Below are positions 1-64,000 of a DNA stretch of 64,000 nt, piece by piece. Source of the DNA: Desulfocapsa sp. Lineage in GTDB: Bacteria > Desulfobacterota > Desulfobulbia > Desulfobulbales > Desulfocapsaceae. Where the stretch lies: the NCBI GenBank assembly GCA_022712895.1, contig JAFLJS010000023.1:1-64000 (forward strand), written 5' to 3'. Made by a program: the position numbers and the translations under genes. The notes beneath the pieces were generated by a model, which saw only the letters and a program-made list of their open reading frames with translations, had not been told where the DNA came from and made no database searches. Position 1 is the stretch's first letter. Each line of letters starts with the position of its first letter.

Positions 1-66
1 CGAGACAGCAAACTGGAGCAGGCAAGAGCGGACAGAAAAAACAGGCGGCTCAAAAAAGCGGCATAG
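1..66 (+). CDS. 3' end of an unidentified gene (partial)
   Basis: Frame 1 is open from the window edge to a TAG at 64-66. It encodes 21 residues that are strongly charged and helix-prone (R/K/E/D/Q rich, ending KKAA), which looks like a basic C-terminal tail. Nothing identifies the family. It could equally be chance reading in a short stretch. Confidence 0.25.
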   Translation, partial: RDSKLEQARADRKNRRLKKAA

Positions 67-97
67 AGAAATCGTGCATAACTTAATGAGCCACTAA

Positions 98-481
98 ACT
101 TTTAAACAGGGCGGAATTCCAATTCCGACTGAAGCAATACAGATCATTGTTCCAGACTTTGAGATCTTCCTTGGGACAGTGGGAGCTAAATTTGTCTATG
201 TCTTCGACGTAGACAATCTCGAAGGGCGCACATGGGATAATAATGGACGAGTTGAAGATATTGCAACGGGTAGTGCAGCAGGGGCAGTAGCGGCGTATTT
301 GGTTACCCATCAACGGGCTTCAACTGGTGAGAGCCTTCTTTTAAAGCAGGGAAGGTTTCTCAATCGACCAAGTGAGCTTTATGCGTCTGTTCAAGGCTTG
401 TCTGAGTTAAACGTAACTATCAAAGGTCAAGTCTGTTTTGTTGGAAACGGAACGTTAAGGTTGCCTGACGAGTCGCTTTAA
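98..481 (+). pseudogene. PhzF-family protein, C-terminal remnant
   Basis: The frame opens just after a TAA at 95-97 and ends with TAA at 479-481, about 127 residues. The motif EDIATGSAAGAVAAYL matches the EDPATGSAAGAL signature of the C-terminal half of PhzF/YddE-type isomerases, and the C-terminal strand pattern (VCFVGNGTLRL) also fits. Family members are about 260-300 residues, so the N-terminal half with its catalytic Glu is missing and no good start codon or Shine-Dalgarno site is present (a GTG at 179 is the only candidate). Residues before 179 (GGIPIPTEAIQI) still read like PhzF, so the break lies near 95. It is probably a relic at the edge of the accessory region, unless the upstream half sits in another frame outside the window. 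Confidence 0.7.
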
Positions 482-1333
482 TCTATCACTAAAGTGGCGG
501 CTGAGTGAAGTGTTAGCAATCAATAAAAACCTGTGAATACAAGCATATTCTTCATTAATAACATTCATGACAATATGTGTTGGTGAGAAAATTGGCTCTT
601 GGTTATAATATAAATGTTTGGTTAGGTGAAGATCTTAAGAATAGGGGGAAGGGGCTGGTAAAGGAAAAAGGTCGGGGCGGGAGACGAACTAGGTATTATA
701 TTCGTATGATGGGCGGTTGCCTTCTTTTGCGTAATTGTAAAAAACCCGCATTTTAACCCGCTTTGTGTAGAAGTTAAGAATTGTAGCTCTTTTCTACTCC
801 TCTTGCGAAAAAATCTAAGGAATTAAGGCATAGTTATTCGCTGATCTGACACTTCTTATAGTGATGTTTGATAAATACGACAGATCCAGGAAGAGGTCAA
901 TTTCCATTTATTACAGAGAAGTTGTTCTTGCCACTGCTAAGTAAGCAGTTTAATTTTACTCTGACCGCATATTAAATAATCACCAATGTGTGGTTGTTAG
1001 GGGTGCTGCCCAACCTGTGAAAGTGTGAAGGGAAAACGTGATTGAGTGGAAGGATTACCCTTGAGGTCTTAGAAGAGGTGGTTGAGGAATATAAAAAGCA
1101 GTACACAGCCTTGGTGTTGATGAATTAAGAAGAAGATACAGGAGGGAAGGGAGGCCTGCTCAGGAGACACTGGAGGTTTTTGTCCTGTATTGAATGCTAT
1201 AATAATGTGAAATTAGGTATATTTACCTATATGAAAATGGTTTTTAGTCTGTTATAGAGCTAGTACTTATTGATAACTAGCGGTATTTCATCGTATATAC
1301 TGAAAATTGAATACAACAGAAGGAACCAGAGAA
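482..1333. other. Intergenic region before the PEP-CTERM gene
   Basis: No convincing gene. It contains the first copy of a ~230 bp direct repeat (743-972). Closer to the PEP-CTERM gene are two short palindromes that could be regulatory: TAGGTA/TACCTA arms at 1214-1219 and 1224-1229, and GCTAGT/ACTAGC arms at 1259-1264 and 1276-1281. I see no sigma-54 -24/-12 element of the kind reported for some exopolysaccharide-linked PEP-CTERM genes. Confidence 0.4.
743..972 (+). repeat. Direct repeat copy 1 (~230 bp)
   Basis: Aligns along its whole length with 2149-2384 at roughly 90% identity by eye, same orientation. It starts with two spaced AACCCGC-type words and ends with TTTAATTTTACTCTGACC. The two copies bracket the PEP-CTERM gene. 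The end motif recurs, inverted, near 6995. It has no coding potential and may be a non-autonomous mobile or REP-type element. Confidence 0.85.
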
Positions 1334-2017
1334 ATGAAGAAACAATTGATTGGATTAGGAGTCGCTGCGTTGATGTTTGGTGGAGTTGGAAGTGCGAGCG
1401 CAACTTTGACTACTATTGGCTATGCAACATTTAATAACGCTCCCACTGATATCCAAGGTCCTACACACTACAATTTAATATGGGACAATGATAATAATGG
1501 TAACTCCTTGGTGTGGCTGGATTATACTAACAGTACCCGCAATGGATGGAGTTACCACAATACTTGGGCAAGTGGTTTGGCTAGTGACTTAACCTTAACC
1601 ATCGACTCTGCTTACAGTGTGAATTGGGGGAGTAATGATTGGCGTCTTGGGAGTACCGTCAATGACATTAATTCATCATGGGGCTTTAACAATACCACTT
1701 CTGAAATGGGTCATCTCTATTACGAGGAGTTGCTATTTGGACAAGGTGACTTTCAACATATAGAGAGGACAGGTGCTGCCTGGTATTGGTCTAGCACGCA
1801 GGTATCCGGTTCATCTGCTTGGCTATTTGAGATGGATGGCGGTTACCAAAGCCCCCCATCTATTTCCACCCCGGCTTTAGGGTTAGCTCTTCGTACCGGA
1901 GAAGTAACAGTCACTGGAGCAACCCCAACCCCCGAACCTGCAACAATGCTCCTCTTCGGAACTGGCCTTGTGGGACTCGTTGGTTCCAGAATCAGAAAGA
2001 AGAAGAAACAGCAGTAA
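1334..2017 (+). CDS. PEP-CTERM sorting-domain exported protein
   Basis: 227 residues. The ATG at 1334 has an AGAAGGA ribosome site; an in-frame TTG at 1307 is less likely. Residues 1-24 form a signal peptide (MKKQ, hydrophobic core, ASA). The middle (WRLGSTVND, TTSEMGHLYYEEL, AAWYWSSTQ, ALGLALR) resembles the DUF1566/Lcl-type fold often found in exported proteins of this group. The C-terminus has the full PEP-CTERM tripartite signal: PEPATMLLFGTGL, a short transmembrane stretch and an RIRKKKK basic tail. This predicts recognition by an exosortase, cleavage near PEP, and export to the envelope or extracellular matrix. No exosortase gene lies in the window. Function beyond a surface role is unknown. 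Confidence 0.9.
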   Translation: MKKQLIGLGVAALMFGGVGSASATLTTIGYATFNNAPTDIQGPTHYNLIWDNDNNGNSLVWLDYTNSTRNGWSYHNTWASGLASDLTLTIDSAYSVNWGSNDWRLGSTVNDINSSWGFNNTTSEMGHLYYEELLFGQGDFQHIERTGAAWYWSSTQVSGSSAWLFEMDGGYQSPPSISTPALGLALRTGEVTVTGATPTPEPATMLLFGTGLVGLVGSRIRKKKKQQ

Positions 2018-2043
2018 CCTACCACCACATATATAGCATTTCT

Positions 2044-2079
2044 AAAGGCAGTCTCAGCGTTGGGTTGATTCTGCCTTTT
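2044..2079 (+). terminator. Probable terminator after the PEP-CTERM gene
   Basis: AAAGGCAG (2044-2051) pairs with CTGCCTTT (2071-2078) around a 19-nt loop, followed by a short pyrimidine-rich tract. The long loop makes it weak. Confidence 0.4.
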
Positions 2080-2148
2080 CTATTGCTACTCTCTTCTGGA
2101 TAGCTACCGTGGAGGTCAATATCGGAAAGCTCAAAAAGGCAATGGCTT

Positions 2149-2384
2149 AACCCGTATTTTAACCCGCTTTGTGCAGACGTTAAGAACTGTAGCTCTTTGC
2201 TACGCCTCTTGCGAAAAAAATATAAGGAATTAAGGGATAGTTGTTGGTTGCTGATCTGACACTCGTCATAGTGATTTTTGATAAATACGACAGATCCAGG
2301 AAGAGGTCAATTTCCATTGATTACAGAGAAGTTGTTCTTGCCACTGCCAAGTAAGCAGTTTAATTTTACTCTGACCCCATATAT
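2149..2384 (+). repeat. Direct repeat copy 2 (~235 bp)
   Basis: Second copy of the element at 743-972, same orientation. It occupies most of the gap between the PEP-CTERM gene and the 3' end of the convergent gajB. Its end carries the canonical TTTAATTTTACTCTGACCCC (2359-2378). Nothing else is recognisable between 2018 and 2477. Confidence 0.85.
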
Positions 2385-2477
2385 ACAATATCTAAAGATC
2401 ACATCAACACCGAAAACATAACATGAAACCGAAAAGAATCCTGACGAGTTTTGATGCTTCTCACTTAGGACCAGAGG

Positions 2478-4166
2478 CTACTTTGTATGATTTACAGCCA
2501 AAAATTTACATTTTTTAACGAGCAAATCAATTATAGGCTTAATGTTTTCATGAGTGGATGGCCTGTTATCAAATCGGTTTGTAACACGCCTATGTGCACG
2601 GTACTTAGTATAAGTAACACTCAACTGGTTTTTAGCTCTCGACAACGCTACATATATCGCACAGTTATTTTCAAAAGGTTCACTGGTATAAGTCCAAAAT
2701 GCTTGATCTTCTATACCCATAAAATATACCGCATGATATTCAAGACCTTTACATTTATGAATATTCATTATCTGTACAGCATTCTCTGCATTAAATAACT
2801 TTGAGGCATCCTCTAATGAACCTGATTGGGAGCACATATTTCTCAAATGAACCTCAAGTACTTGCCAAACCTTATTGTAATATCCTGGCGATTTATATTG
2901 CTTCCAGCGCCCTTTAATCATTTGCGTTCCGAGGAAATGATTAAATCTCTGAATATACGATAACAGCTCATCGACTGTCGTACCAGTCGTTAGTAGTCCT
3001 TGCATAAGTGATATGAAATTAACAAGAGAGGTCGTTAACTCTTCTTCTTTATCATCTCCGTCGTCAACTTTATTTAAAGCCAAGTTAGTCCTATATAACT
3101 CAGTCATGACTTTGGGTGTAGGACATATTAATGCTTTCAAAAATAATGTGAATAGTTGTCCTAAAGGCTCCTTTAAAGCATCTTGCAAGTCAGACATATC
3201 AAGGTTGTTTATTCCTACTTTAGTAAGTTCGGCCCTTAGTATTTCAGTGTATAGCGAGGACTGTTGCTTTGTTAGAATACAAATATCTCCTTCACTTACA
3301 CCTGTACCAATAAGCTTTCTGATATTCTCTACAATAAAAGATGCTTCTTGGTATTCATCACCGAATACATTTATCGAACAACTTGGAGCTGGAGTAGCTA
3401 ACTCAGTTACAGGCTGACTTGGGTCTTTAATATATTGTAGGACGATCCCCAGTACATCTTGAATTTCCTTCGATGCCCTATAATTTTTAACCAGAAGTTT
3501 ATTGGTTGCCTCGAAGTCGTTTATAAAGTCCTTAAAGACCGTTTGTCTTGCTCCAGCCCACAGCATAATACTCTGATAAATATCACCTACGGTTAATACT
3601 GTGGTAGCAGTATGTTGAAAAAGTAGTTGAAGAAGTGCATATTGCTCATTTGTCGTATCTTGAAACTCATCAACAAATACATAATCATATGAATAGGAAA
3701 AAATGTCTCGTATATCAGCTCTAGCTTTCAAAATTTTGATCGCCAATGCTAATAAGTCATCCATCAAGATATTATCAGTTCCACTTACGTCTTGCCGGCG
3801 AAATACAATATCGTAATTATTTATTGGTCGCTCAGCTTCTGGTAAGACATTTTTAAATCTATCAACAATGCTTTTACAGAAGGCGTGAAAAGTAAAAGAA
3901 TCAAACCTAGTTGCTTTGATCCCACAGCGCTTATTTACTCTTTCTTTTATGTTGAGCTGCGCTTCAGTTTTAAATGTTAATGATAATATTCTGTTAGGCC
4001 AAACACACTTATCTGTAAAAAATAAGTAATTAGCCTTTTGAGCCAATAACTCTGTTTTACCAGCACCTGCACCAGCAAGAACAGCGACTGACTCTTCACA
4101 TGTGATGATATCCATTAGCTCATCTGTAGCTTGAATACCATCTGAGGGACACCATTGAACCTTCAC
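2478..4166 (-). CDS. gajB: Gabija-type UvrD-like helicase GajB
   Basis: 562 residues, superfamily 1A DNA helicase. Walker A is AGAGAGKT near residues 31-38, Walker B is FVDEFQDT near residue 170, and the late motifs NIHKCKGLEYHAVYF (V) and YVALSRAKNQL (VI) are present. It starts with GTG at 4166, overlapping the gajA TGA by four bases (GTGA), so the pair is translationally coupled. A UvrD-like helicase directly after an OLD-family nuclease is the defining layout of Gabija anti-phage systems (class 2 OLD loci). GajB is thought to sense DNA ends or termini of replicating phage DNA and assist GajA. It is longer than the well-studied B. cereus GajB (about 494 residues). A stand-alone Rep/UvrD repair helicase is less likely given the partner. 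Confidence 0.88.
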   Translation of the reverse strand: MKVQWCPSDGIQATDELMDIITCEESVAVLAGAGAGKTELLAQKANYLFFTDKCVWPNRILSLTFKTEAQLNIKERVNKRCGIKATRFDSFTFHAFCKSIVDRFKNVLPEAERPINNYDIVFRRQDVSGTDNILMDDLLALAIKILKARADIRDIFSYSYDYVFVDEFQDTTNEQYALLQLLFQHTATTVLTVGDIYQSIMLWAGARQTVFKDFINDFEATNKLLVKNYRASKEIQDVLGIVLQYIKDPSQPVTELATPAPSCSINVFGDEYQEASFIVENIRKLIGTGVSEGDICILTKQQSSLYTEILRAELTKVGINNLDMSDLQDALKEPLGQLFTLFLKALICPTPKVMTELYRTNLALNKVDDGDDKEEELTTSLVNFISLMQGLLTTGTTVDELLSYIQRFNHFLGTQMIKGRWKQYKSPGYYNKVWQVLEVHLRNMCSQSGSLEDASKLFNAENAVQIMNIHKCKGLEYHAVYFMGIEDQAFWTYTSEPFENNCAIYVALSRAKNQLSVTYTKYRAHRRVTNRFDNRPSTHENIKPIIDLLVKKCKFLAVNHTK

Positions 4167-6202
4167 TCTACAACCTGTTTTGCAAGCTCAATTACTTTCT
4201 CAGATAGCCGTTTAAGCTCCAAAGGCAACTTGTCTTTTATGTTCGCAGAATCATATTTATCTTCAATCTTAGCGAACATTCGAACGTGAGATGCAGGTTT
4301 GCTCTTGCTTGACAAAAAACGATAGCGATACCAAAGGAAGTTACGCTCCCAATCATCCCCAAATTCAAATCGCCGGCCAGTATTACCTTTCTTCAGCACT
4401 GCTTTGTTCAGTGCTGTCTCTCTTTTAGCAACATCTGCATCTTCGTCATCTTCTTTTCCCTCAAATGGGCCGCGTTCGCCATAACTGTCATCTTTTTGAC
4501 AAAAGATATCGGGAAAAGCACAAATCATTGAGTAATCGATATCTAATGGGCTAGAGAAGTACACATTACAAACCTCTAATTCATTAACAATATTCTTTTT
4601 AACGCCCTCGAAGTCTATTGTAAGTAAATTCGGATTTGCGCTGTTAGTCCAATCAGGTATGTGAGGAAGAATAGTCTTATTGATATATGTACTCCCTGTT
4701 GCATCCATTTCAAGCAACTGTTCAACAACATATTTTATTCTACCGAAGCCTCCACCATTACGGTCAATATCAAAATCTAACAAAGTAACAAATGGTATTT
4801 TTAATGAATTTAGTAAACGCCAAAAATGGTTTACATGCCTTCCCCCTAGTGGCACAACAGAAATAGAATGTGAATCAACATCCGTTCCATACTGTTCTAA
4901 CAACTTAGGAATAATCACCTTTTCACTGTCGCCTTCTCCAAGAACAACAAGTTTTGCAAAATAAATTTCAGGATAAGCCTTTACAGCTTCACTGATATAC
5001 TTTGCTTGTTCGTCATCATCTTGAGGTAATGTTAACGATTGAATATGGGTACTTTGGGTTTCATTGCCTAATCGGAAATGACGTATTTGTGATGGTTCAA
5101 CTCTTCCAACTACTGAAGCGGAGTGCGTAGAAACAACAGCTTGACACGACTTACTATCACCGTACTCTTTAATTAGCTTTATAATGCGCCCTAGATAATG
5201 AGGTGACAGATGATTCTCTGGTTCTTCTAATGCGATCAAACTAAAAATAGGCAACTTCATTTTGTCAGCATCAAAATTTGAAGGTTGCTTATCAATTATG
5301 GCTTTTCGAGTCGCTTGATCTATATCAAATAGTGCTTTAGTCAAAGCAAAATAAACAAGAGATTTTTGCCCATCACTCAATCTTCTTGTATCTACTTTGT
5401 TCCCTGCCGCGTCAGGCATAAACTGAAGTTGTATCAACTTCAATATTTCATCTACCTTCCCTACGGGAAAATTGAGGCCAGCTTGGTTAAGATGACGACC
5501 TTTATATATTTTTTGCCAGTTCTTATTTATAGTTTCTGTGATTTGTGCCAGTGCTGGGTTGTCTGTTGCTAGCTGATTCAATTCTTGTGCTTTCTCTTCA
5601 AACGATTCTTGCTCACCTTCTGACCACTTTATAGCTTTGAACAAGCGACCTAAAATAGCTTTAGAAGAATACTTTATTTGAACTAAAGGATCTCTATTCG
5701 CTGGTATATAGGTGACTTGAATTGCATTTCGATGTGCAGCCAATAATCGATGTTTATTGTCTTCTTCGGGTTCGTCCATGTCACCATCGACAACCCACAT
5801 ACTCTCATCCACATCACCTAAAGGGCTGTAATCAAAACTCAAACTCGCTTCCAAACGAATCCTGAAAATAATTTCCCCACTAGTGCTTGAAACGGTTAAT
5901 CCATTAATTAATGGGGGTATAGAGGGCTTACCACCAGCATCTGATAAAGTAAACCATGCCTCAATCAGTAAATTTTTAGGAGTATCTTTATCAGCCTCAT
6001 CTTTCAAATAAAAGTCGGAAGGCGTTATCCCTCGTAAAGAATGATCAATCGCAAACAGTTTATTTAAAGCTTCTAAAGCTGCACTTTTCCCAGTTCCGTT
6101 GTGCCCAATAAAAGTTGTTATGTCATGTTCAAACTCTATTGTTTGTGGATGTTCTGTAGAAATACTCTTATATCCAGACACTGTTACTTTCTTTAATAGC
6201 AT
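4163..6202 (-). CDS. gajA: Gabija-type OLD nuclease GajA (ATPase + TOPRIM)
   Basis: 679 residues. The N-terminal ABC-type ATPase has Walker A GHNGTGKS near residues 33-40, signature RRLSDGQKSLVYFAL near 279-293, Walker B LIALEEPENHLSPH near 323, and H-loop VVSTHSASVV near 360. The C-terminal TOPRIM nuclease domain has VVLGEGDSEKV near 420 and LLDFDIDRNGGG near 475, giving the metal-binding Glu and DxD acidic residues. ATG at 6202 follows an AGAGAT-type ribosome site. GajA of B. cereus is about 578 residues, so this one carries roughly 100 extra residues, mostly in the C-terminal part, where a Glu/Asp-rich insert lies near 575-590. In Gabija, GajA nicks DNA when nucleotide levels fall. The 4-base overlap with gajB supports one operon. 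Confidence 0.9.
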   Translation of the reverse strand: MLLKKVTVSGYKSISTEHPQTIEFEHDITTFIGHNGTGKSAALEALNKLFAIDHSLRGITPSDFYLKDEADKDTPKNLLIEAWFTLSDAGGKPSIPPLINGLTVSSTSGEIIFRIRLEASLSFDYSPLGDVDESMWVVDGDMDEPEEDNKHRLLAAHRNAIQVTYIPANRDPLVQIKYSSKAILGRLFKAIKWSEGEQESFEEKAQELNQLATDNPALAQITETINKNWQKIYKGRHLNQAGLNFPVGKVDEILKLIQLQFMPDAAGNKVDTRRLSDGQKSLVYFALTKALFDIDQATRKAIIDKQPSNFDADKMKLPIFSLIALEEPENHLSPHYLGRIIKLIKEYGDSKSCQAVVSTHSASVVGRVEPSQIRHFRLGNETQSTHIQSLTLPQDDDEQAKYISEAVKAYPEIYFAKLVVLGEGDSEKVIIPKLLEQYGTDVDSHSISVVPLGGRHVNHFWRLLNSLKIPFVTLLDFDIDRNGGGFGRIKYVVEQLLEMDATGSTYINKTILPHIPDWTNSANPNLLTIDFEGVKKNIVNELEVCNVYFSSPLDIDYSMICAFPDIFCQKDDSYGERGPFEGKEDDEDADVAKRETALNKAVLKKGNTGRRFEFGDDWERNFLWYRYRFLSSKSKPASHVRMFAKIEDKYDSANIKDKLPLELKRLSEKVIELAKQVVE

Positions 6203-7389
6203 AATTATCTCTTTTTTTTATAAATGCTTGCTGTTGTTACTAGCCGTGGATGGCTGTAAAGAATAAAGTCGCTTATTACGCTCACATTCATTCTTGATGG
6301 AAGATGGTGCTTGCCTTTTTAGCTGCTGAAACAAAATACTCAGCTAATAAGGTATTATCTGGTTTCCTGATATCATTCCCAGGGAAAGCCGGTACTGTAT
6401 CGTTTTTCAGTATCTACACGTTATGTCTAACCGGATATCGGCACCCTGCGGTATAGGCAAACCCAATAGTAACCATAATCGATATCATGGCAACTCGAAT
6501 TGAGCTTTTCCTGATAAGCTTATTGGATAGTGTGTGTAATAAGAATCTCAGCCTGCCAGAGTCAACATATTCCCATATATCGTGAGTCCAGCAAGGCCCT
6601 AAAATTTGGATCAGTACAGGAAATCTCTAACTCTACAAAGACACACTCTCCACGAATTGCAAGAAATGAACCTCCATCTATCTGACCATGGATTGGTGGT
6701 TTTTTATATAGGTATATTTACCCGTTTTTACAGTAACTCTGAAAAGAATTTAAAGAGGAATCTAGTTACAAGGTTAAGCGTGGGGAGGTAAGCGAGATGT
6801 TAATCTTCTTCTTGAATATACGTAACAAGATTCTGTCTAAGGGCCTTAGCATTTTTAAAAATGCGGAAACTTTAGGTCTGGTTTAAAGTACACGATTATG
6901 ATAGGAAAATCTAATTTTAACCAATTTGGTACCAGAAATCACAGCTTCGCATCAAGCTGGTCTTAAGAAAAAAGATGATCGCAGTCAAGGTAAAGGGGTC
7001 AGAGTGAAATTAAATACCTTCCTTTCAGGTGTGTAACACCATAATACCTAGAAGACTCTCCTTCTATAAACCTTACAGCAGAAATAAACACATCGATTAC
7101 ACCACTGGCGTGTTTTGCCTGTTTTTTGCACAACTCATCATACTATTATAAGTCTTTTCATATCACAGGGTAATTTCCATAAAGCCATTAGTAACTATAA
7201 CCGTTTTAGAGAAAAGACTGGTTGAGATGTTTTCTTAATTCCTTCAGATCAACACAAATACGTAACAAATTTTCCAGTACTCAAAGTCAACATATAGCCA
7301 CTATATACGTAATAACATAACGATCGAGCTTATGGTATAATAAGGTCATTAATACCCTGTTTTTTCTACAAAAGAAGAAGGAGGAACGT
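6203..7389. other. Intergenic region between gajA and the recombinase pair
   Basis: About 1.2 kb without a supportable gene; an ORF at 6606-6791 has no recognisable features. An inverted copy of the repeat-end motif (GGGGTCAGAGTGAAATTAAA) lies at 6995-7014. The word TACGTAAcAA occurs three times: near 6817-6830, 7257-7270 and, as TACGTAATAA, 7302-7317. These could be recombinase sites or mobile-element debris. Confidence 0.4.
7301..7311. repeat. 11-bp arm of an inverted repeat flanking the recombinases
   Basis: CTATATACGTA here is the exact reverse complement of TACGTATATAG at 9569-9579, beyond the second recombinase gene. The arms enclose both genes and the 9407-9477 hairpin, as expected of element ends, but 11 bp is short enough to be chance. 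Confidence 0.35.
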
Positions 7390-8571
7390 ATGGCCGTACA
7401 AAATTATATATTAGAAAATTACTCCCCCTTAGACTTGAGTAATTCAACTCAATCGTCTCAATCCCATCTTTTTTTATCACTACATCATCCGGCAAGGAAA
7501 AATGCAGGCTTGATGGAGAAACTATTTCTTCCCTCTGCGGGTGCTCTGTACGTATATCGTCCTAGCAAACGCCGGTGTGTTTTGAACCGGGCTGTAGAAA
7601 AATTAGAGAGAAGTGCGCTTCCCGGCTATGAATATGTCATAGCTCATTTGTACGACAAGTATCGTCGTAATCTTACTATCAGCACCATCAGTCGGACTGG
7701 AGAAACATTGAGTGGTTTTCTGATGTTTTTGCAAAAAACTGGAAGATCAGGCCTCGAGACAATCCGCCGCAAAGACATTGCTGCCTATATTGATCATGAG
7801 CAAGAAAGAGGTTTGAAAGTAAACTCTGTCAACAGCCACCTACAGATGGTGTACGCTTTTCTTCATTACTTGATTGATAATGACGTTCTCCCTTTGGAAA
7901 TCATCTATAAAAGAATCAGAGTAAAGTTACCCGAAGTGCTTCCCAGAGCAATTCCCATGGAAGATCTTAGAGCAATTGTTGCTGCAATCACATCTGTGCG
8001 AGACCGTGCCCTTGTTCTGTTGTTGCTGCACACCGGTATGCGTATTGGAGAGCTCCTCCAGCTAAAAATGACAGATATTATCCTACCTGAACGAAAGATC
8101 CTGTTGTTTATCGGAGAGAAGAATCTCCATGGCCGAGTTGTTTATTACAACCGTGAAGCTGAAGAAGCACTGAAGGAGTGGTTGGCTGTAAGGAACAGGG
8201 GCAGTGAATCTCTGTTTTACGGATACAGAGGACGAGAACTCTCCTATGCCGCTGCACGAAAGGTATTTGAAAAGGTTACCCTACAGGCAGGGCTTGAACA
8301 AAAAGGATACAGCCTTCATTCACTGCGGCATACTTTCGCCACCAATATGCTTAACGCCGGATTACGCCTGGAGGTACTGCAAAAACTTCTGGGACATCTC
8401 AATATCGAGATGACTCTTCGATATGCGAAGATCGCTGATGGTACAAGAGAAGCAGCATACTTCAAAGCAATGGCAGTTATAGAGAAAGGAGAAAACCATG
8501 AATATGACAGAGTCAATCCCGAACTACAGGCAGTATTTGAAGAGGAAGAATTATTCGGAATTAACGGTTAA
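7390..8571 (+). CDS. Tyrosine recombinase 1 of a tandem pair
   Basis: 393 residues. Residues ~75-170 form the SAM-like core-binding domain, ~195-365 the catalytic domain. Catalytic residues seen: Arg in HTGMRIGE, His-x-x-Arg in SLHSLRHTF, His in LLGHLNIE, and nucleophile Tyr in TLRYAKI. The ATG at 7390 follows a strong AAGGAGGAA. An extra ~70-residue N-terminal region precedes the SAM-like domain, unlike XerC/XerD (about 300 residues). Its 3' end overlaps the next recombinase by 74 bases. Paired overlapping tyrosine recombinases recall RIT (recombinase-in-trio) elements, though a third gene is not seen. Presumed role: site-specific integration or excision of the local element. Confidence 0.88.
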   Translation: MAVQNYILENYSPLDLSNSTQSSQSHLFLSLHHPARKNAGLMEKLFLPSAGALYVYRPSKRRCVLNRAVEKLERSALPGYEYVIAHLYDKYRRNLTISTISRTGETLSGFLMFLQKTGRSGLETIRRKDIAAYIDHEQERGLKVNSVNSHLQMVYAFLHYLIDNDVLPLEIIYKRIRVKLPEVLPRAIPMEDLRAIVAAITSVRDRALVLLLLHTGMRIGELLQLKMTDIILPERKILLFIGEKNLHGRVVYYNREAEEALKEWLAVRNRGSESLFYGYRGRELSYAAARKVFEKVTLQAGLEQKGYSLHSLRHTFATNMLNAGLRLEVLQKLLGHLNIEMTLRYAKIADGTREAAYFKAMAVIEKGENHEYDRVNPELQAVFEEEELFGING

Positions 8572-9388
8572 AAATTACCTTCACAGACTGAAGCTGTTCT
8601 TTAGCTGGTTACCGGCTAAGCTAGAGGCTGCATCGAAAACAGATATGAATAACTATATCGATTATCTGCTGGAAAAGAAGTTGTCACCACGTACTATTAA
8701 CTGCCATCTTTCAACAGTTCGTGGGTTCTATGATTACCTCATCTACGAGGAAGAGGTCTCATTAAACAATCCAGTGGCCAGAGGCAAGATGCTTCGTGAA
8801 CCACACCCTCTCCCAATGTACCTCCATGACAATGAACTCCAGTTGTTTCTCGAGAATGTGTCCAGCACAAGGGATCTTGCCATGTTCATGTTGATGCTGC
8901 GTTGTGGCTTGCGTGTGCAGGAGGTCGTAAATCTCACTCTTGATGTTATTGATTACAGACGCAGTCGTATCCTGGTTAAATCCGGGAAAGGCGGCAAGGA
9001 TCGAACCGTGTATATCAGCAATGACGCAGCGGTTGCATTGGCAAAGTATTTGAGGAAAAGACCAAGAACTGGTGAGAGACAGATCTTTCTGGCTGAAAAG
9101 GGACGTTACAAAGGCAAGCCAATCTCCGTTCGTGCAGTACAGAAACGCATAGAACATTATGCCAGGGAGATTGGAGTCTCTGTAACCTGCCATAGACTAC
9201 GGCACACGATGGCTACTCAATTGCTGAATGCTGATGCGGATATCGTTTCCATTCAGGAGATGTTGGGTCACTCGAGAATCAAAACGACCCAGCGTTACAG
9301 CAAGCTGCTTAATCTAAAAGCACAGCGTGATTATTTCAAAGCTATGGAGGTGGTGATGGAGAAGACATCTGTAAATCAACTGGAATGA
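8498..9388 (+). CDS. Tyrosine recombinase 2 of a tandem pair
   Basis: 296 residues, XerC/D size. N-terminal SAM-like domain ~1-95, catalytic domain ~105-285. Catalytic residues: Arg in LRCGLRVQE, Lys in SGKGGKDR, His-x-x-Arg in CHRLRHTM, His in MLGHSRI, Tyr in TQRYSKL. The ATG at 8498 has AAGGAG seven bases upstream inside the first recombinase gene, so the 74-base overlap in a different frame looks genuine. Both proteins end with similar sequence (YFKAM..V), suggesting descent by duplication. Probably acts with the first recombinase as a heteromer. Confidence 0.9.
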   Translation: MNMTESIPNYRQYLKRKNYSELTVKNYLHRLKLFFSWLPAKLEAASKTDMNNYIDYLLEKKLSPRTINCHLSTVRGFYDYLIYEEEVSLNNPVARGKMLREPHPLPMYLHDNELQLFLENVSSTRDLAMFMLMLRCGLRVQEVVNLTLDVIDYRRSRILVKSGKGGKDRTVYISNDAAVALAKYLRKRPRTGERQIFLAEKGRYKGKPISVRAVQKRIEHYAREIGVSVTCHRLRHTMATQLLNADADIVSIQEMLGHSRIKTTQRYSKLLNLKAQRDYFKAMEVVMEKTSVNQLE

Positions 9389-9406
9389 AAACTGAGGTGT
9401 AATTCC

Positions 9407-9477
9407 GCTCCGTCAAGGACCAATTCTTCCGACGAGCATTTGTTAGGCCCATTCTCAGAATTGGCCCTTGACGGAGC
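9407..9477. repeat. Hairpin with 21-bp arms after the recombinase pair
   Basis: Left arm 9407-9427 and right arm 9457-9477 are reverse complements with one mismatch in 21; the 29-nt loop contains GTTAGGC. No T-tract follows, so it is not a typical terminator. Its place immediately downstream of two tyrosine recombinases suggests a recombination site or element end. GTTAGGC fits the integron core GTTRRRY, but no matching RYYYAAC partner lies in an attC arrangement. Confidence 0.75.
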
Positions 9478-9872
9478 TACCATCGGAGGAAAAACTTGAC
9501 AAAAGTTCTTAAACGACCAAAAATAGATCAAGGTAACACTGTAACTTAAAAGAAAAAACAGGATCTGCTACGTATATAGACACTGACAGTTACCCGCTGG
9601 AGAGACTGCATTTCATTCGATCAGAAAGGGAGAGCGGTGCCGATAACTAGCACTGAATATATTGGAGCTATATTACTAACCCTTTGTAACCACCTTTACT
9701 CCCATCATACGCAGGGGCTTTCTACTACTGGAAAATATTTAACAAAAGTGTGGTAAGAGACTGTAAAACAGGGATTTTAAAGCTGACATCTCGGCCTTAG
9801 TAGGAATGGGATATATCGGCAATTTGCCAAATGTGGTGATTTGTAGCAAAGGCAGGTTGTTGGAAATGAAAC
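9478..9872. other. Intergenic region between the hairpin and tRNA-Leu
   Basis: No gene seen. It contains the right 11-bp arm TACGTATATAG (9569-9579) that mirrors 7301-7311. Otherwise nothing recognisable. Confidence 0.4.
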
Positions 9873-9904
9873 AACCACTCAACTCAAATTTGAGTTAAGT
9901 GGTT
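9873..9904 (-). terminator. Probable terminator of tRNA-Leu(TAA)
   Basis: A long inverted repeat (AACCACT-c-AACTCAAA paired with TTTGAGTT-a-AGTGGTT) lies ten bases beyond the 3' end of the minus-strand tRNA, followed on that strand by GTTTCATTT. Confidence 0.65.
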
Positions 9905-9914
9905 ATTTTGATTA

Positions 9915-10001
9915 TGGTGCCCGGAGCGAGAATCGAACTCGCACAGCCTCACGACCGAGGGATTTTAAGTCCCTTGCGTCTACCAGTTCCGCCATCCGGG
10001 C
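9915..10001 (-). tRNA. tRNA-Leu (anticodon TAA)
   Basis: Read on the minus strand: GCCCGGA acceptor, D-arm GGCGGAACTGGTAGACGC, anticodon loop CTTAAAA (anticodon TAA), class II long variable arm, GTTCGATTC T-loop, matching acceptor strand and encoded CCA (87 nt). Its 3' end faces the accessory region to the left, the usual side for island insertion. I found no second copy of its 3' end in the window. Confidence 0.95.
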
Positions 10002-10047
10002 ACACCACATAGCCCTTGTACCATGAAGCTGATTTATTTGTCAATTG

Positions 10048-11220
10048 TCAAACAATCATAGAGGCCTCAGAAACGATTTTTTTCATTTCTCTCACAGCCT
10101 GATCAAGTCCGACAAAAACAGCACGAGTAATAATAGCGTGACCTATGGAAAGCTCTTCTATGGTGTACAGGGCGGCTATACGGGCGGTTGTTTGGTAATC
10201 CAGGCCATGTCCCGCATTTACTCGCAGTCCCATTTCGTACGCTTCATCAGCTGATGTTGCAATGAGTTTATATTCCTGGGTTCTTTCATTTTCGCTGGTA
10301 GCGTCGCAATATCGGCCAGTGTGCAACTCAACGTAGGTGGCACCAATGTCATGAGCGGCCTGGACCTGTTTGCTTTCGGGGTCGATAAAAAGAGATACGG
10401 GGATACCGGCCTTTCTCATTTTGGCTATGGTTTTTGCCAGCTTTTTCTTCTGTCCGGCAACATCAAGCCCACCTTCAGTGGTAAGTTCTTTTCGTTTTTC
10501 TGGAACCAGAGTAACCATATCCGGCCTGAGATTAAGAGCAATTTCAATGATTCCTTTGTTGGCACCCATCTCAAGATTCATTCTAGTTTTGATGGTTTCA
10601 CGCAGTATGCGCACGTCCCGATCATTTATATGTCTGCGGTCTTCGCGTAAGTGAACCACAATTCCGGCCGCTCCTGCAAGCTCGCAGATTGATGCGGCAG
10701 TAACAGGATCTGGTTCGGTGATACCTCTGGCATTTCTGACAGTGGCTACATGGTCAACATTAATTGCTAGCTGGGTCATTTGATTGCTCCCTGTATTTTG
10801 TAATTCTGTTATTAATTTTTGTTCAAGATCCCACATGGCAACTGCTTCATCTTCGCTTCGTTCATGGTCGTGCCCAAGAAGATGCAGTAATCCGTGGGTG
10901 ACGAGCCAAGTCAGGTGTGTATGAAGAGTTACTTTTTTCTCTACCGCTTCTCTTGCTGCAGTTTCGACAGAAATGACAATATCGCCAAGTTCCTGAAAAG
11001 GAGATTCTGAAAGAGGAAATGAAAGGACGTTTGTGGGGCCAGGTATTTTTCTGTATTGCTTGTTGAGCCAGCTTATTTCATCGTCATCGACCAGTAGAAT
11101 AGATAAGCTGTGGTCAGCGACTCTATTCTTTCTCATGAGCCAGTGTGCATGGCGCAGCAATAGTTGTTTGCTGACATGTATAGCTGGCAGATCGTAATTA
11201 CTCGAACAATCTACGCTCAT
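10048..11220 (-). CDS. Fused YbeY endoribonuclease - PdxJ pyridoxine 5'-phosphate synthase
   Basis: One open frame of 390 residues joins two usually separate proteins. Residues 1-147 are YbeY (16S rRNA 3'-end maturation and ribosome quality control), with the metal motif HGLLHLLGHDH near 111-121. Residues 148-390 are a complete PdxJ (condenses 3-amino-2-oxopropyl phosphate and deoxyxylulose 5-phosphate to pyridoxine 5'-phosphate), with the start MTQLAINVDHVATVRNARG, HLREDRRHI and ELHTGRYC motifs. At the junction the PdxJ ATG (10777-10779) is in frame and preceded by GGGAG eight bases upstream, so free PdxJ could also be made by internal initiation. The gene follows phoH by 9 bases, as ybeY commonly does. 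The missing stop could be real fusion or an assembly artefact; nothing suggests a frameshift. Confidence 0.9.
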   Translation of the reverse strand: MSVDCSSNYDLPAIHVSKQLLLRHAHWLMRKNRVADHSLSILLVDDDEISWLNKQYRKIPGPTNVLSFPLSESPFQELGDIVISVETAAREAVEKKVTLHTHLTWLVTHGLLHLLGHDHERSEDEAVAMWDLEQKLITELQNTGSNQMTQLAINVDHVATVRNARGITEPDPVTAASICELAGAAGIVVHLREDRRHINDRDVRILRETIKTRMNLEMGANKGIIEIALNLRPDMVTLVPEKRKELTTEGGLDVAGQKKKLAKTIAKMRKAGIPVSLFIDPESKQVQAAHDIGATYVELHTGRYCDATSENERTQEYKLIATSADEAYEMGLRVNAGHGLDYQTTARIAALYTIEELSIGHAIITRAVFVGLDQAVREMKKIVSEASMIV

Positions 11221-11229
11221 TTGAGAAAC

Positions 11230-12207
11230 CTATTTTTTTGAACCGGCATTTTTTTCATATGCTGCGATGATCTTTTGGACAAGAGGGTGGCGGACAACGT
11301 CCTGTTTGGTAAAGTTGCAGAACTGAATACCCTCAACGTCATGGAGCAGGTGTTGTGCGTGACGGAGACCGGATTGTTCAGGTCGTGGAAGGTCTACTTG
11401 TGTTATGTCGCCAGTAATTACTGCTGAGGAATCAAAACCAATTCTGGTAAGGAACATTTTCATTTGCTCCCTTGTGGTATTCTGGGCTTCATCAAGAATA
11501 ATAAACGCATCACTCAAAGTCCTGCCACGCATAAACGCCAGAGGGGCAATTTCAATGATGCCTTCTTCTATGAGGCTGGCACCCTTTTCGGCTCCAAGCA
11601 TATCACTTAATGCATCGTGTAAGGGACGTAAGTAAGGATTTACTTTCTGGGCCAGATCTCCTGGCAAAAAGCCTAATTTTTCACCGGCTTCGACGGCTGG
11701 CCGGGTAAGAATAATAGATCTGATTTGACCGGAAACCAGGGCGGAAACAGCCATGGCTACGGCCAGATAGGTTTTGCCTGTACCGGCGGGTCCTATACCA
11801 AAAACAATATCATTATTGCGAATGGCATCGATATAATGTTTCTGGTTTTGCGTTTTGGGTGAGACAGTACGATTCTCGGCAGTGATATACACTTTATCAA
11901 GAAATATCTTGTCAAGACGTGCATTAGGCGATGCTTCAAGTACTTGGAGGCCAAAGGCAAAATCGGAACTGTATACTTGGAAGCCTTTTTTGATAAGGCC
12001 ATAGAATTGTTCAAGCAGATCTGAAGCCAGTTCAACAGCATGCTCGGGGCCACAGAGTGTGACTCCGTTTCCCCGAGTATGAATTTTGATTTCAGCCTTT
12101 TGCTCAATGAGCAGTAGGTTTTTATTAAGTTCACCGTAGAGTATTGCCGTCTGATCATTATCAGAAAAGCTTAACTCCTTGGTGGTACTATTTGGCGAGC
12201 TCTTCAT
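11230..12207 (-). CDS. PhoH-like ATPase
   Basis: 325 residues. An N-terminal KH-like RNA-binding region (~1-110) precedes a PhoH P-loop ATPase domain with Walker A GIGPAGTGKTYLA near 136-148, RPAVEAGEKLGFLPGD near 173 and Walker B FIILDEAQNTT near 234. It is the PhoH/YbeZ type, an ATPase that partners YbeY in RNA and ribosome metabolism. Its ATG lies 20 bases inside the upstream selenoprotein gene, and ybeY-pdxJ follows closely, so all three form one minus-strand operon. Confidence 0.92.
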   Translation of the reverse strand: MKSSPNSTTKELSFSDNDQTAILYGELNKNLLLIEQKAEIKIHTRGNGVTLCGPEHAVELASDLLEQFYGLIKKGFQVYSSDFAFGLQVLEASPNARLDKIFLDKVYITAENRTVSPKTQNQKHYIDAIRNNDIVFGIGPAGTGKTYLAVAMAVSALVSGQIRSIILTRPAVEAGEKLGFLPGDLAQKVNPYLRPLHDALSDMLGAEKGASLIEEGIIEIAPLAFMRGRTLSDAFIILDEAQNTTREQMKMFLTRIGFDSSAVITGDITQVDLPRPEQSGLRHAQHLLHDVEGIQFCNFTKQDVVRHPLVQKIIAAYEKNAGSKK

Positions 12208-13045
12208 CTATAAGTTTCTGGAACGATGGAAGGTCTCTTTTTTTCAGCTTTACACCGTTTATAAAAATAGTGGGGGTTCCGGTAACGCCAGCTTCTTTTG
12301 CATCTTTAAGATCTTTGGCAAGTTGCTGCTGAATAGCTGGTGAAACAGAATCTTTTTTGAATTTCACCAGATCAAGTCCAAGTTTTGTGGCAATTGCATC
12401 AAAACTATTTTTGTTCAGTTTGGGCGTGGCGAAGAGTTCATCATGGTATTCCCAGTATTTCCCTTGATTTCCTGCGGCAAGAGCTGCAAGGGCAGCAGGG
12501 GCAGCAAGCTTGTGAAAATTAAGAGGCATGTTTTTCAAAACAATTTTTACGGTATCAGGATTGTGCTCGAGCACCTGCTCGAGTAGTGGCACAGCTTTGC
12601 CACAGTGAGGTCATTGGAAGTCCGTAAAAACGACAATTGTTACTGGTGCATCGGCTTTGCCAAGAAATGGAGAGCCGATGACATCGATATCAGCCATAAA
12701 ATCCACAGAAAGATCAGTGAAACTGTTATCCCTGTCGTTGAGCAAATAGAGTCGTTCTCCTCTTGGAGCAATATCTATGGATGAGACTCCCTTTTTTACA
12801 GCAATCTTTCCAAGAAGGTTTCCTTCAGCATCATATACAAGAACCTGCTGCTGATTGGTGAGAATAAAAACACGTTGACCGTCTAACGAATAAACAAGAT
12901 CAATCGGTTTCTCAGGAAGTTGCCAGCTGTTTTCAACCTGCCACTGAACGCCGGAAGCGTCGGAGGCATCTGCTACAGCAAGTGCAGAAGTGGTTGAAAA
13001 AGAAAGCATGAGTATGGCACAGGCCGTAAGACACTGTTTAATCAT
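12188..13045 (-). CDS. DsbA-like thiol oxidoreductase selenoprotein (in-frame TGA = Sec)
   Basis: 285 residues if the TGA at 12611-12613 is read as selenocysteine (residue 145). Ordinary gene calling would split it at that codon. Residues 1-23 are a signal peptide, ~30-115 are beta-propeller-like strands, and ~125-285 a DsbA/DsbG thioredoxin fold. The sequence VVFTDFQ-[TGA]-PHCGK places the TGA exactly where the first Cys of a CPHC active site should be, and the frame continues to a normal C-terminus including the cis-Pro motif VTGTPTIF. A hairpin with AGGT loop 27 bases downstream fits a bacterial SECIS. AGGAG precedes the ATG. Predicted role: periplasmic disulfide oxidation, reduction or isomerisation. 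It overlaps phoH by 20 bases. A disrupted Cys gene is the alternative, but the perfect placement argues against it. Confidence 0.9.
12566..12583 (-). promoter_or_regulatory. Putative bacterial SECIS hairpin for the DsbA-like gene
   Basis: CTCGAGCAGGTGCTCGAG on the minus strand folds into a perfect 7-bp stem with an AGGU apical loop. It begins 28 bases after the TGA, so the loop falls in the 16-37 base window known for bacterial SECIS elements, and the loop GU matches the SelB-contacting feature. It is also coding sequence. Confidence 0.7.
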
Positions 13046-13238
13046 TATATGCTCCTTTCGGTGATTCTGTTAGTGTGTAGAGTAGTAGCATTCTCAAATG
13101 ATGGAGTGCCACTGCAACAAAGTGACAGATATAGTCACTGGTAATCGCTTTTGCAAGGAACTGTTCGTGAAAAATGAATGAGAAAAAAGAAAAATGCTAA
13201 AAAAGATGGTTTTTTTTGCGTAACCTTACTTATCGGTC

Positions 13239-13267
13239 TTGACTGTCTGCGTAATGTGAATTACCTA
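13239..13267 (+). promoter_or_regulatory. Probable sigma-70 promoter of tRNA-Leu(TAG)
   Basis: TTGACT (13239-13244), 17-base spacer, TACCTA (13262-13267), about 30 bases before the tRNA. It may also serve tig. Confidence 0.45.
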
Positions 13268-13297
13268 CTACTAGGTTGTTATCAAAATTTCAAACTT

Positions 13298-13381
13298 GCG
13301 AGGGTGGCGGAATTGGTAGACGCACTGGTCTTAGGAACCAGCGCCTTTGGCATGGGGGTTCGAGTCCCCCCTCTCGCACCA
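13298..13381 (+). tRNA. tRNA-Leu (anticodon TAG)
   Basis: GCGAGGG acceptor, D-arm TGGCGGAATTGGTAGACGCA, anticodon stem-loop CTGGTCTTAGGAACCAG (anticodon TAG), short class II variable arm, GTTCGAGTC T-loop, closing acceptor and encoded CCA (84 nt). It sits 83 bases upstream of tig with no clear terminator between, so it may be co-transcribed. Confidence 0.95.
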
Positions 13382-13464
13382 TTAAACAATTTAAAATCGT
13401 GTTCTGGCCGGTTATTCTTATATCCAGGTCAAAATAAAAAACAAAATAGATAAGGACGGACAGA

Positions 13465-14811
13465 ATGGATGTAGTAGTTGAAGATGTCAGCGCACTTACA
13501 AAGAAAATCACCATTACACTTCCTGCAGAAGGTGTGCAGAAACAACTTGATAAAGCCTATGGCAAGCTTCAGCGTGAAACCAGAATAAAAGGTTTTCGTC
13601 GTGGTAAGGTGCCACGTAAGGTTGTTATTCGTCACTATCAGGGACAAGTTGAAGCTGAAGTCGGTGAGAAACTTGTTCAAGAAAACTACTTTGATGCCAT
13701 CGAACAGGAAAAAATAGATCCGGTAGTTCATCCTGACATTACGGAACCTGTTTTCAATAAGGACGGTTCCTTTACTTTTATTGCTAATATTGATATCCGA
13801 CCAGAGTTTGAGCTTGTTGATTATAAAGGAATTGAAGTTGAGAAGGATACCACTCCTGTCAGTGACGCAGCAATTGATATAGAAATTGAAGAGATGCGTA
13901 GAGACATGGCTCCCCTTAAGTCAGTTGAGGGACGCGCTGTGGAAAATGGAGATGTGATTGTCGTTGACTTTGAAGGTTTCCATAACGGCAAAGCCATGAA
14001 AGAAGTTAAAAATAACAACTACTCCGTTGATGTCGGTTCCGGTAAGCTGAGCCCTGAGTTTGAGGACAAACTTGTTGGCATGCAGAAGGATGAAGAGGCA
14101 AGTCATGAAGTTGAGTTCCCAGCACATTACAACAATCCTGTTCTGGCCGGTAAGGCGATTGAATTTCGTGTAAAAGTTAAGGATGTTAAAGAGCGCGTTC
14201 TTCCTGAAGTGAATGATGATTTTGCTAAGGATGTAGATGTGGAATTTAAAACCCTTGCTGATCTGAAAGAATCCATTGGTAAAACCCTTCAGAAGCAAAA
14301 AGACGAACGGGCAGAAGGAGATACAACAGATCGCATGATGCAGGACCTCTTGAGCAAGCACGTTTTTGATGTACCTGAAAGACTGGTTCGTTTTGAAGTT
14401 GAGGAGATGATTAAGACCACTGAAAAGTCTCTTGAACAGCAGGGCATGAACCTTGAAGCTGCAGGTGTTAATCGTGATGAACTTGCTGAAAAATCCAAGG
14501 AAACTGCAGAAAAACGTGTCCGTGGCGATTTTATTTTAAAGAAAATTGCAGAAACGGAAGATATAAAGGTTAAAGATGAAGATATGGAACGTGCCTTTCA
14601 ACGTATTGGCGATCAATATAATATGTCAGTTGACAAGGTTAAAGAGTTCTTTGGTAACAGAGATGATCTGCTCCCATTCATGAATGAAATTCTGAATGAG
14701 AAGATCCTTACATTTCTTCGTGACAACGCAAAATTCATAGAGCCTAAAGTAGTGGCTCCCGTTGTTGAAGAAGAGAAGAAAGAGGACAGCAGTGAAGAGA
14801 GCACAGGCTGA
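13465..14811 (+). CDS. tig: Trigger factor, ribosome-associated chaperone and prolyl isomerase
   Basis: 448 residues, usual family length. N-terminal ribosome-binding domain with the signature KGFRRGKVPRKVV near 35-48, a central FKBP-type PPIase domain (~155-240, VDFEGFHNG and FRVKVKDVKERVLPEVND), and a helical C-terminal chaperone domain ending in an acidic Glu-rich tail. Start ATG at 13465 follows AAGGA. It heads the conserved tig-clpP-clpX-lon block. Confidence 0.97.
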   Translation: MDVVVEDVSALTKKITITLPAEGVQKQLDKAYGKLQRETRIKGFRRGKVPRKVVIRHYQGQVEAEVGEKLVQENYFDAIEQEKIDPVVHPDITEPVFNKDGSFTFIANIDIRPEFELVDYKGIEVEKDTTPVSDAAIDIEIEEMRRDMAPLKSVEGRAVENGDVIVVDFEGFHNGKAMKEVKNNNYSVDVGSGKLSPEFEDKLVGMQKDEEASHEVEFPAHYNNPVLAGKAIEFRVKVKDVKERVLPEVNDDFAKDVDVEFKTLADLKESIGKTLQKQKDERAEGDTTDRMMQDLLSKHVFDVPERLVRFEVEEMIKTTEKSLEQQGMNLEAAGVNRDELAEKSKETAEKRVRGDFILKKIAETEDIKVKDEDMERAFQRIGDQYNMSVDKVKEFFGNRDDLLPFMNEILNEKILTFLRDNAKFIEPKVVAPVVEEEKKEDSSEESTG

Positions 14812-14844
14812 TCGAATGCGTGCTTAGAGATATACGGTTAATCC

Positions 14845-14885
14845 ACGACTGCAGTTGCTTTTATGCTCCTGCAGTCGTACTTATT
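14845..14885 (+). terminator. Intrinsic terminator or attenuator between tig and clpP
   Basis: ACGACTGCAG (14845-14854) pairs perfectly with CTGCAGTCGT (14869-14878), followed by ACTTATTTT. The T-tract is interrupted, so partial read-through into clpP is likely. Confidence 0.65.
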
Positions 14886-14899
14886 TTAGGAGAAAAGAA

Positions 14900-15502
14900 A
14901 TGAACCTTGTACCAATGGTAGTGGAGCAGAGCCCCAGAGGGGAACGTTCCTTTGATATATATTCGAGACTGCTGCGAGAAAGGATCATTTTTCTTGGAAC
15001 TTCTGTTGATGACAACGTGAGTAGCTTGATAGTTGCCCAGCTTCTTTTTTTAGAGGCTGAAGATCCGGATAAGGATATTACTTTCTATATTAATTCCCCA
15101 GGTGGTTCTGTTACCGCAGGGCTTGCTATCTATGATACCATGCAATATGTGAAGTGTGAGATTGCAACACTGTGCATGGGGCAGGCCGCTTCAATGGGGG
15201 CACTGCTTCTTGCAGCAGGGACAAAGGGTAAACGATATTCTCTGCCAAACTCCCGTATTATGATCCACCAGCCCATGGGCGGGTATCAGGGGCAGGCGAC
15301 TGAGATTGACATTCATGCAAAAGAGATTTTACGTATGCGAGATGATCTCAATAAGATTTTATCCAATCATACAGGTCATACTGTCAAGAAAATCCATAAA
15401 GATACTGAACGTGATAATTTCATGAGCCCCACAGAAGCAAAAAAGTATGGTATAATTGACGAAGTACTGAATAAAAGAAAGAATCCTTCCGAGGAAGAAT
15501 AG
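14900..15502 (+). CDS. clpP: ATP-dependent Clp protease proteolytic subunit
   Basis: 200 residues from the ATG at 14900 (AGGAG at 14888-14892); an upstream in-frame start at 14855 lies in the tig terminator hairpin and is rejected. Catalytic Ser in [14 protein letters not shown], His in [10 protein letters not shown], Asp further on. It forms the tetradecameric peptidase chamber fed by ClpX, whose gene starts one base after the clpP stop. Confidence 0.97.
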
Positions 15503-15503
15503 T

Positions 15504-16775
15504 ATGGATGATAAAGAAAAAAAAGAACCAGATTGTCACTGTTCCTTTTGTGGGAAAGAGCAGGATGAAGTTGCAAAATTGATTGCAGGACCGGAAGTTT
15601 ATATTTGTGATGAGTGCATTGATCTTTGCAATGAGATTGTGAAAGATGAAGATGCTGCCCAGGTTCCTGATGATGAAAATGACACTGCAGCAATTCTGAA
15701 ACCAATGGATATTAACGAACACCTTAACGATTATGTAATCGGTCAGGATTTCGCCAAAAAAGTACTCTCCGTTGCAGTTCATAATCATTATAAGCGTATT
15801 GATGCTCCCACTGACGATGATGCTGTTGAGTTACAGAAATCCAATATTATTCTGATTGGACCTACTGGAAGTGGAAAAACTCTGGTTGCTCAGACGCTGG
15901 CCAGAATTTTAAATGTTCCTTTTTGTATCGCGGATGCCACCACTTTGACTGAAGCTGGTTATGTTGGTGATGACGTGGAAAACATTCTGGTCAATCTGCT
16001 CCAGGCAGCTGATTATGATATAGATCAAGCTGAACGAGGCATTATCTATATTGACGAAATAGATAAAATTGCCAGAAAATCTGACAGTGCTTCTCTTACC
16101 CGCGATGTGTCCGGTGAAGGAGTGCAGCAGGCCTTGTTGAAAATAATTGAAGGTACAGTTGCTTCGATTCCTCCTAAGGGTGGTCGTAAGCACCCTCAGC
16201 AGGAGCTAGTGAAACTGGATACTACGAATGTCCTCTTTATTGTTGGTGGCGCTTTTGTCGGCCTTGATACCGTTGTTAAACGTCGGAAAGGTAAAAAATC
16301 CATCGGTTTTGGGGCAATAGTTGAAAGTGATAAAAAGATTAACCTTGGCGAAATGCTGGCCAGTGTTCGTCCTGAAGATCTTCTGAAATTTGGACTGATT
16401 CCTGAGCTGGTTGGCCGCTTGCCCGTTATTGCAACTATGCAGGAGCTTGAGGAAGAGGATTTGATTCGTATTTTAACCGAACCAAAGAATGCTCTTACCA
16501 AGCAATATCAACGTCTGTTTGAGTTGGAAGATGTTCGTCTGCGCTTCACCGAAGGAGCTTTGTCTGCAATTGCCAAAAAGGCCCTCAAACGCAAGTCGGG
16601 AGCCCGTGGTTTACGTTCGGTTATGGAAGAAGCAATGCTTGATGTTATGTATGATCTGCCATCGAAAAAGAATGTGCAGGAATGTGTAATTAGCGAACAG
16701 GTTATTAATGATGGTGACTATCCCGTCATACTCTATACAAATCCTGAAGAGAAAAAAATTGAAAGTTCAGGCTGA
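15504..16775 (+). CDS. clpX: ClpX unfoldase subunit of ClpXP
   Basis: 423 residues. N-terminal C4 zinc-binding domain (CSFCGK ... [10 protein letters not shown]), Walker A GPTGSGKT near 117-124, Walker [12 protein letters not shown] near 181, pore and sensor motifs of AAA+ unfoldases, C-terminal small domain ([19 protein letters not shown]). One base separates it from clpP and ten from lon. Confidence 0.97.
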
Positions 16776-16785
16776 GGCAAATGAT

Positions 16786-19182
16786 ATGAAAACCAGTCTT
16801 TATCCAGTCATGTCCCTTCGTGACATTGTTATATTTCCGCATATGGTTGCTCCACTGGTGGTTGGACGGACAAAATCCATCCGTGCCCTTGAAGATTCAA
16901 TGGAGAAGCGTACCGAAATCCTACTCGTAACACAGAAGGATTCTAAAGTTGACGATCCGTCAGAAGAAGAAATCTACAGAACTGGAACCCTTGCAGTTGT
17001 AATGCAGCTTTTGCGGTTACCGGATGGCACTATAAAAGCTCTGGTCGAAGGAAAAAGAAAAGCTGAGATAGTTTCTTTTGTACCACATGATGATTTTCTA
17101 CAGGCTGAAGTCTTTATGCGGGACGATGTGGATGATGATGATACGGAAACTGAAGTTTTTGTCAGACGGTTGCGTAAACAATTCGAATCTTTTGCTGATG
17201 TGCATCGTAAGATTCCCCGAGAAGTGATTAAATCCGTTAAAACAATTGTTGATAATGGCAAACTTGTTGATGTGATCAGTGCTCATTTACCCCTGAAAAC
17301 CCACGAAAAACAGGCAATCCTAGAACTTGATTCAATTCCACAGCGAATTGAGAAAATTCTTTCGACTATGCACAGGGAAATGGAGCTTGCCGAACTCGAG
17401 AAAGAGATTAATGCAAGAACCAAAAAGAGAATGGGCAAGACCCAGCGCAATTATTTTCTTGGTGAAAAGATTAAGGTCATTCAAACTGAGATTGGTCAGA
17501 ACGAAGAGGGTGTTGACGAGATTGGTGAGCTTGAGCAGGCTCTGGAAAAGAAGAAGTTGCCCAAAGATGTTCTTGAAAAATCCGCAAAAGAACTTAAAAA
17601 ACTTCGAAGTATGCCCGCAATGTCTGCTGAGACGACGGTGGTTCGAAATTATCTAGACTGTATTCTGGAACTTCCCTGGGGCAAGAAATCAAGGGCCAAA
17701 ATTGATATTGTAAAGGCTGAAAATATACTCGATGAAGATCATTTTGGTCTTGAAACACCAAAGGAACGTATTCTCGAGTATCTGGCCGTGCAGGCTCAAG
17801 TGAAAAAACTGCAAGGGCCTATTATTTGTCTTGTTGGACCTCCAGGAGTTGGTAAAACCTCCATTTCCAAATCAATTGCCAGGGCCATGGGACGAAAGTT
17901 TACTCGTATTTCCCTTGGTGGAGTGCGTGATGAGGCAGAAATCCGTGGGCATAGACGTACTTATGTAGGAGCCATGCCCGGAAAGATAATTCAGGCCATG
18001 CAGAAGGTTGGGGTAGCTAATCCTGTCTTCTGCCTTGATGAAGTAGATAAAATGTCCACAGACTTTCGTGGAGATCCATCTTCGGCACTGCTTGAAGTTC
18101 TTGACCCAGAACAGAACAATTCTTTTAAGGACCATTACCTGGATCTTGATTACGATCTTTCCGATATCTTCTTTATCACCACAGCCAATAACCTTGATGG
18201 AATACCTTTACCATTACAGGACAGGATGGAAATAATCCGTCTCAATGGCTATACAGAAGAAGAGAAACAAAAAATTGCTGATGGATATCTCATTCCGAAA
18301 CAACTTAAAGTGAATGGTTTTAAACCTGGTGATATTACGTTAACCACCGGTGGAACACTTGAGATTGTGAGGCAGTATACCAGAGAGGCAGGCGTTAGAA
18401 ATCTGGAAAGGACCATTGCATCTGTTTTTCGTAAAATTGCTCGTGACAGACTCAAAACCAACCAGAGAAATAAGAAATATAAGGTTACAGCAAAGTCTGT
18501 TCTCAAATTTCTTGGAACTCCAAAATTCCGCTATGGTCTCGCTGAGGAACGTGATGAGGTTGGTCTTGTTACAGGGCTTGCCTGGACTTCAGTTGGTGGT
18601 GAATTGCTACAGATTGAAACGACATTGATGCACGGTACCGGAAAGATGATCGTAACCGGTAAGCTTGGTGATGTGATGCAGGAATCAGCACAAGCGGCGC
18701 TCAGTTATGTTCGATCACGTTCCATGCGTCTGGGGCTGCAATCTGATTTTTATCAGAAAATTGATATTCATATTCATGTTCCTGAAGGTGCAATACCAAA
18801 AGATGGTCCTTCGGCAGGTATCACCATGGCGACAGCACTTGTCTCAGCGATTTTAAAACTCCCTGTAAGGCATGAAATAGCAATGACAGGTGAGATTACC
18901 CTCAGGGGGCGAGTGCTTCCCATAGGAGGCCTCACTGAAAAATTGCTTGCTGCAAAACGTGGACATATAAAAACTGTCCTTGTTCCAAAAGAAAATGAAA
19001 GAAATCTAAAAGACGTTCCTGCGAATATTCGTAGAAGCCTAGAGATTCATTGTGTGGACAATGTAGATGAAGTACTTGAAAAAGCGCTCATATTAAAAGA
19101 GGGCGAAGTTCTCTTTAAAGAAGTATCTTTGGATGCCATTGTTGGAGACTTTACAGTGTCTTCACATAATGCACCTCATTGA
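16786..19182 (+). CDS. lon: ATP-dependent protease Lon
   Basis: 798 residues from the ATG at 16786 ([15 protein letters not shown] start); an extension to 16708 would overlap clpX and is rejected. N-terminal substrate-binding domain ~1-200, coiled coil ~190-300, AAA+ with GPPGVGKT near 350, sensor R-rich [13 protein letters not shown], and C-terminal Ser-Lys protease domain with [15 protein letters not shown] near 670. Degrades damaged and regulatory proteins. Confidence 0.97.
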
Positions 19183-19192
19183 TCTTTTTTGC

Positions 19193-19221
19193 TTGACTGT
19201 GCCTAGCCCAACTGTTAAATA
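19193..19221 (+). promoter_or_regulatory. Probable promoter of the tRNA-Val/tRNA-Asp pair
   Basis: TTGACT (19193-19198), 17-base spacer, TAAATA (19216-19221), 20 bases before tRNA-Val. Confidence 0.55.
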
Positions 19222-19241
19222 GATGTCCACACTGATTGAGG

Positions 19242-19317
19242 GGGCGGTTAGCTCAGCTGGGAGAGCATCGGCCTTACAAGCCGAGGGTCACAGGTTCGAT
19301 CCCTGTACCGCCCACCA
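19242..19317 (+). tRNA. tRNA-Val (anticodon TAC)
   Basis: GGGCGGT acceptor, TAGCTCAGCTGGGAGAGC D-arm, anticodon loop CTTACAA (TAC), GTTCGATC T-loop, ACCGCCC closing strand, encoded CCA; 76 nt. Confidence 0.96.
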
Positions 19318-19346
19318 TTTAATCATTGTAAACTTTTTTCTAATCC

Positions 19347-19423
19347 GGAGCGGTAGTTCAGCTGGTTAGAATACTGGCCTGTCACGCCAGGGGTCGCGGG
19401 TTCGAGTCCCGTCCGCTCCGCCA
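19347..19423 (+). tRNA. tRNA-Asp (anticodon GTC)
   Basis: GGAGCGG acceptor, TAGTTCAGCTGGTTAGAA D-arm, anticodon loop CTGTCAC (GTC), GTTCGAGTC T-loop, CCGCTCC closing strand, encoded CCA; 77 nt. It follows tRNA-Val by 29 bases in one transcript. Confidence 0.96.
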
Positions 19424-19430
19424 CATATAA

Positions 19431-19472
19431 AAAAAGGGTTTCAACCATTTTTGGTTGAAACCCTTTTTTTTT
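19431..19472 (+). terminator. Rho-independent terminator of the tRNA pair
   Basis: A 17-bp A/T-capped stem (19431-19447 with 19452-19468; core GGGTTTCAACCA/TGGTTGAAACCC) with a 4-base loop and a T-run. The A-run on the other side lets it serve the convergent minus-strand gene as well. Confidence 0.92.
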
Positions 19473-19493
19473 GTTCTGGATCATACTAATTCT

Positions 19494-20597
19494 TTACTCC
19501 TTATTCTTTTTTTCGACGGCACAGTGTAAAGCTTCTTTCATGGATAAAGTTGAGAAACATTTGTTGCAAGAAATATATGTCGCCTTAGTCCTGTCTCCGC
19601 CTGCCCATCTGCTGATAAGGTTTGGCTCTCTGATGAGAGGACGTGAAAGGGCAATGTAGTCGGCAAGCCCTGAATCCACGACATCTTGCACAACATTAAA
19701 TGAAAGAAAACCTCCCACAAGAATAAGAGGAATGCCGATCTCTTTTTTGAAGGTTTCGGCAGTCTTTCTGTAATAAACTTCCCTCTCTTCAGACTTTGAT
19801 GTGCCGACCCTGGATGGAATAAGCTTCCCGGACTCAAAGGTTCCACCGCTCATTTCGATGGCGTCCATTCCACGATCTTCAAGCATATGGGCCACCTCTA
19901 TGGTTTCTTCAACGGTAATTCCGTTTTCAAGAAAATCCTCCGAGTTGATCTTGGCCATTAGCGGAAATGACTGACCAACCCTTTGTCTGATTTCTTTGTA
20001 AACTTCGAGAAGTAATCTTGCACGGTTCTCAAGGTTTCCACCGTAACTGTCACTTCTTTTATTCTAATGGGAAGATAGAAACTGACCCAGCATATAGCCG
20101 TGAGCTGCGTGGATCTGAATTCCATCAAAGCCCGATTCGACTGCTCTTTCAGCGGCATCACCAAAAGCAATTACCGTTCTTTTGATGTCGTCAGCTGTCA
20201 TTGCGGAAGCTTTTTTAACACCGGCTTCAAATGTATCTGAAGGTCCGAAGGCTGCATACTTATCTGTTCCTATACCGTGTTGTCCAGCATGGGCAAGCTG
20301 AACCGCAATAACTCCGCCATTTTGGTGAACAATCGACGTAATCCGTTTTAGGCCGTCAATCATTGCATCGGAATAGATGCCCATCTGTCGAGGACCTGCC
20401 TGTCCTTCCCTTGTTACGTGGGCATGACCAGTAATGATAAGGCCTACTTCACCACGGCTGAGTTCATCCATGTAGCCACACAGCTGGTCTTGTACCGTTC
20501 CATCAAGCCCTGCCATAGCCTCGTAGGTTGCAGATCTTACAAATCGGTTTTTTATCTTCATTCCATTGAGCTCTGTTGTTTCAAATAGTCCGGTCAT
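19494..20597 (-). pseudogene. OYE-family NADH:flavin oxidoreductase interrupted by an in-frame TAG
   Basis: If the TAG at 20064-20066 is read through, the frame gives an intact 367-residue Old Yellow Enzyme homologue. N-terminal half: NGMKIKNRFVRSATYEAMAG, VQLAHAGQHG, FDGIQIHAAHGYMLGQFLS; C-terminal half: SDSYGGNLENRARLLLEV, FPLMAKINSEDF, PLILVGGF, DYIALSRPLIREPN and a terminal Cys pair (CNKC). The stop replaces the conserved Tyr of the family motif S-P-H-Y-N-x-R-x-D-x-Y-G-G, a one-base change from TAT or TAC. No other lesion exists, so the mutation is recent or the stop is suppressed. Expected role: FMN-dependent reduction of electrophilic enones next to other detoxification genes. Confidence 0.85.
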
Positions 20598-20672
20598 CTT
20601 ATTCCTTTTACAAAAAGTATTTACATGGGGTTTGCAAAGTTACAAACAAATATACTAAAGACCTCATAAGGT

Positions 20673-20709
20673 CAGGTAATGTTACAAGATGTTTTTGAAA
20701 CATTACCTG
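20673..20709. repeat. Inverted repeat between the OYE and PfpI-like genes
   Basis: CAGGTAATGT (20673-20682) and ACATTACCTG (20700-20709) are perfect 10-bp arms around a 17-base spacer. No T-run on either strand, so an operator or processing hairpin is as likely as a terminator. Confidence 0.5.
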
Positions 20710-20767
20710 AATAAGGAAGTTATGATGACCATATCTTTTTTATTAAGAGCTGCCACGATAATTGTTG

Positions 20768-21448
20768 TTAACCGCGGAGAAGTTCAACAATGCGTAAGGC
20801 CGCAGCTTCTGAGGATGCTGGGTTCTGGCCAGTTACCAGGTTTTCGTCAGTCGTCACATAGCTTCCCCAATCTTCACCTTTGCAATACAGGCCCTCATTT
20901 TGTTTGAGCATGTCTTCCACTGAAAAAGGAACAACCTTGGTCAGCTCAACAGCTTCTTCTTCAGTGTTGCTAAACCCAGTTACCTTTTTCCCTTTAACTA
21001 AAGGTTCTTTTTTTGCATTTTTAGTATGGCGCAGAACTCCAGGGGCATGACAGACAAGTCCTAACGGTTTGCCTTGCTGGTAAAAATCCTCAATCAGGGC
21101 AATAGAATGTTTGTCTTCAGCCAGATCCCAGAGTGGACCGTGACCACCAGGGTAAAAAACTGCATCATAGTCTTCTGGTTTGATCGAATTTAAACGAAGT
21201 GTATTGGCAAGTGCCTTTTGGGCCCGCTCGTCTTTTAGGAAACGGGCGGTAGCCGCAGTCTGGAAATCAGGTCCCTCACTATTTGGATCGAGCGGAGGCT
21301 GTCCACCTTGCGGAGAAGCTAAGGTAACTTCAAAGGACTGGTCTTTAAATACATAGTATGGAGATGCAAATTCTTCCAACCAGAAACCTGTCTTTAAACC
21401 AGTATCGCCAAGCTTGTCATGTGAGGTAAGCACCAATAAAATTTTCAT
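20768..21448 (-). CDS. DJ-1/PfpI family protein (Hsp31-like glyoxalase/deglycase type)
   Basis: 226 residues. Class I glutamine amidotransferase-like fold with nucleophile elbow LVCHAPGVL (Cys near 132), YPGGHGPLWDL near 97, and Glu in the N-terminal LEEFASPYYVF. This matches the Hsp31/type-1 GATase-like subfamily of about 225-230 residues that handles methylglyoxal or aldehyde stress. AGGG precedes the ATG. It lies 23 bases downstream of the MDR gene, so both probably share a transcript. Confidence 0.9.
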   Translation of the reverse strand: MKILLVLTSHDKLGDTGLKTGFWLEEFASPYYVFKDQSFEVTLASPQGGQPPLDPNSEGPDFQTAATARFLKDERAQKALANTLRLNSIKPEDYDAVFYPGGHGPLWDLAEDKHSIALIEDFYQQGKPLGLVCHAPGVLRHTKNAKKEPLVKGKKVTGFSNTEEEAVELTKVVPFSVEDMLKQNEGLYCKGEDWGSYVTTDENLVTGQNPASSEAAALRIVELLRG

Positions 21449-21471
21449 AAATTCACCCTATATGTAGGTTT

Positions 21472-22509
21472 TTAAAGTTCGTCATTAACTTTAATGACCA
21501 GTTTTCCAAAATTCTTTCCTTCCAACATGCCGATAAATGCCTCTGGAGCACTCTCCAGATTTTTAACAATCTGCTCCCGATAATGGATTCTTCCAGTTTT
21601 CAGCATCTCTGTCATGGCCAGTGCGAACTCATCGTAACGATGACCATAATCATCGAAGATGATAAAACCCTGCACTTTGATGCGTTTGACTAAGATTGTT
21701 CCCATGAGAAGCGATAAACGATCAGGTCCATCCGGGAGTTTGGTCTCATTGTATCGTGATACAAGGCCGCACACAGGAATCCTGGCGCCAACATTAAGTA
21801 ATGGTAAGGCACCATCAAAAACCTTTCCGCCAACATTCTCGTAGTAGATATCAATGCCATCCGGGCAGACCTGTTTCAGCTGATCTGCAAAATCAGGTTC
21901 TTTGTGGTCAAGGCACTCGTCAAAACCTAGAGTCTCTTTGGCATAGCTACATTTTTCTGGCCCACCAGCAACGCCAACCACACGGCAGCCTTTTATTTTG
22001 CCGATCTGCCCCACGGTAGAACCAACAGGACCAGTTGCAGCAGCCACAACCAAGGTTTCCCCCTGCTGTGGTTTGCCAATGTCGAGAAGCCCCATATAGG
22101 CTGTAAATCCTGGCATTCCCAAAATTCCCAGAGCAAACGTTGGGTTTGCAGGGTTTGTTCCCAGCTTGGTCAGCTCGGAACCATCTGATAATGCATAGAG
22201 CTGCCAACCGCTATAGCTCAGAACCCACTCTCCTTTTTCAAAATCAGGGTTGCGGGAATCTTCAATTTGACAAACAGTAGCGCCCACCATTACTGCATCG
22301 ACATCCACAGGGGGAGCGTAAGATGGAGCATCATTCATTCGACCACGCATATACGGATCAAGCGACAGGAAAATGCTCCGTAACAATACCTCTCCTTCAC
22401 CCGGCACTGGTGCGGTAAGTTCTTCTAAACGAAAATTGTCTTGAACCGGTGCACCATCAGGGCGGGAAGCAAGCACAATACGGCGATTTATAATTTTATT
22501 TTGTCCCAT
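21472..22509 (-). CDS. Zinc-independent NADP-dependent MDR oxidoreductase (CurA/YncB type)
   Basis: 345 residues from the ATG at 22509, the normal family length; an in-frame start at 22590 adds 27 non-conserved residues and lacks support. Features: NRRIVLASRPDGAP N-terminus, SLDPYMRGRM, nucleotide-binding AATGPVGSTVGQIGKIKGCRVVGVAGG, and YYENVGG. The family reduces alpha,beta-unsaturated ketones and aldehydes with NADPH. It leads the transcript with the PfpI-like gene; a TetR/NemR-like palindrome lies 82 bases upstream. Confidence 0.92.
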   Translation of the reverse strand: MGQNKIINRRIVLASRPDGAPVQDNFRLEELTAPVPGEGEVLLRSIFLSLDPYMRGRMNDAPSYAPPVDVDAVMVGATVCQIEDSRNPDFEKGEWVLSYSGWQLYALSDGSELTKLGTNPANPTFALGILGMPGFTAYMGLLDIGKPQQGETLVVAAATGPVGSTVGQIGKIKGCRVVGVAGGPEKCSYAKETLGFDECLDHKEPDFADQLKQVCPDGIDIYYENVGGKVFDGALPLLNVGARIPVCGLVSRYNETKLPDGPDRLSLLMGTILVKRIKVQGFIIFDDYGHRYDEFALAMTEMLKTGRIHYREQIVKNLESAPEAFIGMLEGKNFGKLVIKVNDEL

Positions 22510-22590
22510 AGTATTGTAACCTTTTTGAAATTGTATACTCCTTAATGAGGGAATTAATCCAATTAACAGGTTATACTCAGTGGTCTTCAA

Positions 22591-22608
22591 TAGTCGACCA
22601 GTCGTCTA
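22591..22608. promoter_or_regulatory. Putative TetR/NemR-type operator
   Basis: TAGTCGACCAGTCGTCTA is palindromic at 7 of 9 base pairs. It resembles the TAGAC-CGGTC-type boxes bound by TetR-family regulators of electrophile-response genes such as NemR, and lies upstream of the MDR-pfpI genes. No TetR gene is in the window. Confidence 0.45.
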
Positions 22609-23260
22609 TTCAGAATCGCAAAGTTGATGGCGTCGTAAAAACCTGGGCCTCTGCGTCGTACCATTATATTGCTCGTCAAAATTAGAGTAGTTATTGGCAT
22701 AGCCTACTGCATTCCATCGGTGTTATGCTGCAATTTTCCATTCAATGTTGCCCTTAGCCACTTGTTATAGCGTAAAATTGCAATTATGGCTGCATTAACC
22801 TTTACGATTGAACCATCATCCAATCCTGTTTCAATGCATCGTGTTATTCATTTAACTACTAGAGAAGATCCGTTGAGCAAAGGGAGACGAATCGGAATTC
22901 GTTTCAATCCATTGTGCCAATACTCCATCAAACGGTTGCATTTTGCTTAGTTTTGAGAGACTGGCAATGGCGTGTTCTCTTGTTGGGATACTTGAAACTA
23001 TTTGCAAGCAACTGTTTTATCGCTTGTTCAAAAGGGGTATTTTCTGTATAGCAGGTCATTGTTCTCTGCTTACGGTTGGTTTATGTGATGAATACAATCC
23101 AAAAGGAGAAGCAGTGGTCTACACCTGCCAGGCTTTATTTCAATTTACAGAAAAGATGGTACACTAACTATATTGTTTCTACAGAACGCGGCAAGCTACT
23201 TTCAATGTCTCCTAATGTTTCTTTGCCCATATCAATAATGTAATTAAAGAAAAAATAATC
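22609..23260. other. Intergenic region before ywbE
   Basis: No supportable gene; an ORF at 22943-23167 has no recognisable domain. 22625-22675 is a degenerate partial copy of the dispersed GATGGCGTCGTAAAAAC repeat that is complete at 31995-32148 and 39437-39590. The rest shows nothing I recognise. Confidence 0.4.
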
Positions 23261-23464
23261 ATGAATGGTATTAATCGAAAAGATGTTAAAATTGGGATTC
23301 GGGTCTCAATCGTTTTAAAACAGGATCAGCGTTCTGGCAAACTCACAGAGGGAATTGTAAAAGATATCCTGACAAAATCCCCAACCCATCCACATGGCAT
23401 TAAAGTTCGCTTGGAAAACAGTGCTGTTGGACGAGTTAAAAATATTCAAAGCACTTCTAAGTGA
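23261..23464 (+). CDS. ywbE: YwbE family protein
   Basis: 67 residues. The pattern NGINRKDVKIGIRVSIVLKQ, TEGIVKDILT, SPTHPHGIKVRL and GRVKNI is the whole of the YwbE/DUF2196 family (about 65 residues), a small conserved protein of unknown role with an SH3-like barrel look. It ends ten bases before the DUF6178 gene. Confidence 0.9.
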   Translation: MNGINRKDVKIGIRVSIVLKQDQRSGKLTEGIVKDILTKSPTHPHGIKVRLENSAVGRVKNIQSTSK

Positions 23465-23474
23465 TATAAAAAAA

Positions 23475-24815
23475 ATGGCCAATAATAATATTGTAGAATT
23501 AACTCCATTTCGTGCTGATCTGACCCGTGCAATGGCACGTCGTGGTGAACGACTTTTAGCTTCCACCGATTTGGCAGAGGAGGTTGCAGCCCTGGAACCT
23601 TTGGAAGCCTACTACATCGTCAGGGAGGTTGGATTCGATCGGGCGCTTCCCATTCTTCTTGAGCTCAATCAAAAACAATTAGAGACTTGTGTCGATCTTG
23701 ACTGCTGGAACCGGCACGACTTTGCTGTCGACAGTCTCGATGAATGGTTGACCACCTTTTCACTTGCTGGTCCTGAAACTCTGGCGGAGACTTTTTTCTC
23801 ACTGGGCTATGTGGTTCAGCTTCTTTTTATGGCTAAAACCATCACGGTGTTTGACCCTGATACTGATGAGGTCCCGCAAATGGACATGGAGAAGGGCACG
23901 TCTCGCGCCATGACTCCAGATGGATTTTATCTTCTGGAGGCTAAGGAAGACGTTAAGCTCAAAATCCATCCTTTTACTTTGTTGGATGCCATGTACCAAT
24001 ACGATTTAGCGGCTACTCATCAACTCCTTAGCGAGGTTCGCGTGGATCTGTCAACTCAGATCGAAGAAGAGGCCTTACGTTTCCGTAGCGGCCGCATGCA
24101 GGATATCGGTTTTGTAACCCCCGATGAGGCTCTCCTTCTTTTCACTCGGCCAGATATTCGCAAGTCGTCGCCTCGACCTCAAAAGCCGATTGTTAGTCTA
24201 CCCACCAAGCTACCGTCCGTGTATGCAAAGTCGTTAATCGAAACCACCTTGTTACAACAGGCCTTGTCCCTGATAACAAACCAGGAAGAGCTGTCACGTC
24301 TGGAGCAGGAAATCGTCTGGACCATAAACAGTGCGATTGTTGCCTATGGCGAAAAGACGAAGGACACAAAACATATTTCCAGTATTGCAGAACGGGTGCG
24401 GGACACCATTTCCCTAGGTTTGGAATCCTTGTTGGCTAAAGATAAAGTTAAGAGCCCAATGGACGATCCCGCAGCTGTTGCCAAAGCGTCCGACTTGCTG
24501 GGTACCTGCCATATAGCTGACCTGTTTCGGCATGGTTTTACAGCTATACTAGATCTCCAGCAGGAGATACGACTGGCTCTGCGGGAGTCATTATTTCGTG
24601 CCTGGTATGATCTCGCTGAGACTCAGCAGTCTGATGAATCTGATGATCGTCTAGACCGTGCTTTTGTATCTGCCTTGCTTAGGCGTCATCCCTTACATGG
24701 TGGTTTCGATTTGGCTAAGGCTGACGATGTTAAGGCTTTTACTTGTCTAGCTGATATCGATGCTGCCCTCGTCCGTTTGAAACTGCTGGTCGCCAATATC
24801 TGTAATCCGTCCTGA
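23475..24815 (+). CDS. DUF6178 family protein
   Basis: 446 residues from the ATG at 23475; starting at 23394 would overlap ywbE in another frame and is rejected. A soluble, largely helical protein rich in Leu/Asp/Glu with no signal peptide or catalytic motif. Conserved-looking stretches include LEPLEAYYIVREVGFDRALPILLEL and DLDCWNRHDF. I recall this family as Desulfobacterota-centred with no known function. No strong ribosome site is visible; translation may be coupled to ywbE. Confidence 0.75.
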   Translation: MANNNIVELTPFRADLTRAMARRGERLLASTDLAEEVAALEPLEAYYIVREVGFDRALPILLELNQKQLETCVDLDCWNRHDFAVDSLDEWLTTFSLAGPETLAETFFSLGYVVQLLFMAKTITVFDPDTDEVPQMDMEKGTSRAMTPDGFYLLEAKEDVKLKIHPFTLLDAMYQYDLAATHQLLSEVRVDLSTQIEEEALRFRSGRMQDIGFVTPDEALLLFTRPDIRKSSPRPQKPIVSLPTKLPSVYAKSLIETTLLQQALSLITNQEELSRLEQEIVWTINSAIVAYGEKTKDTKHISSIAERVRDTISLGLESLLAKDKVKSPMDDPAAVAKASDLLGTCHIADLFRHGFTAILDLQQEIRLALRESLFRAWYDLAETQQSDESDDRLDRAFVSALLRRHPLHGGFDLAKADDVKAFTCLADIDAALVRLKLLVANICNPS

Positions 24816-24994
24816 TATCCGGGATCAATAAAATTGTCGTTAAGTTGGAGATGATGGTTTTGTGAGATCCTGATTCGCAGATGGATTCAAAAAAAATCAT
24901 GAGAGAAGCATAAAAAATCTGTTGTCTCAGCGTACTGGGGTGCGTCATAAAGATAATAAATTTACAGCAATGAAGTAGATGAAGAGAGGTCAAG

Positions 24995-25672
24995 ATGATT
25001 CCTTGGGAATTACTGGATAGTACTCCGGTGCCAGGTGGCACAGAAACGCTACGATTGTATAGGAGAGACGATGAGTTTTCTATCCGTGTGGACGGATGTG
25101 AACTCATGAATAGTCGTGTACATGGCTCGGAGACTGCATTGGCCGAGCTTTCCTGTGCAAGGATTGTCAATAATCCCTCGCCTAAGATCTTGATAGGTGG
25201 GCTTGGCATGGGGTATACAGCGGCGGCTGCTTTAGATAAACTCGGTACCCAGGCTCAGGTGGTAGTAGCCGAATTGGTTCCAGCAGTGGTCAGATGGAAC
25301 AGGGGACGACTCGCTAGTCTTGCAGGGTTCCCTCTGGAAGACAGTAGGGTTTCGGTACAGGAGATCGATGTCGCTCAGATTTTGAAAGAAGAAAAACATA
25401 CCTATGATGCCATTATTCTTGATGTGGATAATGGACCTGATGGCTTGACCCGTGCTGACAACAATTGGCTTTATACCAGATCTGGTTTGAGCGCCGCATA
25501 TGCTGCTTTAAAATTTTCAGGGATTTTGTCAGTCTGGTCTGCCAGTCCTGATCCAGCTTTTTCCAAGCTGTTACGACAGGTCGGGTTCAAGGTGGAAGAG
25601 GTCACCGTTCGGGCACGGGGACGCAAAGGAGGTAGTCGTCATATGATTTGGCTTGCTGAACGTAAAAAGTAA
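24995..25672 (+). CDS. Spermidine synthase-like methyltransferase-fold protein
   Basis: 225 residues. Class I SAM/dcSAM-binding fold with ILIGGLGMGYTAAAAL (motif I) near 69-84, VVVAELVPAVVRWN and the acidic YDAIILDVDNGPDGL. It resembles the catalytic domain of SpeE-like proteins but lacks the N-terminal beta domain and the canonical GGGDG, so true aminopropyltransferase activity is doubtful. GAGAGG precedes the ATG. Confidence 0.75.
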   Translation: MIPWELLDSTPVPGGTETLRLYRRDDEFSIRVDGCELMNSRVHGSETALAELSCARIVNNPSPKILIGGLGMGYTAAAALDKLGTQAQVVVAELVPAVVRWNRGRLASLAGFPLEDSRVSVQEIDVAQILKEEKHTYDAIILDVDNGPDGLTRADNNWLYTRSGLSAAYAALKFSGILSVWSASPDPAFSKLLRQVGFKVEEVTVRARGRKGGSRHMIWLAERKK

Positions 25673-25746
25673 ATTAGAAAAAGGGCTAAACTGTAACCCC
25701 ACTTTTATGTGGCAGGATAACTATTGTTGTTACCTCATTTTATATA

Positions 25747-27156
25747 CTAAAAGTTCACAGTCAGTTGTATCCAGAATTTATCAGTATCTGTTTTGTACTC
25801 CTTGGCATCATAGGAAGAAAAAGATGCCAGGATTTCGTAATATTCCCCAAATTTCCGTGTCACTTTGATGTCATATTCAGTGCCATAGTAGCTACCTCCG
25901 GCATCGGCATTAAAATCATGGTATTGAAGATCTACCTTCACTTCGGCCACGCTGACACTTAAGATTCCATACAGATCACGTAAGCCGGTGGATGGCTTAG
26001 TTTTTCCAAATATATCAGCCCAGCCATTATATCTGTGATTAGCTCCCAGGGGTGTCTGAAAGGATACGTTATTATTAGAACCAAAGATCTCGTATCCAAT
26101 AGATCCGCTGAAGTTTTTAAAAATTGCAGTTTGTCGAGGGAGTAGGAGGCCGCCGATAATAATGAAATAATCGGTGGTAAAATTTTTGGGGTTGTCCTGA
26201 TACTCTGATTGGGTGGCATATTCTAAAGTGTAAAGGAGTTTTAACTTTTCTGATATTGAAGGCGATCCATTCCAACGCAATCCATATGTTTGTGCGGAAT
26301 AGGCATATTCAAAAGGCCCTGAATCATCTGGGTCATCGTAATCCAGCCAGAGTCCGTAGCCGATAATTGAGCCGATCCTTGGAATAGTGTAGTTGAGGTT
26401 AAGCAGAGGTGAATGCATATCCACTTTTTTGTTTTCAGTGGTAAGGGCCGTTAAGAGATATGCTGCTTTTGCAGAAAAATTACCAAGGGACTGATTAAAC
26501 AGAGTTATGGAATCAAAAGATTGTCCCATCTGTCTCCATTTAGCATTGCAAATAAATCTTTCATTGTCCCATGCAATGTGTTGGCGTCCACCCTTGATTA
26601 TCGTGTCTGGAATTTTCACGTAGGTAAGCCATAACTCATCCAATGCCATTTCGTTGGGATCACTAATGACAGCATAGTCAGTCTTTCCATTGGAGTTGTC
26701 ATTGTAATTATCTTGGAAAACCGGAGTGTTGCCTAGTACAGCAGTATAAGCTTGAAAGCCTGAAAATGTTGGTGTTAGATACCCGATACGAATACGAACA
26801 GGATCACCATTGGCTGCTTCTAAGCCCTCTTCAACCACACGTTCATAACGATAACGCATGTTGAGAGTTACTTGCCCCCAATCTCCTCGCAGGGCGTGGT
26901 TGATCTTGTCGTTTGTTGTCTCTTCAGCCGCAGAGGCAGAACCACAAAGCAGGAGAGCAATGACACCAATCCAGAAGAGTAAAAGCTGTGCACATAGCGA
27001 AGTCTTGATGCCGCAGGAGTTATCGTAATTACTGTATTTTGAGAAGCCGTAATGCTGAATTACTTCGATTCTGCTAACTTTGTTATTTTTAAAATTTAGC
27101 GGATTAGGAATGCGTATTTCCGGTGTCTCTCGAAAAAAATAGAATAAATTTTTCAT
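25747..27156 (-). CDS. Outer-membrane beta-barrel porin (alginate-export-like)
   Basis: 469 residues. After an unusual ~55-residue N-terminal extension there is a hydrophobic stretch (LLLFWIGVIALLLCGSASAAEE) that looks like the real signal peptide, so the true start may lie further in. The rest is amphipathic strands typical of a porin (TLNMRYRYERV, GGRQHIAWDNERFI, LLYTLEYATQSEY, VDLQYHDFNADAGG) and ends with the outer-membrane signature VNF. The GGRQ.I..D..RF motif is found in alginate-export/OprD-like barrels. Substrate unknown. It is the last gene of the tatD-yggS-hslO-porin row, 26 bases after hslO. Confidence 0.85.
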   Translation of the reverse strand: MKNLFYFFRETPEIRIPNPLNFKNNKVSRIEVIQHYGFSKYSNYDNSCGIKTSLCAQLLLFWIGVIALLLCGSASAAEETTNDKINHALRGDWGQVTLNMRYRYERVVEEGLEAANGDPVRIRIGYLTPTFSGFQAYTAVLGNTPVFQDNYNDNSNGKTDYAVISDPNEMALDELWLTYVKIPDTIIKGGRQHIAWDNERFICNAKWRQMGQSFDSITLFNQSLGNFSAKAAYLLTALTTENKKVDMHSPLLNLNYTIPRIGSIIGYGLWLDYDDPDDSGPFEYAYSAQTYGLRWNGSPSISEKLKLLYTLEYATQSEYQDNPKNFTTDYFIIIGGLLLPRQTAIFKNFSGSIGYEIFGSNNNVSFQTPLGANHRYNGWADIFGKTKPSTGLRDLYGILSVSVAEVKVDLQYHDFNADAGGSYYGTEYDIKVTRKFGEYYEILASFSSYDAKEYKTDTDKFWIQLTVNF

Positions 27157-27182
27157 AATTACACATTGAAGGTGGCGGGAAC

Positions 27183-28058
27183 TTATAGTTTGTCAATAAT
27201 TGTCTGCAAAGCTGACTTATTGAAGAGATAGATATTTGCGCAAAATTCACAACGGACTTCCACGCCGTCAGGCTTTTCTTCTTTAAGCTTTATTAAATCA
27301 TCTTTGTTCAGGGTTAATAACGCTTTTTGCATTTTATTCTGACTACAGGAACATTGATAACGCAAGGGTTGTTGGAAAAGAGTTTTGTGAGGAATAGCGC
27401 CAAACAAGATTTCCAACATATCATTTGGTGTTTTACCCCTCTGAATAAAGCTGGTAACTGAGCCAAGAGTGTTAACATTGCTTTCGAGGCTGTCAATGAG
27501 AGCTTCATCAGAAGGGGGTAGTGACTGCACCAGGAATCCTGCTGCACATACTATGGTGCCGCTGGAGTTGACCTGAACACCCACACCTATTGCAGATGGT
27601 ATTTGCTCAGACTCAGCTAAGTAGTAGGCTACATCCTCACCAATCTCACTTGTATAGAGCCGGGTCGTTCCTTCGTAATTTCGACTAACACCAATATCTT
27701 TTGTAACTGTTAGAAACCCGGCTTTGCCAATTCCAGCCGCCACATCAATAACACCATTTTTTAATGGAACATGAGCATGAGGGTGTGCAACGTATCCGCG
27801 CAGTTCACCTGAACATAATCCTTCTGTGATAATCTTGCCAAGAGGACCATTGCCTTCAAATTTCAGCATTACTCTTTGATCATCCTTTAAGAGTGCGGCA
27901 AGCAACGCATTTGCGGTGAGTGCACGTCCTAGTGCCACAGCTGCAACAGGGCCAGTATCATGGCGTCGGCAGGCTTCAGCGACCAAATCTGTTGTGACGC
28001 AGGCAAGCCCAAAGAATCTGCCGTCCTCTGATATCACACGTTGTAAATGATCTGTCAT
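27183..28058 (-). CDS. hslO: Redox-regulated chaperone Hsp33
   Basis: 291 residues, usual length. C-terminal zinc/redox switch has CSCSQ and CEFCANIY, the four Cys of the family. N-terminal holdase domain pattern DHLQRVISEDGRFFGLACVT, GPLGKII, and GYVAHPHA. It unfolds and binds aggregating proteins on peroxide or bleach stress. A GAGGG site precedes the ATG. Confidence 0.95.
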   Translation of the reverse strand: MTDHLQRVISEDGRFFGLACVTTDLVAEACRRHDTGPVAAVALGRALTANALLAALLKDDQRVMLKFEGNGPLGKIITEGLCSGELRGYVAHPHAHVPLKNGVIDVAAGIGKAGFLTVTKDIGVSRNYEGTTRLYTSEIGEDVAYYLAESEQIPSAIGVGVQVNSSGTIVCAAGFLVQSLPPSDEALIDSLESNVNTLGSVTSFIQRGKTPNDMLEILFGAIPHKTLFQQPLRYQCSCSQNKMQKALLTLNKDDLIKLKEEKPDGVEVRCEFCANIYLFNKSALQTIIDKL

Positions 28059-28180
28059 TATTCCCTCACGGAGTACGTTAGGTGATTTACGTTGAAAGGT
28101 GGGAGTATGGATGAATATTTTTAGCTATATCTTTGACTATGCAAAAAAAGGAGAGTTCTCTCGTAACCACAGGTGGCAGG

Positions 28181-28873
28181 CTACAGGTTCGGCCTTTCTC
28201 CAAAGATAGCTGTGCCAATGCGGATAGATGTTGACCCTTCCTCGATGGCAAGCTTAAAGTCATGTGACATTCCCATGGACAATTCCACGCAATGGTTGTC
28301 AAAAAACAACCCTTTTTCTGCACATTCAAGGCTGAGCAGACGTAGAGCTCTAAAGTAAGATCTGGTCTCCTCGTCGTCTGTTGAGAATGGCGGCATGGTC
28401 ATTAATCCAACTGGTCGCAGTCTTGAAAACTCTTTTATAGCTGCTAACAGCGATATTGTCTCATCGGGGGCGACACCGTATTTCTTTGGATCTTTTCCAA
28501 TATTAACCTGAATCAGGATGTCAATATCTTTGTCTAATGTTTCAAGGTGTTTGTTCAATGCTCTTGCAAGTTTTAACCTATCGACCGTCTCTATAACTTG
28601 AAAAAGTTCAGCTGCAAGTTTAGCCTTGTTGCTTTGTATGTGGCCAATAAAGTGAAAGGAAACATCTTTTAAAAGTTTACATTTCTCCTGTGCTTCCTGA
28701 ATATAGCTTTCACCAAAACAGGACTGTTCAGCAGCAATGGCTTCCTGGATACTTTCAATGGAGTGACGTTTTGAAACTGCCAGTAATTTGATAGTTGCCG
28801 GATCTCTATCGCAAGAAAGGGCTGTAGTTGTAATTTCATCACGGATGCGCTTCAGGTTTGTGCCGATACTCAT
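28181..28873 (-). CDS. YggS-family PLP homeostasis protein
   Basis: 230 residues. PLP-binding Lys in LLAVSKRHSIESIQEA, then FGESYIQEAQEKC, FHFIGHIQSNK, VNIGKDPKKYGV, ELSMGMSHDFKLAIEEGSTSIRIG and IFGERP at the end: the complete PLPBP/YggS family layout. It stores and delivers pyridoxal phosphate and keeps amino-acid pools balanced. It starts five bases after tatD. Confidence 0.95.
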   Translation of the reverse strand: MSIGTNLKRIRDEITTTALSCDRDPATIKLLAVSKRHSIESIQEAIAAEQSCFGESYIQEAQEKCKLLKDVSFHFIGHIQSNKAKLAAELFQVIETVDRLKLARALNKHLETLDKDIDILIQVNIGKDPKKYGVAPDETISLLAAIKEFSRLRPVGLMTMPPFSTDDEETRSYFRALRLLSLECAEKGLFFDNHCVELSMGMSHDFKLAIEEGSTSIRIGTAIFGERPNL

Positions 28874-28878
28874 AACAT

Positions 28879-29706
28879 TCAGTGGGTTAAGGTATAGTGA
28901 AAGAGCTTTAAGGTATTGCTACTTGTCTGCTCAGCTACTTCTTCAATGGTGATTCCTTTTAACTCTGCAATTTTTTGTGCAGTATAGGCAACATAGGCTG
29001 GTTCATTACGCTTTCCCCTCCATGGCACAGGAGAGAGGAAGGGGCCATCAGTCTCAAGAAGCATTGACTCAAGTGGCATTTTTTTTGCTACTTCCTGAAG
29101 GTCGAGCCCATTTTTAAAGGTTACTACTCCAGGTATCGAAATATAGAAACCAAGATCAAGCACTTTTTCGGCAAGTTTGATATTGCCTGAAAAACAGTGC
29201 ATAACACCACCTTTGGGAAATGGTGCCATGGCCTGTAAAAGTGAGAGGCAATCATCATGTGCTTCTCTATCATGGATGATAACCGGAAGTTCGAGCCCTT
29301 TTGCCACGGATAACTGTTCTTCAAAAGTGCGCAGTTGGGTAGTTTTTGGAGAGTAGTTTTTTACGTAATCCAGGCCAATTTCACCATATGCAACGACTTG
29401 TTCTCTGTTCTCTTGAACAAGCTTTTGTAAACGAGTGTAGGTCGCCTTTTCAATTTGTTCAACATCGTGGGGATGTATGCCAACGGTGGCTTTAACAAAT
29501 GGGTACTTATGGGCCAGCTTGACAGCGGCAATAGAACTCTTCTCGTCAATACCAATGGTTATGATAGATTGAACGCCGTGTTCTTGAGCTCTCTTGAGTA
29601 TGGCATCCAGATCCTCCTCATAACTGTCCATATCAAGATGACAGTGGGAATCAATTAAAAAATTGCCAGGTAGAAGTGTTGGGATAGGTGGTTTTGTTTT
29701 TTTCAT
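28879..29706 (-). CDS. TatD family metal-dependent deoxyribonuclease
   Basis: 275 residues. IDSHCHLDMDSYEE (metal HxH), GEIGLDYVKNYSP (Glu), PVIIHDREAHDD, VMHCFSGN and LLETDGPFLSP motifs place it in TatD/YcfH. The family cleaves DNA or RNA 3'-5' with divalent metal. First gene of the minus-strand row with yggS. Confidence 0.94.
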   Translation of the reverse strand: MKKTKPPIPTLLPGNFLIDSHCHLDMDSYEEDLDAILKRAQEHGVQSIITIGIDEKSSIAAVKLAHKYPFVKATVGIHPHDVEQIEKATYTRLQKLVQENREQVVAYGEIGLDYVKNYSPKTTQLRTFEEQLSVAKGLELPVIIHDREAHDDCLSLLQAMAPFPKGGVMHCFSGNIKLAEKVLDLGFYISIPGVVTFKNGLDLQEVAKKMPLESMLLETDGPFLSPVPWRGKRNEPAYVAYTAQKIAELKGITIEEVAEQTSSNTLKLFHYTLTH

Positions 29707-30071
29707 GGTAAAAGAGAGGTTTTATCAGATTCAATTTGCTCATGCAATGGTGAAATTGATGGAGAATGATTTGGTGTTCACGGAAGAGTCATTGTATAAT
29801 AGAAAAATTTCGTGACTCGCATATGAAGTTTTTTACAACCCCATCATGTTTCCGGACTTTTTACGAGTCCATTATTGTATAGATAGAAGAGCTGCTTTTT
29901 ACTGTGGCAGTCTTAAAAACTATTTTAAAATAAATAATTCTAAAGTTAGTTTAATCTGAATGGTTGAGCGCAACGCTGTGACATATTGCAGTTGTGCCGA
30001 TTTAGAGGTCGTTGGCAGTATTCAATTGATCTGTTTGGGTGGGTTTACTTTGGCAAATATGGAAGGTCGAA
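29707..30071. other. Divergent intergenic region between tatD and ade
   Basis: Contains a partial copy of the 154-bp dispersed repeat (about 29795-29873), matching the right half of 39437-39590 at roughly 70% by eye (ATATGAAG, TTTTTACGAG words). No purine-riboswitch-like core is visible before ade. Confidence 0.55.
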
Positions 30072-31802
30072 ATGAGAGAACAAACATCGATGGAAAAACA
30101 AATCATGCAGGCAAGAGGTCTGGAGCCAGCAGATCTTGTCTTAAAAAACTGTACGATTATAGATGTTTTTTGTGGTGATACAAAGAAGGCGGATATAGCA
30201 ATTTGTGGAACAAAAATTGCCGGTATTGGCGAGTATTCCGGGATAGAGGAAATCGATTGCACGGGATCGTATATTGCGCCAGGTTTTATGGAGGGGCATA
30301 TACATATTGAAAGCTCCATGCTCAGCCCAGGTCAATTTGCACGGACAGTGATAGGGCATGGAACGACAACAGTTATCTGCGACCCCCACGAGATAGCAAA
30401 TGTTGCAGGAACTAGAGGGATTGATTACTTCACAGAGGAAAGTAGAGGGCTTGATACAAATATATACTGTATGGCTCCTTCCTGTGTACCTGCAACGCAT
30501 CTTGAGAATTCAGGGGCAAGTCTTGATAGTGAAATGATAGGGGCTCTGCTTGGGCAAGAGCAAGTCCTGGGGCTTGCTGAAATGATGAACTTTCCGGGAG
30601 TCTTGTTTCAGGACAAAGAGGTGATGGAAAAACTTGCCATTGGGAGAAAAGCTGGTGTGCCAATTGATGGGCATGCTCCAGGTCTCACAGGAAAAGATCT
30701 TCAGGCCTATATTGGCAGTGGGATAGGTTCTGACCATGAATGTGTGACAGCTGCTGAAGCAACCGAAAAAGTACAATCGGGAATGTATGTATTTATTCGT
30801 GAAGGGTCCACTGCCAAAAACCTTGAGAGTTTACTACCTGCAGTCACTGCTAAAAATTCCAATCGTTTTTTGCTGGTAACAGATGATTGTCATCCCCACC
30901 AGTTGATAACTGAAGGGCATCTTGATCGTATACTGCGTAAGGCCATAAGTCTTGGGCTTGATCCTATTACAGCAATCCAAATGGTCACGATCAATGTCGC
31001 AAACTACTACGGGTTACGAAATGTTGGAGCAGTGGCACCTGGATATGATGCAAATCTGGTTGTTTTCAGCAGTTTAGAGGATATTCAAATACAAACAGTT
31101 TACGCAGCCGGTAAAGCGGTACGGCCCAAAACAATTGAGCCTGTGGGCTCTCAACATCTGTTGCGAAAAAAGTATCCCGAAGTGTTTCAGTCTGTAAATG
31201 TAGATATTGGAAATCTCACATTCAGTCTACCTGCAAAAACAGAAACTGCCAGAGTTATAAGAATTATTAAAAATGAACTGATCACTGAAAAAGTTGAGCT
31301 GAGTATAAAAACAGAAAATGGATTTGCCCTTGCAGATCCTGAGAGGGATATTATCAAACTTGCAATTGTTGAACGTCATCATGCCACTGGTAACGTTGGC
31401 AGGGGATTTGTGCAAGGAATTGGCCTCAAGCGCGGGGCGATTGCTTCAACAATAGGGCATGACTCTCACAATATAACTGTCATTGGTGTGGATGATGACG
31501 ATATGATGCTTGCTGTGCAAACCATTGTTGATCAGCAGGGTGGTATTGCGGTTGTTGCGAATGGTATAATACTGGCAACACTAACGTTAGAGGTTGCCGG
31601 GCTCATGTCTTGTGAGGACGCAGTATCAGTTGCAGATGCCTTTGCGGAACTTCTAAAAGCTGCAAAAAAACTTGGAGTTCAGATAGACGATCCCTTTATG
31701 TTTATGAGTTTTCTGGCTCTTCCAGTTATTCCGCATTTAAAAATCACTGATTTAGGACTTGTTGACGTGGATAAGTTTTCACTTGTTGAGCTTTGGGTGT
31801 GA
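30072..31802 (+). CDS. ade: Adenine deaminase
   Basis: 576 residues from the ATG at 30072, which has GGAAGG five bases upstream; the in-frame GTG at 30039 is unsupported. Amidohydrolase with GFMEGHIHIESSML (metal HxH and Glu), DPHEIANVAGTRG, DGHAPGL, SDHECVTA and DDCHPHQL motifs, followed by the C-terminal adenine deaminase domain (FVQGIGLKRGAIASTIGHDSHN). Hydrolyses adenine to hypoxanthine and ammonia in purine salvage. Monocistronic by appearance. Confidence 0.95.
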   Translation: MREQTSMEKQIMQARGLEPADLVLKNCTIIDVFCGDTKKADIAICGTKIAGIGEYSGIEEIDCTGSYIAPGFMEGHIHIESSMLSPGQFARTVIGHGTTTVICDPHEIANVAGTRGIDYFTEESRGLDTNIYCMAPSCVPATHLENSGASLDSEMIGALLGQEQVLGLAEMMNFPGVLFQDKEVMEKLAIGRKAGVPIDGHAPGLTGKDLQAYIGSGIGSDHECVTAAEATEKVQSGMYVFIREGSTAKNLESLLPAVTAKNSNRFLLVTDDCHPHQLITEGHLDRILRKAISLGLDPITAIQMVTINVANYYGLRNVGAVAPGYDANLVVFSSLEDIQIQTVYAAGKAVRPKTIEPVGSQHLLRKKYPEVFQSVNVDIGNLTFSLPAKTETARVIRIIKNELITEKVELSIKTENGFALADPERDIIKLAIVERHHATGNVGRGFVQGIGLKRGAIASTIGHDSHNITVIGVDDDDMMLAVQTIVDQQGGIAVVANGIILATLTLEVAGLMSCEDAVSVADAFAELLKAAKKLGVQIDDPFMFMSFLALPVIPHLKITDLGLVDVDKFSLVELWV

Positions 31803-32322
31803 ATATGTCGGTTGGTTTACTGATTGTCAAGTAATGTTAAAACAAGATGTTAGATGGTGATATTATAGTGTTGAAGGGATAGCTTCTCAGTATCAGTATG
31901 ATTTTTTTACAAAAAAATAAAAAACATCTTCATATCATATTTGATCTGTCGTATACTGATAAACGATATATTATGGTTAGTGTTTGTTATAGTTGATAAA
32001 CTCGTAAAAACCCAGAATTCAGATGGTTAAGTAAAAAACTTCATATCCGAGGCGCAAATATTTTCTATTATTTCGGCGTACTAAGGTACGTCGTAATGAT
32101 AGAAAATGTGCAGTAACGAAGGAGATGGAGAGTTTTTACGACGCCATCATAGTTGATGAAAGAAGATCGTCGCTTGACAATCATGTTAAATTTTCATTAA
32201 TTTTAAAATTTAGCGTTAACAACTGGAAAAAAGTTATTTTTTATTGCCCCCCGTTGTTGCAGGTGCAATCAGTTAAGAAGAGTTGCTTCTGGTGACTCAC
32301 AATAAAGGAAGAGGTACGTGGC
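31803..32322. other. Intergenic region before the roadblock/MglA-like unit
   Basis: Holds the complete 154-bp repeat (31995-32148) and, after it, a candidate promoter: TTGACA at 32174-32179 with TTAATT or TAATTT 17-18 bases later. AGGAAGAGG lies close to the roadblock gene start. Confidence 0.5.
31995..32148 (+). repeat. 154-bp dispersed palindromic repeat, copy A
   Basis: Near-identical (about 88% by eye) to the reverse complement of 39437-39590, exactly the same length. Outer ends carry CTCGTAAAAACCC and TTTTTACGACGCCATC; the centre is itself a palindrome (TTTTCTATTAT, GCGTACTAAGGTACGTC, ATGATAGAAAA). Non-coding; behaves like a MITE or REPIN. Confidence 0.88.
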
Positions 32323-32727
32323 ATGAATTATGGAATCGTCAGTCAGGAGCAACTTGAACAGATCGATACGATTTTGTCAGATAAGCTCATAACACTCGGC
32401 GTTGACTGCGTCATTATCATTGATATGGCTGGGAATATCATTACTGCCAAAGATAATGGTGAAAGCAAGTATGATGTGTATTCATTTGCAGCTCTTGCTG
32501 CAGGTAACTTTGCAACCGTTGATGCCATGGCAAAGCTTGTTGGTGAGGCAGAGTTTTCACTGCTGTTCCATAAAGGTCAGGACTCAAATATTCATTTTAG
32601 TAAAATTGATGATGAACTTTTGCTTATTTCCATGTTTGGCAAAGAGATATCCCTTGGTTTTCTTCGCTTAAATGTTGTTGAAGCCATTGAACAGATTAAA
32701 ACGGTTTGGGATACCAGCCAGGGCTGA
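32323..32727 (+). CDS. Roadblock/LC7 domain protein (MglB-like)
   Basis: 134 residues. Roadblock fold: N-terminal helix, VDCVIIIDMAGNIIT strand pair, YSFAALAAGNFATVDAMAKLVGE helix, then SLLFHKG.DSNIHFSKIDDELLLISMF strands. Proteins of this kind are GTPase-activating partners of MglA-type Ras-like GTPases in polarity and gliding control. It lies 58 bases before the MglA-like gene. AGGAAGAGG precedes the ATG. Confidence 0.88.
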   Translation: MNYGIVSQEQLEQIDTILSDKLITLGVDCVIIIDMAGNIITAKDNGESKYDVYSFAALAAGNFATVDAMAKLVGEAEFSLLFHKGQDSNIHFSKIDDELLLISMFGKEISLGFLRLNVVEAIEQIKTVWDTSQG

Positions 32728-32785
32728 TCATTTTTTGTGAAAAATTCCTAACTTTGCAAGATATGACAACTCTAGGGGGAAAGCA

Positions 32786-33391
32786 TTGAGCTTTATTAAC
32801 TTAAAAGAGAAAGTTGTTCAGGTAAAAATTGTCTATTACGGACCTGGACGTTGTGGAAAAACCACAAATCTTGAATACATCAATCGTAAGTTCAGGGATC
32901 AGATTCAGTCTGAAATGGTGAGTTTAAAAACCCATGGAGATCGGACACTTTTTTTCGATTTCCTTCCTTTTGATATGGGTCAAATCAAAGGGTATGACAT
33001 CAAAATCCAACTCTATACGGTACCTGGGCAGGTAAAATATAATGCCACAAGAAAGCTTGTCCTGAAAGGTGTAGATGGGGTAGTTTTTGTAGCAGATGCA
33101 ATGGAAAAGCAGCGTGAGAAAAATATTCGTTCACTGAATCAACTGCACGAGAATCTTCAGGATTATAAGGAATCGATCTTTAAGCTCCCTCTGATTATTC
33201 AATATAATAAAGTTGATCTGAAGGAGCATGGTGTGCCAATACTGCCCATTTCAGTTTTACGGAAAGATCTTAATAGTCGTTTGCAAGTGCCAGATTTTGA
33301 AGCCAGTGCAATCACAGGCTACAATGTTGCAGCAACCTTGAAAAAAATAATTTCGTCAACGGTTGTTTCAATACAGAAAAAATTACTCTAG
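32786..33391 (+). CDS. MglA-like small GTPase
   Basis: 201 residues, TTG start with GGGGGA five bases upstream. G1 is YYGPGRCGKTTNLEYI (near 18-33); switch II has the MglA-type TVPGQVKYN rather than DxxGQ; KGVDGVVFVADA follows; G4 is YNKVDL; G5-like ASAITGYNV. The pairing with a roadblock protein is the MglA-MglB arrangement. The downstream gene starts 11 bases after its stop. Confidence 0.92.
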   Translation: MSFINLKEKVVQVKIVYYGPGRCGKTTNLEYINRKFRDQIQSEMVSLKTHGDRTLFFDFLPFDMGQIKGYDIKIQLYTVPGQVKYNATRKLVLKGVDGVVFVADAMEKQREKNIRSLNQLHENLQDYKESIFKLPLIIQYNKVDLKEHGVPILPISVLRKDLNSRLQVPDFEASAITGYNVAATLKKIISSTVVSIQKKLL

Positions 33392-33402
33392 GGATGTGAA
33401 CT

Positions 33403-36400
33403 GTGACACAGCAGAGCGGAAGTCAATTTGTAGATGATTTGACCGTTGGTATCGATGAGGGTGAATCCTTTGCTACCGACTCAATAGATCTTTTAGGAGT
33501 TGGTGGAGATGAAAGTTCTCCCATTGCCCGTCTAAAAACTATAATTCTCTCCATAGATTGGGAGATTAACGATGATATCCTGCAGCAACTTGACGATGAA
33601 CTTCACGATCTTGGCGAAATTTGGACAAAGGATAAAATCAAACAGGTGTACGTCCAGGGCTTGAGTAAGATTGGGAGGTATATTTATAAAGAAAAAGCAG
33701 GTGCTCACCCTAATTCTATCAAATTACTTATCACCTTTTATCACAACCTTGAAAAAATTGTCACCAATGACGACACTATGGGTGAGGATGAGAAAAAGCA
33801 ACTGCTCCTTGCAGATGTGAAAAAGTTTGATCAATTAAAATCACAGATAGGAAAACCATCCCCCCAAACTTCTTCCTCAATTCCCGTGGCAAAAGCTCAA
33901 AGAGACGTCAGTGTAGATTCAGATTTCAACAAAGAAAGTCAAGACAGTTCTGAGTTGAAAACATTAAAAGCACTGGTCCTTGGAATCGATTGGGAGATCA
34001 ACGATCGTGAGATGCAACAGCTTGGAAGTGAAGTGAAGCGTCTTGAAGGCAACTTTGGCCAGAATAAGCCCAAACTAATCCTCCTACAAGGGATAGGTGC
34101 CCTCAGTTCTTATATCAACAAAAAACGCAGTCAGTCTAATTCCAGAGCATTTTCACTACTGCGTTCGTTTTATGACTCCCTTGAAAAAATCAGCACCAAT
34201 GAGTTGTCCGCTCCAGATCAAAAACAACTACTTCTCTCAGAAGTTGCAAAATTTAATGAATTTAAAGCTAACATCACCAGGGACGCCGCAAGTCCTGCTG
34301 CTGTTGTCTCCGATGTCGGATCTTCTATTAATCATGGCGATTCACCCGCTGCTTTGTCAGATGAAGATGATAGCCAGGAGCCTAACCGATTAGAAGATGA
34401 TGTCGTAGTCGCTGATGATGTGGAATCACGTCTCGCATCTGTTTTTGGTGATGAAGACGAGGAATCTGGTGAGAGCAGCTTTAAAGAAAGCGATAAAGAC
34501 AAAGCACTGGCTGGTGTGAATGTTGAAACTGAGGCAGATGATGATTCTGATGAAGAAGCATTGCCATATGAAGCTGGTACAGTTGCTCCGGCTCTTGCTG
34601 AAGTGGATGAGGATTCCAGCTTTAGTGTGGAAAAGCTTGCAGATGATCTCTCTGTAGCAGCTCCTAGCATTAAACCCGAAGCCATAGTTGGAGATGATGT
34701 CGAGGCTGATGAAGAATTTAGTCTTGAGGATGTTGGTGATACTGAAGAGGGAGTTGAAACTGAAGAAAAGCTACAGGGAGTTGAGGTAGAAACAGAAGCT
34801 GACGATGATTCGGAAGAGGAGTTATTGCCCATGAAGGAAGGGGAACTTGCTCCTGCCTTATCTGGTGCAGACGATGGTAGCGGTTTCAATGCAGATAATG
34901 TTGCCGCCGAATTTGATAAATCTGACTCGGAGGCAATAGAGGATAGATTGGGTGCTTTTTTTGATGATGAGGTAGCCACATCTTCTGAAGGTTGGGTTAC
35001 AGAAACATCAGAACAGTTACTGGAAACCGATGACAGTGATAGTGCCGAAGCAGATAGCATTGTCGCTGCTCTTAGTGAAATTGATGATGATAGTAGTGTC
35101 GCACCTTTTAGTGACAATGACGAGAATAGTACGGTTGCTGCTCTTAATGGTGCTGACGAAGGAAGTGTGGTCGCAGCACTTAGTGATGTTGGTGAAGACA
35201 ATATTGTTGCAGCCCTTAGTGACGCTGAGGAGGAAAGTGTCGTTGCTACTCTTAGTGATGCTGCTGAAGACAATGTCGTCGCAGCACTTAGCGATGTTGG
35301 TGAAGACAATATTGTTGCAGCCCTTAGTGACACTGAAGAAGAAAATGTCGTTGCAGCTCTTAGTGATGCTGATGAGGACAGTGTAGTACCAGAACTTGAG
35401 AATGTTGCCGAAGCCGCATCATTATTTGACGATGAAGAAATTGATGAAGAAGAATCTATTTTTGTGGAATCTGAACCAGTACCGGCCTTATTTGATAGTG
35501 ATGAAGAGACAATTCTTATAGATGAAAGTGAAGATGAGTTACGTGTTACTGAAAGTGCTGAAGCAGAAGTTGAGGATGGCTTATCTTTCCTTGATGACGA
35601 TATAGCTGATGACACTGAGAAAGAACCAGAGGAGATTCTATACGAGGATACAGAGGCTGAAGATGTTGAAGAGAGCCCTGATATTCTTGATGATGAGGAA
35701 GCAGAATTTATAACGGAAGAGGATGAAACGGCTGAAGAAGCAATAGTTTATTCCTTTGTAGAAGACGCGGAAGCACAGGAAGAAGAGACTGATCTTTTGG
35801 TAGAATCAGCAGCTGAAGATGCGCCGCAAACGGTTGAAGAAGCTGCGCTTGCTTTTTTTGATGATGACGATACCGATGACGAGACAGTTGAAGAAGTCAT
35901 TACTCCAATTGATATAATAGCAACTCGCGATGAAGAAATTGCCTTTGAAGTGGATTCTGATGATATTGCAGAAGATGATGAGATTGAATTTACAGTACCA
36001 GGAGATGACGCAACAGCCCTTGCTGAAGTGGCAATTGAAACCAGTACCCACCATGAAGAAGCTGAATTTTCAATACCTGGTGAGACTGTCGTACCCATAG
36101 CTGCTGTTGCCACTGGAGCACTTATTACAGCGACAATTGAGGAAGTAAAAACTGTAGAAGACGAAGACGTTGTATTTGAAGCGGTTGCAGATGATACCGA
36201 ACTGGATTTGCTTCCTGATGAAGAATATGATGATTCTTTGATGGATGAGGATGTAGAAGCAGTTGAGGATGACGATGCTGTAGAGTTTACAGAGGTGGAA
36301 GAGGAGTCAGATACTGGTCGCTATGAATCGCTTTCAATTTTAGTTACTGCTATCGGGCGTAACGTTGGAGAAGATGGAATACAGGACATTCTAACGGAAA

Positions 36401-36864
36401 TCAATCAGTTGAGAAGCGGTGTGGATACTAGCTTTGTTGATAAAACATTCCTTCAGTTGCTTTCTACTGTATCACAATTCATAGAACAGAATAGAGAAGA
36501 TTTCCATGCTCTTGAATTGATGCAGGAGATTGTTTCAGGACTGGAAATGAGTGATTCCAGTGAAAGGTCTGTGGATGAGATACAGGAGAAACTGTTTAGC
36601 TGTACAAGTCAAATTCTGTTGCTCCAAGCTAAAGAAATTACAGCACAAGCCACCCATAGTTTAGAAGCAACAACTCGTGAAGAGCACGTCGAACCTGTTG
36701 GTGGTGCCGATGTTACGGATGTGGATAGTGAAACCAGTAATTATAAGGCAATGGGTGAAGACGAACAGTTGGCTTCTTTTGTGCAGAAGGAGTTAACAGA
36801 TATCAGAAAACTGTTTATTGAAGAGATCGGTAGCTTACGCAAAGAGTTAGCCGAGAAGCTGTAA
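33403..36864 (+). CDS. Large acidic repeat protein of the MglA-like operon
   Basis: 1153 residues, GTG start 11 bases after the GTPase. Two related ~105-residue helical modules at ~43-150 and ~185-292 share IDWEIND, QQL, LEKI.TN and KKQLLL..V.KF.. patterns. A very acidic central region (~300-970) is packed with Asp/Glu and includes ten tandem 12-residue units, plus longer units sharing VETEADDDS and LAPAL. A C-terminal helical domain (~972-1153) resembles the N-terminal modules distantly (LSILVTAIG, FLQLLSTVSQFI). No signal peptide or transmembrane segment. I do not recognise a family; cytoplasmic scaffold or effector for the GTPase is inference from gene order. Codon usage resembles the neighbours. 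Confidence 0.8.
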   Translation: MTQQSGSQFVDDLTVGIDEGESFATDSIDLLGVGGDESSPIARLKTIILSIDWEINDDILQQLDDELHDLGEIWTKDKIKQVYVQGLSKIGRYIYKEKAGAHPNSIKLLITFYHNLEKIVTNDDTMGEDEKKQLLLADVKKFDQLKSQIGKPSPQTSSSIPVAKAQRDVSVDSDFNKESQDSSELKTLKALVLGIDWEINDREMQQLGSEVKRLEGNFGQNKPKLILLQGIGALSSYINKKRSQSNSRAFSLLRSFYDSLEKISTNELSAPDQKQLLLSEVAKFNEFKANITRDAASPAAVVSDVGSSINHGDSPAALSDEDDSQEPNRLEDDVVVADDVESRLASVFGDEDEESGESSFKESDKDKALAGVNVETEADDDSDEEALPYEAGTVAPALAEVDEDSSFSVEKLADDLSVAAPSIKPEAIVGDDVEADEEFSLEDVGDTEEGVETEEKLQGVEVETEADDDSEEELLPMKEGELAPALSGADDGSGFNADNVAAEFDKSDSEAIEDRLGAFFDDEVATSSEGWVTETSEQLLETDDSDSAEADSIVAALSEIDDDSSVAPFSDNDENSTVAALNGADEGSVVAALSDVGEDNIVAALSDAEEESVVATLSDAAEDNVVAALSDVGEDNIVAALSDTEEENVVAALSDADEDSVVPELENVAEAASLFDDEEIDEEESIFVESEPVPALFDSDEETILIDESEDELRVTESAEAEVEDGLSFLDDDIADDTEKEPEEILYEDTEAEDVEESPDILDDEEAEFITEEDETAEEAIVYSFVEDAEAQEEETDLLVESAAEDAPQTVEEAALAFFDDDDTDDETVEEVITPIDIIATRDEEIAFEVDSDDIAEDDEIEFTVPGDDATALAEVAIETSTHHEEAEFSIPGETVVPIAAVATGALITATIEEVKTVEDEDVVFEAVADDTELDLLPDEEYDDSLMDEDVEAVEDDDAVEFTEVEEESDTGRYESLSILVTAIGRNVGEDGIQDILTEINQLRSGVDTSFVDKTFLQLLSTVSQFIEQNREDFHALELMQEIVSGLEMSDSSERSVDEIQEKLFSCTSQILLLQAKEITAQATHSLEATTREEHVEPVGGADVTDVDSETSNYKAMGEDEQLASFVQKELTDIRKLFIEEIGSLRKELAEKL
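35056..35415 (+). repeat. Ten tandem 36-bp units in the acidic gene
   Basis: Ten consecutive 12-codon units, consensus (S/N)-(V/I)-V-A-A-L-S-D-x-x-E-(D/E). Some units are nearly identical at DNA level (the VGEDNIVAAL pair at about 35188 and 35296), suggesting recent unit duplication. Repeat number could vary between strains. Confidence 0.9.
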
Positions 36865-36906
36865 ATAACAAGTATCCCAAGCGAAACTTTCTCTGCTATA
36901 GAAAGT

Positions 36907-36946
36907 AAAAGGCCTGCTAAATGTAAAATTTAGTAGGCCTTTTTTT
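36907..36946 (+). terminator. Rho-independent terminator of the roadblock-GTPase-acidic protein operon
   Basis: AAAAGGCCTGCTAAA pairs with TTTAGTAGGCCTTTT with one G-T pair and a 7-base loop, followed by a T-run. The rest of the gap to 37325 shows no gene. Confidence 0.93.
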
Positions 36947-37325
36947 GTTCCTATTGGTGTTGGAAATGAGTCGGTTGCAATGCTGATGTCGTTTTGTAAT
37001 TATCCCATTTTAAAAGGCTGTTAAGAGTAGAACTTTTGTTTCCTTATTTTATCAACTTAGCTTTACTTGCAGGTTCTTTTCATGATAACACCTCCACTCT
37101 CTGTTTATTAAACATTCGCGTTCCAGTTTCATAAACTTGCTTGCGACGCATGATTGCTTTTTCAAAACATGAGTTGTAAAGGAAATTTTGGGACAATGTC
37201 GTTACTAAATCATTGTTCTATACCTTGCAGATTCGTTTTTGTTGTAGGTTGACGGGCAGGGCTAAACTGAACAGATATTGTTCGATAATATAGAATCTTA
37301 TTAGAATAAGAAAAATTCCTTATTG

Positions 37326-37370
37326 TTGACAAATTGGCGTTATGCACTAAGGTAGAACGGACGTTCCGAA
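37326..37370 (+). promoter_or_regulatory. Candidate iclR promoter with overlapping palindromic operator
   Basis: TTGACA (37326-37331), 16-base spacer, TAAGGT (37348-37353), then palindrome GAACGGACGTTC (37355-37366) continuing CGAA. The same CGTTCCGAA half-site occurs at the ptb promoter, which suggests one regulator, probably the adjacent IclR protein (autoregulation). Confidence 0.5.
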
Positions 37371-37540
37371 AACAATAGTATTTCTACGCTTGGTGGTAAA
37401 TCAAAAGACAAGAAAAAAAACCTTGCTGATTACCTTAAAGAGTAATCATTGTCGATTGACAAGTCATTTGTATGATACGTGTAACCTCTTTTGTGCTTGT
37501 CGTGGAAATCACCTGAAATCATTATGTAAGGGCGAAAAAC

Positions 37541-38293
37541 ATGTCAGATATTATTAAGTCTGTAGATCGTGCTCTAGATATATTGCTTTACATTAGTCAC
37601 ATTGGTCGGCCAGTTGGTGCATCTCATTTGAGTAGAGTGATGGGGATGCATAAAAGTACTGTATTTAGAACCTTAATCACGTTGGAAAATAAGCAATTTT
37701 TAGTACAGGACCAAAACACAGGTAAATATAGTCTAGGAGTGAGTGTCTTTTCTATGTCAAGAAAAATCAAGCTTTACGACATATTCGGTCCTTATATCAA
37801 AGCATTAGGGAGATCGTTTAAGGAGACGATCAATGTTTCTGTTCTAGAAGAACCATATGATGGCATATATCGTAGTACGATTGTTGCCAAAGAAGAGAAT
37901 AACGATCATGCCCTCTCGGTAAACCCTGAAATTGGTTCGAGTATGAATTGTTATTGTTCTGGGGTAGGGAAGTGTTTGCTTGCATTTTCGAAAAACATGA
38001 TGCCAGAATTATTTAATAATTATAACTACGAAAAACATACAGACAACACTATTGTTACTTCTGAAGACTTAGTGTCAGAGCTAGATCGTATACGCAAAAG
38101 AGGCTATGCCCTAGACAATGAAGAACAGGAGCTAGGCCTAACCTGTGTAGCTGTTCCCATTTTTGATTCTGATGGTTGGGCGATGGCAGCGATCAGTTTT
38201 TCTGGTCCTACTGCACGTATCTGCAAACAAGATATCAACGTGTTAGTGGAAAACCTGAAACAAGTTTCAACAGAAATATCGAAAACGCTCTAG
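37541..38293 (+). CDS. IclR-family transcriptional regulator
   Basis: 250 residues. N-terminal winged helix (KSVDRALDILLYIS, ASHLSRVMGMHKSTVFRTL, 5-75) and C-terminal effector domain (SSMNCYCSGVGKCLLAF, RKRGYALDNEEQELGLTCVAVPIFD, 80-250). It stands in front of the acyl-kinase, transacylase and oxidoreductase genes and probably controls them in response to a small organic acid. Palindromic sites are seen before it and before ptb. Confidence 0.93.
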   Translation: MSDIIKSVDRALDILLYISHIGRPVGASHLSRVMGMHKSTVFRTLITLENKQFLVQDQNTGKYSLGVSVFSMSRKIKLYDIFGPYIKALGRSFKETINVSVLEEPYDGIYRSTIVAKEENNDHALSVNPEIGSSMNCYCSGVGKCLLAFSKNMMPELFNNYNYEKHTDNTIVTSEDLVSELDRIRKRGYALDNEEQELGLTCVAVPIFDSDGWAMAAISFSGPTARICKQDINVLVENLKQVSTEISKTL

Positions 38294-38360
38294 TTCTATT
38301 ACCGCACTACTGCCTTCGATTTAGCGTTATATAGTTAAAAGTGCTTAAGGAGATTGTTTA

Positions 38361-39419
38361 ATGAAGATCTTAGCCATTAATCCTGGCGGAACCTCTACAA
38401 AAATTGCTGTGTTTGAAAATGAGAAGGAACTCATTAATGTCAATGTTATGCATTCTGAGGAAGAGATTAACTCGTTCTCATCAGTTACTGCACAAAAGGA
38501 TTTGCGCAATAAAGCTATTTTATTAACTTTAGAGGAGCATGGACAGTCGCTTAATTCTCTCGATGCTGTAGTGGGACGTGGTGGGCTATTAAAACCACTA
38601 CCAGGTGGGACTTACACAGTTAATAGTGAAATGATAAATGATTTACATAATGCAATAAATGGTGAACATCCATCAAACCTGGGACCAATCTTAGCTGATG
38701 AGATAGCAAGTTCTCTTGGTATTTCAGCTTTTATTGTAGACCCGGTTTCGGTAGATGAGTTTGATGAACAGGCTCGTCTCTCAGGGTTACGTGAAATTGA
38801 TCGTGCGAGTTGGCTTCATGCATTAAATCACAAAGCTGTCTGTAGACAAGTTGCTAAGGAACTCGGTGGGAAATACGAGGATTATGGCTTTATTGTTGCT
38901 CACCTTGGTTCAGGTATATCTATTGCGGCACATCGTCAAGGCCGAATGGTCGATGGAAGTGGTGGTCGTTCTAATGGCCCGTTCTCTCCTGAACGTTGCG
39001 GCTCCATACCTGCCTATGCATTGGTTAATTTGTGTTTCAGTGGAAAGTACAATTACGAACAAATCGTGCAAAAAATCAGTACTAAGGCTGGATTTTTTGA
39101 TTATTTGGGCACTAAAAATCTGGAAGAGGTTGAAGCACGCTATGTTGCAGGTGACAAGGATGCTACTGTTGTATTAGATGCATTCGTTTATCAAGTAGCC
39201 AAGGAGATTGCTAGTTATTCCGTGTCCTTAAGTGGTAAGGTTGATAGTATTATTTTAACTGGCGGTATCGCTCATTCAAAATTTATTATGAAAGCTATTA
39301 CTAATCGTATTCATTGGATGGCTGAAGTGAAAATTTTACCTGGTGAAATGGAAATGCAAGCTTTGGCTACAGGTGCTCTTCGTGTTCTGGAGGGTATAGA
39401 AAAACCTTTATTATACTAA
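38361..39419 (+). CDS. buk: Butyrate kinase (short/branched-chain acyl kinase)
   Basis: 352 residues, family length. ILAINPGGTSTKIAVFE phosphate-binding start, GRGGLLKPLPGGTY, HLGSGISIAAH, GGRSNGPFSPERCGSIP and ILTGGIAHS are the acetokinase-superfamily motifs in their butyrate-kinase form. Acyl-phosphate plus ADP gives acid plus ATP. AAGGAG precedes the ATG. Substrate could be butyrate, isobutyrate or isovalerate. Confidence 0.94.
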   Translation: MKILAINPGGTSTKIAVFENEKELINVNVMHSEEEINSFSSVTAQKDLRNKAILLTLEEHGQSLNSLDAVVGRGGLLKPLPGGTYTVNSEMINDLHNAINGEHPSNLGPILADEIASSLGISAFIVDPVSVDEFDEQARLSGLREIDRASWLHALNHKAVCRQVAKELGGKYEDYGFIVAHLGSGISIAAHRQGRMVDGSGGRSNGPFSPERCGSIPAYALVNLCFSGKYNYEQIVQKISTKAGFFDYLGTKNLEEVEARYVAGDKDATVVLDAFVYQVAKEIASYSVSLSGKVDSIILTGGIAHSKFIMKAITNRIHWMAEVKILPGEMEMQALATGALRVLEGIEKPLLY

Positions 39420-39436
39420 GACGCCTTTTATTATTT

Positions 39437-39590
39437 GATGGCGTCGTAAAAACTCTCCATCTCCTTCGTCGCTGCATATTTTCTATTATTACGACGTACC
39501 TTAGTACGCCGTAATAATAGAAAATATTTACTCCTCGGATATGAAGCTTTTTACTTAACCATCTAAGTTCTGGGTTTTTACGAGTTGATC
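39437..39590 (-). repeat. 154-bp dispersed palindromic repeat, copy B
   Basis: Reverse-complement partner of 31995-32148. Sits 17 bases after buk and could also act as a 3' structure for that transcript. Partial relatives at 22625 and 29795. Confidence 0.88.
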
Positions 39591-39729
39591 TTGTTTGAAT
39601 AATTAGTAAGGTACTTTTGTACCGTTGTTGAAGTTGTTTATTGATGCATGAGTAGACTGACTTGTTTACAGTTAAAAGGCATGTTGTCTCAATTTCAGCT
39701 CATTGTAGTCTGTTGATATGTTTAAGTTT

Positions 39730-39777
39730 AATATCAGTCGACAAGAAACATAATCATGTTTCTTGTCGACTGATATT
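39730..39777. terminator. Perfect 22-bp-stem hairpin
   Basis: Arms 39730-39751 and 39756-39777 are exact reverse complements with a 4-base loop AATC. A pyrimidine/T-rich tract (CTCTTCTTTTTTT) follows on the plus strand, so it may be a terminator for the buk transcript. Confidence 0.75.
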
Positions 39778-39908
39778 CTCTTCTTTTTTTCTCCACGCCT
39801 AACACACTCTAAGATCATCTCTTGGCTCTCGATAATTATACGCGCAATATTAGTCATATAAGATAAAAACTCATCAAATCAGTCGCTTGTGGGTTTGAAA
39901 AAAAAATG

Positions 39909-39969
39909 TTGACAGCACAGGGATACTGGTATATCAATAGCAGAAGATCAAAACGGAACGAGCGTTCCG
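39909..39969 (+). promoter_or_regulatory. Candidate ptb promoter with IclR-type operator
   Basis: TTGACA (39909-39914), 17-base spacer, TATCAA (39932-39937), then perfect palindrome CGGAACG-AG-CGTTCCG (39954-39969). It shares CGTTCCGAA with the site before iclR. The position just past the start point suggests repression. Confidence 0.55.
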
Positions 39970-40021
39970 AAGATAAAATGAGACACATGTTCTACAATAC
40001 GTATTTAGGGGAGGGGTTCCT

Positions 40022-40918
40022 ATGTTACTAAGCTTTAAAGAGATGATTCGAGAAGTTCAAACAAAAAAATGTTTTCGGCTTAGTGTTGCTGCTGCTGACG
40101 ATATAGAGCTTTTGAAAGCTGTGAAAATGGCTGTAGATATGGGGATAGTTTTCCCTATATTGGTTGGCCAAAAGGAGACTGTGCAGAAAGCAGCTGAAGC
40201 GGCTGGTCTTCAAGAATATGAGATAATACATAGTGTTAGTCCTGAGGAAAGTGCAGCACTGGCTGTGGAAATGGTGAAAGAAGGCAAAGCTGATGTACTC
40301 ATGAAGGGCGCTATTAATACTTCTCATTATATGCGCGCCATTCTTGATCGAGAAAATGGTATTCGAGGTGATGGGCTTTTAAGTGCATTTGCAGCCTATG
40401 AAATCAAGGAATATCATAAACTCATTTTTTGTAGTGACAGTGGCATTAATGTGGCCCCTGACGTGGAGCAAAAGAAAGATATTTTACGTAATTCTCTTCA
40501 AGCCCTACACACTCTTGGTTTTGCTACGCCCAAAGTGGCAGTTCTAACATCTAATGAAATAGTTCATCCTAAAGTGCAAGCAACTGTTGACGCAGATATC
40601 TTAAGCAAACTTGCCTCAAAAGGGGCTTTTGGCAGTTGTATTGTCGAAGGACCCATTTCCTTTGACGTTGCTTTCGATCCCGAGGCTGCAAAGCATAAGG
40701 GCGTTGATAGCGCAATCACTGGTGATGTTGACCTCATCCTTTCTCCTAATATTGAAACCGGTAATGTTCTGGGTAAATCATGGCTCACTCTCGGTAAAGC
40801 TAAATGGGCAGGACTTGTGCTTGGAACACAACATCCAGTAATCCTCGGCTCTCGTTCAGACAGTGCAGAGGTAAAGATAAATTCAATAGCGTTAGCTTGT
40901 CTAATGGCGAGTTCATAG
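40022..40918 (+). CDS. ptb: Phosphate butyryltransferase (phosphate acyltransferase)
   Basis: 298 residues. Pta/Ptb fold: AAADDIELLKAVKMAVDMGIVFPILVG, ADVLMKGAINTSHYMRAIL, VAVLTSNEIVHPKV, ILSPNIETGNVLGKSW and the C-terminal GTQHPVILGSRSD. Acyl-CoA plus phosphate gives acyl-phosphate for Buk. GGGGAGGGG precedes the ATG. It is in a separate transcript from buk (600-base gap with hairpin and promoter), unlike the usual adjacent ptb-buk. Confidence 0.92.
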   Translation: MLLSFKEMIREVQTKKCFRLSVAAADDIELLKAVKMAVDMGIVFPILVGQKETVQKAAEAAGLQEYEIIHSVSPEESAALAVEMVKEGKADVLMKGAINTSHYMRAILDRENGIRGDGLLSAFAAYEIKEYHKLIFCSDSGINVAPDVEQKKDILRNSLQALHTLGFATPKVAVLTSNEIVHPKVQATVDADILSKLASKGAFGSCIVEGPISFDVAFDPEAAKHKGVDSAITGDVDLILSPNIETGNVLGKSWLTLGKAKWAGLVLGTQHPVILGSRSDSAEVKINSIALACLMASS

Positions 40919-41002
40919 AAATTGAAGTGGATCCCATTTTCGGATGAATGTGATCTAATTGTAGTTAATTGGTTATAAAACCAAAGAATAAAGGAGAGGT
41001 TG

Positions 41003-42289
41003 ATGTCGATAAATATTAATTTTGGACCCCGTGTTTACCTAACGTTGTTTTTCGCTGGTATGGCTTACGCGATTACTTACGCAGTCCCGTTTGTGCAATA
41101 TGTATTTTATGATGCTGTTCGTAATGCCCTGGGAGCAACCAATGCTCAGTTAGGTTATTTGATTGCTATATTCGGTGTTGGCAATATCTTGGGCGCTCCC
41201 ATTGGTGGTATCTTATCTGACAAATATAACCATAAAACTATTTACATTTGCGGATTGCTTGGCACATCGATCTTATCAATCCTACTTGCTTTTAATCTGA
41301 ATTATCAGTTTGCGATGTTAACATTTTTTGGTTTCGCTATTTTTGGATTGTTAATGCTTTTTCCTGCACATATTAAGATTGTTCGTTTGCTCGTGAGTGA
41401 GAAGGATCAGGGTAAAGTTTTTGGATGGGCAGAGTCTTTTGCTGGAATGGGTTCAGTTATTATTAATGCTGGTGCAATGTGGATTTTTGCTCGGTATGTC
41501 AACGAAGTTTATGGTCTGAAATATGTTCTCGTCTTTTTTGGCATGTGTGGAATTCTTTGTTCTGCTTTTCTTTATTTTTTAATTGATAGTCCAGCTAAGG
41601 CCCTTTCTCGTCGTAATGAGAGTGAACAGGATGCTGTGGTAAAAAAAGCGCCAATCACCGCCAAAGATTTCTTTATTGTTTTAAGTTGTCCTGGTACCTG
41701 GTTTGCGGGTATTGCCGTGTTTTCCACCTATACTTTGTACTGTTCGCTATCTTATTTTACGCCATATTTCACCAGTGTACTTGGTGTTTCAGTCGTTTTT
41801 TCAGGATGGCTCGCAATTCTTCGTACCTATGGCATTCGGTTTTTCTTTAGTCCTGTCGGTGGATACCTGGGAGATAAGTTTAATTCTGTAACGAAGGTTC
41901 TTTTCGTAAGCTGGGCTTGTGCGATTATAATTTTAGTGACAATTCTCTTTTTGCCAGAAGGCACTCCACTAGCTATAGCGATCAGTCTTATGATACTCAT
42001 GAGTGTTGTTACATTTACAGCGCGTGGTGCAATGTTTGCTGTTCCATCTGAAGTTAAAATACCTATTAAATACGCCGCAATTACAGCAGGTATTGTTTGT
42101 GCCATTGGTTACAGTCCTGATCTTTTTATCTTTATTCTCTTTGGAAACTGGATTGATACCTATGGAAACGATGCCTATGCCATGATTTTTATCTACAATA
42201 TTGTTGTGTGTGGCATCGGAATCGTGAGTGCACTTCTCACCTTTCGTTACAAGAAGGTGCTTGCTCAAAAGGTTGGTGTTCCTCAATAG
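41003..42289 (+). CDS. Major facilitator superfamily transporter
   Basis: 428 residues from the ATG at 41003 (AAGGAGAGG upstream). About 12 hydrophobic segments; the loop 2-3 signature reads GGILSDKYNHKTIY, with its counterpart GGYLGDKFNSVTK in the second half. In the operon with korDABC; likely imports the organic acid substrate or exports the acid product. Specificity cannot be read from sequence. Confidence 0.88.
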   Translation: MSININFGPRVYLTLFFAGMAYAITYAVPFVQYVFYDAVRNALGATNAQLGYLIAIFGVGNILGAPIGGILSDKYNHKTIYICGLLGTSILSILLAFNLNYQFAMLTFFGFAIFGLLMLFPAHIKIVRLLVSEKDQGKVFGWAESFAGMGSVIINAGAMWIFARYVNEVYGLKYVLVFFGMCGILCSAFLYFLIDSPAKALSRRNESEQDAVVKKAPITAKDFFIVLSCPGTWFAGIAVFSTYTLYCSLSYFTPYFTSVLGVSVVFSGWLAILRTYGIRFFFSPVGGYLGDKFNSVTKVLFVSWACAIIILVTILFLPEGTPLAIAISLMILMSVVTFTARGAMFAVPSEVKIPIKYAAITAGIVCAIGYSPDLFIFILFGNWIDTYGNDAYAMIFIYNIVVCGIGIVSALLTFRYKKVLAQKVGVPQ

Positions 42290-42478
42290 TTTCAACCAAT
42301 CGCTGTCGTATCGTCCAGTTAGATGTCGATGCAACTTATTTAGCTATAAACCCGGTGGGACTGAAAGAGAATATGCGTATGTTTCGCAATTATATGTCGT
42401 TCCCTTTTCATGTCAACTTTCAAGTTGTTTGTGTGCCCACCGGACTAATGTAAGATTTTATTTTAGAGGTAATTTGTT

Positions 42479-42712
42479 ATGGAAATAATGAACGTCAAAT
42501 TGGAGCGTTGTAAGCAGTGTTATCTTTGCGCACAACATTGCCCCAATGAGGCAATCACCTTTTCAGAAGTATTAAATACAGCAGGGTATAACTATGCCTG
42601 TGTAAATGATGAAATATGTATAAGGTGTGGAATTTGTTATATTATGTGTCCTGATGGAGTGTATAGTATTGTTAAAAATCCCTCAGAAAATGGAGGCCTG
42701 CAAAATGGGTGA
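42479..42712 (+). CDS. korD: 2-oxoacid:ferredoxin oxidoreductase, delta (ferredoxin) subunit
   Basis: 77 residues with two 4Fe-4S motifs: CKQCYLCAQHCP and CIRCGICYIMCP. AGAGG precedes the ATG. The 3' end overlaps korA by eight bases. Carries electrons from the TPP centre to ferredoxin. Confidence 0.92.
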   Translation: MEIMNVKLERCKQCYLCAQHCPNEAITFSEVLNTAGYNYACVNDEICIRCGICYIMCPDGVYSIVKNPSENGGLQNG

Positions 42713-43766
42713 TATGATAAAAGGAAACATAGCTATAGCTGAAGCTGCTGTGCGAGCAGGTGTTCAATTATATGCAGGTTATCCGATTACTCCTTCAACG
42801 GAGATCATGGAATATTTGTCTGGCCGATTGCCAGAACTTGGCCGTAGTTTTATTCAAGCCGAGAGTGAAGTCTCTAGTATTAATATGGTGATGGGAGCCT
42901 CTGCCTGCGGGTTCCGTTCATTAACGGCGTCATCAGGTCCAGGTATCAGTTTAAAACAAGAATGTATCTCATGTATTTCTGATGAAGAACTGGCCTGTGT
43001 CGTTATCAATGTCGTCCGGTACGGAAATGGTTTGGGTACCCTTTACTCATCTCAATGTGATTATTTTCGTGAGACACGTGGCGGTGGTAATGGTGATTAT
43101 CGTTGTATTGTTCTTAGCCCTGAAAGCATACAGGAGGCTGTTGACCTTATGGCACCTGCTTTTGATCTGGCTGAGAAATACCGCATTGTGACAATTTTTA
43201 TGACAGAAGGTGCTCTCGGTCAAATGATGGAACCATGTGACATGCCAGACTTCATTGAGCCCAAAAGACATAGCTGGGCTTTAAATGGAACCTATAGCAA
43301 CAAAAAGATAGGTATTTTTGACCGTGATTCAATGAAAGAAGCGGAGGCTCTTAACAAAAAGCATGAGCTTATTAAAGCCAACGAACAGCGCTGGGAATCA
43401 GGTCAGGTTGAAGATGCTGATTATGTATTCGTTGCCTTTGGGCTCCCTGGTCGCTCTGTGAAAGGTGCTGTGAAAGAGTTGCGAGAAGAAGGACATAAAG
43501 TTGGGTTTATTCGTCCTATTACAACTTGGCCATTTCCTGAAAAAGCTTTTGCAGAAGTTAACCCAAATGTGAAAGGATTTATCTCGGTAGAAGCAAATGC
43601 AACCGGGCAGTTGGTTGATGATGTCGCTTTGACTGCTAAGAAGGTGATAAACGAACGCAATGTCCCCGTATGGTGTTTACCATGTGTTTACGGTGTTCCT
43701 ACGCTGAAGTTTACCAAAGAGGGGTTTGGCCGTATCATTAATGGTGAATTGAAGGAGGTCTACTAA
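42705..43766 (+). CDS. korA: 2-oxoacid:ferredoxin oxidoreductase, alpha subunit
   Basis: 353 residues from the ATG at 42705 (GGAGG upstream); an ORF start at 42627 lies inside korD. Pyrimidine-domain motif GYPITPSTEIMEYLS, FIQAESEVSSINMVMGAS, and LTASSGPGISLKQE, then the transketolase C-terminal-like part. KorA/VorB type. Overlaps korD and korB (TAATG junction). Confidence 0.93.
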   Translation: MGDMIKGNIAIAEAAVRAGVQLYAGYPITPSTEIMEYLSGRLPELGRSFIQAESEVSSINMVMGASACGFRSLTASSGPGISLKQECISCISDEELACVVINVVRYGNGLGTLYSSQCDYFRETRGGGNGDYRCIVLSPESIQEAVDLMAPAFDLAEKYRIVTIFMTEGALGQMMEPCDMPDFIEPKRHSWALNGTYSNKKIGIFDRDSMKEAEALNKKHELIKANEQRWESGQVEDADYVFVAFGLPGRSVKGAVKELREEGHKVGFIRPITTWPFPEKAFAEVNPNVKGFISVEANATGQLVDDVALTAKKVINERNVPVWCLPCVYGVPTLKFTKEGFGRIINGELKEVY

Positions 43767-44515
43767 TGGCTAAAGAAAGAATAGTCCCTGTAATGAGTGA
43801 TAACCCAATGTCCTTTTGTCCTGGTTGCGGACATGGCATTGTTATTCGATTGATAACTGAGTGTCTTGAAGAACTTAATCAACTGGACAATATTATTTTT
43901 CCTATTGGTGTTGGTTGTTCAAGTTTGCTTGGAGGTGGTTTAGTCGCTGATCGCATACATTGTCCCCATGGACGAGCGGCATCTGTTGCAACCGGGATGA
44001 AGAGAGTAACTCCTGAGACAACTATTGTTGCCTATCAGGGGGATGGTGATGCCTATAACATTGGTATCTCAGAGACCTTGAACGCAGCTTACCGTAATGA
44101 AAATATAACTGTTGTGACAATTAATAATTCTAACTTTGGAATGACTGGTGGGCAGATGAGTTGGACGTCAATGCCGAAACAAAAAACAACAACTTCACCT
44201 AAAGGGCGAGATTGTGAACTGACAGGGCAACCTTTTCGGTTCCCTGAAATGGTCGCGGATCAGTTTAATATTGCGTATTCTGCCCGCGGGAGTGTCACCT
44301 CTCCTAAGAATGTGAATAAGTTGAAAAGGTATATAAAAAATGGAATTCAAGCTCAACTGAATGGTGAAGGGTATTCGGTGATTGAGGCTCTCTCTCCCTG
44401 TCCAACTAACTGGGGTCTTAATGCATTAAAGGCCATGGAGCGAGTTGAAGAAGAGCTTGTTCCTTTTTACCCATTAGGGGTTTTCAAAGAGAGAGAGGAG
44501 AATAAAAATGCGTGA
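43766..44515 (+). CDS. korB: 2-oxoacid:ferredoxin oxidoreductase, beta (TPP) subunit
   Basis: 249 residues. Cluster Cys in FCPGCGHGI, TPP-Mg motif YQGDGDAYNIGISE ... INNSNFGMTGGQ. Oxidative decarboxylation of a 2-oxo acid to acyl-CoA with ferredoxin reduction. Overlaps korA by one base and korC by eight. Confidence 0.94.
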   Translation: MAKERIVPVMSDNPMSFCPGCGHGIVIRLITECLEELNQLDNIIFPIGVGCSSLLGGGLVADRIHCPHGRAASVATGMKRVTPETTIVAYQGDGDAYNIGISETLNAAYRNENITVVTINNSNFGMTGGQMSWTSMPKQKTTTSPKGRDCELTGQPFRFPEMVADQFNIAYSARGSVTSPKNVNKLKRYIKNGIQAQLNGEGYSVIEALSPCPTNWGLNALKAMERVEEELVPFYPLGVFKEREENKNA

Positions 44516-45044
44516 GATTCTTTATGCAGGTTTTGGAGGCCAAGGTGTGCTGACCTCTGGTCTTGTGATGGCGCAAGTAGCAGTATTTAAGAAACAACAA
44601 GCGACTTGGATACCTTCTTATGGCTCTGCAATGCGTGGTGGCACTGCTAACTGTACCGTAAAATACGGTAAAGATACGATTTATAACCCTGCTCAGGAAG
44701 AACCGGATGTCTTGCTAGCTATGAACGGGCCTTCCTACACAGCCTTTGCTCCATCAGTTAAGCCTGGAGGGATCATTGTTATAAACAATGATATTATCGG
44801 GGATGATATTGCTGTGCGAGATGATATTACATTGTACAAAGTTCCTTGTACGACATTAGCCAAGGAGATTGGCCAGCCACGTGGTGCTAACATCATAATG
44901 GCAGCAGCCGTAATCAAACTTCTTGGTGACTTTAGTCTAGACGATGGCATACATGGCATGAATGATATGTTCCGTAAAAAAGGTAAGGAAAAATTTGAAG
45001 CTGGTAATATGAAATCTTTTGAATGTGGCTACAACGCGGTTTGA
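44508..45044 (+). CDS. korC: 2-oxoacid:ferredoxin oxidoreductase, gamma subunit
   Basis: 178 residues. Typical gamma features: GFGGQGVLTSGLVMAQVA, SYGSAMRGGTANCTVKY, and PGGIIVINNDII. Last gene before a terminator at 45055, completing the korDABC set. The order D-A-B-C with tight overlaps indicates a stoichiometric complex. Confidence 0.94.
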   Translation: MREILYAGFGGQGVLTSGLVMAQVAVFKKQQATWIPSYGSAMRGGTANCTVKYGKDTIYNPAQEEPDVLLAMNGPSYTAFAPSVKPGGIIVINNDIIGDDIAVRDDITLYKVPCTTLAKEIGQPRGANIIMAAAVIKLLGDFSLDDGIHGMNDMFRKKGKEKFEAGNMKSFECGYNAV

Positions 45045-45054
45045 GAGTAAAGAT

Positions 45055-45090
45055 GAATCCTGAATGAAGTCTTCATTCAGGATTCTTTTA
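45055..45090 (+). terminator. Terminator after korC
   Basis: Perfect 15-bp stem GAATCCTGAATGAAG / CTTCATTCAGGATTC (45055-45069, 45071-45085) followed by TTTTA. The T-tract is short. Confidence 0.75.
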
Positions 45091-45171
45091 TGAAGAGCAG
45101 TTCTCATATTTTTCAAAATATTACAGACATTTTTTAATGTAGGAAGGCATGGTGTTTTCCGAGGAGATCTT

Positions 45172-47970
45172 ATGCAACTTATTAATCAACTTACAGCAGA
45201 GTTAAAAAAATCATTTCCTGAAATTAGTCTTTATACAGATGAGTTGCTGGTTAAGGCCTATTCCATAGACGGCAGTCCTTTTGAGCCTAAAGCTAAGGCT
45301 GTGGTGGACATTGCTAATCCGGAGCAGTTGCAAGAACTACTGAAGCAATCTCGGAAACACAAAGTAAGTATTACTTTTAGAGCTGCTGGAACAGGAGTAA
45401 GTGGGCAAACCATTGCAGAAGAAGTAACAGTAAGATTTATTGGTCCGTATTGGACCCAAATTGAAATTATTGATGAGGGTAGATTGGTTAAAACGGGATG
45501 TTCCGTTGTTGGTGCAGAGGTAAATGCTGCCCTTGTACCCTATGGTCGTTTTATGACATCTGATCCATCCTCTATTGGAAGTGCATTTATGGGAGGTATG
45601 GCTGCAACTAATGCCGCAGGCCTAAGCTGTACAATAGAAAAAAATATCTTTCATATGATGGAAGATCTGCATTTTACCCTGATGGATGGGAGCACTGTTG
45701 ATACTGCGAATTCGATGAGTGTTACTCGCTTTAGAGAAACAAAAGAAGAGATGTTGAATGAGCTTATAGAAATTCGTCAACGCATACTTAATAACGAGTC
45801 CATGGAAGAGAAGGTACGTCGTAAATTCTCGATTCGAAATACCTGCGGCTACAGTCTTAATGCTTTTACTGATTATGATGACCCAATTGAAATATTAAAA
45901 CATTTGATTATTGGTTCTGAGGGTACTCTTGCGTTTATTCATAGTATCACCATGCGAACAGCCCCTATTAAACCTTTAAGAGCTACTGCTTTTATTGGTT
46001 TTGATTCACTGGAGACTGCCATTCAAGGGGTTTTGGAATTAGAGGCGAAATGTTCACTTTATGCAGTTGAGTTTTTGAACTCAGTATCTCTACAATCTTT
46101 GAAAACAATTCCGGAATTTCCAGATGAATTACGAACTCTGGGTGAAAATGCCTGTGCACTATTGTTGGAGACTAAGGGGACAAACGATGCTGAACTTGAA
46201 GCGAATACTAAAAGTATTATTGAGGTTCTCGATCCTTTAAGACCTGTATTACCAGTGCGATTCGAGACTGACCATGCAATTTGCGAAGGGCTATGGAACT
46301 TACGACGAGCCTTGTATCCAATACTTGCCGGTACAAGAGCCCCTGAGGAGTTTGCATATTCTGAAGACTATTGTGTGCCAATTAAGCAGTTACCAGAGGC
46401 GTGCAATGCATTTGTTAATATCTTAAATAAACATGGGTTTACTAAATCTGGTGTACATGGCCACGCGCTCCACGGAAACCTGCACTTCTCGATCCCCCTG
46501 CAACTTAATAATGAGAAAGAAGTTGCCAAGGTCGCTAGGGTCATAGATGAAGTGGCTGATGTTGTTTTATCGTTGGGTGGTGCGTTAAAAGCAGAGCATG
46601 GTACAGGTCGAGCGGTGGCTCCTTTTGTTCTTCGAGAATGGGGAGAGGATCTTTATCAAGTGATGAAAGACTTGAAGAGTACAATTGATCCGGAAGGGCT
46701 TCTAAATCCAAATGTAATCTTGAACGATAATCCAAATTGTCATTTAGAAGATCTTAAGTATGCTGGTCCTGTTGACTCGTTAATTGATACCTGCGTCGAT
46801 TGTGGTTTTTGTGAATATGTTTGCCCCACGGGTGCAATTGGACTTTCATCCCGTCAGCGTATTTACGCTGTGAGGACGATCGCTGGCATGATCCAAAATG
46901 GTGAAAAAGAAAAAGCTGAACGCTGGCTCAAAAAATTTAATGAAGTAGGCCGTGATACCTGTGCAACTGATGGTTTGTGCTCGAAAAGATGCCCGCTTGG
47001 TATTGATATTGCACAATATATGCGCAAACTACGCAGTCAGGATGCGTCAAGCTTTACCCATGCTGTGGCTGGACAAGTTGGCTCTAAATTTCATTTGGTA
47101 CAAAATACTGGTCACACTGTGCTTAATGTTGCCCATGCAGTTCATAAGTTAATGGGCCATAATTTAGCTGTTAAAAGTGGTTCTATTGTTAAAGCGATCA
47201 CTGGTATGACTGTGCCGGATCTATGCGATGTCGAACTTTGCGGTGGCAAATCAATACCGAAAACTGAGCAAACTGCAGGGGATAATACTGTAGTTTATTA
47301 TCCTTCCTGTGCAGTACGTATCATGGGCTACACTGAAGTAGAAAAACCGATGATGCAGGTCACCATTGATGTCTTGGAAAAAGCAGGTATGAACGTTCTT
47401 ATTCCAAGTAAAAGCAACAAACTTTGTTGTGGTAAAGCGTTTGAGACCAAGGGCCTTTTTGAGGAAGCTGATGCAAGTTCGGCAAAATTGAATGAAGTTT
47501 TGCTAGAGGCCTCTCAAAACGGAAAGTATCCGGTTCTGTGTGAGACTAGTCCATGTCTTGCAAGAATGAAAAAGAAATTGGATTCGCGCCTTAAACTCAT
47601 GGAGCCAGTGGAGTTTGTTCTTTGTCATCTTAAGGGAAAATTGAAGTATAAAAGAATATCTCGCAAGGTGGCACTTCATCCTACCTGTTCAATGCGTGAG
47701 ATGGGATTAGTTGAGAAATTTAAGGAGCTTGCAGAGAAATGTGTAACAGAGGTAATTATACCTGAAAAAATATTTTGTTGTGGCTTTTCAGGAGATAAAG
47801 GATTTACTCACCCTAAATTGAATGCATCAGCTTTAAAAACGTTAGAAGCCCAAACCAGAGATTGTACAGAGGGGTATAGCACTTCAAGAACATGTGAAGT
47901 AGGACTTACTTTGCATGGTAAGAAATCATATAAGAACATTCTGTATCTTATTGATGAATGTACAACCTGA
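45172..47970 (+). CDS. FAD-linked 2-hydroxyacid dehydrogenase with Fe-S and CCG domains
   Basis: 932 residues. FAD_binding_4 domain ~35-210 (ITFRAAGTGVSGQTI, DPSSIGSAFMGGMAATNAAG), FAD-oxidase C domain ~250-520 (VHGHALHGNLHFSIP, LKAEHGTGRAVAPFV), two 4Fe-4S motifs ~540-620 (CVDCGFCEYVCP, CSKRCP) and two heterodisulfide-reductase-like CCG modules (YYPSCAVR ... KLCCGKAF; HPTCSMRE ... FCCGFSGDKG). This is the GlcD-GlcF-like single-chain D-lactate/2-hydroxyacid dehydrogenase. Next to KorDABC it probably supplies the 2-oxo acid. GAGGAG precedes the ATG. Confidence 0.9.
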   Translation: MQLINQLTAELKKSFPEISLYTDELLVKAYSIDGSPFEPKAKAVVDIANPEQLQELLKQSRKHKVSITFRAAGTGVSGQTIAEEVTVRFIGPYWTQIEIIDEGRLVKTGCSVVGAEVNAALVPYGRFMTSDPSSIGSAFMGGMAATNAAGLSCTIEKNIFHMMEDLHFTLMDGSTVDTANSMSVTRFRETKEEMLNELIEIRQRILNNESMEEKVRRKFSIRNTCGYSLNAFTDYDDPIEILKHLIIGSEGTLAFIHSITMRTAPIKPLRATAFIGFDSLETAIQGVLELEAKCSLYAVEFLNSVSLQSLKTIPEFPDELRTLGENACALLLETKGTNDAELEANTKSIIEVLDPLRPVLPVRFETDHAICEGLWNLRRALYPILAGTRAPEEFAYSEDYCVPIKQLPEACNAFVNILNKHGFTKSGVHGHALHGNLHFSIPLQLNNEKEVAKVARVIDEVADVVLSLGGALKAEHGTGRAVAPFVLREWGEDLYQVMKDLKSTIDPEGLLNPNVILNDNPNCHLEDLKYAGPVDSLIDTCVDCGFCEYVCPTGAIGLSSRQRIYAVRTIAGMIQNGEKEKAERWLKKFNEVGRDTCATDGLCSKRCPLGIDIAQYMRKLRSQDASSFTHAVAGQVGSKFHLVQNTGHTVLNVAHAVHKLMGHNLAVKSGSIVKAITGMTVPDLCDVELCGGKSIPKTEQTAGDNTVVYYPSCAVRIMGYTEVEKPMMQVTIDVLEKAGMNVLIPSKSNKLCCGKAFETKGLFEEADASSAKLNEVLLEASQNGKYPVLCETSPCLARMKKKLDSRLKLMEPVEFVLCHLKGKLKYKRISRKVALHPTCSMREMGLVEKFKELAEKCVTEVIIPEKIFCCGFSGDKGFTHPKLNASALKTLEAQTRDCTEGYSTSRTCEVGLTLHGKKSYKNILYLIDECTT

Positions 47971-48038
47971 TGCACTATGAAATGTGGATACATAATTGAG
48001 CCTCTACAATGAGAATCTGGACTTTATAAAGTAGGGAA

Positions 48039-48073
48039 GTCATTCTGGTACATTTCCAATATACCAGAATGAC
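48039..48073 (+). terminator. Hairpin after the FAD dehydrogenase gene
   Basis: GTCATTCTGGTA (48039-48050) pairs perfectly with TACCAGAATGAC (48062-48073) around 11 bases, followed by AATCAATTTTTA. Weak T-tract. Confidence 0.6.
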
Positions 48074-48185
48074 AATCAATTTTTATTTGTTTGAGTCAAA
48101 CTGTCATCAGCCCATCGGGGCTGGTGACAGTTTTCACCCTCGACGCTATATAGATCGAAACAATAGATGATTAAAGGTAATTCTT

Positions 48186-49628
48186 ATGGAAAATACAAAA
48201 AATTCCAAGGCAATACGCCCTTCCTTTTCTTTAGCATTAATTGCGATGTCGTTGATTGTTGGTTTTCTTATAGTCGGGATCATGTTTTGGAAGGTTGATT
48301 TACATGTTTTGATAATATTAGGTATTATCTCCACCTCAGTAATCTCCGTGGCAATTGGTTATACTTGGACTCAAGTACAAGGAGCTATGACCAAAGGGCT
48401 TTCAAGGGCAATCGTCGCCTTATTCATTTTCATTCTTATAGGTATGTTGGTTGGCTCCTGGATTGATTCTGGAACTGTACCAGCTTTAATATATTATGGA
48501 TTAGATCTATTAAACCCAGTCTTCTTTTTACCAGCGACTTTAATTTTATGTAGCATGATGTCATTAGCAACCGGGTCATGCTGGGGAACAGCAAGTACAA
48601 TTGGCTTAGCTTTGATGGGTATCGGGCAAAGTCTTGGTGTTCCGTTACCGATTGTTGCAGGGGCCGTTGTCTCAGGTAGCGTTTTTGGAGATAAAATGTC
48701 ACCTGCATCGGATACAACAAATTTAGCTTCTATATCCGCTGAAGTTGATTTGTATGAGCATATTAAAGCGATGTCCTACACATCCATACCAGCATATCTT
48801 ATTGCACTTATTTTGTATGCCGTGATTGGATTGCAATATGGTGAATCTTTTGTTGATGTCCAACAAATAGAAGTTATTAAAGATACACTCTCAACCCAGT
48901 TTGAAATAAATTATTGGCTTCTTTCTCCGATCATAGTTCTTTTGATTTTAAACATGGCTAAAGTCCAACCACTTCCTTCTATGATGGCTGGAATTATTGT
49001 TGCTAATATTGTTTCACTGGTTATCCAAGGTACCTCATTTTCTGATGTATTGACCGTTCTTAATTCCGGCTACTCCTCAGAAACCGGTGTCGACGTTGTT
49101 GACAAACTGTTAAGCCGTGGGGGAATACAGAGTATGATGTGGACATTTTCTCTTGCCCTTCTTGCTCTTTCCTTAGGTGGTATCCTAGATGAAATGAAAT
49201 TCCTTGAAGTGGTGGTTGAAAGAATTATTGAACGAATAGAATCGCTTTCACATATGGTGTCAATTACTGTCGTAAGTGGTGTGTTAGGCAATATGGCTCT
49301 AGGGGAAAATTATTTAACGACCATATTAATGGGTCGCTTATTTCGTGGACCTTACGCCCATCTAGGATTGCAAAAACGAATGCTTTCTCGTTGTGTGGAG
49401 GAGGGCGTTACCCTTAGTGCACCTCTCATCCCTTGGACGACATCAGGAGCATTTTTTGCTGTAACGTTAGGAATGAATAATATGGCTTTTCTTCCGTATT
49501 CATTCTTCAACATACTGAACCCAATCATCTCAATTGTTTTAGCTTATTGTGGGGTATTTATTTTTAAAAATGAAATTTCTCAAGTAGTTGTAAAAAAACA
49601 ATCTGCCACGAAGAGCACTGCTATCTAG
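48186..49628 (+). CDS. NhaC-type Na+/H+ antiporter or organic-acid exchanger
   Basis: 480 residues, 11-12 membrane segments. NhaC-family patterns: SLATGSCWGTASTIGLALMG, GAVVSGSVFGDKMSPASDTTNLA, and GENYLTTILMGRLF. Members exchange Na+ for H+, or malate for lactate (MleN), so in this island it may export the acid product with sodium or protons. Start ATG at 48186. Confidence 0.9.
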   Translation: MENTKNSKAIRPSFSLALIAMSLIVGFLIVGIMFWKVDLHVLIILGIISTSVISVAIGYTWTQVQGAMTKGLSRAIVALFIFILIGMLVGSWIDSGTVPALIYYGLDLLNPVFFLPATLILCSMMSLATGSCWGTASTIGLALMGIGQSLGVPLPIVAGAVVSGSVFGDKMSPASDTTNLASISAEVDLYEHIKAMSYTSIPAYLIALILYAVIGLQYGESFVDVQQIEVIKDTLSTQFEINYWLLSPIIVLLILNMAKVQPLPSMMAGIIVANIVSLVIQGTSFSDVLTVLNSGYSSETGVDVVDKLLSRGGIQSMMWTFSLALLALSLGGILDEMKFLEVVVERIIERIESLSHMVSITVVSGVLGNMALGENYLTTILMGRLFRGPYAHLGLQKRMLSRCVEEGVTLSAPLIPWTTSGAFFAVTLGMNNMAFLPYSFFNILNPIISIVLAYCGVFIFKNEISQVVVKKQSATKSTAI

Positions 49629-49869
49629 GATACTAGTGGATATTCGCTTGAAATCCACCTGTCAATTAGTTGTCCTTCTGTTTCGCCAGCTATAATAACA
49701 ACAGCGCCTGAAGCAATACAACTGTGCATAATAAATACAAAGGATATGCCATCCTCACTGAATCAATAAAGTGAAATCTGACGCTGATTCTTTCGCAAAG
49801 AAGGCTGCTTCCTCAAAGATTATTATTTCAATCTTAAGTAAGGGTCCACTTTTTCTATATCACCTCAGT

Positions 49870-50766
49870 TTAACGGGTTAAAGCAATCACCGTCAGTACG
49901 ACGTAAGCGGACAACCATCCAATGATCAAAAAGAGACAGAATCGATAGATTCCATTTTTCTTTTGCAGGAAAAAGAGGGACAGCAGTAATATCGAAGGGA
50001 TTAGAATTCCGGCAAGAAGTGGTGGCATATAGCGAAGCAGTTCCTGAAGGCCAAGAAAAAACCAGGGACCGGCAATATGAGTGATTCCAAGGTGATCCGG
50101 TTCAAATGGTGCTAGAATGAATGCGGAGAAAAGTAAAATACCTACAGTAAGCAGTAGGTTGCGCTCAAAGGACACCTTATACTTTTTAACATGTCCCCAG
50201 ACCATCCATCCCCAGAGTAAACCAAATGAAATGATATGATTAACATAGATCCGTCTCATTCCATTATCCGTAATGGAAAAAAGTATATCATTTAGGTTAT
50301 TTCCAATCCATGGAATATCAAGAATAATTGCTTCTGCGATCATTCCGGCTGAATATCCAGTCGAATCAGCGCGCAAAACATATCCTGTAAAGAGAACTAG
50401 AAGTGCCACGGGGATACTCATGGCAAGCAGTCCCCATTGTTTTCGTGTGAAATCTTGTGTCTCTTCAAAAACTGCTACAAGATGGACGATTGAAAAGAGA
50501 AAAAAGAGTTGGCTTGAGTAGAAGTGCAGTGAACGAAAATACGCTCCATAGGGGACCAGAAGATCCATGGTAGAGACGGAATAGAAAGGTGTGGCGGGAT
50601 CATATTGTAGGGCCACTACGACTCCGGAAAGCACTGATATATAAAGGGCAAGAAGAGAATATTCCCCCCAACGCAGAGCTTTGATGATTGCAAAAAAGCC
50701 ACCGTCAGAATCTATGTCAGGTGTACTGTTCTCGAGTTCAGATTGTGACAATATAGCCACCGGCAT
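49870..50766 (-). CDS. Cytochrome b subunit of a Rieske/cytochrome b complex
   Basis: 298 residues, about 8 membrane segments. Haem ligands are spaced as in cytochrome b6: His in RSLHFYSS and SIVHLVAVF (14 apart) and His in YVNHIIS and VWGHVKKY (15 apart). A b6/subunit-IV-like short C-terminal part follows. With the overlapping Rieske gene it forms a quinol-oxidising module; no cytochrome c1 or f gene lies nearby, so the acceptor is unknown. Confidence 0.9.
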   Translation of the reverse strand: MPVAILSQSELENSTPDIDSDGGFFAIIKALRWGEYSLLALYISVLSGVVVALQYDPATPFYSVSTMDLLVPYGAYFRSLHFYSSQLFFLFSIVHLVAVFEETQDFTRKQWGLLAMSIPVALLVLFTGYVLRADSTGYSAGMIAEAIILDIPWIGNNLNDILFSITDNGMRRIYVNHIISFGLLWGWMVWGHVKKYKVSFERNLLLTVGILLFSAFILAPFEPDHLGITHIAGPWFFLGLQELLRYMPPLLAGILIPSILLLSLFFLQKKNGIYRFCLFLIIGWLSAYVVLTVIALTR

Positions 50767-51142
50767 CTAGTTTTTCTACTTTGTATTGCGTAAGACTTTT
50801 CGTGGCAGGGCCGTGGAGTACTTCACCTGTTGTCGCGAATCGACTTTGATGACAGGGGCATTCAATTATTTTTTCCTTTTCATGGTAATTAACAGAACAG
50901 CCTAAGTGGGTGCAACGCCTGGATATTGCCCACGCGTCTGTTCCGTCATCAAAAAGTATAAAGTCATGTGCTGTATGAAAAGTTCCAGCTCCGAGGGTGT
51001 TAGGTACCTCGATAATCCGTGGTTTTCTGGGAACATTAAAACCAAGAAAGCGAATGATTGGGTACAATGCGGCAAAACTTGCACAAATGATCAGGAATTT
51101 ACGTTTTGATGGTGATAGTGACGATTGGTGGTGAGCTGCCAT
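50738..51142 (-). CDS. Rieske 2Fe-2S protein
   Basis: 134 residues. Single N-terminal hydrophobic anchor (FLIICASFAALYPIIRFLG), then CTHLGCSVNY and CPCHQSRF, the complete Cys-His ligand set with the disulfide Cys pair. Its 3' end overlaps the cytochrome b start by 29 bases. Confidence 0.94.
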   Translation of the reverse strand: MAAHHQSSLSPSKRKFLIICASFAALYPIIRFLGFNVPRKPRIIEVPNTLGAGTFHTAHDFILFDDGTDAWAISRRCTHLGCSVNYHEKEKIIECPCHQSRFATTGEVLHGPATKSLTQYKVEKLDAGGYIVTI

Positions 51143-51157
51143 AGTGCTGAACCGAGA

Positions 51158-51673
51158 TTAATTGTTCCTAAAGACACTCAACAGCGCCTGGTTAACGTGG
51201 GCAGGGACAAGTTCACAAACATCGCCTCCGTGTCTGGCGGCATCTTTTATGATAGAGGAACTGATGTAGATCCAGCGGAAGCCGGGCATCAGGAAAATTG
51301 TATCAACTTCACGTTCAAGCTTTTTGTTCATTAATGCCAGCTGGAATTCATAATCAAAGTCGGAAACAGCACGTAAGCCACGGATAATTGCGGTGGCATT
51401 TTTCTCAGCTGCGTATTGAACGAGAAGGCCGGAGACGGTATCGATCTCAATCCGGGAGTAATCATCAGGGAAGCATTTTTTTATCATTTCTATGCGTTCC
51501 TGAAGGGAAAAAAGTGGCTTTTTTCCTGGATTAATCGCAATGGCAACGATAACTCTATCAAATAAGTTTAAGGCCCGGTCAATGATATCGAGATGCCCCA
51601 TGGTTATTGGGTCAAAGGTGCCGGGATATATGGCAAGACTCTTGCGTTTGTGGCTGTTTAAGTTAGAGGCCAT
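51158..51673 (-). CDS. coaD: Phosphopantetheine adenylyltransferase
   Basis: 171 residues. YPGTFDPITMGHLDII (nucleotidyltransferase HxGH-type motif), IIRGLRAVSDFDYEFQLALMN and ISSSIIKDAARHGGDV are CoaD signatures. Penultimate step of CoA synthesis. About 10 extra N-terminal residues relative to typical members. Part of the asd-rsmD-coaD run. Confidence 0.96.
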   Translation of the reverse strand: MASNLNSHKRKSLAIYPGTFDPITMGHLDIIDRALNLFDRVIVAIAINPGKKPLFSLQERIEMIKKCFPDDYSRIEIDTVSGLLVQYAAEKNATAIIRGLRAVSDFDYEFQLALMNKKLEREVDTIFLMPGFRWIYISSSIIKDAARHGGDVCELVPAHVNQALLSVFRNN

Positions 51674-51702
51674 AATAAGAAAGAAGTGTTTAAGGTAAAA
51701 GT

Positions 51703-52284
51703 TTATTCATTATTGCTGCATGTGTAAAACCAAAACTGGGTATCACCGTATCGTCGTTGATCTAGTAGCTTAAGTTGCAGTGGAAAACTGTCAGGTAATG
51801 TAACACCACTTGCTTCCTCTGCTATAATCAAAGAATCTTTAGCACAAAGCTCACTGTTATCTATATCCTGAAGCGTCTTTTCAGCCAATCCTTTACCGTA
51901 AGGTGGGTCTAAAAAGATAAGATCAAAACCCTCAGTACAGTTTCGAAGCATTTGCTGGGAAAGAGTAATTCCACGTCGAAGGTCGTGCTTGATTATCAGT
52001 GATTGTGCCTCTTTCCCATTGCAGAGTTCAAAGTTTCGACGGGTAAGCTCCAGAGCAGCGTGAGAGTAATCGATAAAGAGCACTTCCTCAGCCCCACGGC
52101 TCAAGGCCTCAAGACCAAGAGCCCCGGTACCTGAATATAAATCAAGTACACATGCCTTTTCAACTCTTTGTCCAATAATACTGAAGAGTGCCTCACGGGC
52201 CCTGTCAGAAGTTGGGCGTATATCTGCTGAATGCCTTGGTGTGAAAAGTTTTCTTCCTCGGGCCTGTCCGCTTATTATTCGCAA
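51703..52284 (-). CDS. rsmD: 16S rRNA (guanine966-N2)-methyltransferase
   Basis: 193 residues. MRIISGQARGRKL start, RPTSDRAREALFSII, LDLYSGTGALGLEALSRGA (SAM site) and catalytic FLDPPYGKG. Starts with TTG directly after the asd stop with no spacer, implying translational coupling. rsmD-coaD is a common neighbour pair. Confidence 0.95.
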   Translation of the reverse strand: MRIISGQARGRKLFTPRHSADIRPTSDRAREALFSIIGQRVEKACVLDLYSGTGALGLEALSRGAEEVLFIDYSHAALELTRRNFELCNGKEAQSLIIKHDLRRGITLSQQMLRNCTEGFDLIFLDPPYGKGLAEKTLQDIDNSELCAKDSLIIAEEASGVTLPDSFPLQLKLLDQRRYGDTQFWFYTCSNNE

Positions 52285-53310
52285 TTACTTGTATTCTTTG
52301 ATAAATACTTCTGCGATTTGAACGGTGTTTAGAGCAGCACCTTTTAAGATGTTGTCAGACACAACCCACATGTTGATACCATTTTCAATGGATTCATCCT
52401 CACGAATACGACCAACAAGGGTATCAAATTCACTTTCACAATTGGTGGCCAAGGGATAGATGTTATTTTCCACATCATCAGTAAGTTTCACACCGGGTGC
52501 ATTGGCAAGGAGTTCCTTTACTTCGGCAACAGTGATTTTTGCTTTTGTTTCAATATTGACGGACTCAGAGTGACCATAAAAAACTGGGACTCTGACTGCT
52601 GTTGCAGTAATTGCTATGGAATCGTCCCCAAAGATTTTACGGGTCTCATTGACCATTTTCATCTCTTCCTTGGTGTATCCATTTTCAAGGAATGAATCGA
52701 TGTGAGGGAGACAGTTAAAGGCAATCTGATGTGGATAAACAGATGCTTTCATCTCATTTCCGGCAGCATAGTCTTTTACCTGGGCATCGAGTTCAGCAAT
52801 AGCATCCGCACCAGATCCTGACACCGCCTGATAAGTGGAAATAACAAGACGTTTAATACCAACCTTATCCAGGATAGGCTTTAATGCAACCAGCATCTGG
52901 ATGGTTGAACAGTTTGGATTGGCAATGATGCCATGATTTTTATGTTTTGCAATGGCTTCAGGGTTAACTTCAGGAACCACCAATGGAATTTCAGGATTCA
53001 TTCGGTAGGCACTGGAGTTATCAACCACAAGTGCGCCGGCTTTTACGGCAGCTGGAGCAAAGTCGAGGGAGCGTGTGGCACCAGCAGAGAATAGGGCAAT
53101 ATCGATTCCTTCAAAGGCATCTTCTGAAAGCAGCTGTACAGCAATCTCTTTACCATTAAAATTTATTTTCTTTCCGATAGAACGTTCTGATGCAAGAAGT
53201 CTCAGCTCGTTAATCGGGAAGTCTCGGCGTTTAAGTACATCAAGCATAGCTCCACCAACTGCTCCGGTGGCACCGGCGATGGCAACATTATATTTTTTAT
53301 TTTCACTCAT
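52285..53310 (-). CDS. asd: Aspartate-semialdehyde dehydrogenase
   Basis: 341 residues. GATGAVGGAMLDVLKRR dinucleotide-binding start, NPNCSTIQMLVALKP (catalytic Cys), TYQAVSGSGADA, RVPVFYGHSESVN. NADPH-dependent reduction of aspartyl-phosphate for the Lys/Thr/Met branch. Confidence 0.97.
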   Translation of the reverse strand: MSENKKYNVAIAGATGAVGGAMLDVLKRRDFPINELRLLASERSIGKKINFNGKEIAVQLLSEDAFEGIDIALFSAGATRSLDFAPAAVKAGALVVDNSSAYRMNPEIPLVVPEVNPEAIAKHKNHGIIANPNCSTIQMLVALKPILDKVGIKRLVISTYQAVSGSGADAIAELDAQVKDYAAGNEMKASVYPHQIAFNCLPHIDSFLENGYTKEEMKMVNETRKIFGDDSIAITATAVRVPVFYGHSESVNIETKAKITVAEVKELLANAPGVKLTDDVENNIYPLATNCESEFDTLVGRIREDESIENGINMWVVSDNILKGAALNTVQIAEVFIKEYK

Positions 53311-53362
53311 GATAAATCCTTATTTTTACAAAATGATAGCAAATAGTTTTGTTGATATTTAC

Positions 53363-54121
53363 TTACGGCTCTTTTTTCTTTAAAGGCAGAGCAAGTTTTT
53401 TGGATGATTTTAGTTTTCTTACTAGTCCATACACTGGCCCTGAAGCAAGATAAATTAGAAACAGGGCAAAAATCATGATCTGTGGTTCAGCTGCAACCAG
53501 GACGAAGACCAGAAGTAGAGCTATAAGAAGTTGAAAGGGTTTAAATGCAAATGTCGGCATCTCTTTAAAACTGAAATATGTATGGGTGGATACCATGAGA
53601 TAAGAGAGTATGTACACAAGTAGCAGAAGTGAAATATGTTTTACTTCACCCTTTATACCTAAAAAATGACAAAAGAGAACAGAGGCAGAAATCATTGCGG
53701 CAGCAGCAGGGCAGGGCAAACCAACAAAATTTTTACTTTCTGAACCTATATCCTGGGAGTTGAACCGTGCAAGGCGGAGCGATGTCATAGCCGCATATAA
53801 AAAAGCAGCAAGCCAACCATAACGACCATAAGGATGTAACGCCCAAAGAAAGGCAAGAACAGCAGGCGATACTCCAAAGGAAACCATATCACACAAGGAA
53901 TCAAGCTCAGCACCAAATTTACTGGTACTGTGTGTCATACGGGCAACCCGGCCGTCCAGTGCATCAAAGATTGAGGCCACTAAAATTGCAATGGCAGCTG
54001 TTTTAAACTCGGAATTAATTGCAGAGATTATTGCGTAAAATCCGCAAAACAGGCTGGCCAGGGTAAACATACAGGGCAGGGGATAAAACCTGTTGTCCTG
54101 ATTTTCAGTTTTGTCACTCAT
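53363..54121 (-). CDS. pssA: CDP-diacylglycerol-serine O-phosphatidyltransferase
   Basis: 252 residues, about 7 membrane segments. CDP-alcohol phosphotransferase motif present in full: DGRVAR, eight residues, GAELDSLCD. Makes phosphatidylserine. Seven bases after psd. Confidence 0.95.
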   Translation of the reverse strand: MSDKTENQDNRFYPLPCMFTLASLFCGFYAIISAINSEFKTAAIAILVASIFDALDGRVARMTHSTSKFGAELDSLCDMVSFGVSPAVLAFLWALHPYGRYGWLAAFLYAAMTSLRLARFNSQDIGSESKNFVGLPCPAAAAMISASVLFCHFLGIKGEVKHISLLLLVYILSYLMVSTHTYFSFKEMPTFAFKPFQLLIALLLVFVLVAAEPQIMIFALFLIYLASGPVYGLVRKLKSSKKLALPLKKKEP

Positions 54122-54128
54122 AACATAC

Positions 54129-54776
54129 TCAGTTTTGCAGAGAAGCGATTAGGGTTTCTCCAGCACGTACTTTCTGTCCAATCTTTACTGAAACATTGGC
54201 ATCTGCTGGTAGATAAAGATCCACACGTGAACCAAAACGAATAAGGCCAAATCGTTTGCCACGCTGTACCTGATCACCAGGTTCAAGCCAGTTAACGATA
54301 CGTCTGGCTATAAGTCCAGCCAGTTGAACAAAGGCGATTTCCTGATTGTTTTCAGTTGTCATCTTCACACAACACCGTTCATTGTGAAGAGCTGCTTTAA
54401 CGCTATCAGCAGAATAGAATTCACCAGGTTTATAAAGTATCTCGGTAACCTTTCCGTCACAAGGGAGGCGATTCACGTGGACATTGAAGACATTCATAAA
54501 GATAGAAATTTTAATGACCTGTTTGTGAAGAAAAATATCATCAAACTGCTCATCTATGATGATAACTTTCCCATCTGCAGGTGAAATTAAACCTCCTTCA
54601 GGAGCATCGGTCATACGCTCAGGATCACGAAAAAAAGCGACTACGAAGGTGGTAATAAGTAGAAGTGGCCATGCCAGCAGGTCAGCGCCAAGAATCGCAG
54701 TAATGAGTGTTAAAAAGGCAGCAAATGCAATGAAGGGGTATCCTTCGCGAGCTAGTGGTATTCTTGCTTGTGTCAT
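54129..54776 (-). CDS. psd: Phosphatidylserine decarboxylase (short, archaeal/Desulfobacterota type)
   Basis: 215 residues. N-terminal membrane helices, FFRDPER, NVHVNRLPCDGKV, and pyruvoyl-cleavage site in IRFGSRVDLYLP. Self-cleaves to form the pyruvoyl cofactor and yields phosphatidylethanolamine. Paired with pssA. Confidence 0.94.
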   Translation of the reverse strand: MTQARIPLAREGYPFIAFAAFLTLITAILGADLLAWPLLLITTFVVAFFRDPERMTDAPEGGLISPADGKVIIIDEQFDDIFLHKQVIKISIFMNVFNVHVNRLPCDGKVTEILYKPGEFYSADSVKAALHNERCCVKMTTENNQEIAFVQLAGLIARRIVNWLEPGDQVQRGKRFGLIRFGSRVDLYLPADANVSVKIGQKVRAGETLIASLQN

Positions 54777-54813
54777 AATATAATTTAATGGATATGTAGA
54801 GGACTAACACAGC

Positions 54814-54852
54814 AAAAGCAGATGACGACATTAGCCGTTATCTGCTTTTTTC
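54814..54852. terminator. Bidirectional hairpin between ilvN and psd
   Basis: AAAAGCAGAT (54814-54823) pairs with ATCTGCTTTT (54840-54849), T-run on the plus strand and a shorter one on the minus strand. Likely ends the ilvBN transcript. Confidence 0.65.
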
Positions 54853-54892
54853 TGATCATACTAAAAACGTGAAAATCAGTGCATAAATGATA

Positions 54893-55372
54893 CTATTTAG
54901 GAGCTCTCGCCATGGCGATGGTTCCGGTACGCACAATTTCCTTTATTCCAATGGGGCGAAGGATGTCAATAATCGCCTGGATCTTGGACGATGACCCTGT
55001 GACCTCAACAGCATACGATTTAGGACTGACATCAACAACTTTACCACGAAAAATATCAATCACTCGTAGCACTTCTGCCCGAGTGGTATTTTCAGCTTTA
55101 ACACGAATAAGAGCCATCTCTCTTTCAACGTACTCACTTTCACTGATATCCGTTACCTTGATAACATCTATAAGTTTGTGGAGTTGTTTGGTGATCTGCT
55201 CAACAATGGGGTCACTACCAGTGGTAACCAAGGTCAGGCAGGAAAGAGAAGGATCAAGGGTCTCTGCAACACTGAGGCTTTTGATATTAAAGCCTCGTCC
55301 ACTGAAAAGACCAGTGACCCGGGAAAGGACTCCTGGTTTATTTTGAAGAAGAACTGAAAGCGTATGTTTCAT
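54893..55372 (-). CDS. ilvN: Acetolactate synthase small (regulatory) subunit
   Basis: 159 residues. ACT domain at the start (HTLSVLLQNKPGVLSRVTGLFSGRG) plus the C-terminal IlvN domain (VVDVSPKSYAVEVTGSS.KI). Mediates valine feedback on IlvB. 90 bases after ilvB. ilvC, which often follows ilvN in this phylum, is absent here. Confidence 0.97.
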   Translation of the reverse strand: MKHTLSVLLQNKPGVLSRVTGLFSGRGFNIKSLSVAETLDPSLSCLTLVTTGSDPIVEQITKQLHKLIDVIKVTDISESEYVEREMALIRVKAENTTRAEVLRVIDIFRGKVVDVSPKSYAVEVTGSSSKIQAIIDILRPIGIKEIVRTGTIAMARAPK

Positions 55373-55462
55373 CGGTTTATCCTGTGCATAATAATATATT
55401 CATAGGGTGTCTGTTTCTGAGCAGACACCGGTACGATTTTGCTTAAAAGTGAAATGCTGTTC

Positions 55463-57166
55463 TTACACAAGAAGCATTTCAGTGGTAGCCTTTCCAGCAG
55501 GTACCATTGGGAACACGCCTTCTTCCCGTGCAATACGGAAATCAAGGATGACGGTGCTCTCTTTCACTTTTTCAAGGGCCTCTTTGATAACGCCTTCAAC
55601 TTCACTGGTTTTAGTGGCACGAATACCAACAGCACCATAAGCCTCAGCAAGGGCACAAAAATCAGGAGTAACTTCCATAACTGTTGCAGCGTAGCGTTTG
55701 TCGTAGAAGAGTTCCTGCCACTGACGAACCATACCAAGATAGTTGTTGTTCAGGATACAGACGATAACATTACAATTGTATTGCTTTGCCGTTGCCAGCT
55801 CCTGAATATTCATCTGGATGGAACCATCACCAGCAACATCAATAACAGTCGCCTCAGGGAATGCCATCTTCGCACCAATTGCTGCAGGAAGTCCGTAACC
55901 CATTGTTCCAAGGCCACCTGATGTGATAAGGCGTCTAGGCTTGTTGAACTTGTAAAATTGTGCGGCCCACATCTGATTCTGACCAACTTCTGTGGTGATG
56001 ATTGCATCACCATGAGTGAGTTCGTCGAGTTTCTCGATAACATACTGAGGTTTGATAACCTCTCCTTCATCGATATAAGTCATGGGGTGTTTCTTGGTCC
56101 ACTCATCCACAGTTTCGATCCATGGATTGTGTGAATCGCAGACTTCACCAAGATTTTCTCCGGAATTATCAAGCCAGCTATTCATTGCAGTAAGAGAATG
56201 CTTACAATCGGCAACGATTGGAATGTCAACTGTTACATTTTTACTAATGGAAGTTGGGTCGATATCAATATGGATGATTTTGGCATGTGGGGCAAAAGCA
56301 TCAACACGCCCGGTTACACGATCATCAAAACGCGAACCAACTGCGATGAGAACATCACTTTTGGCAACTGCCATATTAGCAGTATAGCTACCGTGCATAC
56401 CAAGCATTCCCATGGAGAGTTTATCGCTTCCAGGGTATGCACCAAGACCCATAAGAGTCATGGTCACAGGGATGTTCAGTTTCTGTGCAAGCTCAGTCAG
56501 TTCTTTGCTGGCATTGGATAGAATTACACCACCACCAACATAGAGTACTGGCTGCTTTGCTTTTAGAATCTGTTTGCAAGCTTTTTCGATCTGCCCCATA
56601 TGGGGTTCGTAAGTAGGCTGGTAGTTCTGCATGCGAATTGGCTTCTTTTCGGTGAAGTCAACTATGGAAGCTACAATGTCTTTTGGCAGATCGATTAGTA
56701 CTGGACCGGGGCGACCGGTCTGTGCAATATGAAATGCTTCACGAATAGTTGGAACCAGATCTTCAGCTTTGCTGACAAGATAGTTGTGCTTGGTACAGGG
56801 GCGTGTAATACCCACAATATCAACTTCCTGGAATGCATCGTTTCCAATCAGTGCCGTAGGAACCTGTCCTGTGAGGATTACCATGGGGATGGAATCCATA
56901 TAGGCAGTAGCAATAGCGGTGACACCATTGGTTGCGCCAGGGCCTGAAGTAAGAAGTGCTACACCAACGTTGCCGGTTACCCGGGCAAAACCATCAGCTG
57001 CATGTACCGCCCCCTGTTCGTGACGAACAAGAATGTGATTAACTTCTGAATCCATAAGGTCGTCATAGAGGTCAATTACTGCACCTCCTGGAAAACCAAA
57101 GATCGTTTTAACCCCCTCTTCAAGGAGGCATTGTATAATGGCTTCGGAGCCTCTCATTTTTCCCAT
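55463..57166 (-). CDS. ilvB: Acetolactate synthase large (catalytic) subunit
   Basis: 567 residues from the ATG at 57166 (MGKMRGSEAIIQCLLEEGV), which has GAGG upstream; an extension to 57229 is unsupported. TPP enzyme: FGFPGGAVIDLYD, RHEQGAVHAADGFAR (catalytic Glu), GPGATNGVTAIATAYMDS, and VAGDGSIQMNIQELAT (TPP-Mg). First step of branched-chain amino acid synthesis. Divergent from leuA. Confidence 0.96.
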   Translation of the reverse strand: MGKMRGSEAIIQCLLEEGVKTIFGFPGGAVIDLYDDLMDSEVNHILVRHEQGAVHAADGFARVTGNVGVALLTSGPGATNGVTAIATAYMDSIPMVILTGQVPTALIGNDAFQEVDIVGITRPCTKHNYLVSKAEDLVPTIREAFHIAQTGRPGPVLIDLPKDIVASIVDFTEKKPIRMQNYQPTYEPHMGQIEKACKQILKAKQPVLYVGGGVILSNASKELTELAQKLNIPVTMTLMGLGAYPGSDKLSMGMLGMHGSYTANMAVAKSDVLIAVGSRFDDRVTGRVDAFAPHAKIIHIDIDPTSISKNVTVDIPIVADCKHSLTAMNSWLDNSGENLGEVCDSHNPWIETVDEWTKKHPMTYIDEGEVIKPQYVIEKLDELTHGDAIITTEVGQNQMWAAQFYKFNKPRRLITSGGLGTMGYGLPAAIGAKMAFPEATVIDVAGDGSIQMNIQELATAKQYNCNVIVCILNNNYLGMVRQWQELFYDKRYAATVMEVTPDFCALAEAYGAVGIRATKTSEVEGVIKEALEKVKESTVILDFRIAREEGVFPMVPAGKATTEMLLV

Positions 57167-57355
57167 GAATCCTCGTCCTTTCGTATGTTGAGCTTTTACT
57201 GAGAAGTTGTCATCTGTTGCTGACAACAATAATATTTTTTTTACTTAAAAAAGAACTGAAACATATCGTTCTCTGGCATAGTTGTCAATATGCAAGAGAC
57301 AACTCTAAGAAAATCTTCAGAAATCATGGTATTTTTCCCATGAAATAGAAGATAC

Positions 57356-57384
57356 TTGACATTATGCTGTTATGGTGATTACTT
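57356..57384 (+). promoter_or_regulatory. Candidate promoter of the leu leader
   Basis: TTGACA (57356-57361), 17-base spacer, TTACTT (57379-57384); 36 bases later the leader peptide starts. Confidence 0.45.
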
Positions 57385-57420
57385 ACTTTATTAACGTCAA
57401 AAAGAACTTGAGAGAAGAGA

Positions 57421-57501
57421 ATGTACCACCTGAAAATTCATGACACCTTCCTACTATGCCTAGTGAATAAATTCACTGTGGTGAAGATTGGAGAGTTCTG
57501 A
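57421..57501 (+). CDS. Leucine-rich leader peptide for leuA attenuation
   Basis: 26 codons, ATG at 57421 to TGA at 57499, with a purine-rich GAGAGAAGAG ribosome site. Codons 11-14 read CTA-CTA-TGC-CTA (Leu-Leu-Cys-Leu), then Val; CTA is normally rare. The terminator hairpin starts 32 bases after its stop and leuA 125 bases after it. This is the classic layout of a leu-operon attenuator, where ribosome stalling at Leu codons prevents the terminator. Confidence 0.72.
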   Translation: MYHLKIHDTFLLCLVNKFTVVKIGEF

Positions 57502-57532
57502 AACGTTAACAGAATAAAAACTTAAATCCGAT

Positions 57533-57570
57533 AAGGCCGCAGCGTAAAACTGCGGCCTTTTTTTATTTGT
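57533..57570 (+). terminator. leuA attenuator terminator
   Basis: AAGGCCGCAG (57533-57542) pairs perfectly with CTGCGGCCTT (57550-57559), 7-base loop, then a long T-run. It lies between the leader peptide and leuA in the same direction, so it acts as an attenuator. Confidence 0.88.
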
Positions 57571-57626
57571 ACCGGTCGCAGGAAGGGTAATAATGCGGTA
57601 ATTGACGGGAAAACAAAGAGGAAAAG

Positions 57627-59306
57627 ATGAAAACTGAATCAGTAAGAAAGTACAAACCCTATGCCACCATCGACTTATCTAGTCGAACATGGCCGGATAA
57701 AACAATTAACTGTGCTCCTGCATGGTGCAGTGTTGATCTTCGGGATGGTAATCAGGCCCTTGTCCAACCAATGGATCTGAAACAAAAAATAGAGCTGTTT
57801 GAGTTACTTGTTGATGTGGGATTCAAAGAGATAGAGGTTGGTTTTCCATCAGCGTCTGAAATTGAATTTGAGTTTTGCCGTACTCTCATTGAGGATGGTT
57901 TAATTCCTGAAGATGTTTCCATACAGGTTCTGACCCCTGCGCGGGAGTCTTTAATCAAAAAAACTTTTAAAGCCGTTGAAGGTGCTCGTAAAGTTGTTAT
58001 GCATCTCTATAATTCGACTTCGACCTTGCAGCGTCGGGCCGTTTTTAAAATGAACCGTGATGAAATCACAGCGCTTGGTGTGGCAGGGGCACGTATTATT
58101 AAAGAAGAAGCAAAATGTTCCAAGGAGACGGAGTTTCGTTTCGAATATTCACCTGAAAGCTTTACAGGTACTGAGCTTGATTTTGCCATGCATATCTGTG
58201 AGGCCATAATGGATGTGTGGCAGCCAACAGTCGAGTGCCCTGTTATTTTGAATCTGCCCGCAACCGTGGAACTTTCCACCCCCAATATCTATGCTGATCA
58301 GATAGAATGGTTTTGTAATAATGTAAAGAATCGAAATGCGATCATTATTAGTATTCATGCGCATAATGATCGTGGCTGTGCGGTAGCGGCAACAGAGCTT
58401 GCTTTGATGGCAGGCGCTGATCGTGTTGAAGGTACACTTTTTGGTAATGGTGAACGGACCGGAAATGTGGATCTTGTGACCCTCGGCTTAAATATGTTTA
58501 CTCAAGGTGTTGATCCTGAGCTTGACCTTCATGATATCAATCGCCTGATTACGGTGTCCGAAAAGGTAACAGATATTCCGGTTCATATCCGTCACCCTTA
58601 TGCGGGTGAACTTGTTTATACGGCGTTTTCTGGATCTCATCAGGATGCCATTAATAAAGGTATGGAAAGCTGTAAAAATAACGGCGATGGTATGTGGGCT
58701 GTGCCCTATCTGCCTATAGATCCAACTGATGTTGGTAGGACTTATGAGTCTATTATTCGGATTAACAGTCAATCCGGTAAAGGCGGTGTTGCGTATCTGA
58801 TGGATATAGAATTTGGGTTGAAAATGCCTAAGAGAATGCACCCTGAGTTTGGACAAATTATCCAGAAGTTAACTGACACTGCTGGCCGCGAATTAAAGGC
58901 TGTTGAGCTCTGGAATGCTTTTGAATCGACTTATTTGCAGAATAATGTCCCCTACGGTTTAGAGAGCTTCAACGTTGTTAAGCGTCATATCGACAATGAT
59001 GAGGAAGCTTCGGTGGCCGAGATTCAAGCCGTTGTAACAGTTGATCAGCATAAAAAGGAAATTATGGCCAACGGCAATGGCCCTCTTGATGCGTTCTGTT
59101 CTGCTTTGAAAAAAGATGTCTGTGGAGATTTCATATTAAATAGGTACCATGAACATGCACTTAGTGTAAGCTCCAGCTCTAAGGCAGTAGCCTATATTGA
59201 AATTCTTAAAGAAGATGGCTCAGTGAAATGGGGCGTTGGTATCGATACCGATATTATTGTTGCATCAATAAAAGCTGTACTCAGTTCTTTAAATCGTACA
59301 GTCTAA
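57627..59306 (+). CDS. leuA: 2-isopropylmalate synthase (class 2)
   Basis: 559 residues, the long LeuA2 class. HMGL-like domain with WCSVDLRDGNQAL near 33, EVGFPSASE, HAHNDRGCAVAATELALMAGADRVEG (metal His pair) and GNGERTGNVDLVTL; C-terminal allosteric domain ~430-559. Condenses acetyl-CoA with 2-oxoisovalerate. Controlled by the upstream attenuator. Confidence 0.96.
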   Translation: MKTESVRKYKPYATIDLSSRTWPDKTINCAPAWCSVDLRDGNQALVQPMDLKQKIELFELLVDVGFKEIEVGFPSASEIEFEFCRTLIEDGLIPEDVSIQVLTPARESLIKKTFKAVEGARKVVMHLYNSTSTLQRRAVFKMNRDEITALGVAGARIIKEEAKCSKETEFRFEYSPESFTGTELDFAMHICEAIMDVWQPTVECPVILNLPATVELSTPNIYADQIEWFCNNVKNRNAIIISIHAHNDRGCAVAATELALMAGADRVEGTLFGNGERTGNVDLVTLGLNMFTQGVDPELDLHDINRLITVSEKVTDIPVHIRHPYAGELVYTAFSGSHQDAINKGMESCKNNGDGMWAVPYLPIDPTDVGRTYESIIRINSQSGKGGVAYLMDIEFGLKMPKRMHPEFGQIIQKLTDTAGRELKAVELWNAFESTYLQNNVPYGLESFNVVKRHIDNDEEASVAEIQAVVTVDQHKKEIMANGNGPLDAFCSALKKDVCGDFILNRYHEHALSVSSSSKAVAYIEILKEDGSVKWGVGIDTDIIVASIKAVLSSLNRTV

Positions 59307-59331
59307 AAAAATATTAAAAGAGGTAAATCGT

Positions 59332-59655
59332 ATGAAATTGTATCATTTAAGCGAGACAAGAGAGTTTGATGAAAAGAAGTTCAAACGATTCTTAATCCAT
59401 GATTCGCCCTATTTTCGTGTTTTGAATTTTAATCTTGCTGCTGGTCAGCTTTTTCCAGTGCATAAACATTCCGCTGATGGGCAGGTGAGTATTCAATGTA
59501 TTGAAGGAAAAGGATTTTTCCTTGGTGATGAAGGTGCAGAGATCCCTGCAGAAGCAGGAGATTTACTGGTGAGTGATATTAACGAACCTCATGGGGTAAG
59601 AGCTGCTGAAGATAGTGACATGCGTATTCTGGTGACGATTGCTCCTCCGTTTTAA
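59332..59655 (+). CDS. Small cupin-domain protein
   Basis: 107 residues. Single cupin: FPVHKHSADGQVSIQCIEGKG (motif 1 with two His) and AGDLLVSDINEPHGVRA (motif 2 His), so a metal-binding beta barrel of unknown substrate. 25 bases after leuA, possibly co-transcribed. AGAGG before ATG. Confidence 0.85.
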   Translation: MKLYHLSETREFDEKKFKRFLIHDSPYFRVLNFNLAAGQLFPVHKHSADGQVSIQCIEGKGFFLGDEGAEIPAEAGDLLVSDINEPHGVRAAEDSDMRILVTIAPPF

Positions 59656-59717
59656 GGAAGGAGTAGCCTTAATTTCGCAGCGACGAAAAATAGGAATATA
59701 TTGTTAGGAATCCATCA

Positions 59718-60560
59718 TTACTTGGTGAGCAGAAAGTAGGCCACACCGCCAGCAGCGAGCCAGATATTTGTTATATTTGAAATTGTTATATTGAGAATAG
59801 CAGCCAAAGGTTTATTGCGGCTCAGTAACGCCAGGCAGGATTTGAATTCGGGCCATGAAGTAAGTGTCGCCAGTACCAGGAAGCCAATAACTCCTTTGGG
59901 CGCCTTTGAGTGTAGTGCTGCAAAAGAGACAACTGGATCAAGAAAATAACCAGCCCCAAGAAGCGTGATAATGGCAGGAAATAACCATTTTCTTGCCCCT
60001 TTGTGGTACATATCGTCACTTTCTTCTTCACCTTCACCTGGCCGCATGAAAAAGAGTGGGATGGTAATAAGCAGTGCGGCCATAAGCCAGAACTTATAAC
60101 TGTGTAGATCAAGGGTGTAAAAAACAACTGCCAGACTTGCAGTGGCTGCTAATGTAATTGCTGTATAGAGCGGTCTTGTCTTAAAGGTTTGTACAGCTTT
60201 ACCACAAATTATTGTCGCAATAATCAGTAGAACCGGGTTCATAAAGTTAGAGCCAAGGGGGGTGGATGCTGCGAAGAGCACGTCTCCAGCCACTAAACCA
60301 ACTATCAAGCATAAGGCTTCAGGGCCATTGGTTATAAATCCAGTAACCGTTCCAATCCCTTTTATATGCTTTATTGATTCAATAATTATCTCGATAGAAA
60401 GTCCGATAATCATCATTTCAACAATAATTCCGGATGCACCAATGAAGGATTGTTGGAGATCCCCGCCAAAGAAAAGACTACTACCACAAAAGAAGAGCAG
60501 TACCAGAAGCCATACAACCAAATCAAGCTTTGTCACTGAGTTAAAAACAAGCGTTTTCAA
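59718..60560 (-). CDS. CaCA-superfamily-like cation antiporter membrane protein
   Basis: 280 residues, about 9-10 membrane segments in two halves. Degenerate alpha-repeats: FITNGPEALCLIVGLVAGD with STPLGSNFMNP in the first half and LTSWPEFKSCLALL with NITISNITNI in the second, in the place of G-T-S-L-P-E motifs of Na+/Ca2+ exchangers. Starts with TTG overlapping the upstream selenoprotein stop by four bases (TTGA). Transported ion not deducible. Confidence 0.75.
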   Translation of the reverse strand: MKTLVFNSVTKLDLVVWLLVLLFFCGSSLFFGGDLQQSFIGASGIIVEMMIIGLSIEIIIESIKHIKGIGTVTGFITNGPEALCLIVGLVAGDVLFAASTPLGSNFMNPVLLIIATIICGKAVQTFKTRPLYTAITLAATASLAVVFYTLDLHSYKFWLMAALLITIPLFFMRPGEGEEESDDMYHKGARKWLFPAIITLLGAGYFLDPVVSFAALHSKAPKGVIGFLVLATLTSWPEFKSCLALLSRNKPLAAILNITISNITNIWLAAGGVAYFLLTK

Positions 60561-60814
60561 GTCGATTCGACCTTATCAAGAAATTGAGCAATTTTCTCTT
60601 TGCTCAAAAGGATTCCGCTAATCTTTTGGTCCTCACATTTCAGGGTTGGGATGAATTTCACACCGTCCTTGAGAGCACGCAAAGGATTCTTTATGATTTC
60701 AACTTGTTCAATGGAAATGTCGCTGTCTTTTCTTTCTGTAATGAGCTCATCCAGAGCCTTTTTTGCCATATGGCATCTGGGTCAGAGACTGGAGTGGTAA
60801 AAAATGATTTTCAT
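60557..60814 (-). CDS. Small glutaredoxin/thioredoxin-like selenoprotein (UPRC)
   Basis: 85 residues if the TGA at 60782-60784 (codon 11) is selenocysteine. ATG at 60814 gives MKIIFYHSSL-[TGA]-PRCH, a beta-strand followed by a U-x-x-C redox motif, then MAKKALDELI helix, and FIPTLKCEDQKISGILLS, which carries the cis-Pro of the thioredoxin fold. Starting after the TGA (ATG at 60769) would remove the first strand and the active site. A hairpin 24-38 bases downstream may be the SECIS. No strong ribosome site is seen. The stop overlaps the start of the CaCA-like gene by four bases. Probable cytoplasmic redox protein; partner unknown. Confidence 0.88.
60744..60758 (-). promoter_or_regulatory. Putative SECIS hairpin for the UPRC gene
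   Basis: On the minus strand GGCTC-TGGAT-GAGCT folds with a 5-bp stem (one G-U) and a G-containing loop whose centre is about 31 bases after the TGA, inside the usual bacterial SECIS window. Shorter and weaker than the DsbA-like gene's hairpin. Confidence 0.45.
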
Positions 60815-60907
60815 AGTTTGCTTTATTGGATTTTTGAGTATACCATTTAACAGAGGATTCTGTTGGGAAGGATACACTGAAATTTAGGTTTTATACAATA
60901 TTAAATC

Positions 60908-61861
60908 ATGACTGCTTTGACTATAATAAGTGATTGTTGCTATCAGGATCATGATACTGGTGGCGATGATCACCCCGAAAACAGCAAGAGATTAAGAATT
61001 ATCGATGAAGCTCTTGTGATGCAGGATAATTTTTCTTCTTATTCTTTTGTACGACCGAGAGTAGCTGAGCGAGAATGTCTGCTTGCTGCCCATTCTGAGT
61101 CCTGGCTTTTTCGTTTTGAAGAAGCGGTACTTTCAGGAAAAAACTATATAGACCATCCTGACAACCAGATCTGTTTTGATTCCTACGATGTTGCCATGCT
61201 TTCTGCTGGAGCAGGCCTCACAGCCATTGATCTTTTAGAAAACGATGAGGCAGGTAATGTGTTCTGCCTAGTTCGTCCTCCAGGGCATCATGCAGAGGCT
61301 AAAATTCCATTTGGTTTCTGTTTTTTCAACAACTGTGTGGTTGCTGCTCGCTACTGGCAACAAAAATACCATAAAAAACGGGTTTTGATCTTCGATTTTG
61401 ATGCCCACCACGGGAACGGAATACAATCTGCTTTTGAAGAAGAAGCTAACGGATTGTATATCAGTATACATGAACATCCCAGTTTCAGTTATCCCGGTAC
61501 CGGATATATGGATGAAACCGGTATAGGAAAAGGAAAAGGGACTATTCTAAATGTTCCGTTGTTGCCCGGTGCCGGAGACGAAAAGGTCAAAGAAAAACTG
61601 GAAAAAATTGTTCTTCCACAAATCACTAAATTTCAACCTGACGCTATTATAGTAGCGGCTGGTTTTGATGGACACAAAGCAGATTTCATGTCTGGCCTTC
61701 AGTACTCCACAGAGATGTATCAAACTTTTGGAGAGACAGTGAAGAGCTGGGCCGACACGTTTACCGGAGGGAAGATTCTCTCCATCCTTGAAGGTGGTTA
61801 CGAGCTCTCCGTTCTTGGAGAATCGGTTACTGCGTATGTAGATGGATTGTTAGGTAGTTAA
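60908..61861 (+). CDS. Histone-deacetylase-family protein (AcuC/class II-like)
   Basis: 317 residues. Arginase/deacetylase fold: DDHPENSKRL, RPPGHHAE (two His), FDFDAHHGNG (zinc Asp and His), HEHPSFSYPGTG, AAGFDGHKAD (zinc Asp) and SILEGGYEL (Tyr). Zn-dependent amide hydrolase acting on acetyl-lysine, polyamines or similar. Next to an AcuB-like CBS protein and an ADP-forming acyl-CoA synthetase, an AcuC-like role in deacetylating a metabolic enzyme is plausible. Confidence 0.92.
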   Translation: MTALTIISDCCYQDHDTGGDDHPENSKRLRIIDEALVMQDNFSSYSFVRPRVAERECLLAAHSESWLFRFEEAVLSGKNYIDHPDNQICFDSYDVAMLSAGAGLTAIDLLENDEAGNVFCLVRPPGHHAEAKIPFGFCFFNNCVVAARYWQQKYHKKRVLIFDFDAHHGNGIQSAFEEEANGLYISIHEHPSFSYPGTGYMDETGIGKGKGTILNVPLLPGAGDEKVKEKLEKIVLPQITKFQPDAIIVAAGFDGHKADFMSGLQYSTEMYQTFGETVKSWADTFTGGKILSILEGGYELSVLGESVTAYVDGLLGS

Positions 61862-61892
61862 TCCATATTAAAATTTAACGAAAGGATACAGT

Positions 61893-62534
61893 ATGTACAT
61901 TTCACGCCACATGACAACAGATCCCATTACGGTTTCTCCTGCCATGCATCTGCCTGAGGCAAGAGCATTACTCAACGATTATCACTTCAGGCACTTGCCA
62001 GTGGTTGACGAACAGGGCGTTTTAGTAGGAATGTTAACAGATAGAGATTTGCGATCTGCTTATCCCTCTTCTGTACTCAGTGACAGTGAATCCAGACTTG
62101 TCTATGAGCGGGTAGAAAAGACAGAAGTGGCCGAGATAATGTCCACTGACTGTATATCTCTTACTCCTGACGCAACACTCGATGATGCACTTTATTTATT
62201 TGATCGAGATCAGATGGGTGCATTACCAGTATTGGAAGATGGACAGGTGGTTGGTATCTTCTCTATCCGCGACCTGACAGCGGCCTATAAAACATCATTT
62301 GGCGTAGGGGAAAAAGGTGCTGTTTTGATTGGCTTAGATGACGATGGCAGCGAAACGATACTGACTCGCCTGGTGACCCTTTTTGAAAAGGAGCGAATAC
62401 CTTTTACAAGGTTATTACGTATTAAAAATAAAACTGATGGTGATGCTATTTACATTCGTATTAATACTTTTAAAATAGCTGCAGTACTTGAAATTCTGGA
62501 AGATAATGGATTTTCCGTAAAACGTTTTGTTTAG
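61893..62534 (+). CDS. CBS-CBS-ACT protein (AcuB-like)
   Basis: 213 residues. Two CBS motifs (~1-60 HMTTDPITVSPAMHLPEA, FRHLPVVDEQGVLVGMLTDRDL; ~75-130 IMSTDCISLTPDATLDDA, MGALPVLEDGQVVGIFSIRDL) bind adenine nucleotides, then an ACT-like domain (~140-213). AcuB has this architecture. AAAGGA precedes the ATG. Possibly a sensor of energy charge for the neighbouring acyl-CoA synthetase. Confidence 0.88.
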   Translation: MYISRHMTTDPITVSPAMHLPEARALLNDYHFRHLPVVDEQGVLVGMLTDRDLRSAYPSSVLSDSESRLVYERVEKTEVAEIMSTDCISLTPDATLDDALYLFDRDQMGALPVLEDGQVVGIFSIRDLTAAYKTSFGVGEKGAVLIGLDDDGSETILTRLVTLFEKERIPFTRLLRIKNKTDGDAIYIRINTFKIAAVLEILEDNGFSVKRFV

Positions 62535-62545
62535 AAGTGAGTAAA

Positions 62546-64000
62546 ATGAGCCTGAAAAGTCTATTTGAGCCTGAAAGTGTTGCCGTGGTAGGCGCTTCCC
62601 GGAAAGAGGAAAAAGCTGGGCATGTCATTCTTAAAAATTTGACGGAGGGTGGTTTTAAGGGTGAAATTGTCGCCATTAATCCTGCCGTTAATACATTGCT
62701 TGGTTGTTCCTGTTATCCTTCTCTTGCAGCATATGGAAAGGATATTGATCTTGTCGTGATCGCACTTCCGCAGAAAGACGTGAAGGAAGCTGTTGCTGAG
62801 TGCGCAAAGGTCAACGCCAGTGGTGTTGTGGTTATTGCATCCGGTTTTAAGGAGGTTGGAGCAGAAGAAGCAAGGCTTGAACAGCAAATTGCCGATTTTT
62901 GTGTGCGGCATGGCATGCGCTTGCTCGGTCCTAATTGCCTGGGTTTTATTAATACAGACATTAATCTGAACGTTACTTTTGCCAAAACGAGACCAAGTCC
63001 CGGAGGTATCTCAGTCTTTTCACAGTCCGGGGCACTATGCAGTGTCATGATAGATCTTGCCGAGGAGCAACATCTGGGGCTCAGCAAAGTTATTTCCATT
63101 GGGAATAAAGCTGATATTGCTGGATTTGATGTATTATCATATCTTGCTAATGATCCGCAAACCAAGGTTATAGTCGGGTACCTTGAAGACATTGCAACAG
63201 GCAAAAATTTCGTTAAAGCGGCCGAAGAAGCTTCATCAAAAAAACCTGTTATTATCCTTAAATCAGGGACAACAGCGGCTGGTCTTCGGGCCGCTTCCTC
63301 CCATACCGGTGTTTTGGCCACTGATGAGTCAGCATACGGTGCTGTTTTTAAACGTGCGGGAGTAATCAGAGCTGATAGCTTTGAAGCTCTGCTTGATGTA
63401 GCGTCAGCATTATCTATGCAACCGCTGCCAAAAGGAGATAATGTCCTTATTGTTACCAACGCCGGAGGGCCTGGAATTCTTGCTGCAGATGCAGTTGAAA
63501 ATGCAGGGATGAAGGTTGCCGAGCTCGACGATAAGGTTACAACCTTTCTAAGTCATGAACTTCTCTCTCAAGTGAATAGTGCCAGCCCTATAGATGTTCT
63601 TGGCGATGCTGAACCGTCACGTTACGCATCTGTCATAAAAGCTGCACAGGCAGATGCTGGAGTTGATTCTATTCTTATTATTCTTTCTCCGCAAGCTATG
63701 AGCAAACCAGCTGAAACGGCAAGAGCCATTGTCGGTAGCCTTGATGGAAGTAAACCCGTGGTTGCCACATTTATGGGCGGCTCTGCTCTGCTACCCGCTC
63801 GTCATGAACTGACTGCCGCAGGTCTCCCTCATTACAAATCTCCCGAACGTGCAATTACTGCTCTAAGAGGAATGAGCGCCTACGCAAACTGGAAACAACG
63901 GCCGCCACGCATGGTAACCCGATTCAGGGTGAACAGAAGACGTGTTGAACGCATCCTGTCAAGACGTCAACGAACAGGACGCTTACAACTTGGTGAAGTA
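62546..64000 (+). CDS. ADP-forming acetate/acyl-CoA ligase, N-terminal part (cut by window end)
   Basis: At least 485 residues; the frame is open at 64000. CoA-binding domain FEPESVAVVGASRKEEKAGHVIL at the start, LLGPNCLGFIN, FSQSGALCSVMID, catalytic loop SSHTGVLATDE (phospho-His) and TNAGGPGILAADA. This is the alpha part of NDP-forming acyl-CoA synthetases (Acd/Pat-like), which interconvert acyl-CoA + ADP + Pi with acid + CoA + ATP. Whether a beta (ATP-grasp) or GNAT domain follows lies outside the window. Third gene of the acuC-acuB-like row. Confidence 0.92.
   Translation, partial: MSLKSLFEPESVAVVGASRKEEKAGHVILKNLTEGGFKGEIVAINPAVNTLLGCSCYPSLAAYGKDIDLVVIALPQKDVKEAVAECAKVNASGVVVIASGFKEVGAEEARLEQQIADFCVRHGMRLLGPNCLGFINTDINLNVTFAKTRPSPGGISVFSQSGALCSVMIDLAEEQHLGLSKVISIGNKADIAGFDVLSYLANDPQTKVIVGYLEDIATGKNFVKAAEEASSKKPVIILKSGTTAAGLRAASSHTGVLATDESAYGAVFKRAGVIRADSFEALLDVASALSMQPLPKGDNVLIVTNAGGPGILAADAVENAGMKVAELDDKVTTFLSHELLSQVNSASPIDVLGDAEPSRYASVIKAAQADAGVDSILIILSPQAMSKPAETARAIVGSLDGSKPVVATFMGGSALLPARHELTAAGLPHYKSPERAITALRGMSAYANWKQRPPRMVTRFRVNRRRVERILSRRQRTGRLQLGEV

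Follow-up and report, generated by a model that had tools for sequence, protein, structure and literature searches.

A predicted DsbA-like selenoprotein of Desulfocapsa with a propeller-like N-terminal fragment and a conserved SECIS-type hairpin

We analysed a 64,000-nucleotide stretch of Desulfocapsa sp. DNA (contig JAFLJS010000023.1 of GenBank assembly GCA_022712895.1; hereafter the window, meaning this stretch at its full length), in which an in-frame TGA interrupts a gene with similarity to DsbA (Table 1). A mechanical stop-to-stop list of open reading frames divides this gene into two frames of 144 and 134 residues, the pair of truncated proteins that an earlier note on this DNA had expected gene callers to report. 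When the TGA is read as selenocysteine (Sec), the parts join into a single frame of 285 residues that runs ...TDFQ-U-PHC-GKAV... across the codon with the motif UPHC, and a gene split in two by such a caller is thereby corrected. The earlier note, which does not mention that the gene lies on the minus strand, had assigned the TGA to the first Cys of a CPHC-type motif with coherent DsbA-like sequence on either side, and so it proved: the codon occupies the first place of a U/C-P-H-C motif, and 57 homologues can be aligned across it as a single protein. Thr257-Pro258 we take to be the cis-proline position of the thioredoxin fold. The signal-peptide-like start, judged by eye, suggests that the protein is exported to the periplasm.

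Table 1. Features of the selenoprotein locus, in positions of the window
Feature	Position	Strand	Details and basis
Selenoprotein gene	12188..13045	minus	ATG 13045-13043, TGA 12613-12611, stop TAG 12190-12188; 285 residues, Sec at 145
RBS-like AAAGGAG, 6 nt 5' of ATG	13052..13058	minus	sequence, by eye
Signal-peptide-like start, residues ~1-24	12974..13045	minus	by eye; low-confidence part of model
N-terminal seven-stranded two-blade beta-propeller fragment (modelled), residues ~45-114	12704..12913	minus	models and weak sequence match
DsbA/thioredoxin-fold catalytic domain, residues 124-285	12191..12676	minus	Pfam and structure matches
Sec codon TGA, residue 145 (predicted)	12611..12613	minus	sequence and homologue codons
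Second redox Cys codon TGT, residue 148	12602..12604	minus	invariant in 57 aligned homologues
Proximal hairpin H1, GUGGCA-AAGCUG-UGCCAC	12586..12603	minus	folding, codon shuffles, Sec/Cys pairs
Distal hairpin H2, SECIS apical stem-loop CUCGAGC(AGGU)GCUCGAG	12566..12583	minus	covariation, folding, codon shuffles
Thr257-Pro258	12272..12277	minus	invariant in 57 aligned homologues
phoH-like gene, directly downstream	11230..12207	minus	ORF list, name by eye; start as listed overlaps selenoprotein end, and translation may begin further downstream
ybeY-pdxJ fused reading frame, third in run	10048..11220	minus	ORF list, names by eye

The position of the gene at the head of a phoH-ybeY operon had been called unusual, a view that did not survive comparison with relatives: of the 61 order-level loci that have room downstream, 48 have phoH as the next gene in the same orientation and no more than 300 nt away, Sec forms (27/34) and Cys forms (21/27) alike. 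Loci outside the order had no phoH in the flanks examined, some of which are short. The neighbouring genes offer no clue to function.

The state of the TGA codon was followed through homologues in 56 related genomes, 55 of which gave a match. Among the best 70 places, which comprise 62 long-form copies and 8 short paralogues, the aligned codon is TGA in 43, TGC or TGT in 27 and anything else in none, which bears out the suggestion that alignment with Cys homologues would reveal U/C exchange. Places below these 70 are weaker than E 3e-32 and include two further short TGA paralogues (in G041 and G039). Within the genus (G000-G019), 18 of the 20 genomes carry TGA and two, G004 and G009, carry TGC. 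The earlier note had also raised the case of closely related strains with a plain TGC at this codon, the present TGA being a sequencing error. Since there are many independent TGA copies, the TGC of G004 and G009 is better read as Sec/Cys exchange than as error, and because TGA is conserved and also present in the closest copy (89% identical), an error in the window's own sequence drops out. One genome, G032, holds both states, with Cys in L033 and L045 and Sec in L046. A second set of 38 loci, duplicates included, shows TGA or Cys codons only, with TGA in 18, and five of the best six loci in a public genome collection belong to Desulfocapsa. The homologue alignment (A1) omits the fragments L030, L050 and L070, the copies with long extensions L053 and L064, and the short paralogues L076-L083. 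A search of 297 genomes of the phylum matched 95 at E<=1e-25, in many cases through the catalytic domain alone, and 30 loci were used; left out were the fragment L157 and long-form matches that had no locus (a second G213 copy, G237, G186, G088, G260, G157 and G236), the latter all free of in-frame stops.

The earlier note had named selA, selB, selC and selD as the genes to look for, and all four are found above cut-off in the window's genome: selC, the tRNA-Sec gene, at 77.3 bits (cut-off 47), selB at 384.3 (242.25), selA at 613.5 (267.9) and selD, which itself carries one in-frame TGA, at 372.8 (125). Across the 56 related genomes, selB exceeds its cut-off in 47 and falls below it in nine (G003, G013, G016, G017, G019, G021, G029, G044 and G053); it is split across contig ends in G013 and G016 and present as a fragment in G019. 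Seven of these nine carry TGA copies (G003, G013, G016, G017, G019, G021 and G029). In the nine and in G004 and G009 the other Sec genes were sought, selC and selA in all eleven and selD in eight of them. Five of the seven TGA-carrying genomes yielded some Sec genes, for example G003, which has selA, selC and selD and lacks only selB; G017 has selA and selD only, as does G021. Missing Sec genes in the TGA-carrying drafts are likely draft gaps. In G029, whose draft is 94% complete and whose copy L036 carries the TGA, not one of the four genes exceeded its cut-off, and there the TGA might be a dead stop. As for the two Cys-bearing members of the genus, G004 (copy L018) has all four Sec genes; G009, in two contigs and apparently complete, has selB, selC and a selD of the TGA type, whereas selA gave no match, so its Sec pathway may be broken.

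A GU-loop hairpin 27 bases after the TGA, proposed in the earlier note, turned out to be a covarying SECIS-type element that every one of 50 distinct Sec sequences has and most Cys forms lack. In this distal hairpin, H2, a stem of seven pairs carries the loop AGGU. The accessible part of PMC13188914, a 2026 review, describes a bacterial SECIS as having a loop of 3-9 nt with a G in its first two positions, a distance of 16-37 nt from the UGA and a minimum free energy of at most -7.5 kcal/mol; H2, with its AGGU loop, a spacing of 34 nt and -11.8 kcal/mol for its region, agrees with this description. The 54 nt from the TGA, which include both H2 and a proximal hairpin, H1, fold at -21.0 kcal/mol (z -2.81), and none of 200 dinucleotide shuffles was as stable. 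A permissive Rfam scan of the 4 kb from 9500 to 13500 gave no SECIS-type family at E<=1; it returned two tRNAs and weak plastid-family matches only.

Comparison between sequences ties H2 to the Sec state. In the 50 distinct Sec sequences, drawn from the order and the phylum (sets A4 and A5 hold distinct 51-mers only), standard pairs fill 96.0% of 350 cells at H2 and at most 52.3% when the stem is slid; the loop is AGGU or AGUU in every sequence, and each retains at least five of the seven pairs; the Sec copy L069 has only five, and its predicted fold does not contain H2. Cells changed on both sides number 21 and the covariation score is 0.264, values that none of 500 shuffles reached for either measure; two weaker measures lie within the shuffles, with 57 of 500 as high for pairs with both-side change and 21 of 500 for further pair types. 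The 45 Cys sequences pair at 49.8%, like their own shuffles. Against synonymous-codon shuffles, the window's H2 has p 0.010 (300 shuffles), and in two gene sets p<=0.05 is reached by 34/35 and 14/16 Sec genes vs 2/27 and 0/18 Cys genes, which means that codon choice alone does not explain the hairpin. Finally, over 13 independent Sec/Cys pairs separated by well-supported (starred) branches, H2 goes with Sec in an average of 9.4 and against it in 0.0 (sign-test median p 0.004, up to 0.008).

Taken together, the Sec genes, a TGA at the first CxxC position where relatives have Cys, and a conserved RNA element lead us to read this gene as almost certainly encoding a selenoprotein, a judgement made from sequence. 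That the TGA is instead a true stop, through sequencing error, in a pseudogene or between two short proteins, would fit the two frames of the mechanical list and the G029 copy in its draft devoid of Sec genes over cut-off, where a dead copy is conceivable; this explanation is contradicted by the recurrence of TGA at the exact codon in 43 of the best 70 places, the alignment of homologues as one protein across it, the association of the SECIS with TGA forms and the complete Sec gene set of the window's genome. On these grounds we rejected a premature stop or sequencing error as highly improbable. A general reassignment of UGA to an amino acid would likewise leave the frame open, but Sec-form homologues use TGA as their own stop (the relatives L019, L046, L063, L065, L069, L072 and L074), which argues against it, as do hairpins that accompany TGA copies and a genome with tRNA-Sec and SelB; a changed genetic code was accordingly rejected, and we give it next to no credence. 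A third alternative grants the Sec reading and makes termination at the UGA regulatory, such that selenium shortage would yield only the 144-residue propeller fragment with a role of its own. The UGA does separate the complete propeller fragment from most of the catalytic domain; Cys forms that have no UGA nevertheless keep the same architecture, so that no split is needed, and we consider regulatory termination improbable.

Alongside H2, most Sec forms have the second hairpin, H1, between the UGA and H2, kept in position and not in pairing register. Here the argument is more evenly drawn. The view that H1 is functional, probably as a spacer or a roadblock to ribosome entry ahead of the SelB-binding hairpin, is the one toward which we lean with some reserve; that only H2 matters and H1 is a by-product of the codons around the CxxC and VPL motifs is a plausible alternative to which we give somewhat less weight. 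Against synonymous codons the window's H1 has p 0.033 (300 shuffles), and p<=0.05 is reached in 25/35 and 8/16 Sec genes vs 2/27 and 1/18 Cys genes of the two sets; pooled, this is 33/51 Sec vs 3/45 Cys genes, which speaks against a codon by-product, while the 18/51 Sec genes in which H1 is not significant speak for it. The by-product explanation also draws on the changing register, and on an RNAalifold consensus of 35 Sec sequences that contains H2 only and no H1. H1 occurs in two registers with a common 3' arm: held to one fixed register, 73.7% of cells pair and two of five measures look like shuffles (190 and 382 of 500). Yet the hairpins persist across the register change, and over the 13 independent pairs H1 goes with Sec in an average of 8.7 and against it in 0.0 (sign-test median p 0.004, range 0.002-0.039), both of which favour function. 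By folding energy, H1 is weaker than -5 kcal/mol in 3 of 48 Sec genes and at least that strong in 12 of 45 Cys genes. In the 8 short paralogues a codon test laid out for the long form gave H1 in 0/8 and H2 in 1/8. In selD, the one further selenoprotein gene of this genome that was folded, a strong hairpin stands at the usual distance with a second, weak hairpin beyond it, a layout that differs from that of H1 and H2. A search of titles and abstracts in the open-licence literature returned no description of a two-hairpin bacterial SECIS, and the two-hairpin signal is a candidate for a distinct, testable layout of this element.

The distribution of Sec and Cys was traced on a tree of 93 proteins in which the Sec/Cys position was masked and from which L030, L050, L070, the duplicates L092, L096, L167 and L173 and the short paralogues were omitted. 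The best tree calls for at least 23 Sec/Cys changes, and well-supported branches force 13 of these; with shuffled labels the average is 31, so the two states are only weakly clustered. Rooted at its midpoint, the tree shows 25 all-Cys groups under a Sec ancestor, and 31 all-Sec groups under a Cys ancestor with no reversal. Because the Sec forms share one SECIS at the same place, most switches probably ran from Sec to Cys. Remnants of H2, with the loop and at least five of seven pairs, occur in 5 of 45 Cys forms: L018 and L026 keep all seven pairs, L034 and L144 six and L028 five. The first two are the Cys copies of G004 and G009, members of the same genus that retain the full H2 stem. Repeated Sec-to-Cys change would thus be the simpler reading of these sequences, to which gene transfer and hidden duplicates could contribute, under a root set by midpoint only. 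In its accessible part, PMC1794560 counts 15 Sec-to-Cys events across four families, with SECIS-like remnants left behind in some of them, and describes a general trend from Cys to Sec, and that of PMC13188914 calls bacterial Sec-to-Cys change rare; the DsbA-like family would be an exception to this rarity. Remnant SECIS elements as such are already known. The repeated switching and the two Cys copies with a full SECIS stem put the published view of rare Sec-to-Cys change to the test, and the natural Sec/Cys twins, in the genus and in G032, allow one to ask what selenium gives an exported disulfide enzyme.

At the protein level, the Pfam models Thioredoxin_4 (93.9 bits) and DSBA (71.2 bits, cut-off 25.6) both score far above cut-off, and PF01323 over its cut-off together with UxxC, here UPHC, is the combination that defines DsbA-like selenoproteins. 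The whole chain is modelled with a mean pLDDT of 91.2. The catalytic domain matches 3gyk (Z 23.2), BdbD (3eu3, 22.4), Wolbachia alpha-DsbA2 (6eez, 22.0), the ScsC proteins of C. crescentus (7rgv, Z 21.3, rmsd 2.1, 168 aligned) and P. mirabilis (5idr, 21.0), and S. Typhimurium ScsC (4gxz, Z 20.5).

The propeller-like N-terminus described in the earlier note corresponds in our models to a two-blade fragment. Modelled alone, this part reaches a mean pLDDT of 93.6 with seven strands in about two propeller blades, fused to a catalytic domain of the ScsC/BdbD type. Its sequence matches the YVTN propeller 1l0q weakly (E 1.2e-4), with no single stretch significant; its model matches 1l0q at E 9.0e-4, 6r5x at E 1.5e-3 (TM 0.71 by target length), where four such fragments make an eight-blade ring, and the two-blade Pizza2-SR (3wwb) at Z 8.9 (rmsd 2.3, 78 aligned). 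A propeller Z near 9 is modest and comes partly from a common arrangement. Pfam gave 0 hits at E<=0.01 for the N-terminal domain of the window's copy, and no family occurs in more than 5 of 57 members. With about two blades, a single chain falls short of a complete beta-propeller, which takes a closed ring of at least four blades per chain, and assembly of several chains into an oligomeric propeller is an idea we entertain only tentatively. The fusion of propeller and DsbA domains had been thought unusual; it in fact recurs throughout the order, and further families of the phylum have it as well.

What the enzyme does can be narrowed in part. CPHC is the motif of the oxidase DsbA of E. coli, and BdbD, among the nearest folds, is an oxidase as well; with one DsbB in the genome, these likenesses would suit a DsbA-type oxidase recycled by that DsbB, which we hold to be possible although not our preferred role. 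Against it, the single DsbB gene (C36) adjoins another, Cys-type DsbA (CETC), which makes the selenoprotein a second, separate DsbA-like enzyme; the DsbG-like dipeptide PY replaces PH in many homologues outside the genus; and trimeric isomerases are equally near in fold. The window's genome has no VKOR and has one DsbD-TM/CcdA-type protein (C53), and neither the DsbB nor the DsbD-TM protein is linked to the selenoprotein gene. That the product is an exported thiol-disulfide exchange enzyme we regard as very likely, and that it acts as an isomerase or reductase rather than an oxidase we put at about even chances. In the accessible parts of the reports, C. crescentus and P. mirabilis ScsC and alpha-DsbA2 are trimeric isomerases (PMC8900818, PMC5524982, PMC6450059, PMC6450060), and S. 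Typhimurium ScsC is monomeric, has no helical N-terminal domain and is neither oxidase nor isomerase (PMC8900818); as this last protein is just as close in fold, it weighs against the role we favour.

Our best explanation as a whole, that of a DsbA-like selenoprotein working as follows, we hold to be highly probable. SelB bound to the AGGU loop of H2 would deliver Sec-tRNA to the UGA, with H1 probably serving as a spacer or a roadblock to ribosome entry in front of it. The protein would then be exported, and its two-blade propeller fragment may hold subunits together or dock a partner, in the manner of the unrelated helical N-terminal domain of trimeric ScsC-type isomerases. The Sec145-Cys148 pair would catalyse thiol-disulfide exchange with exported proteins as substrates, and here the role of an isomerase or reductase is slightly favoured over that of the main oxidase. 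A bolder version, in which two tandem hairpins, both required to insert Sec efficiently, form a distinct SECIS class, the open two-blade propeller fragments self-assemble into a ring that bears several Sec-DsbA heads, and Sec gave way to Cys on some 13-25 occasions, contrary to the rule published for bacteria, seems to us unlikely in its entirety.

The type of selenoprotein is already known, and the parts worth following are the two-hairpin signal, the fused propeller fragment and the repeated Sec/Cys exchange. DsbA-like and DsbG-like selenoproteins with UxxC appear in the accessible parts of PMC1794560, the GOS survey PMC2398784 and PMC13188914, from Deltaproteobacteria and sea metagenomes; as described there, they likewise have a DSBA or Thioredoxin_4 domain in which Sec takes the first redox position, and Desulfovibrio desulfuricans is among their sources. 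Judged by those partial descriptions, the present protein differs from them in its N-terminal two-blade propeller fragment and two-hairpin SECIS. The isomerases ScsC, Wolbachia alpha-DsbA2 and BcfH share the catalytic fold (Z 19.7-22.0) and the possession of an extension before the DsbA domain. In ScsC the trimerisation domain is alpha-helical, according to the accessible part of PMC8900818, whereas the selenoprotein's segment is modelled as all-beta with seven strands; the adjacent phoH and ybeY-pdxJ genes are a further difference from ScsC-type isomerases. YVTN propellers and two-blade fragments (1l0q, 6r5x and 3wwb) have the same blade fold, which here is limited to two blades and fused to DsbA. 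No NCBIfam model claims the protein: the nearest curated one, NF041057 (Rcas_1661 family thioredoxin-like (seleno)lipoprotein), concerns the catalytic domain only and gives it 69.9 bits where the cut-off is 190. Seven more proteins, five of the long form and two short paralogues, reach at most 87.0 bits, also far below it. Searches for a Desulfocapsa selenoprotein and for selenocysteine in Desulfobulbaceae returned no paper on this gene by title or abstract. Desulfobulbia genomes were scanned by deep-Sep, as the accessible part of PMC12013277 indicates, and copies of this gene may well have been counted there already. Among more distant proteins, the tandem DsbA domains of Nannocystis have Cys at the aligned place and were set aside.

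Two of the related genomes were noted for their selenocysteine (Sec) genes and for the codon at the Sec position of the DsbA-like gene. The first, G009, a genome of two contigs, carries selB, the gene for tRNA-Sec and a TGA-type selD, and gives no match to selA; its DsbA-like gene (L026) is a Cys copy that retains the full SECIS stem. The Sec pathway in G009 is possibly undergoing loss. The second, G029, is a draft that is 94% complete, in which selA, selB, selC and selD each fell below its cut-off, and its DsbA-like gene (L036) is a TGA copy. In the window's own genome, the SelD gene (L042) also contains a TGA and is accompanied by a strong hairpin.

Downstream of the selenoprotein gene, YbeY and PdxJ are fused, and the two are joined in frame, without an intervening stop, at 33 of the 36 loci that have both genes, a few of these loci being duplicates of one another.

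Features from the ORF list of the window
Feature	Position	Strand	Remarks
Fused YbeY and PdxJ	10048-11220	-	Single frame, 390 residues
ATPase resembling OLD-family nuclease	4163-6202	-	Named by eye
Two tyrosine-recombinase-like genes	7390-9388	+	Mutually overlapping; named by eye

The search of related genomes also returned a short Sec-DsbA paralogue of 196-212 aa (L076-L083) in which the propeller segment is absent. Among the matches listed, it occurs at 10 places, and the eight copies that were read all lack the two-hairpin layout of the long form.

A further TGA-form copy (L070, in genome G030) gives separate matches for its N-terminal and catalytic parts, and may therefore be frameshifted or misassembled. 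In a Nannocystis record (L098), seven tandem DsbA-like domains are spread over three long frames within 5 kb, an arrangement that two further loci, L099 and L102, seem to resemble.
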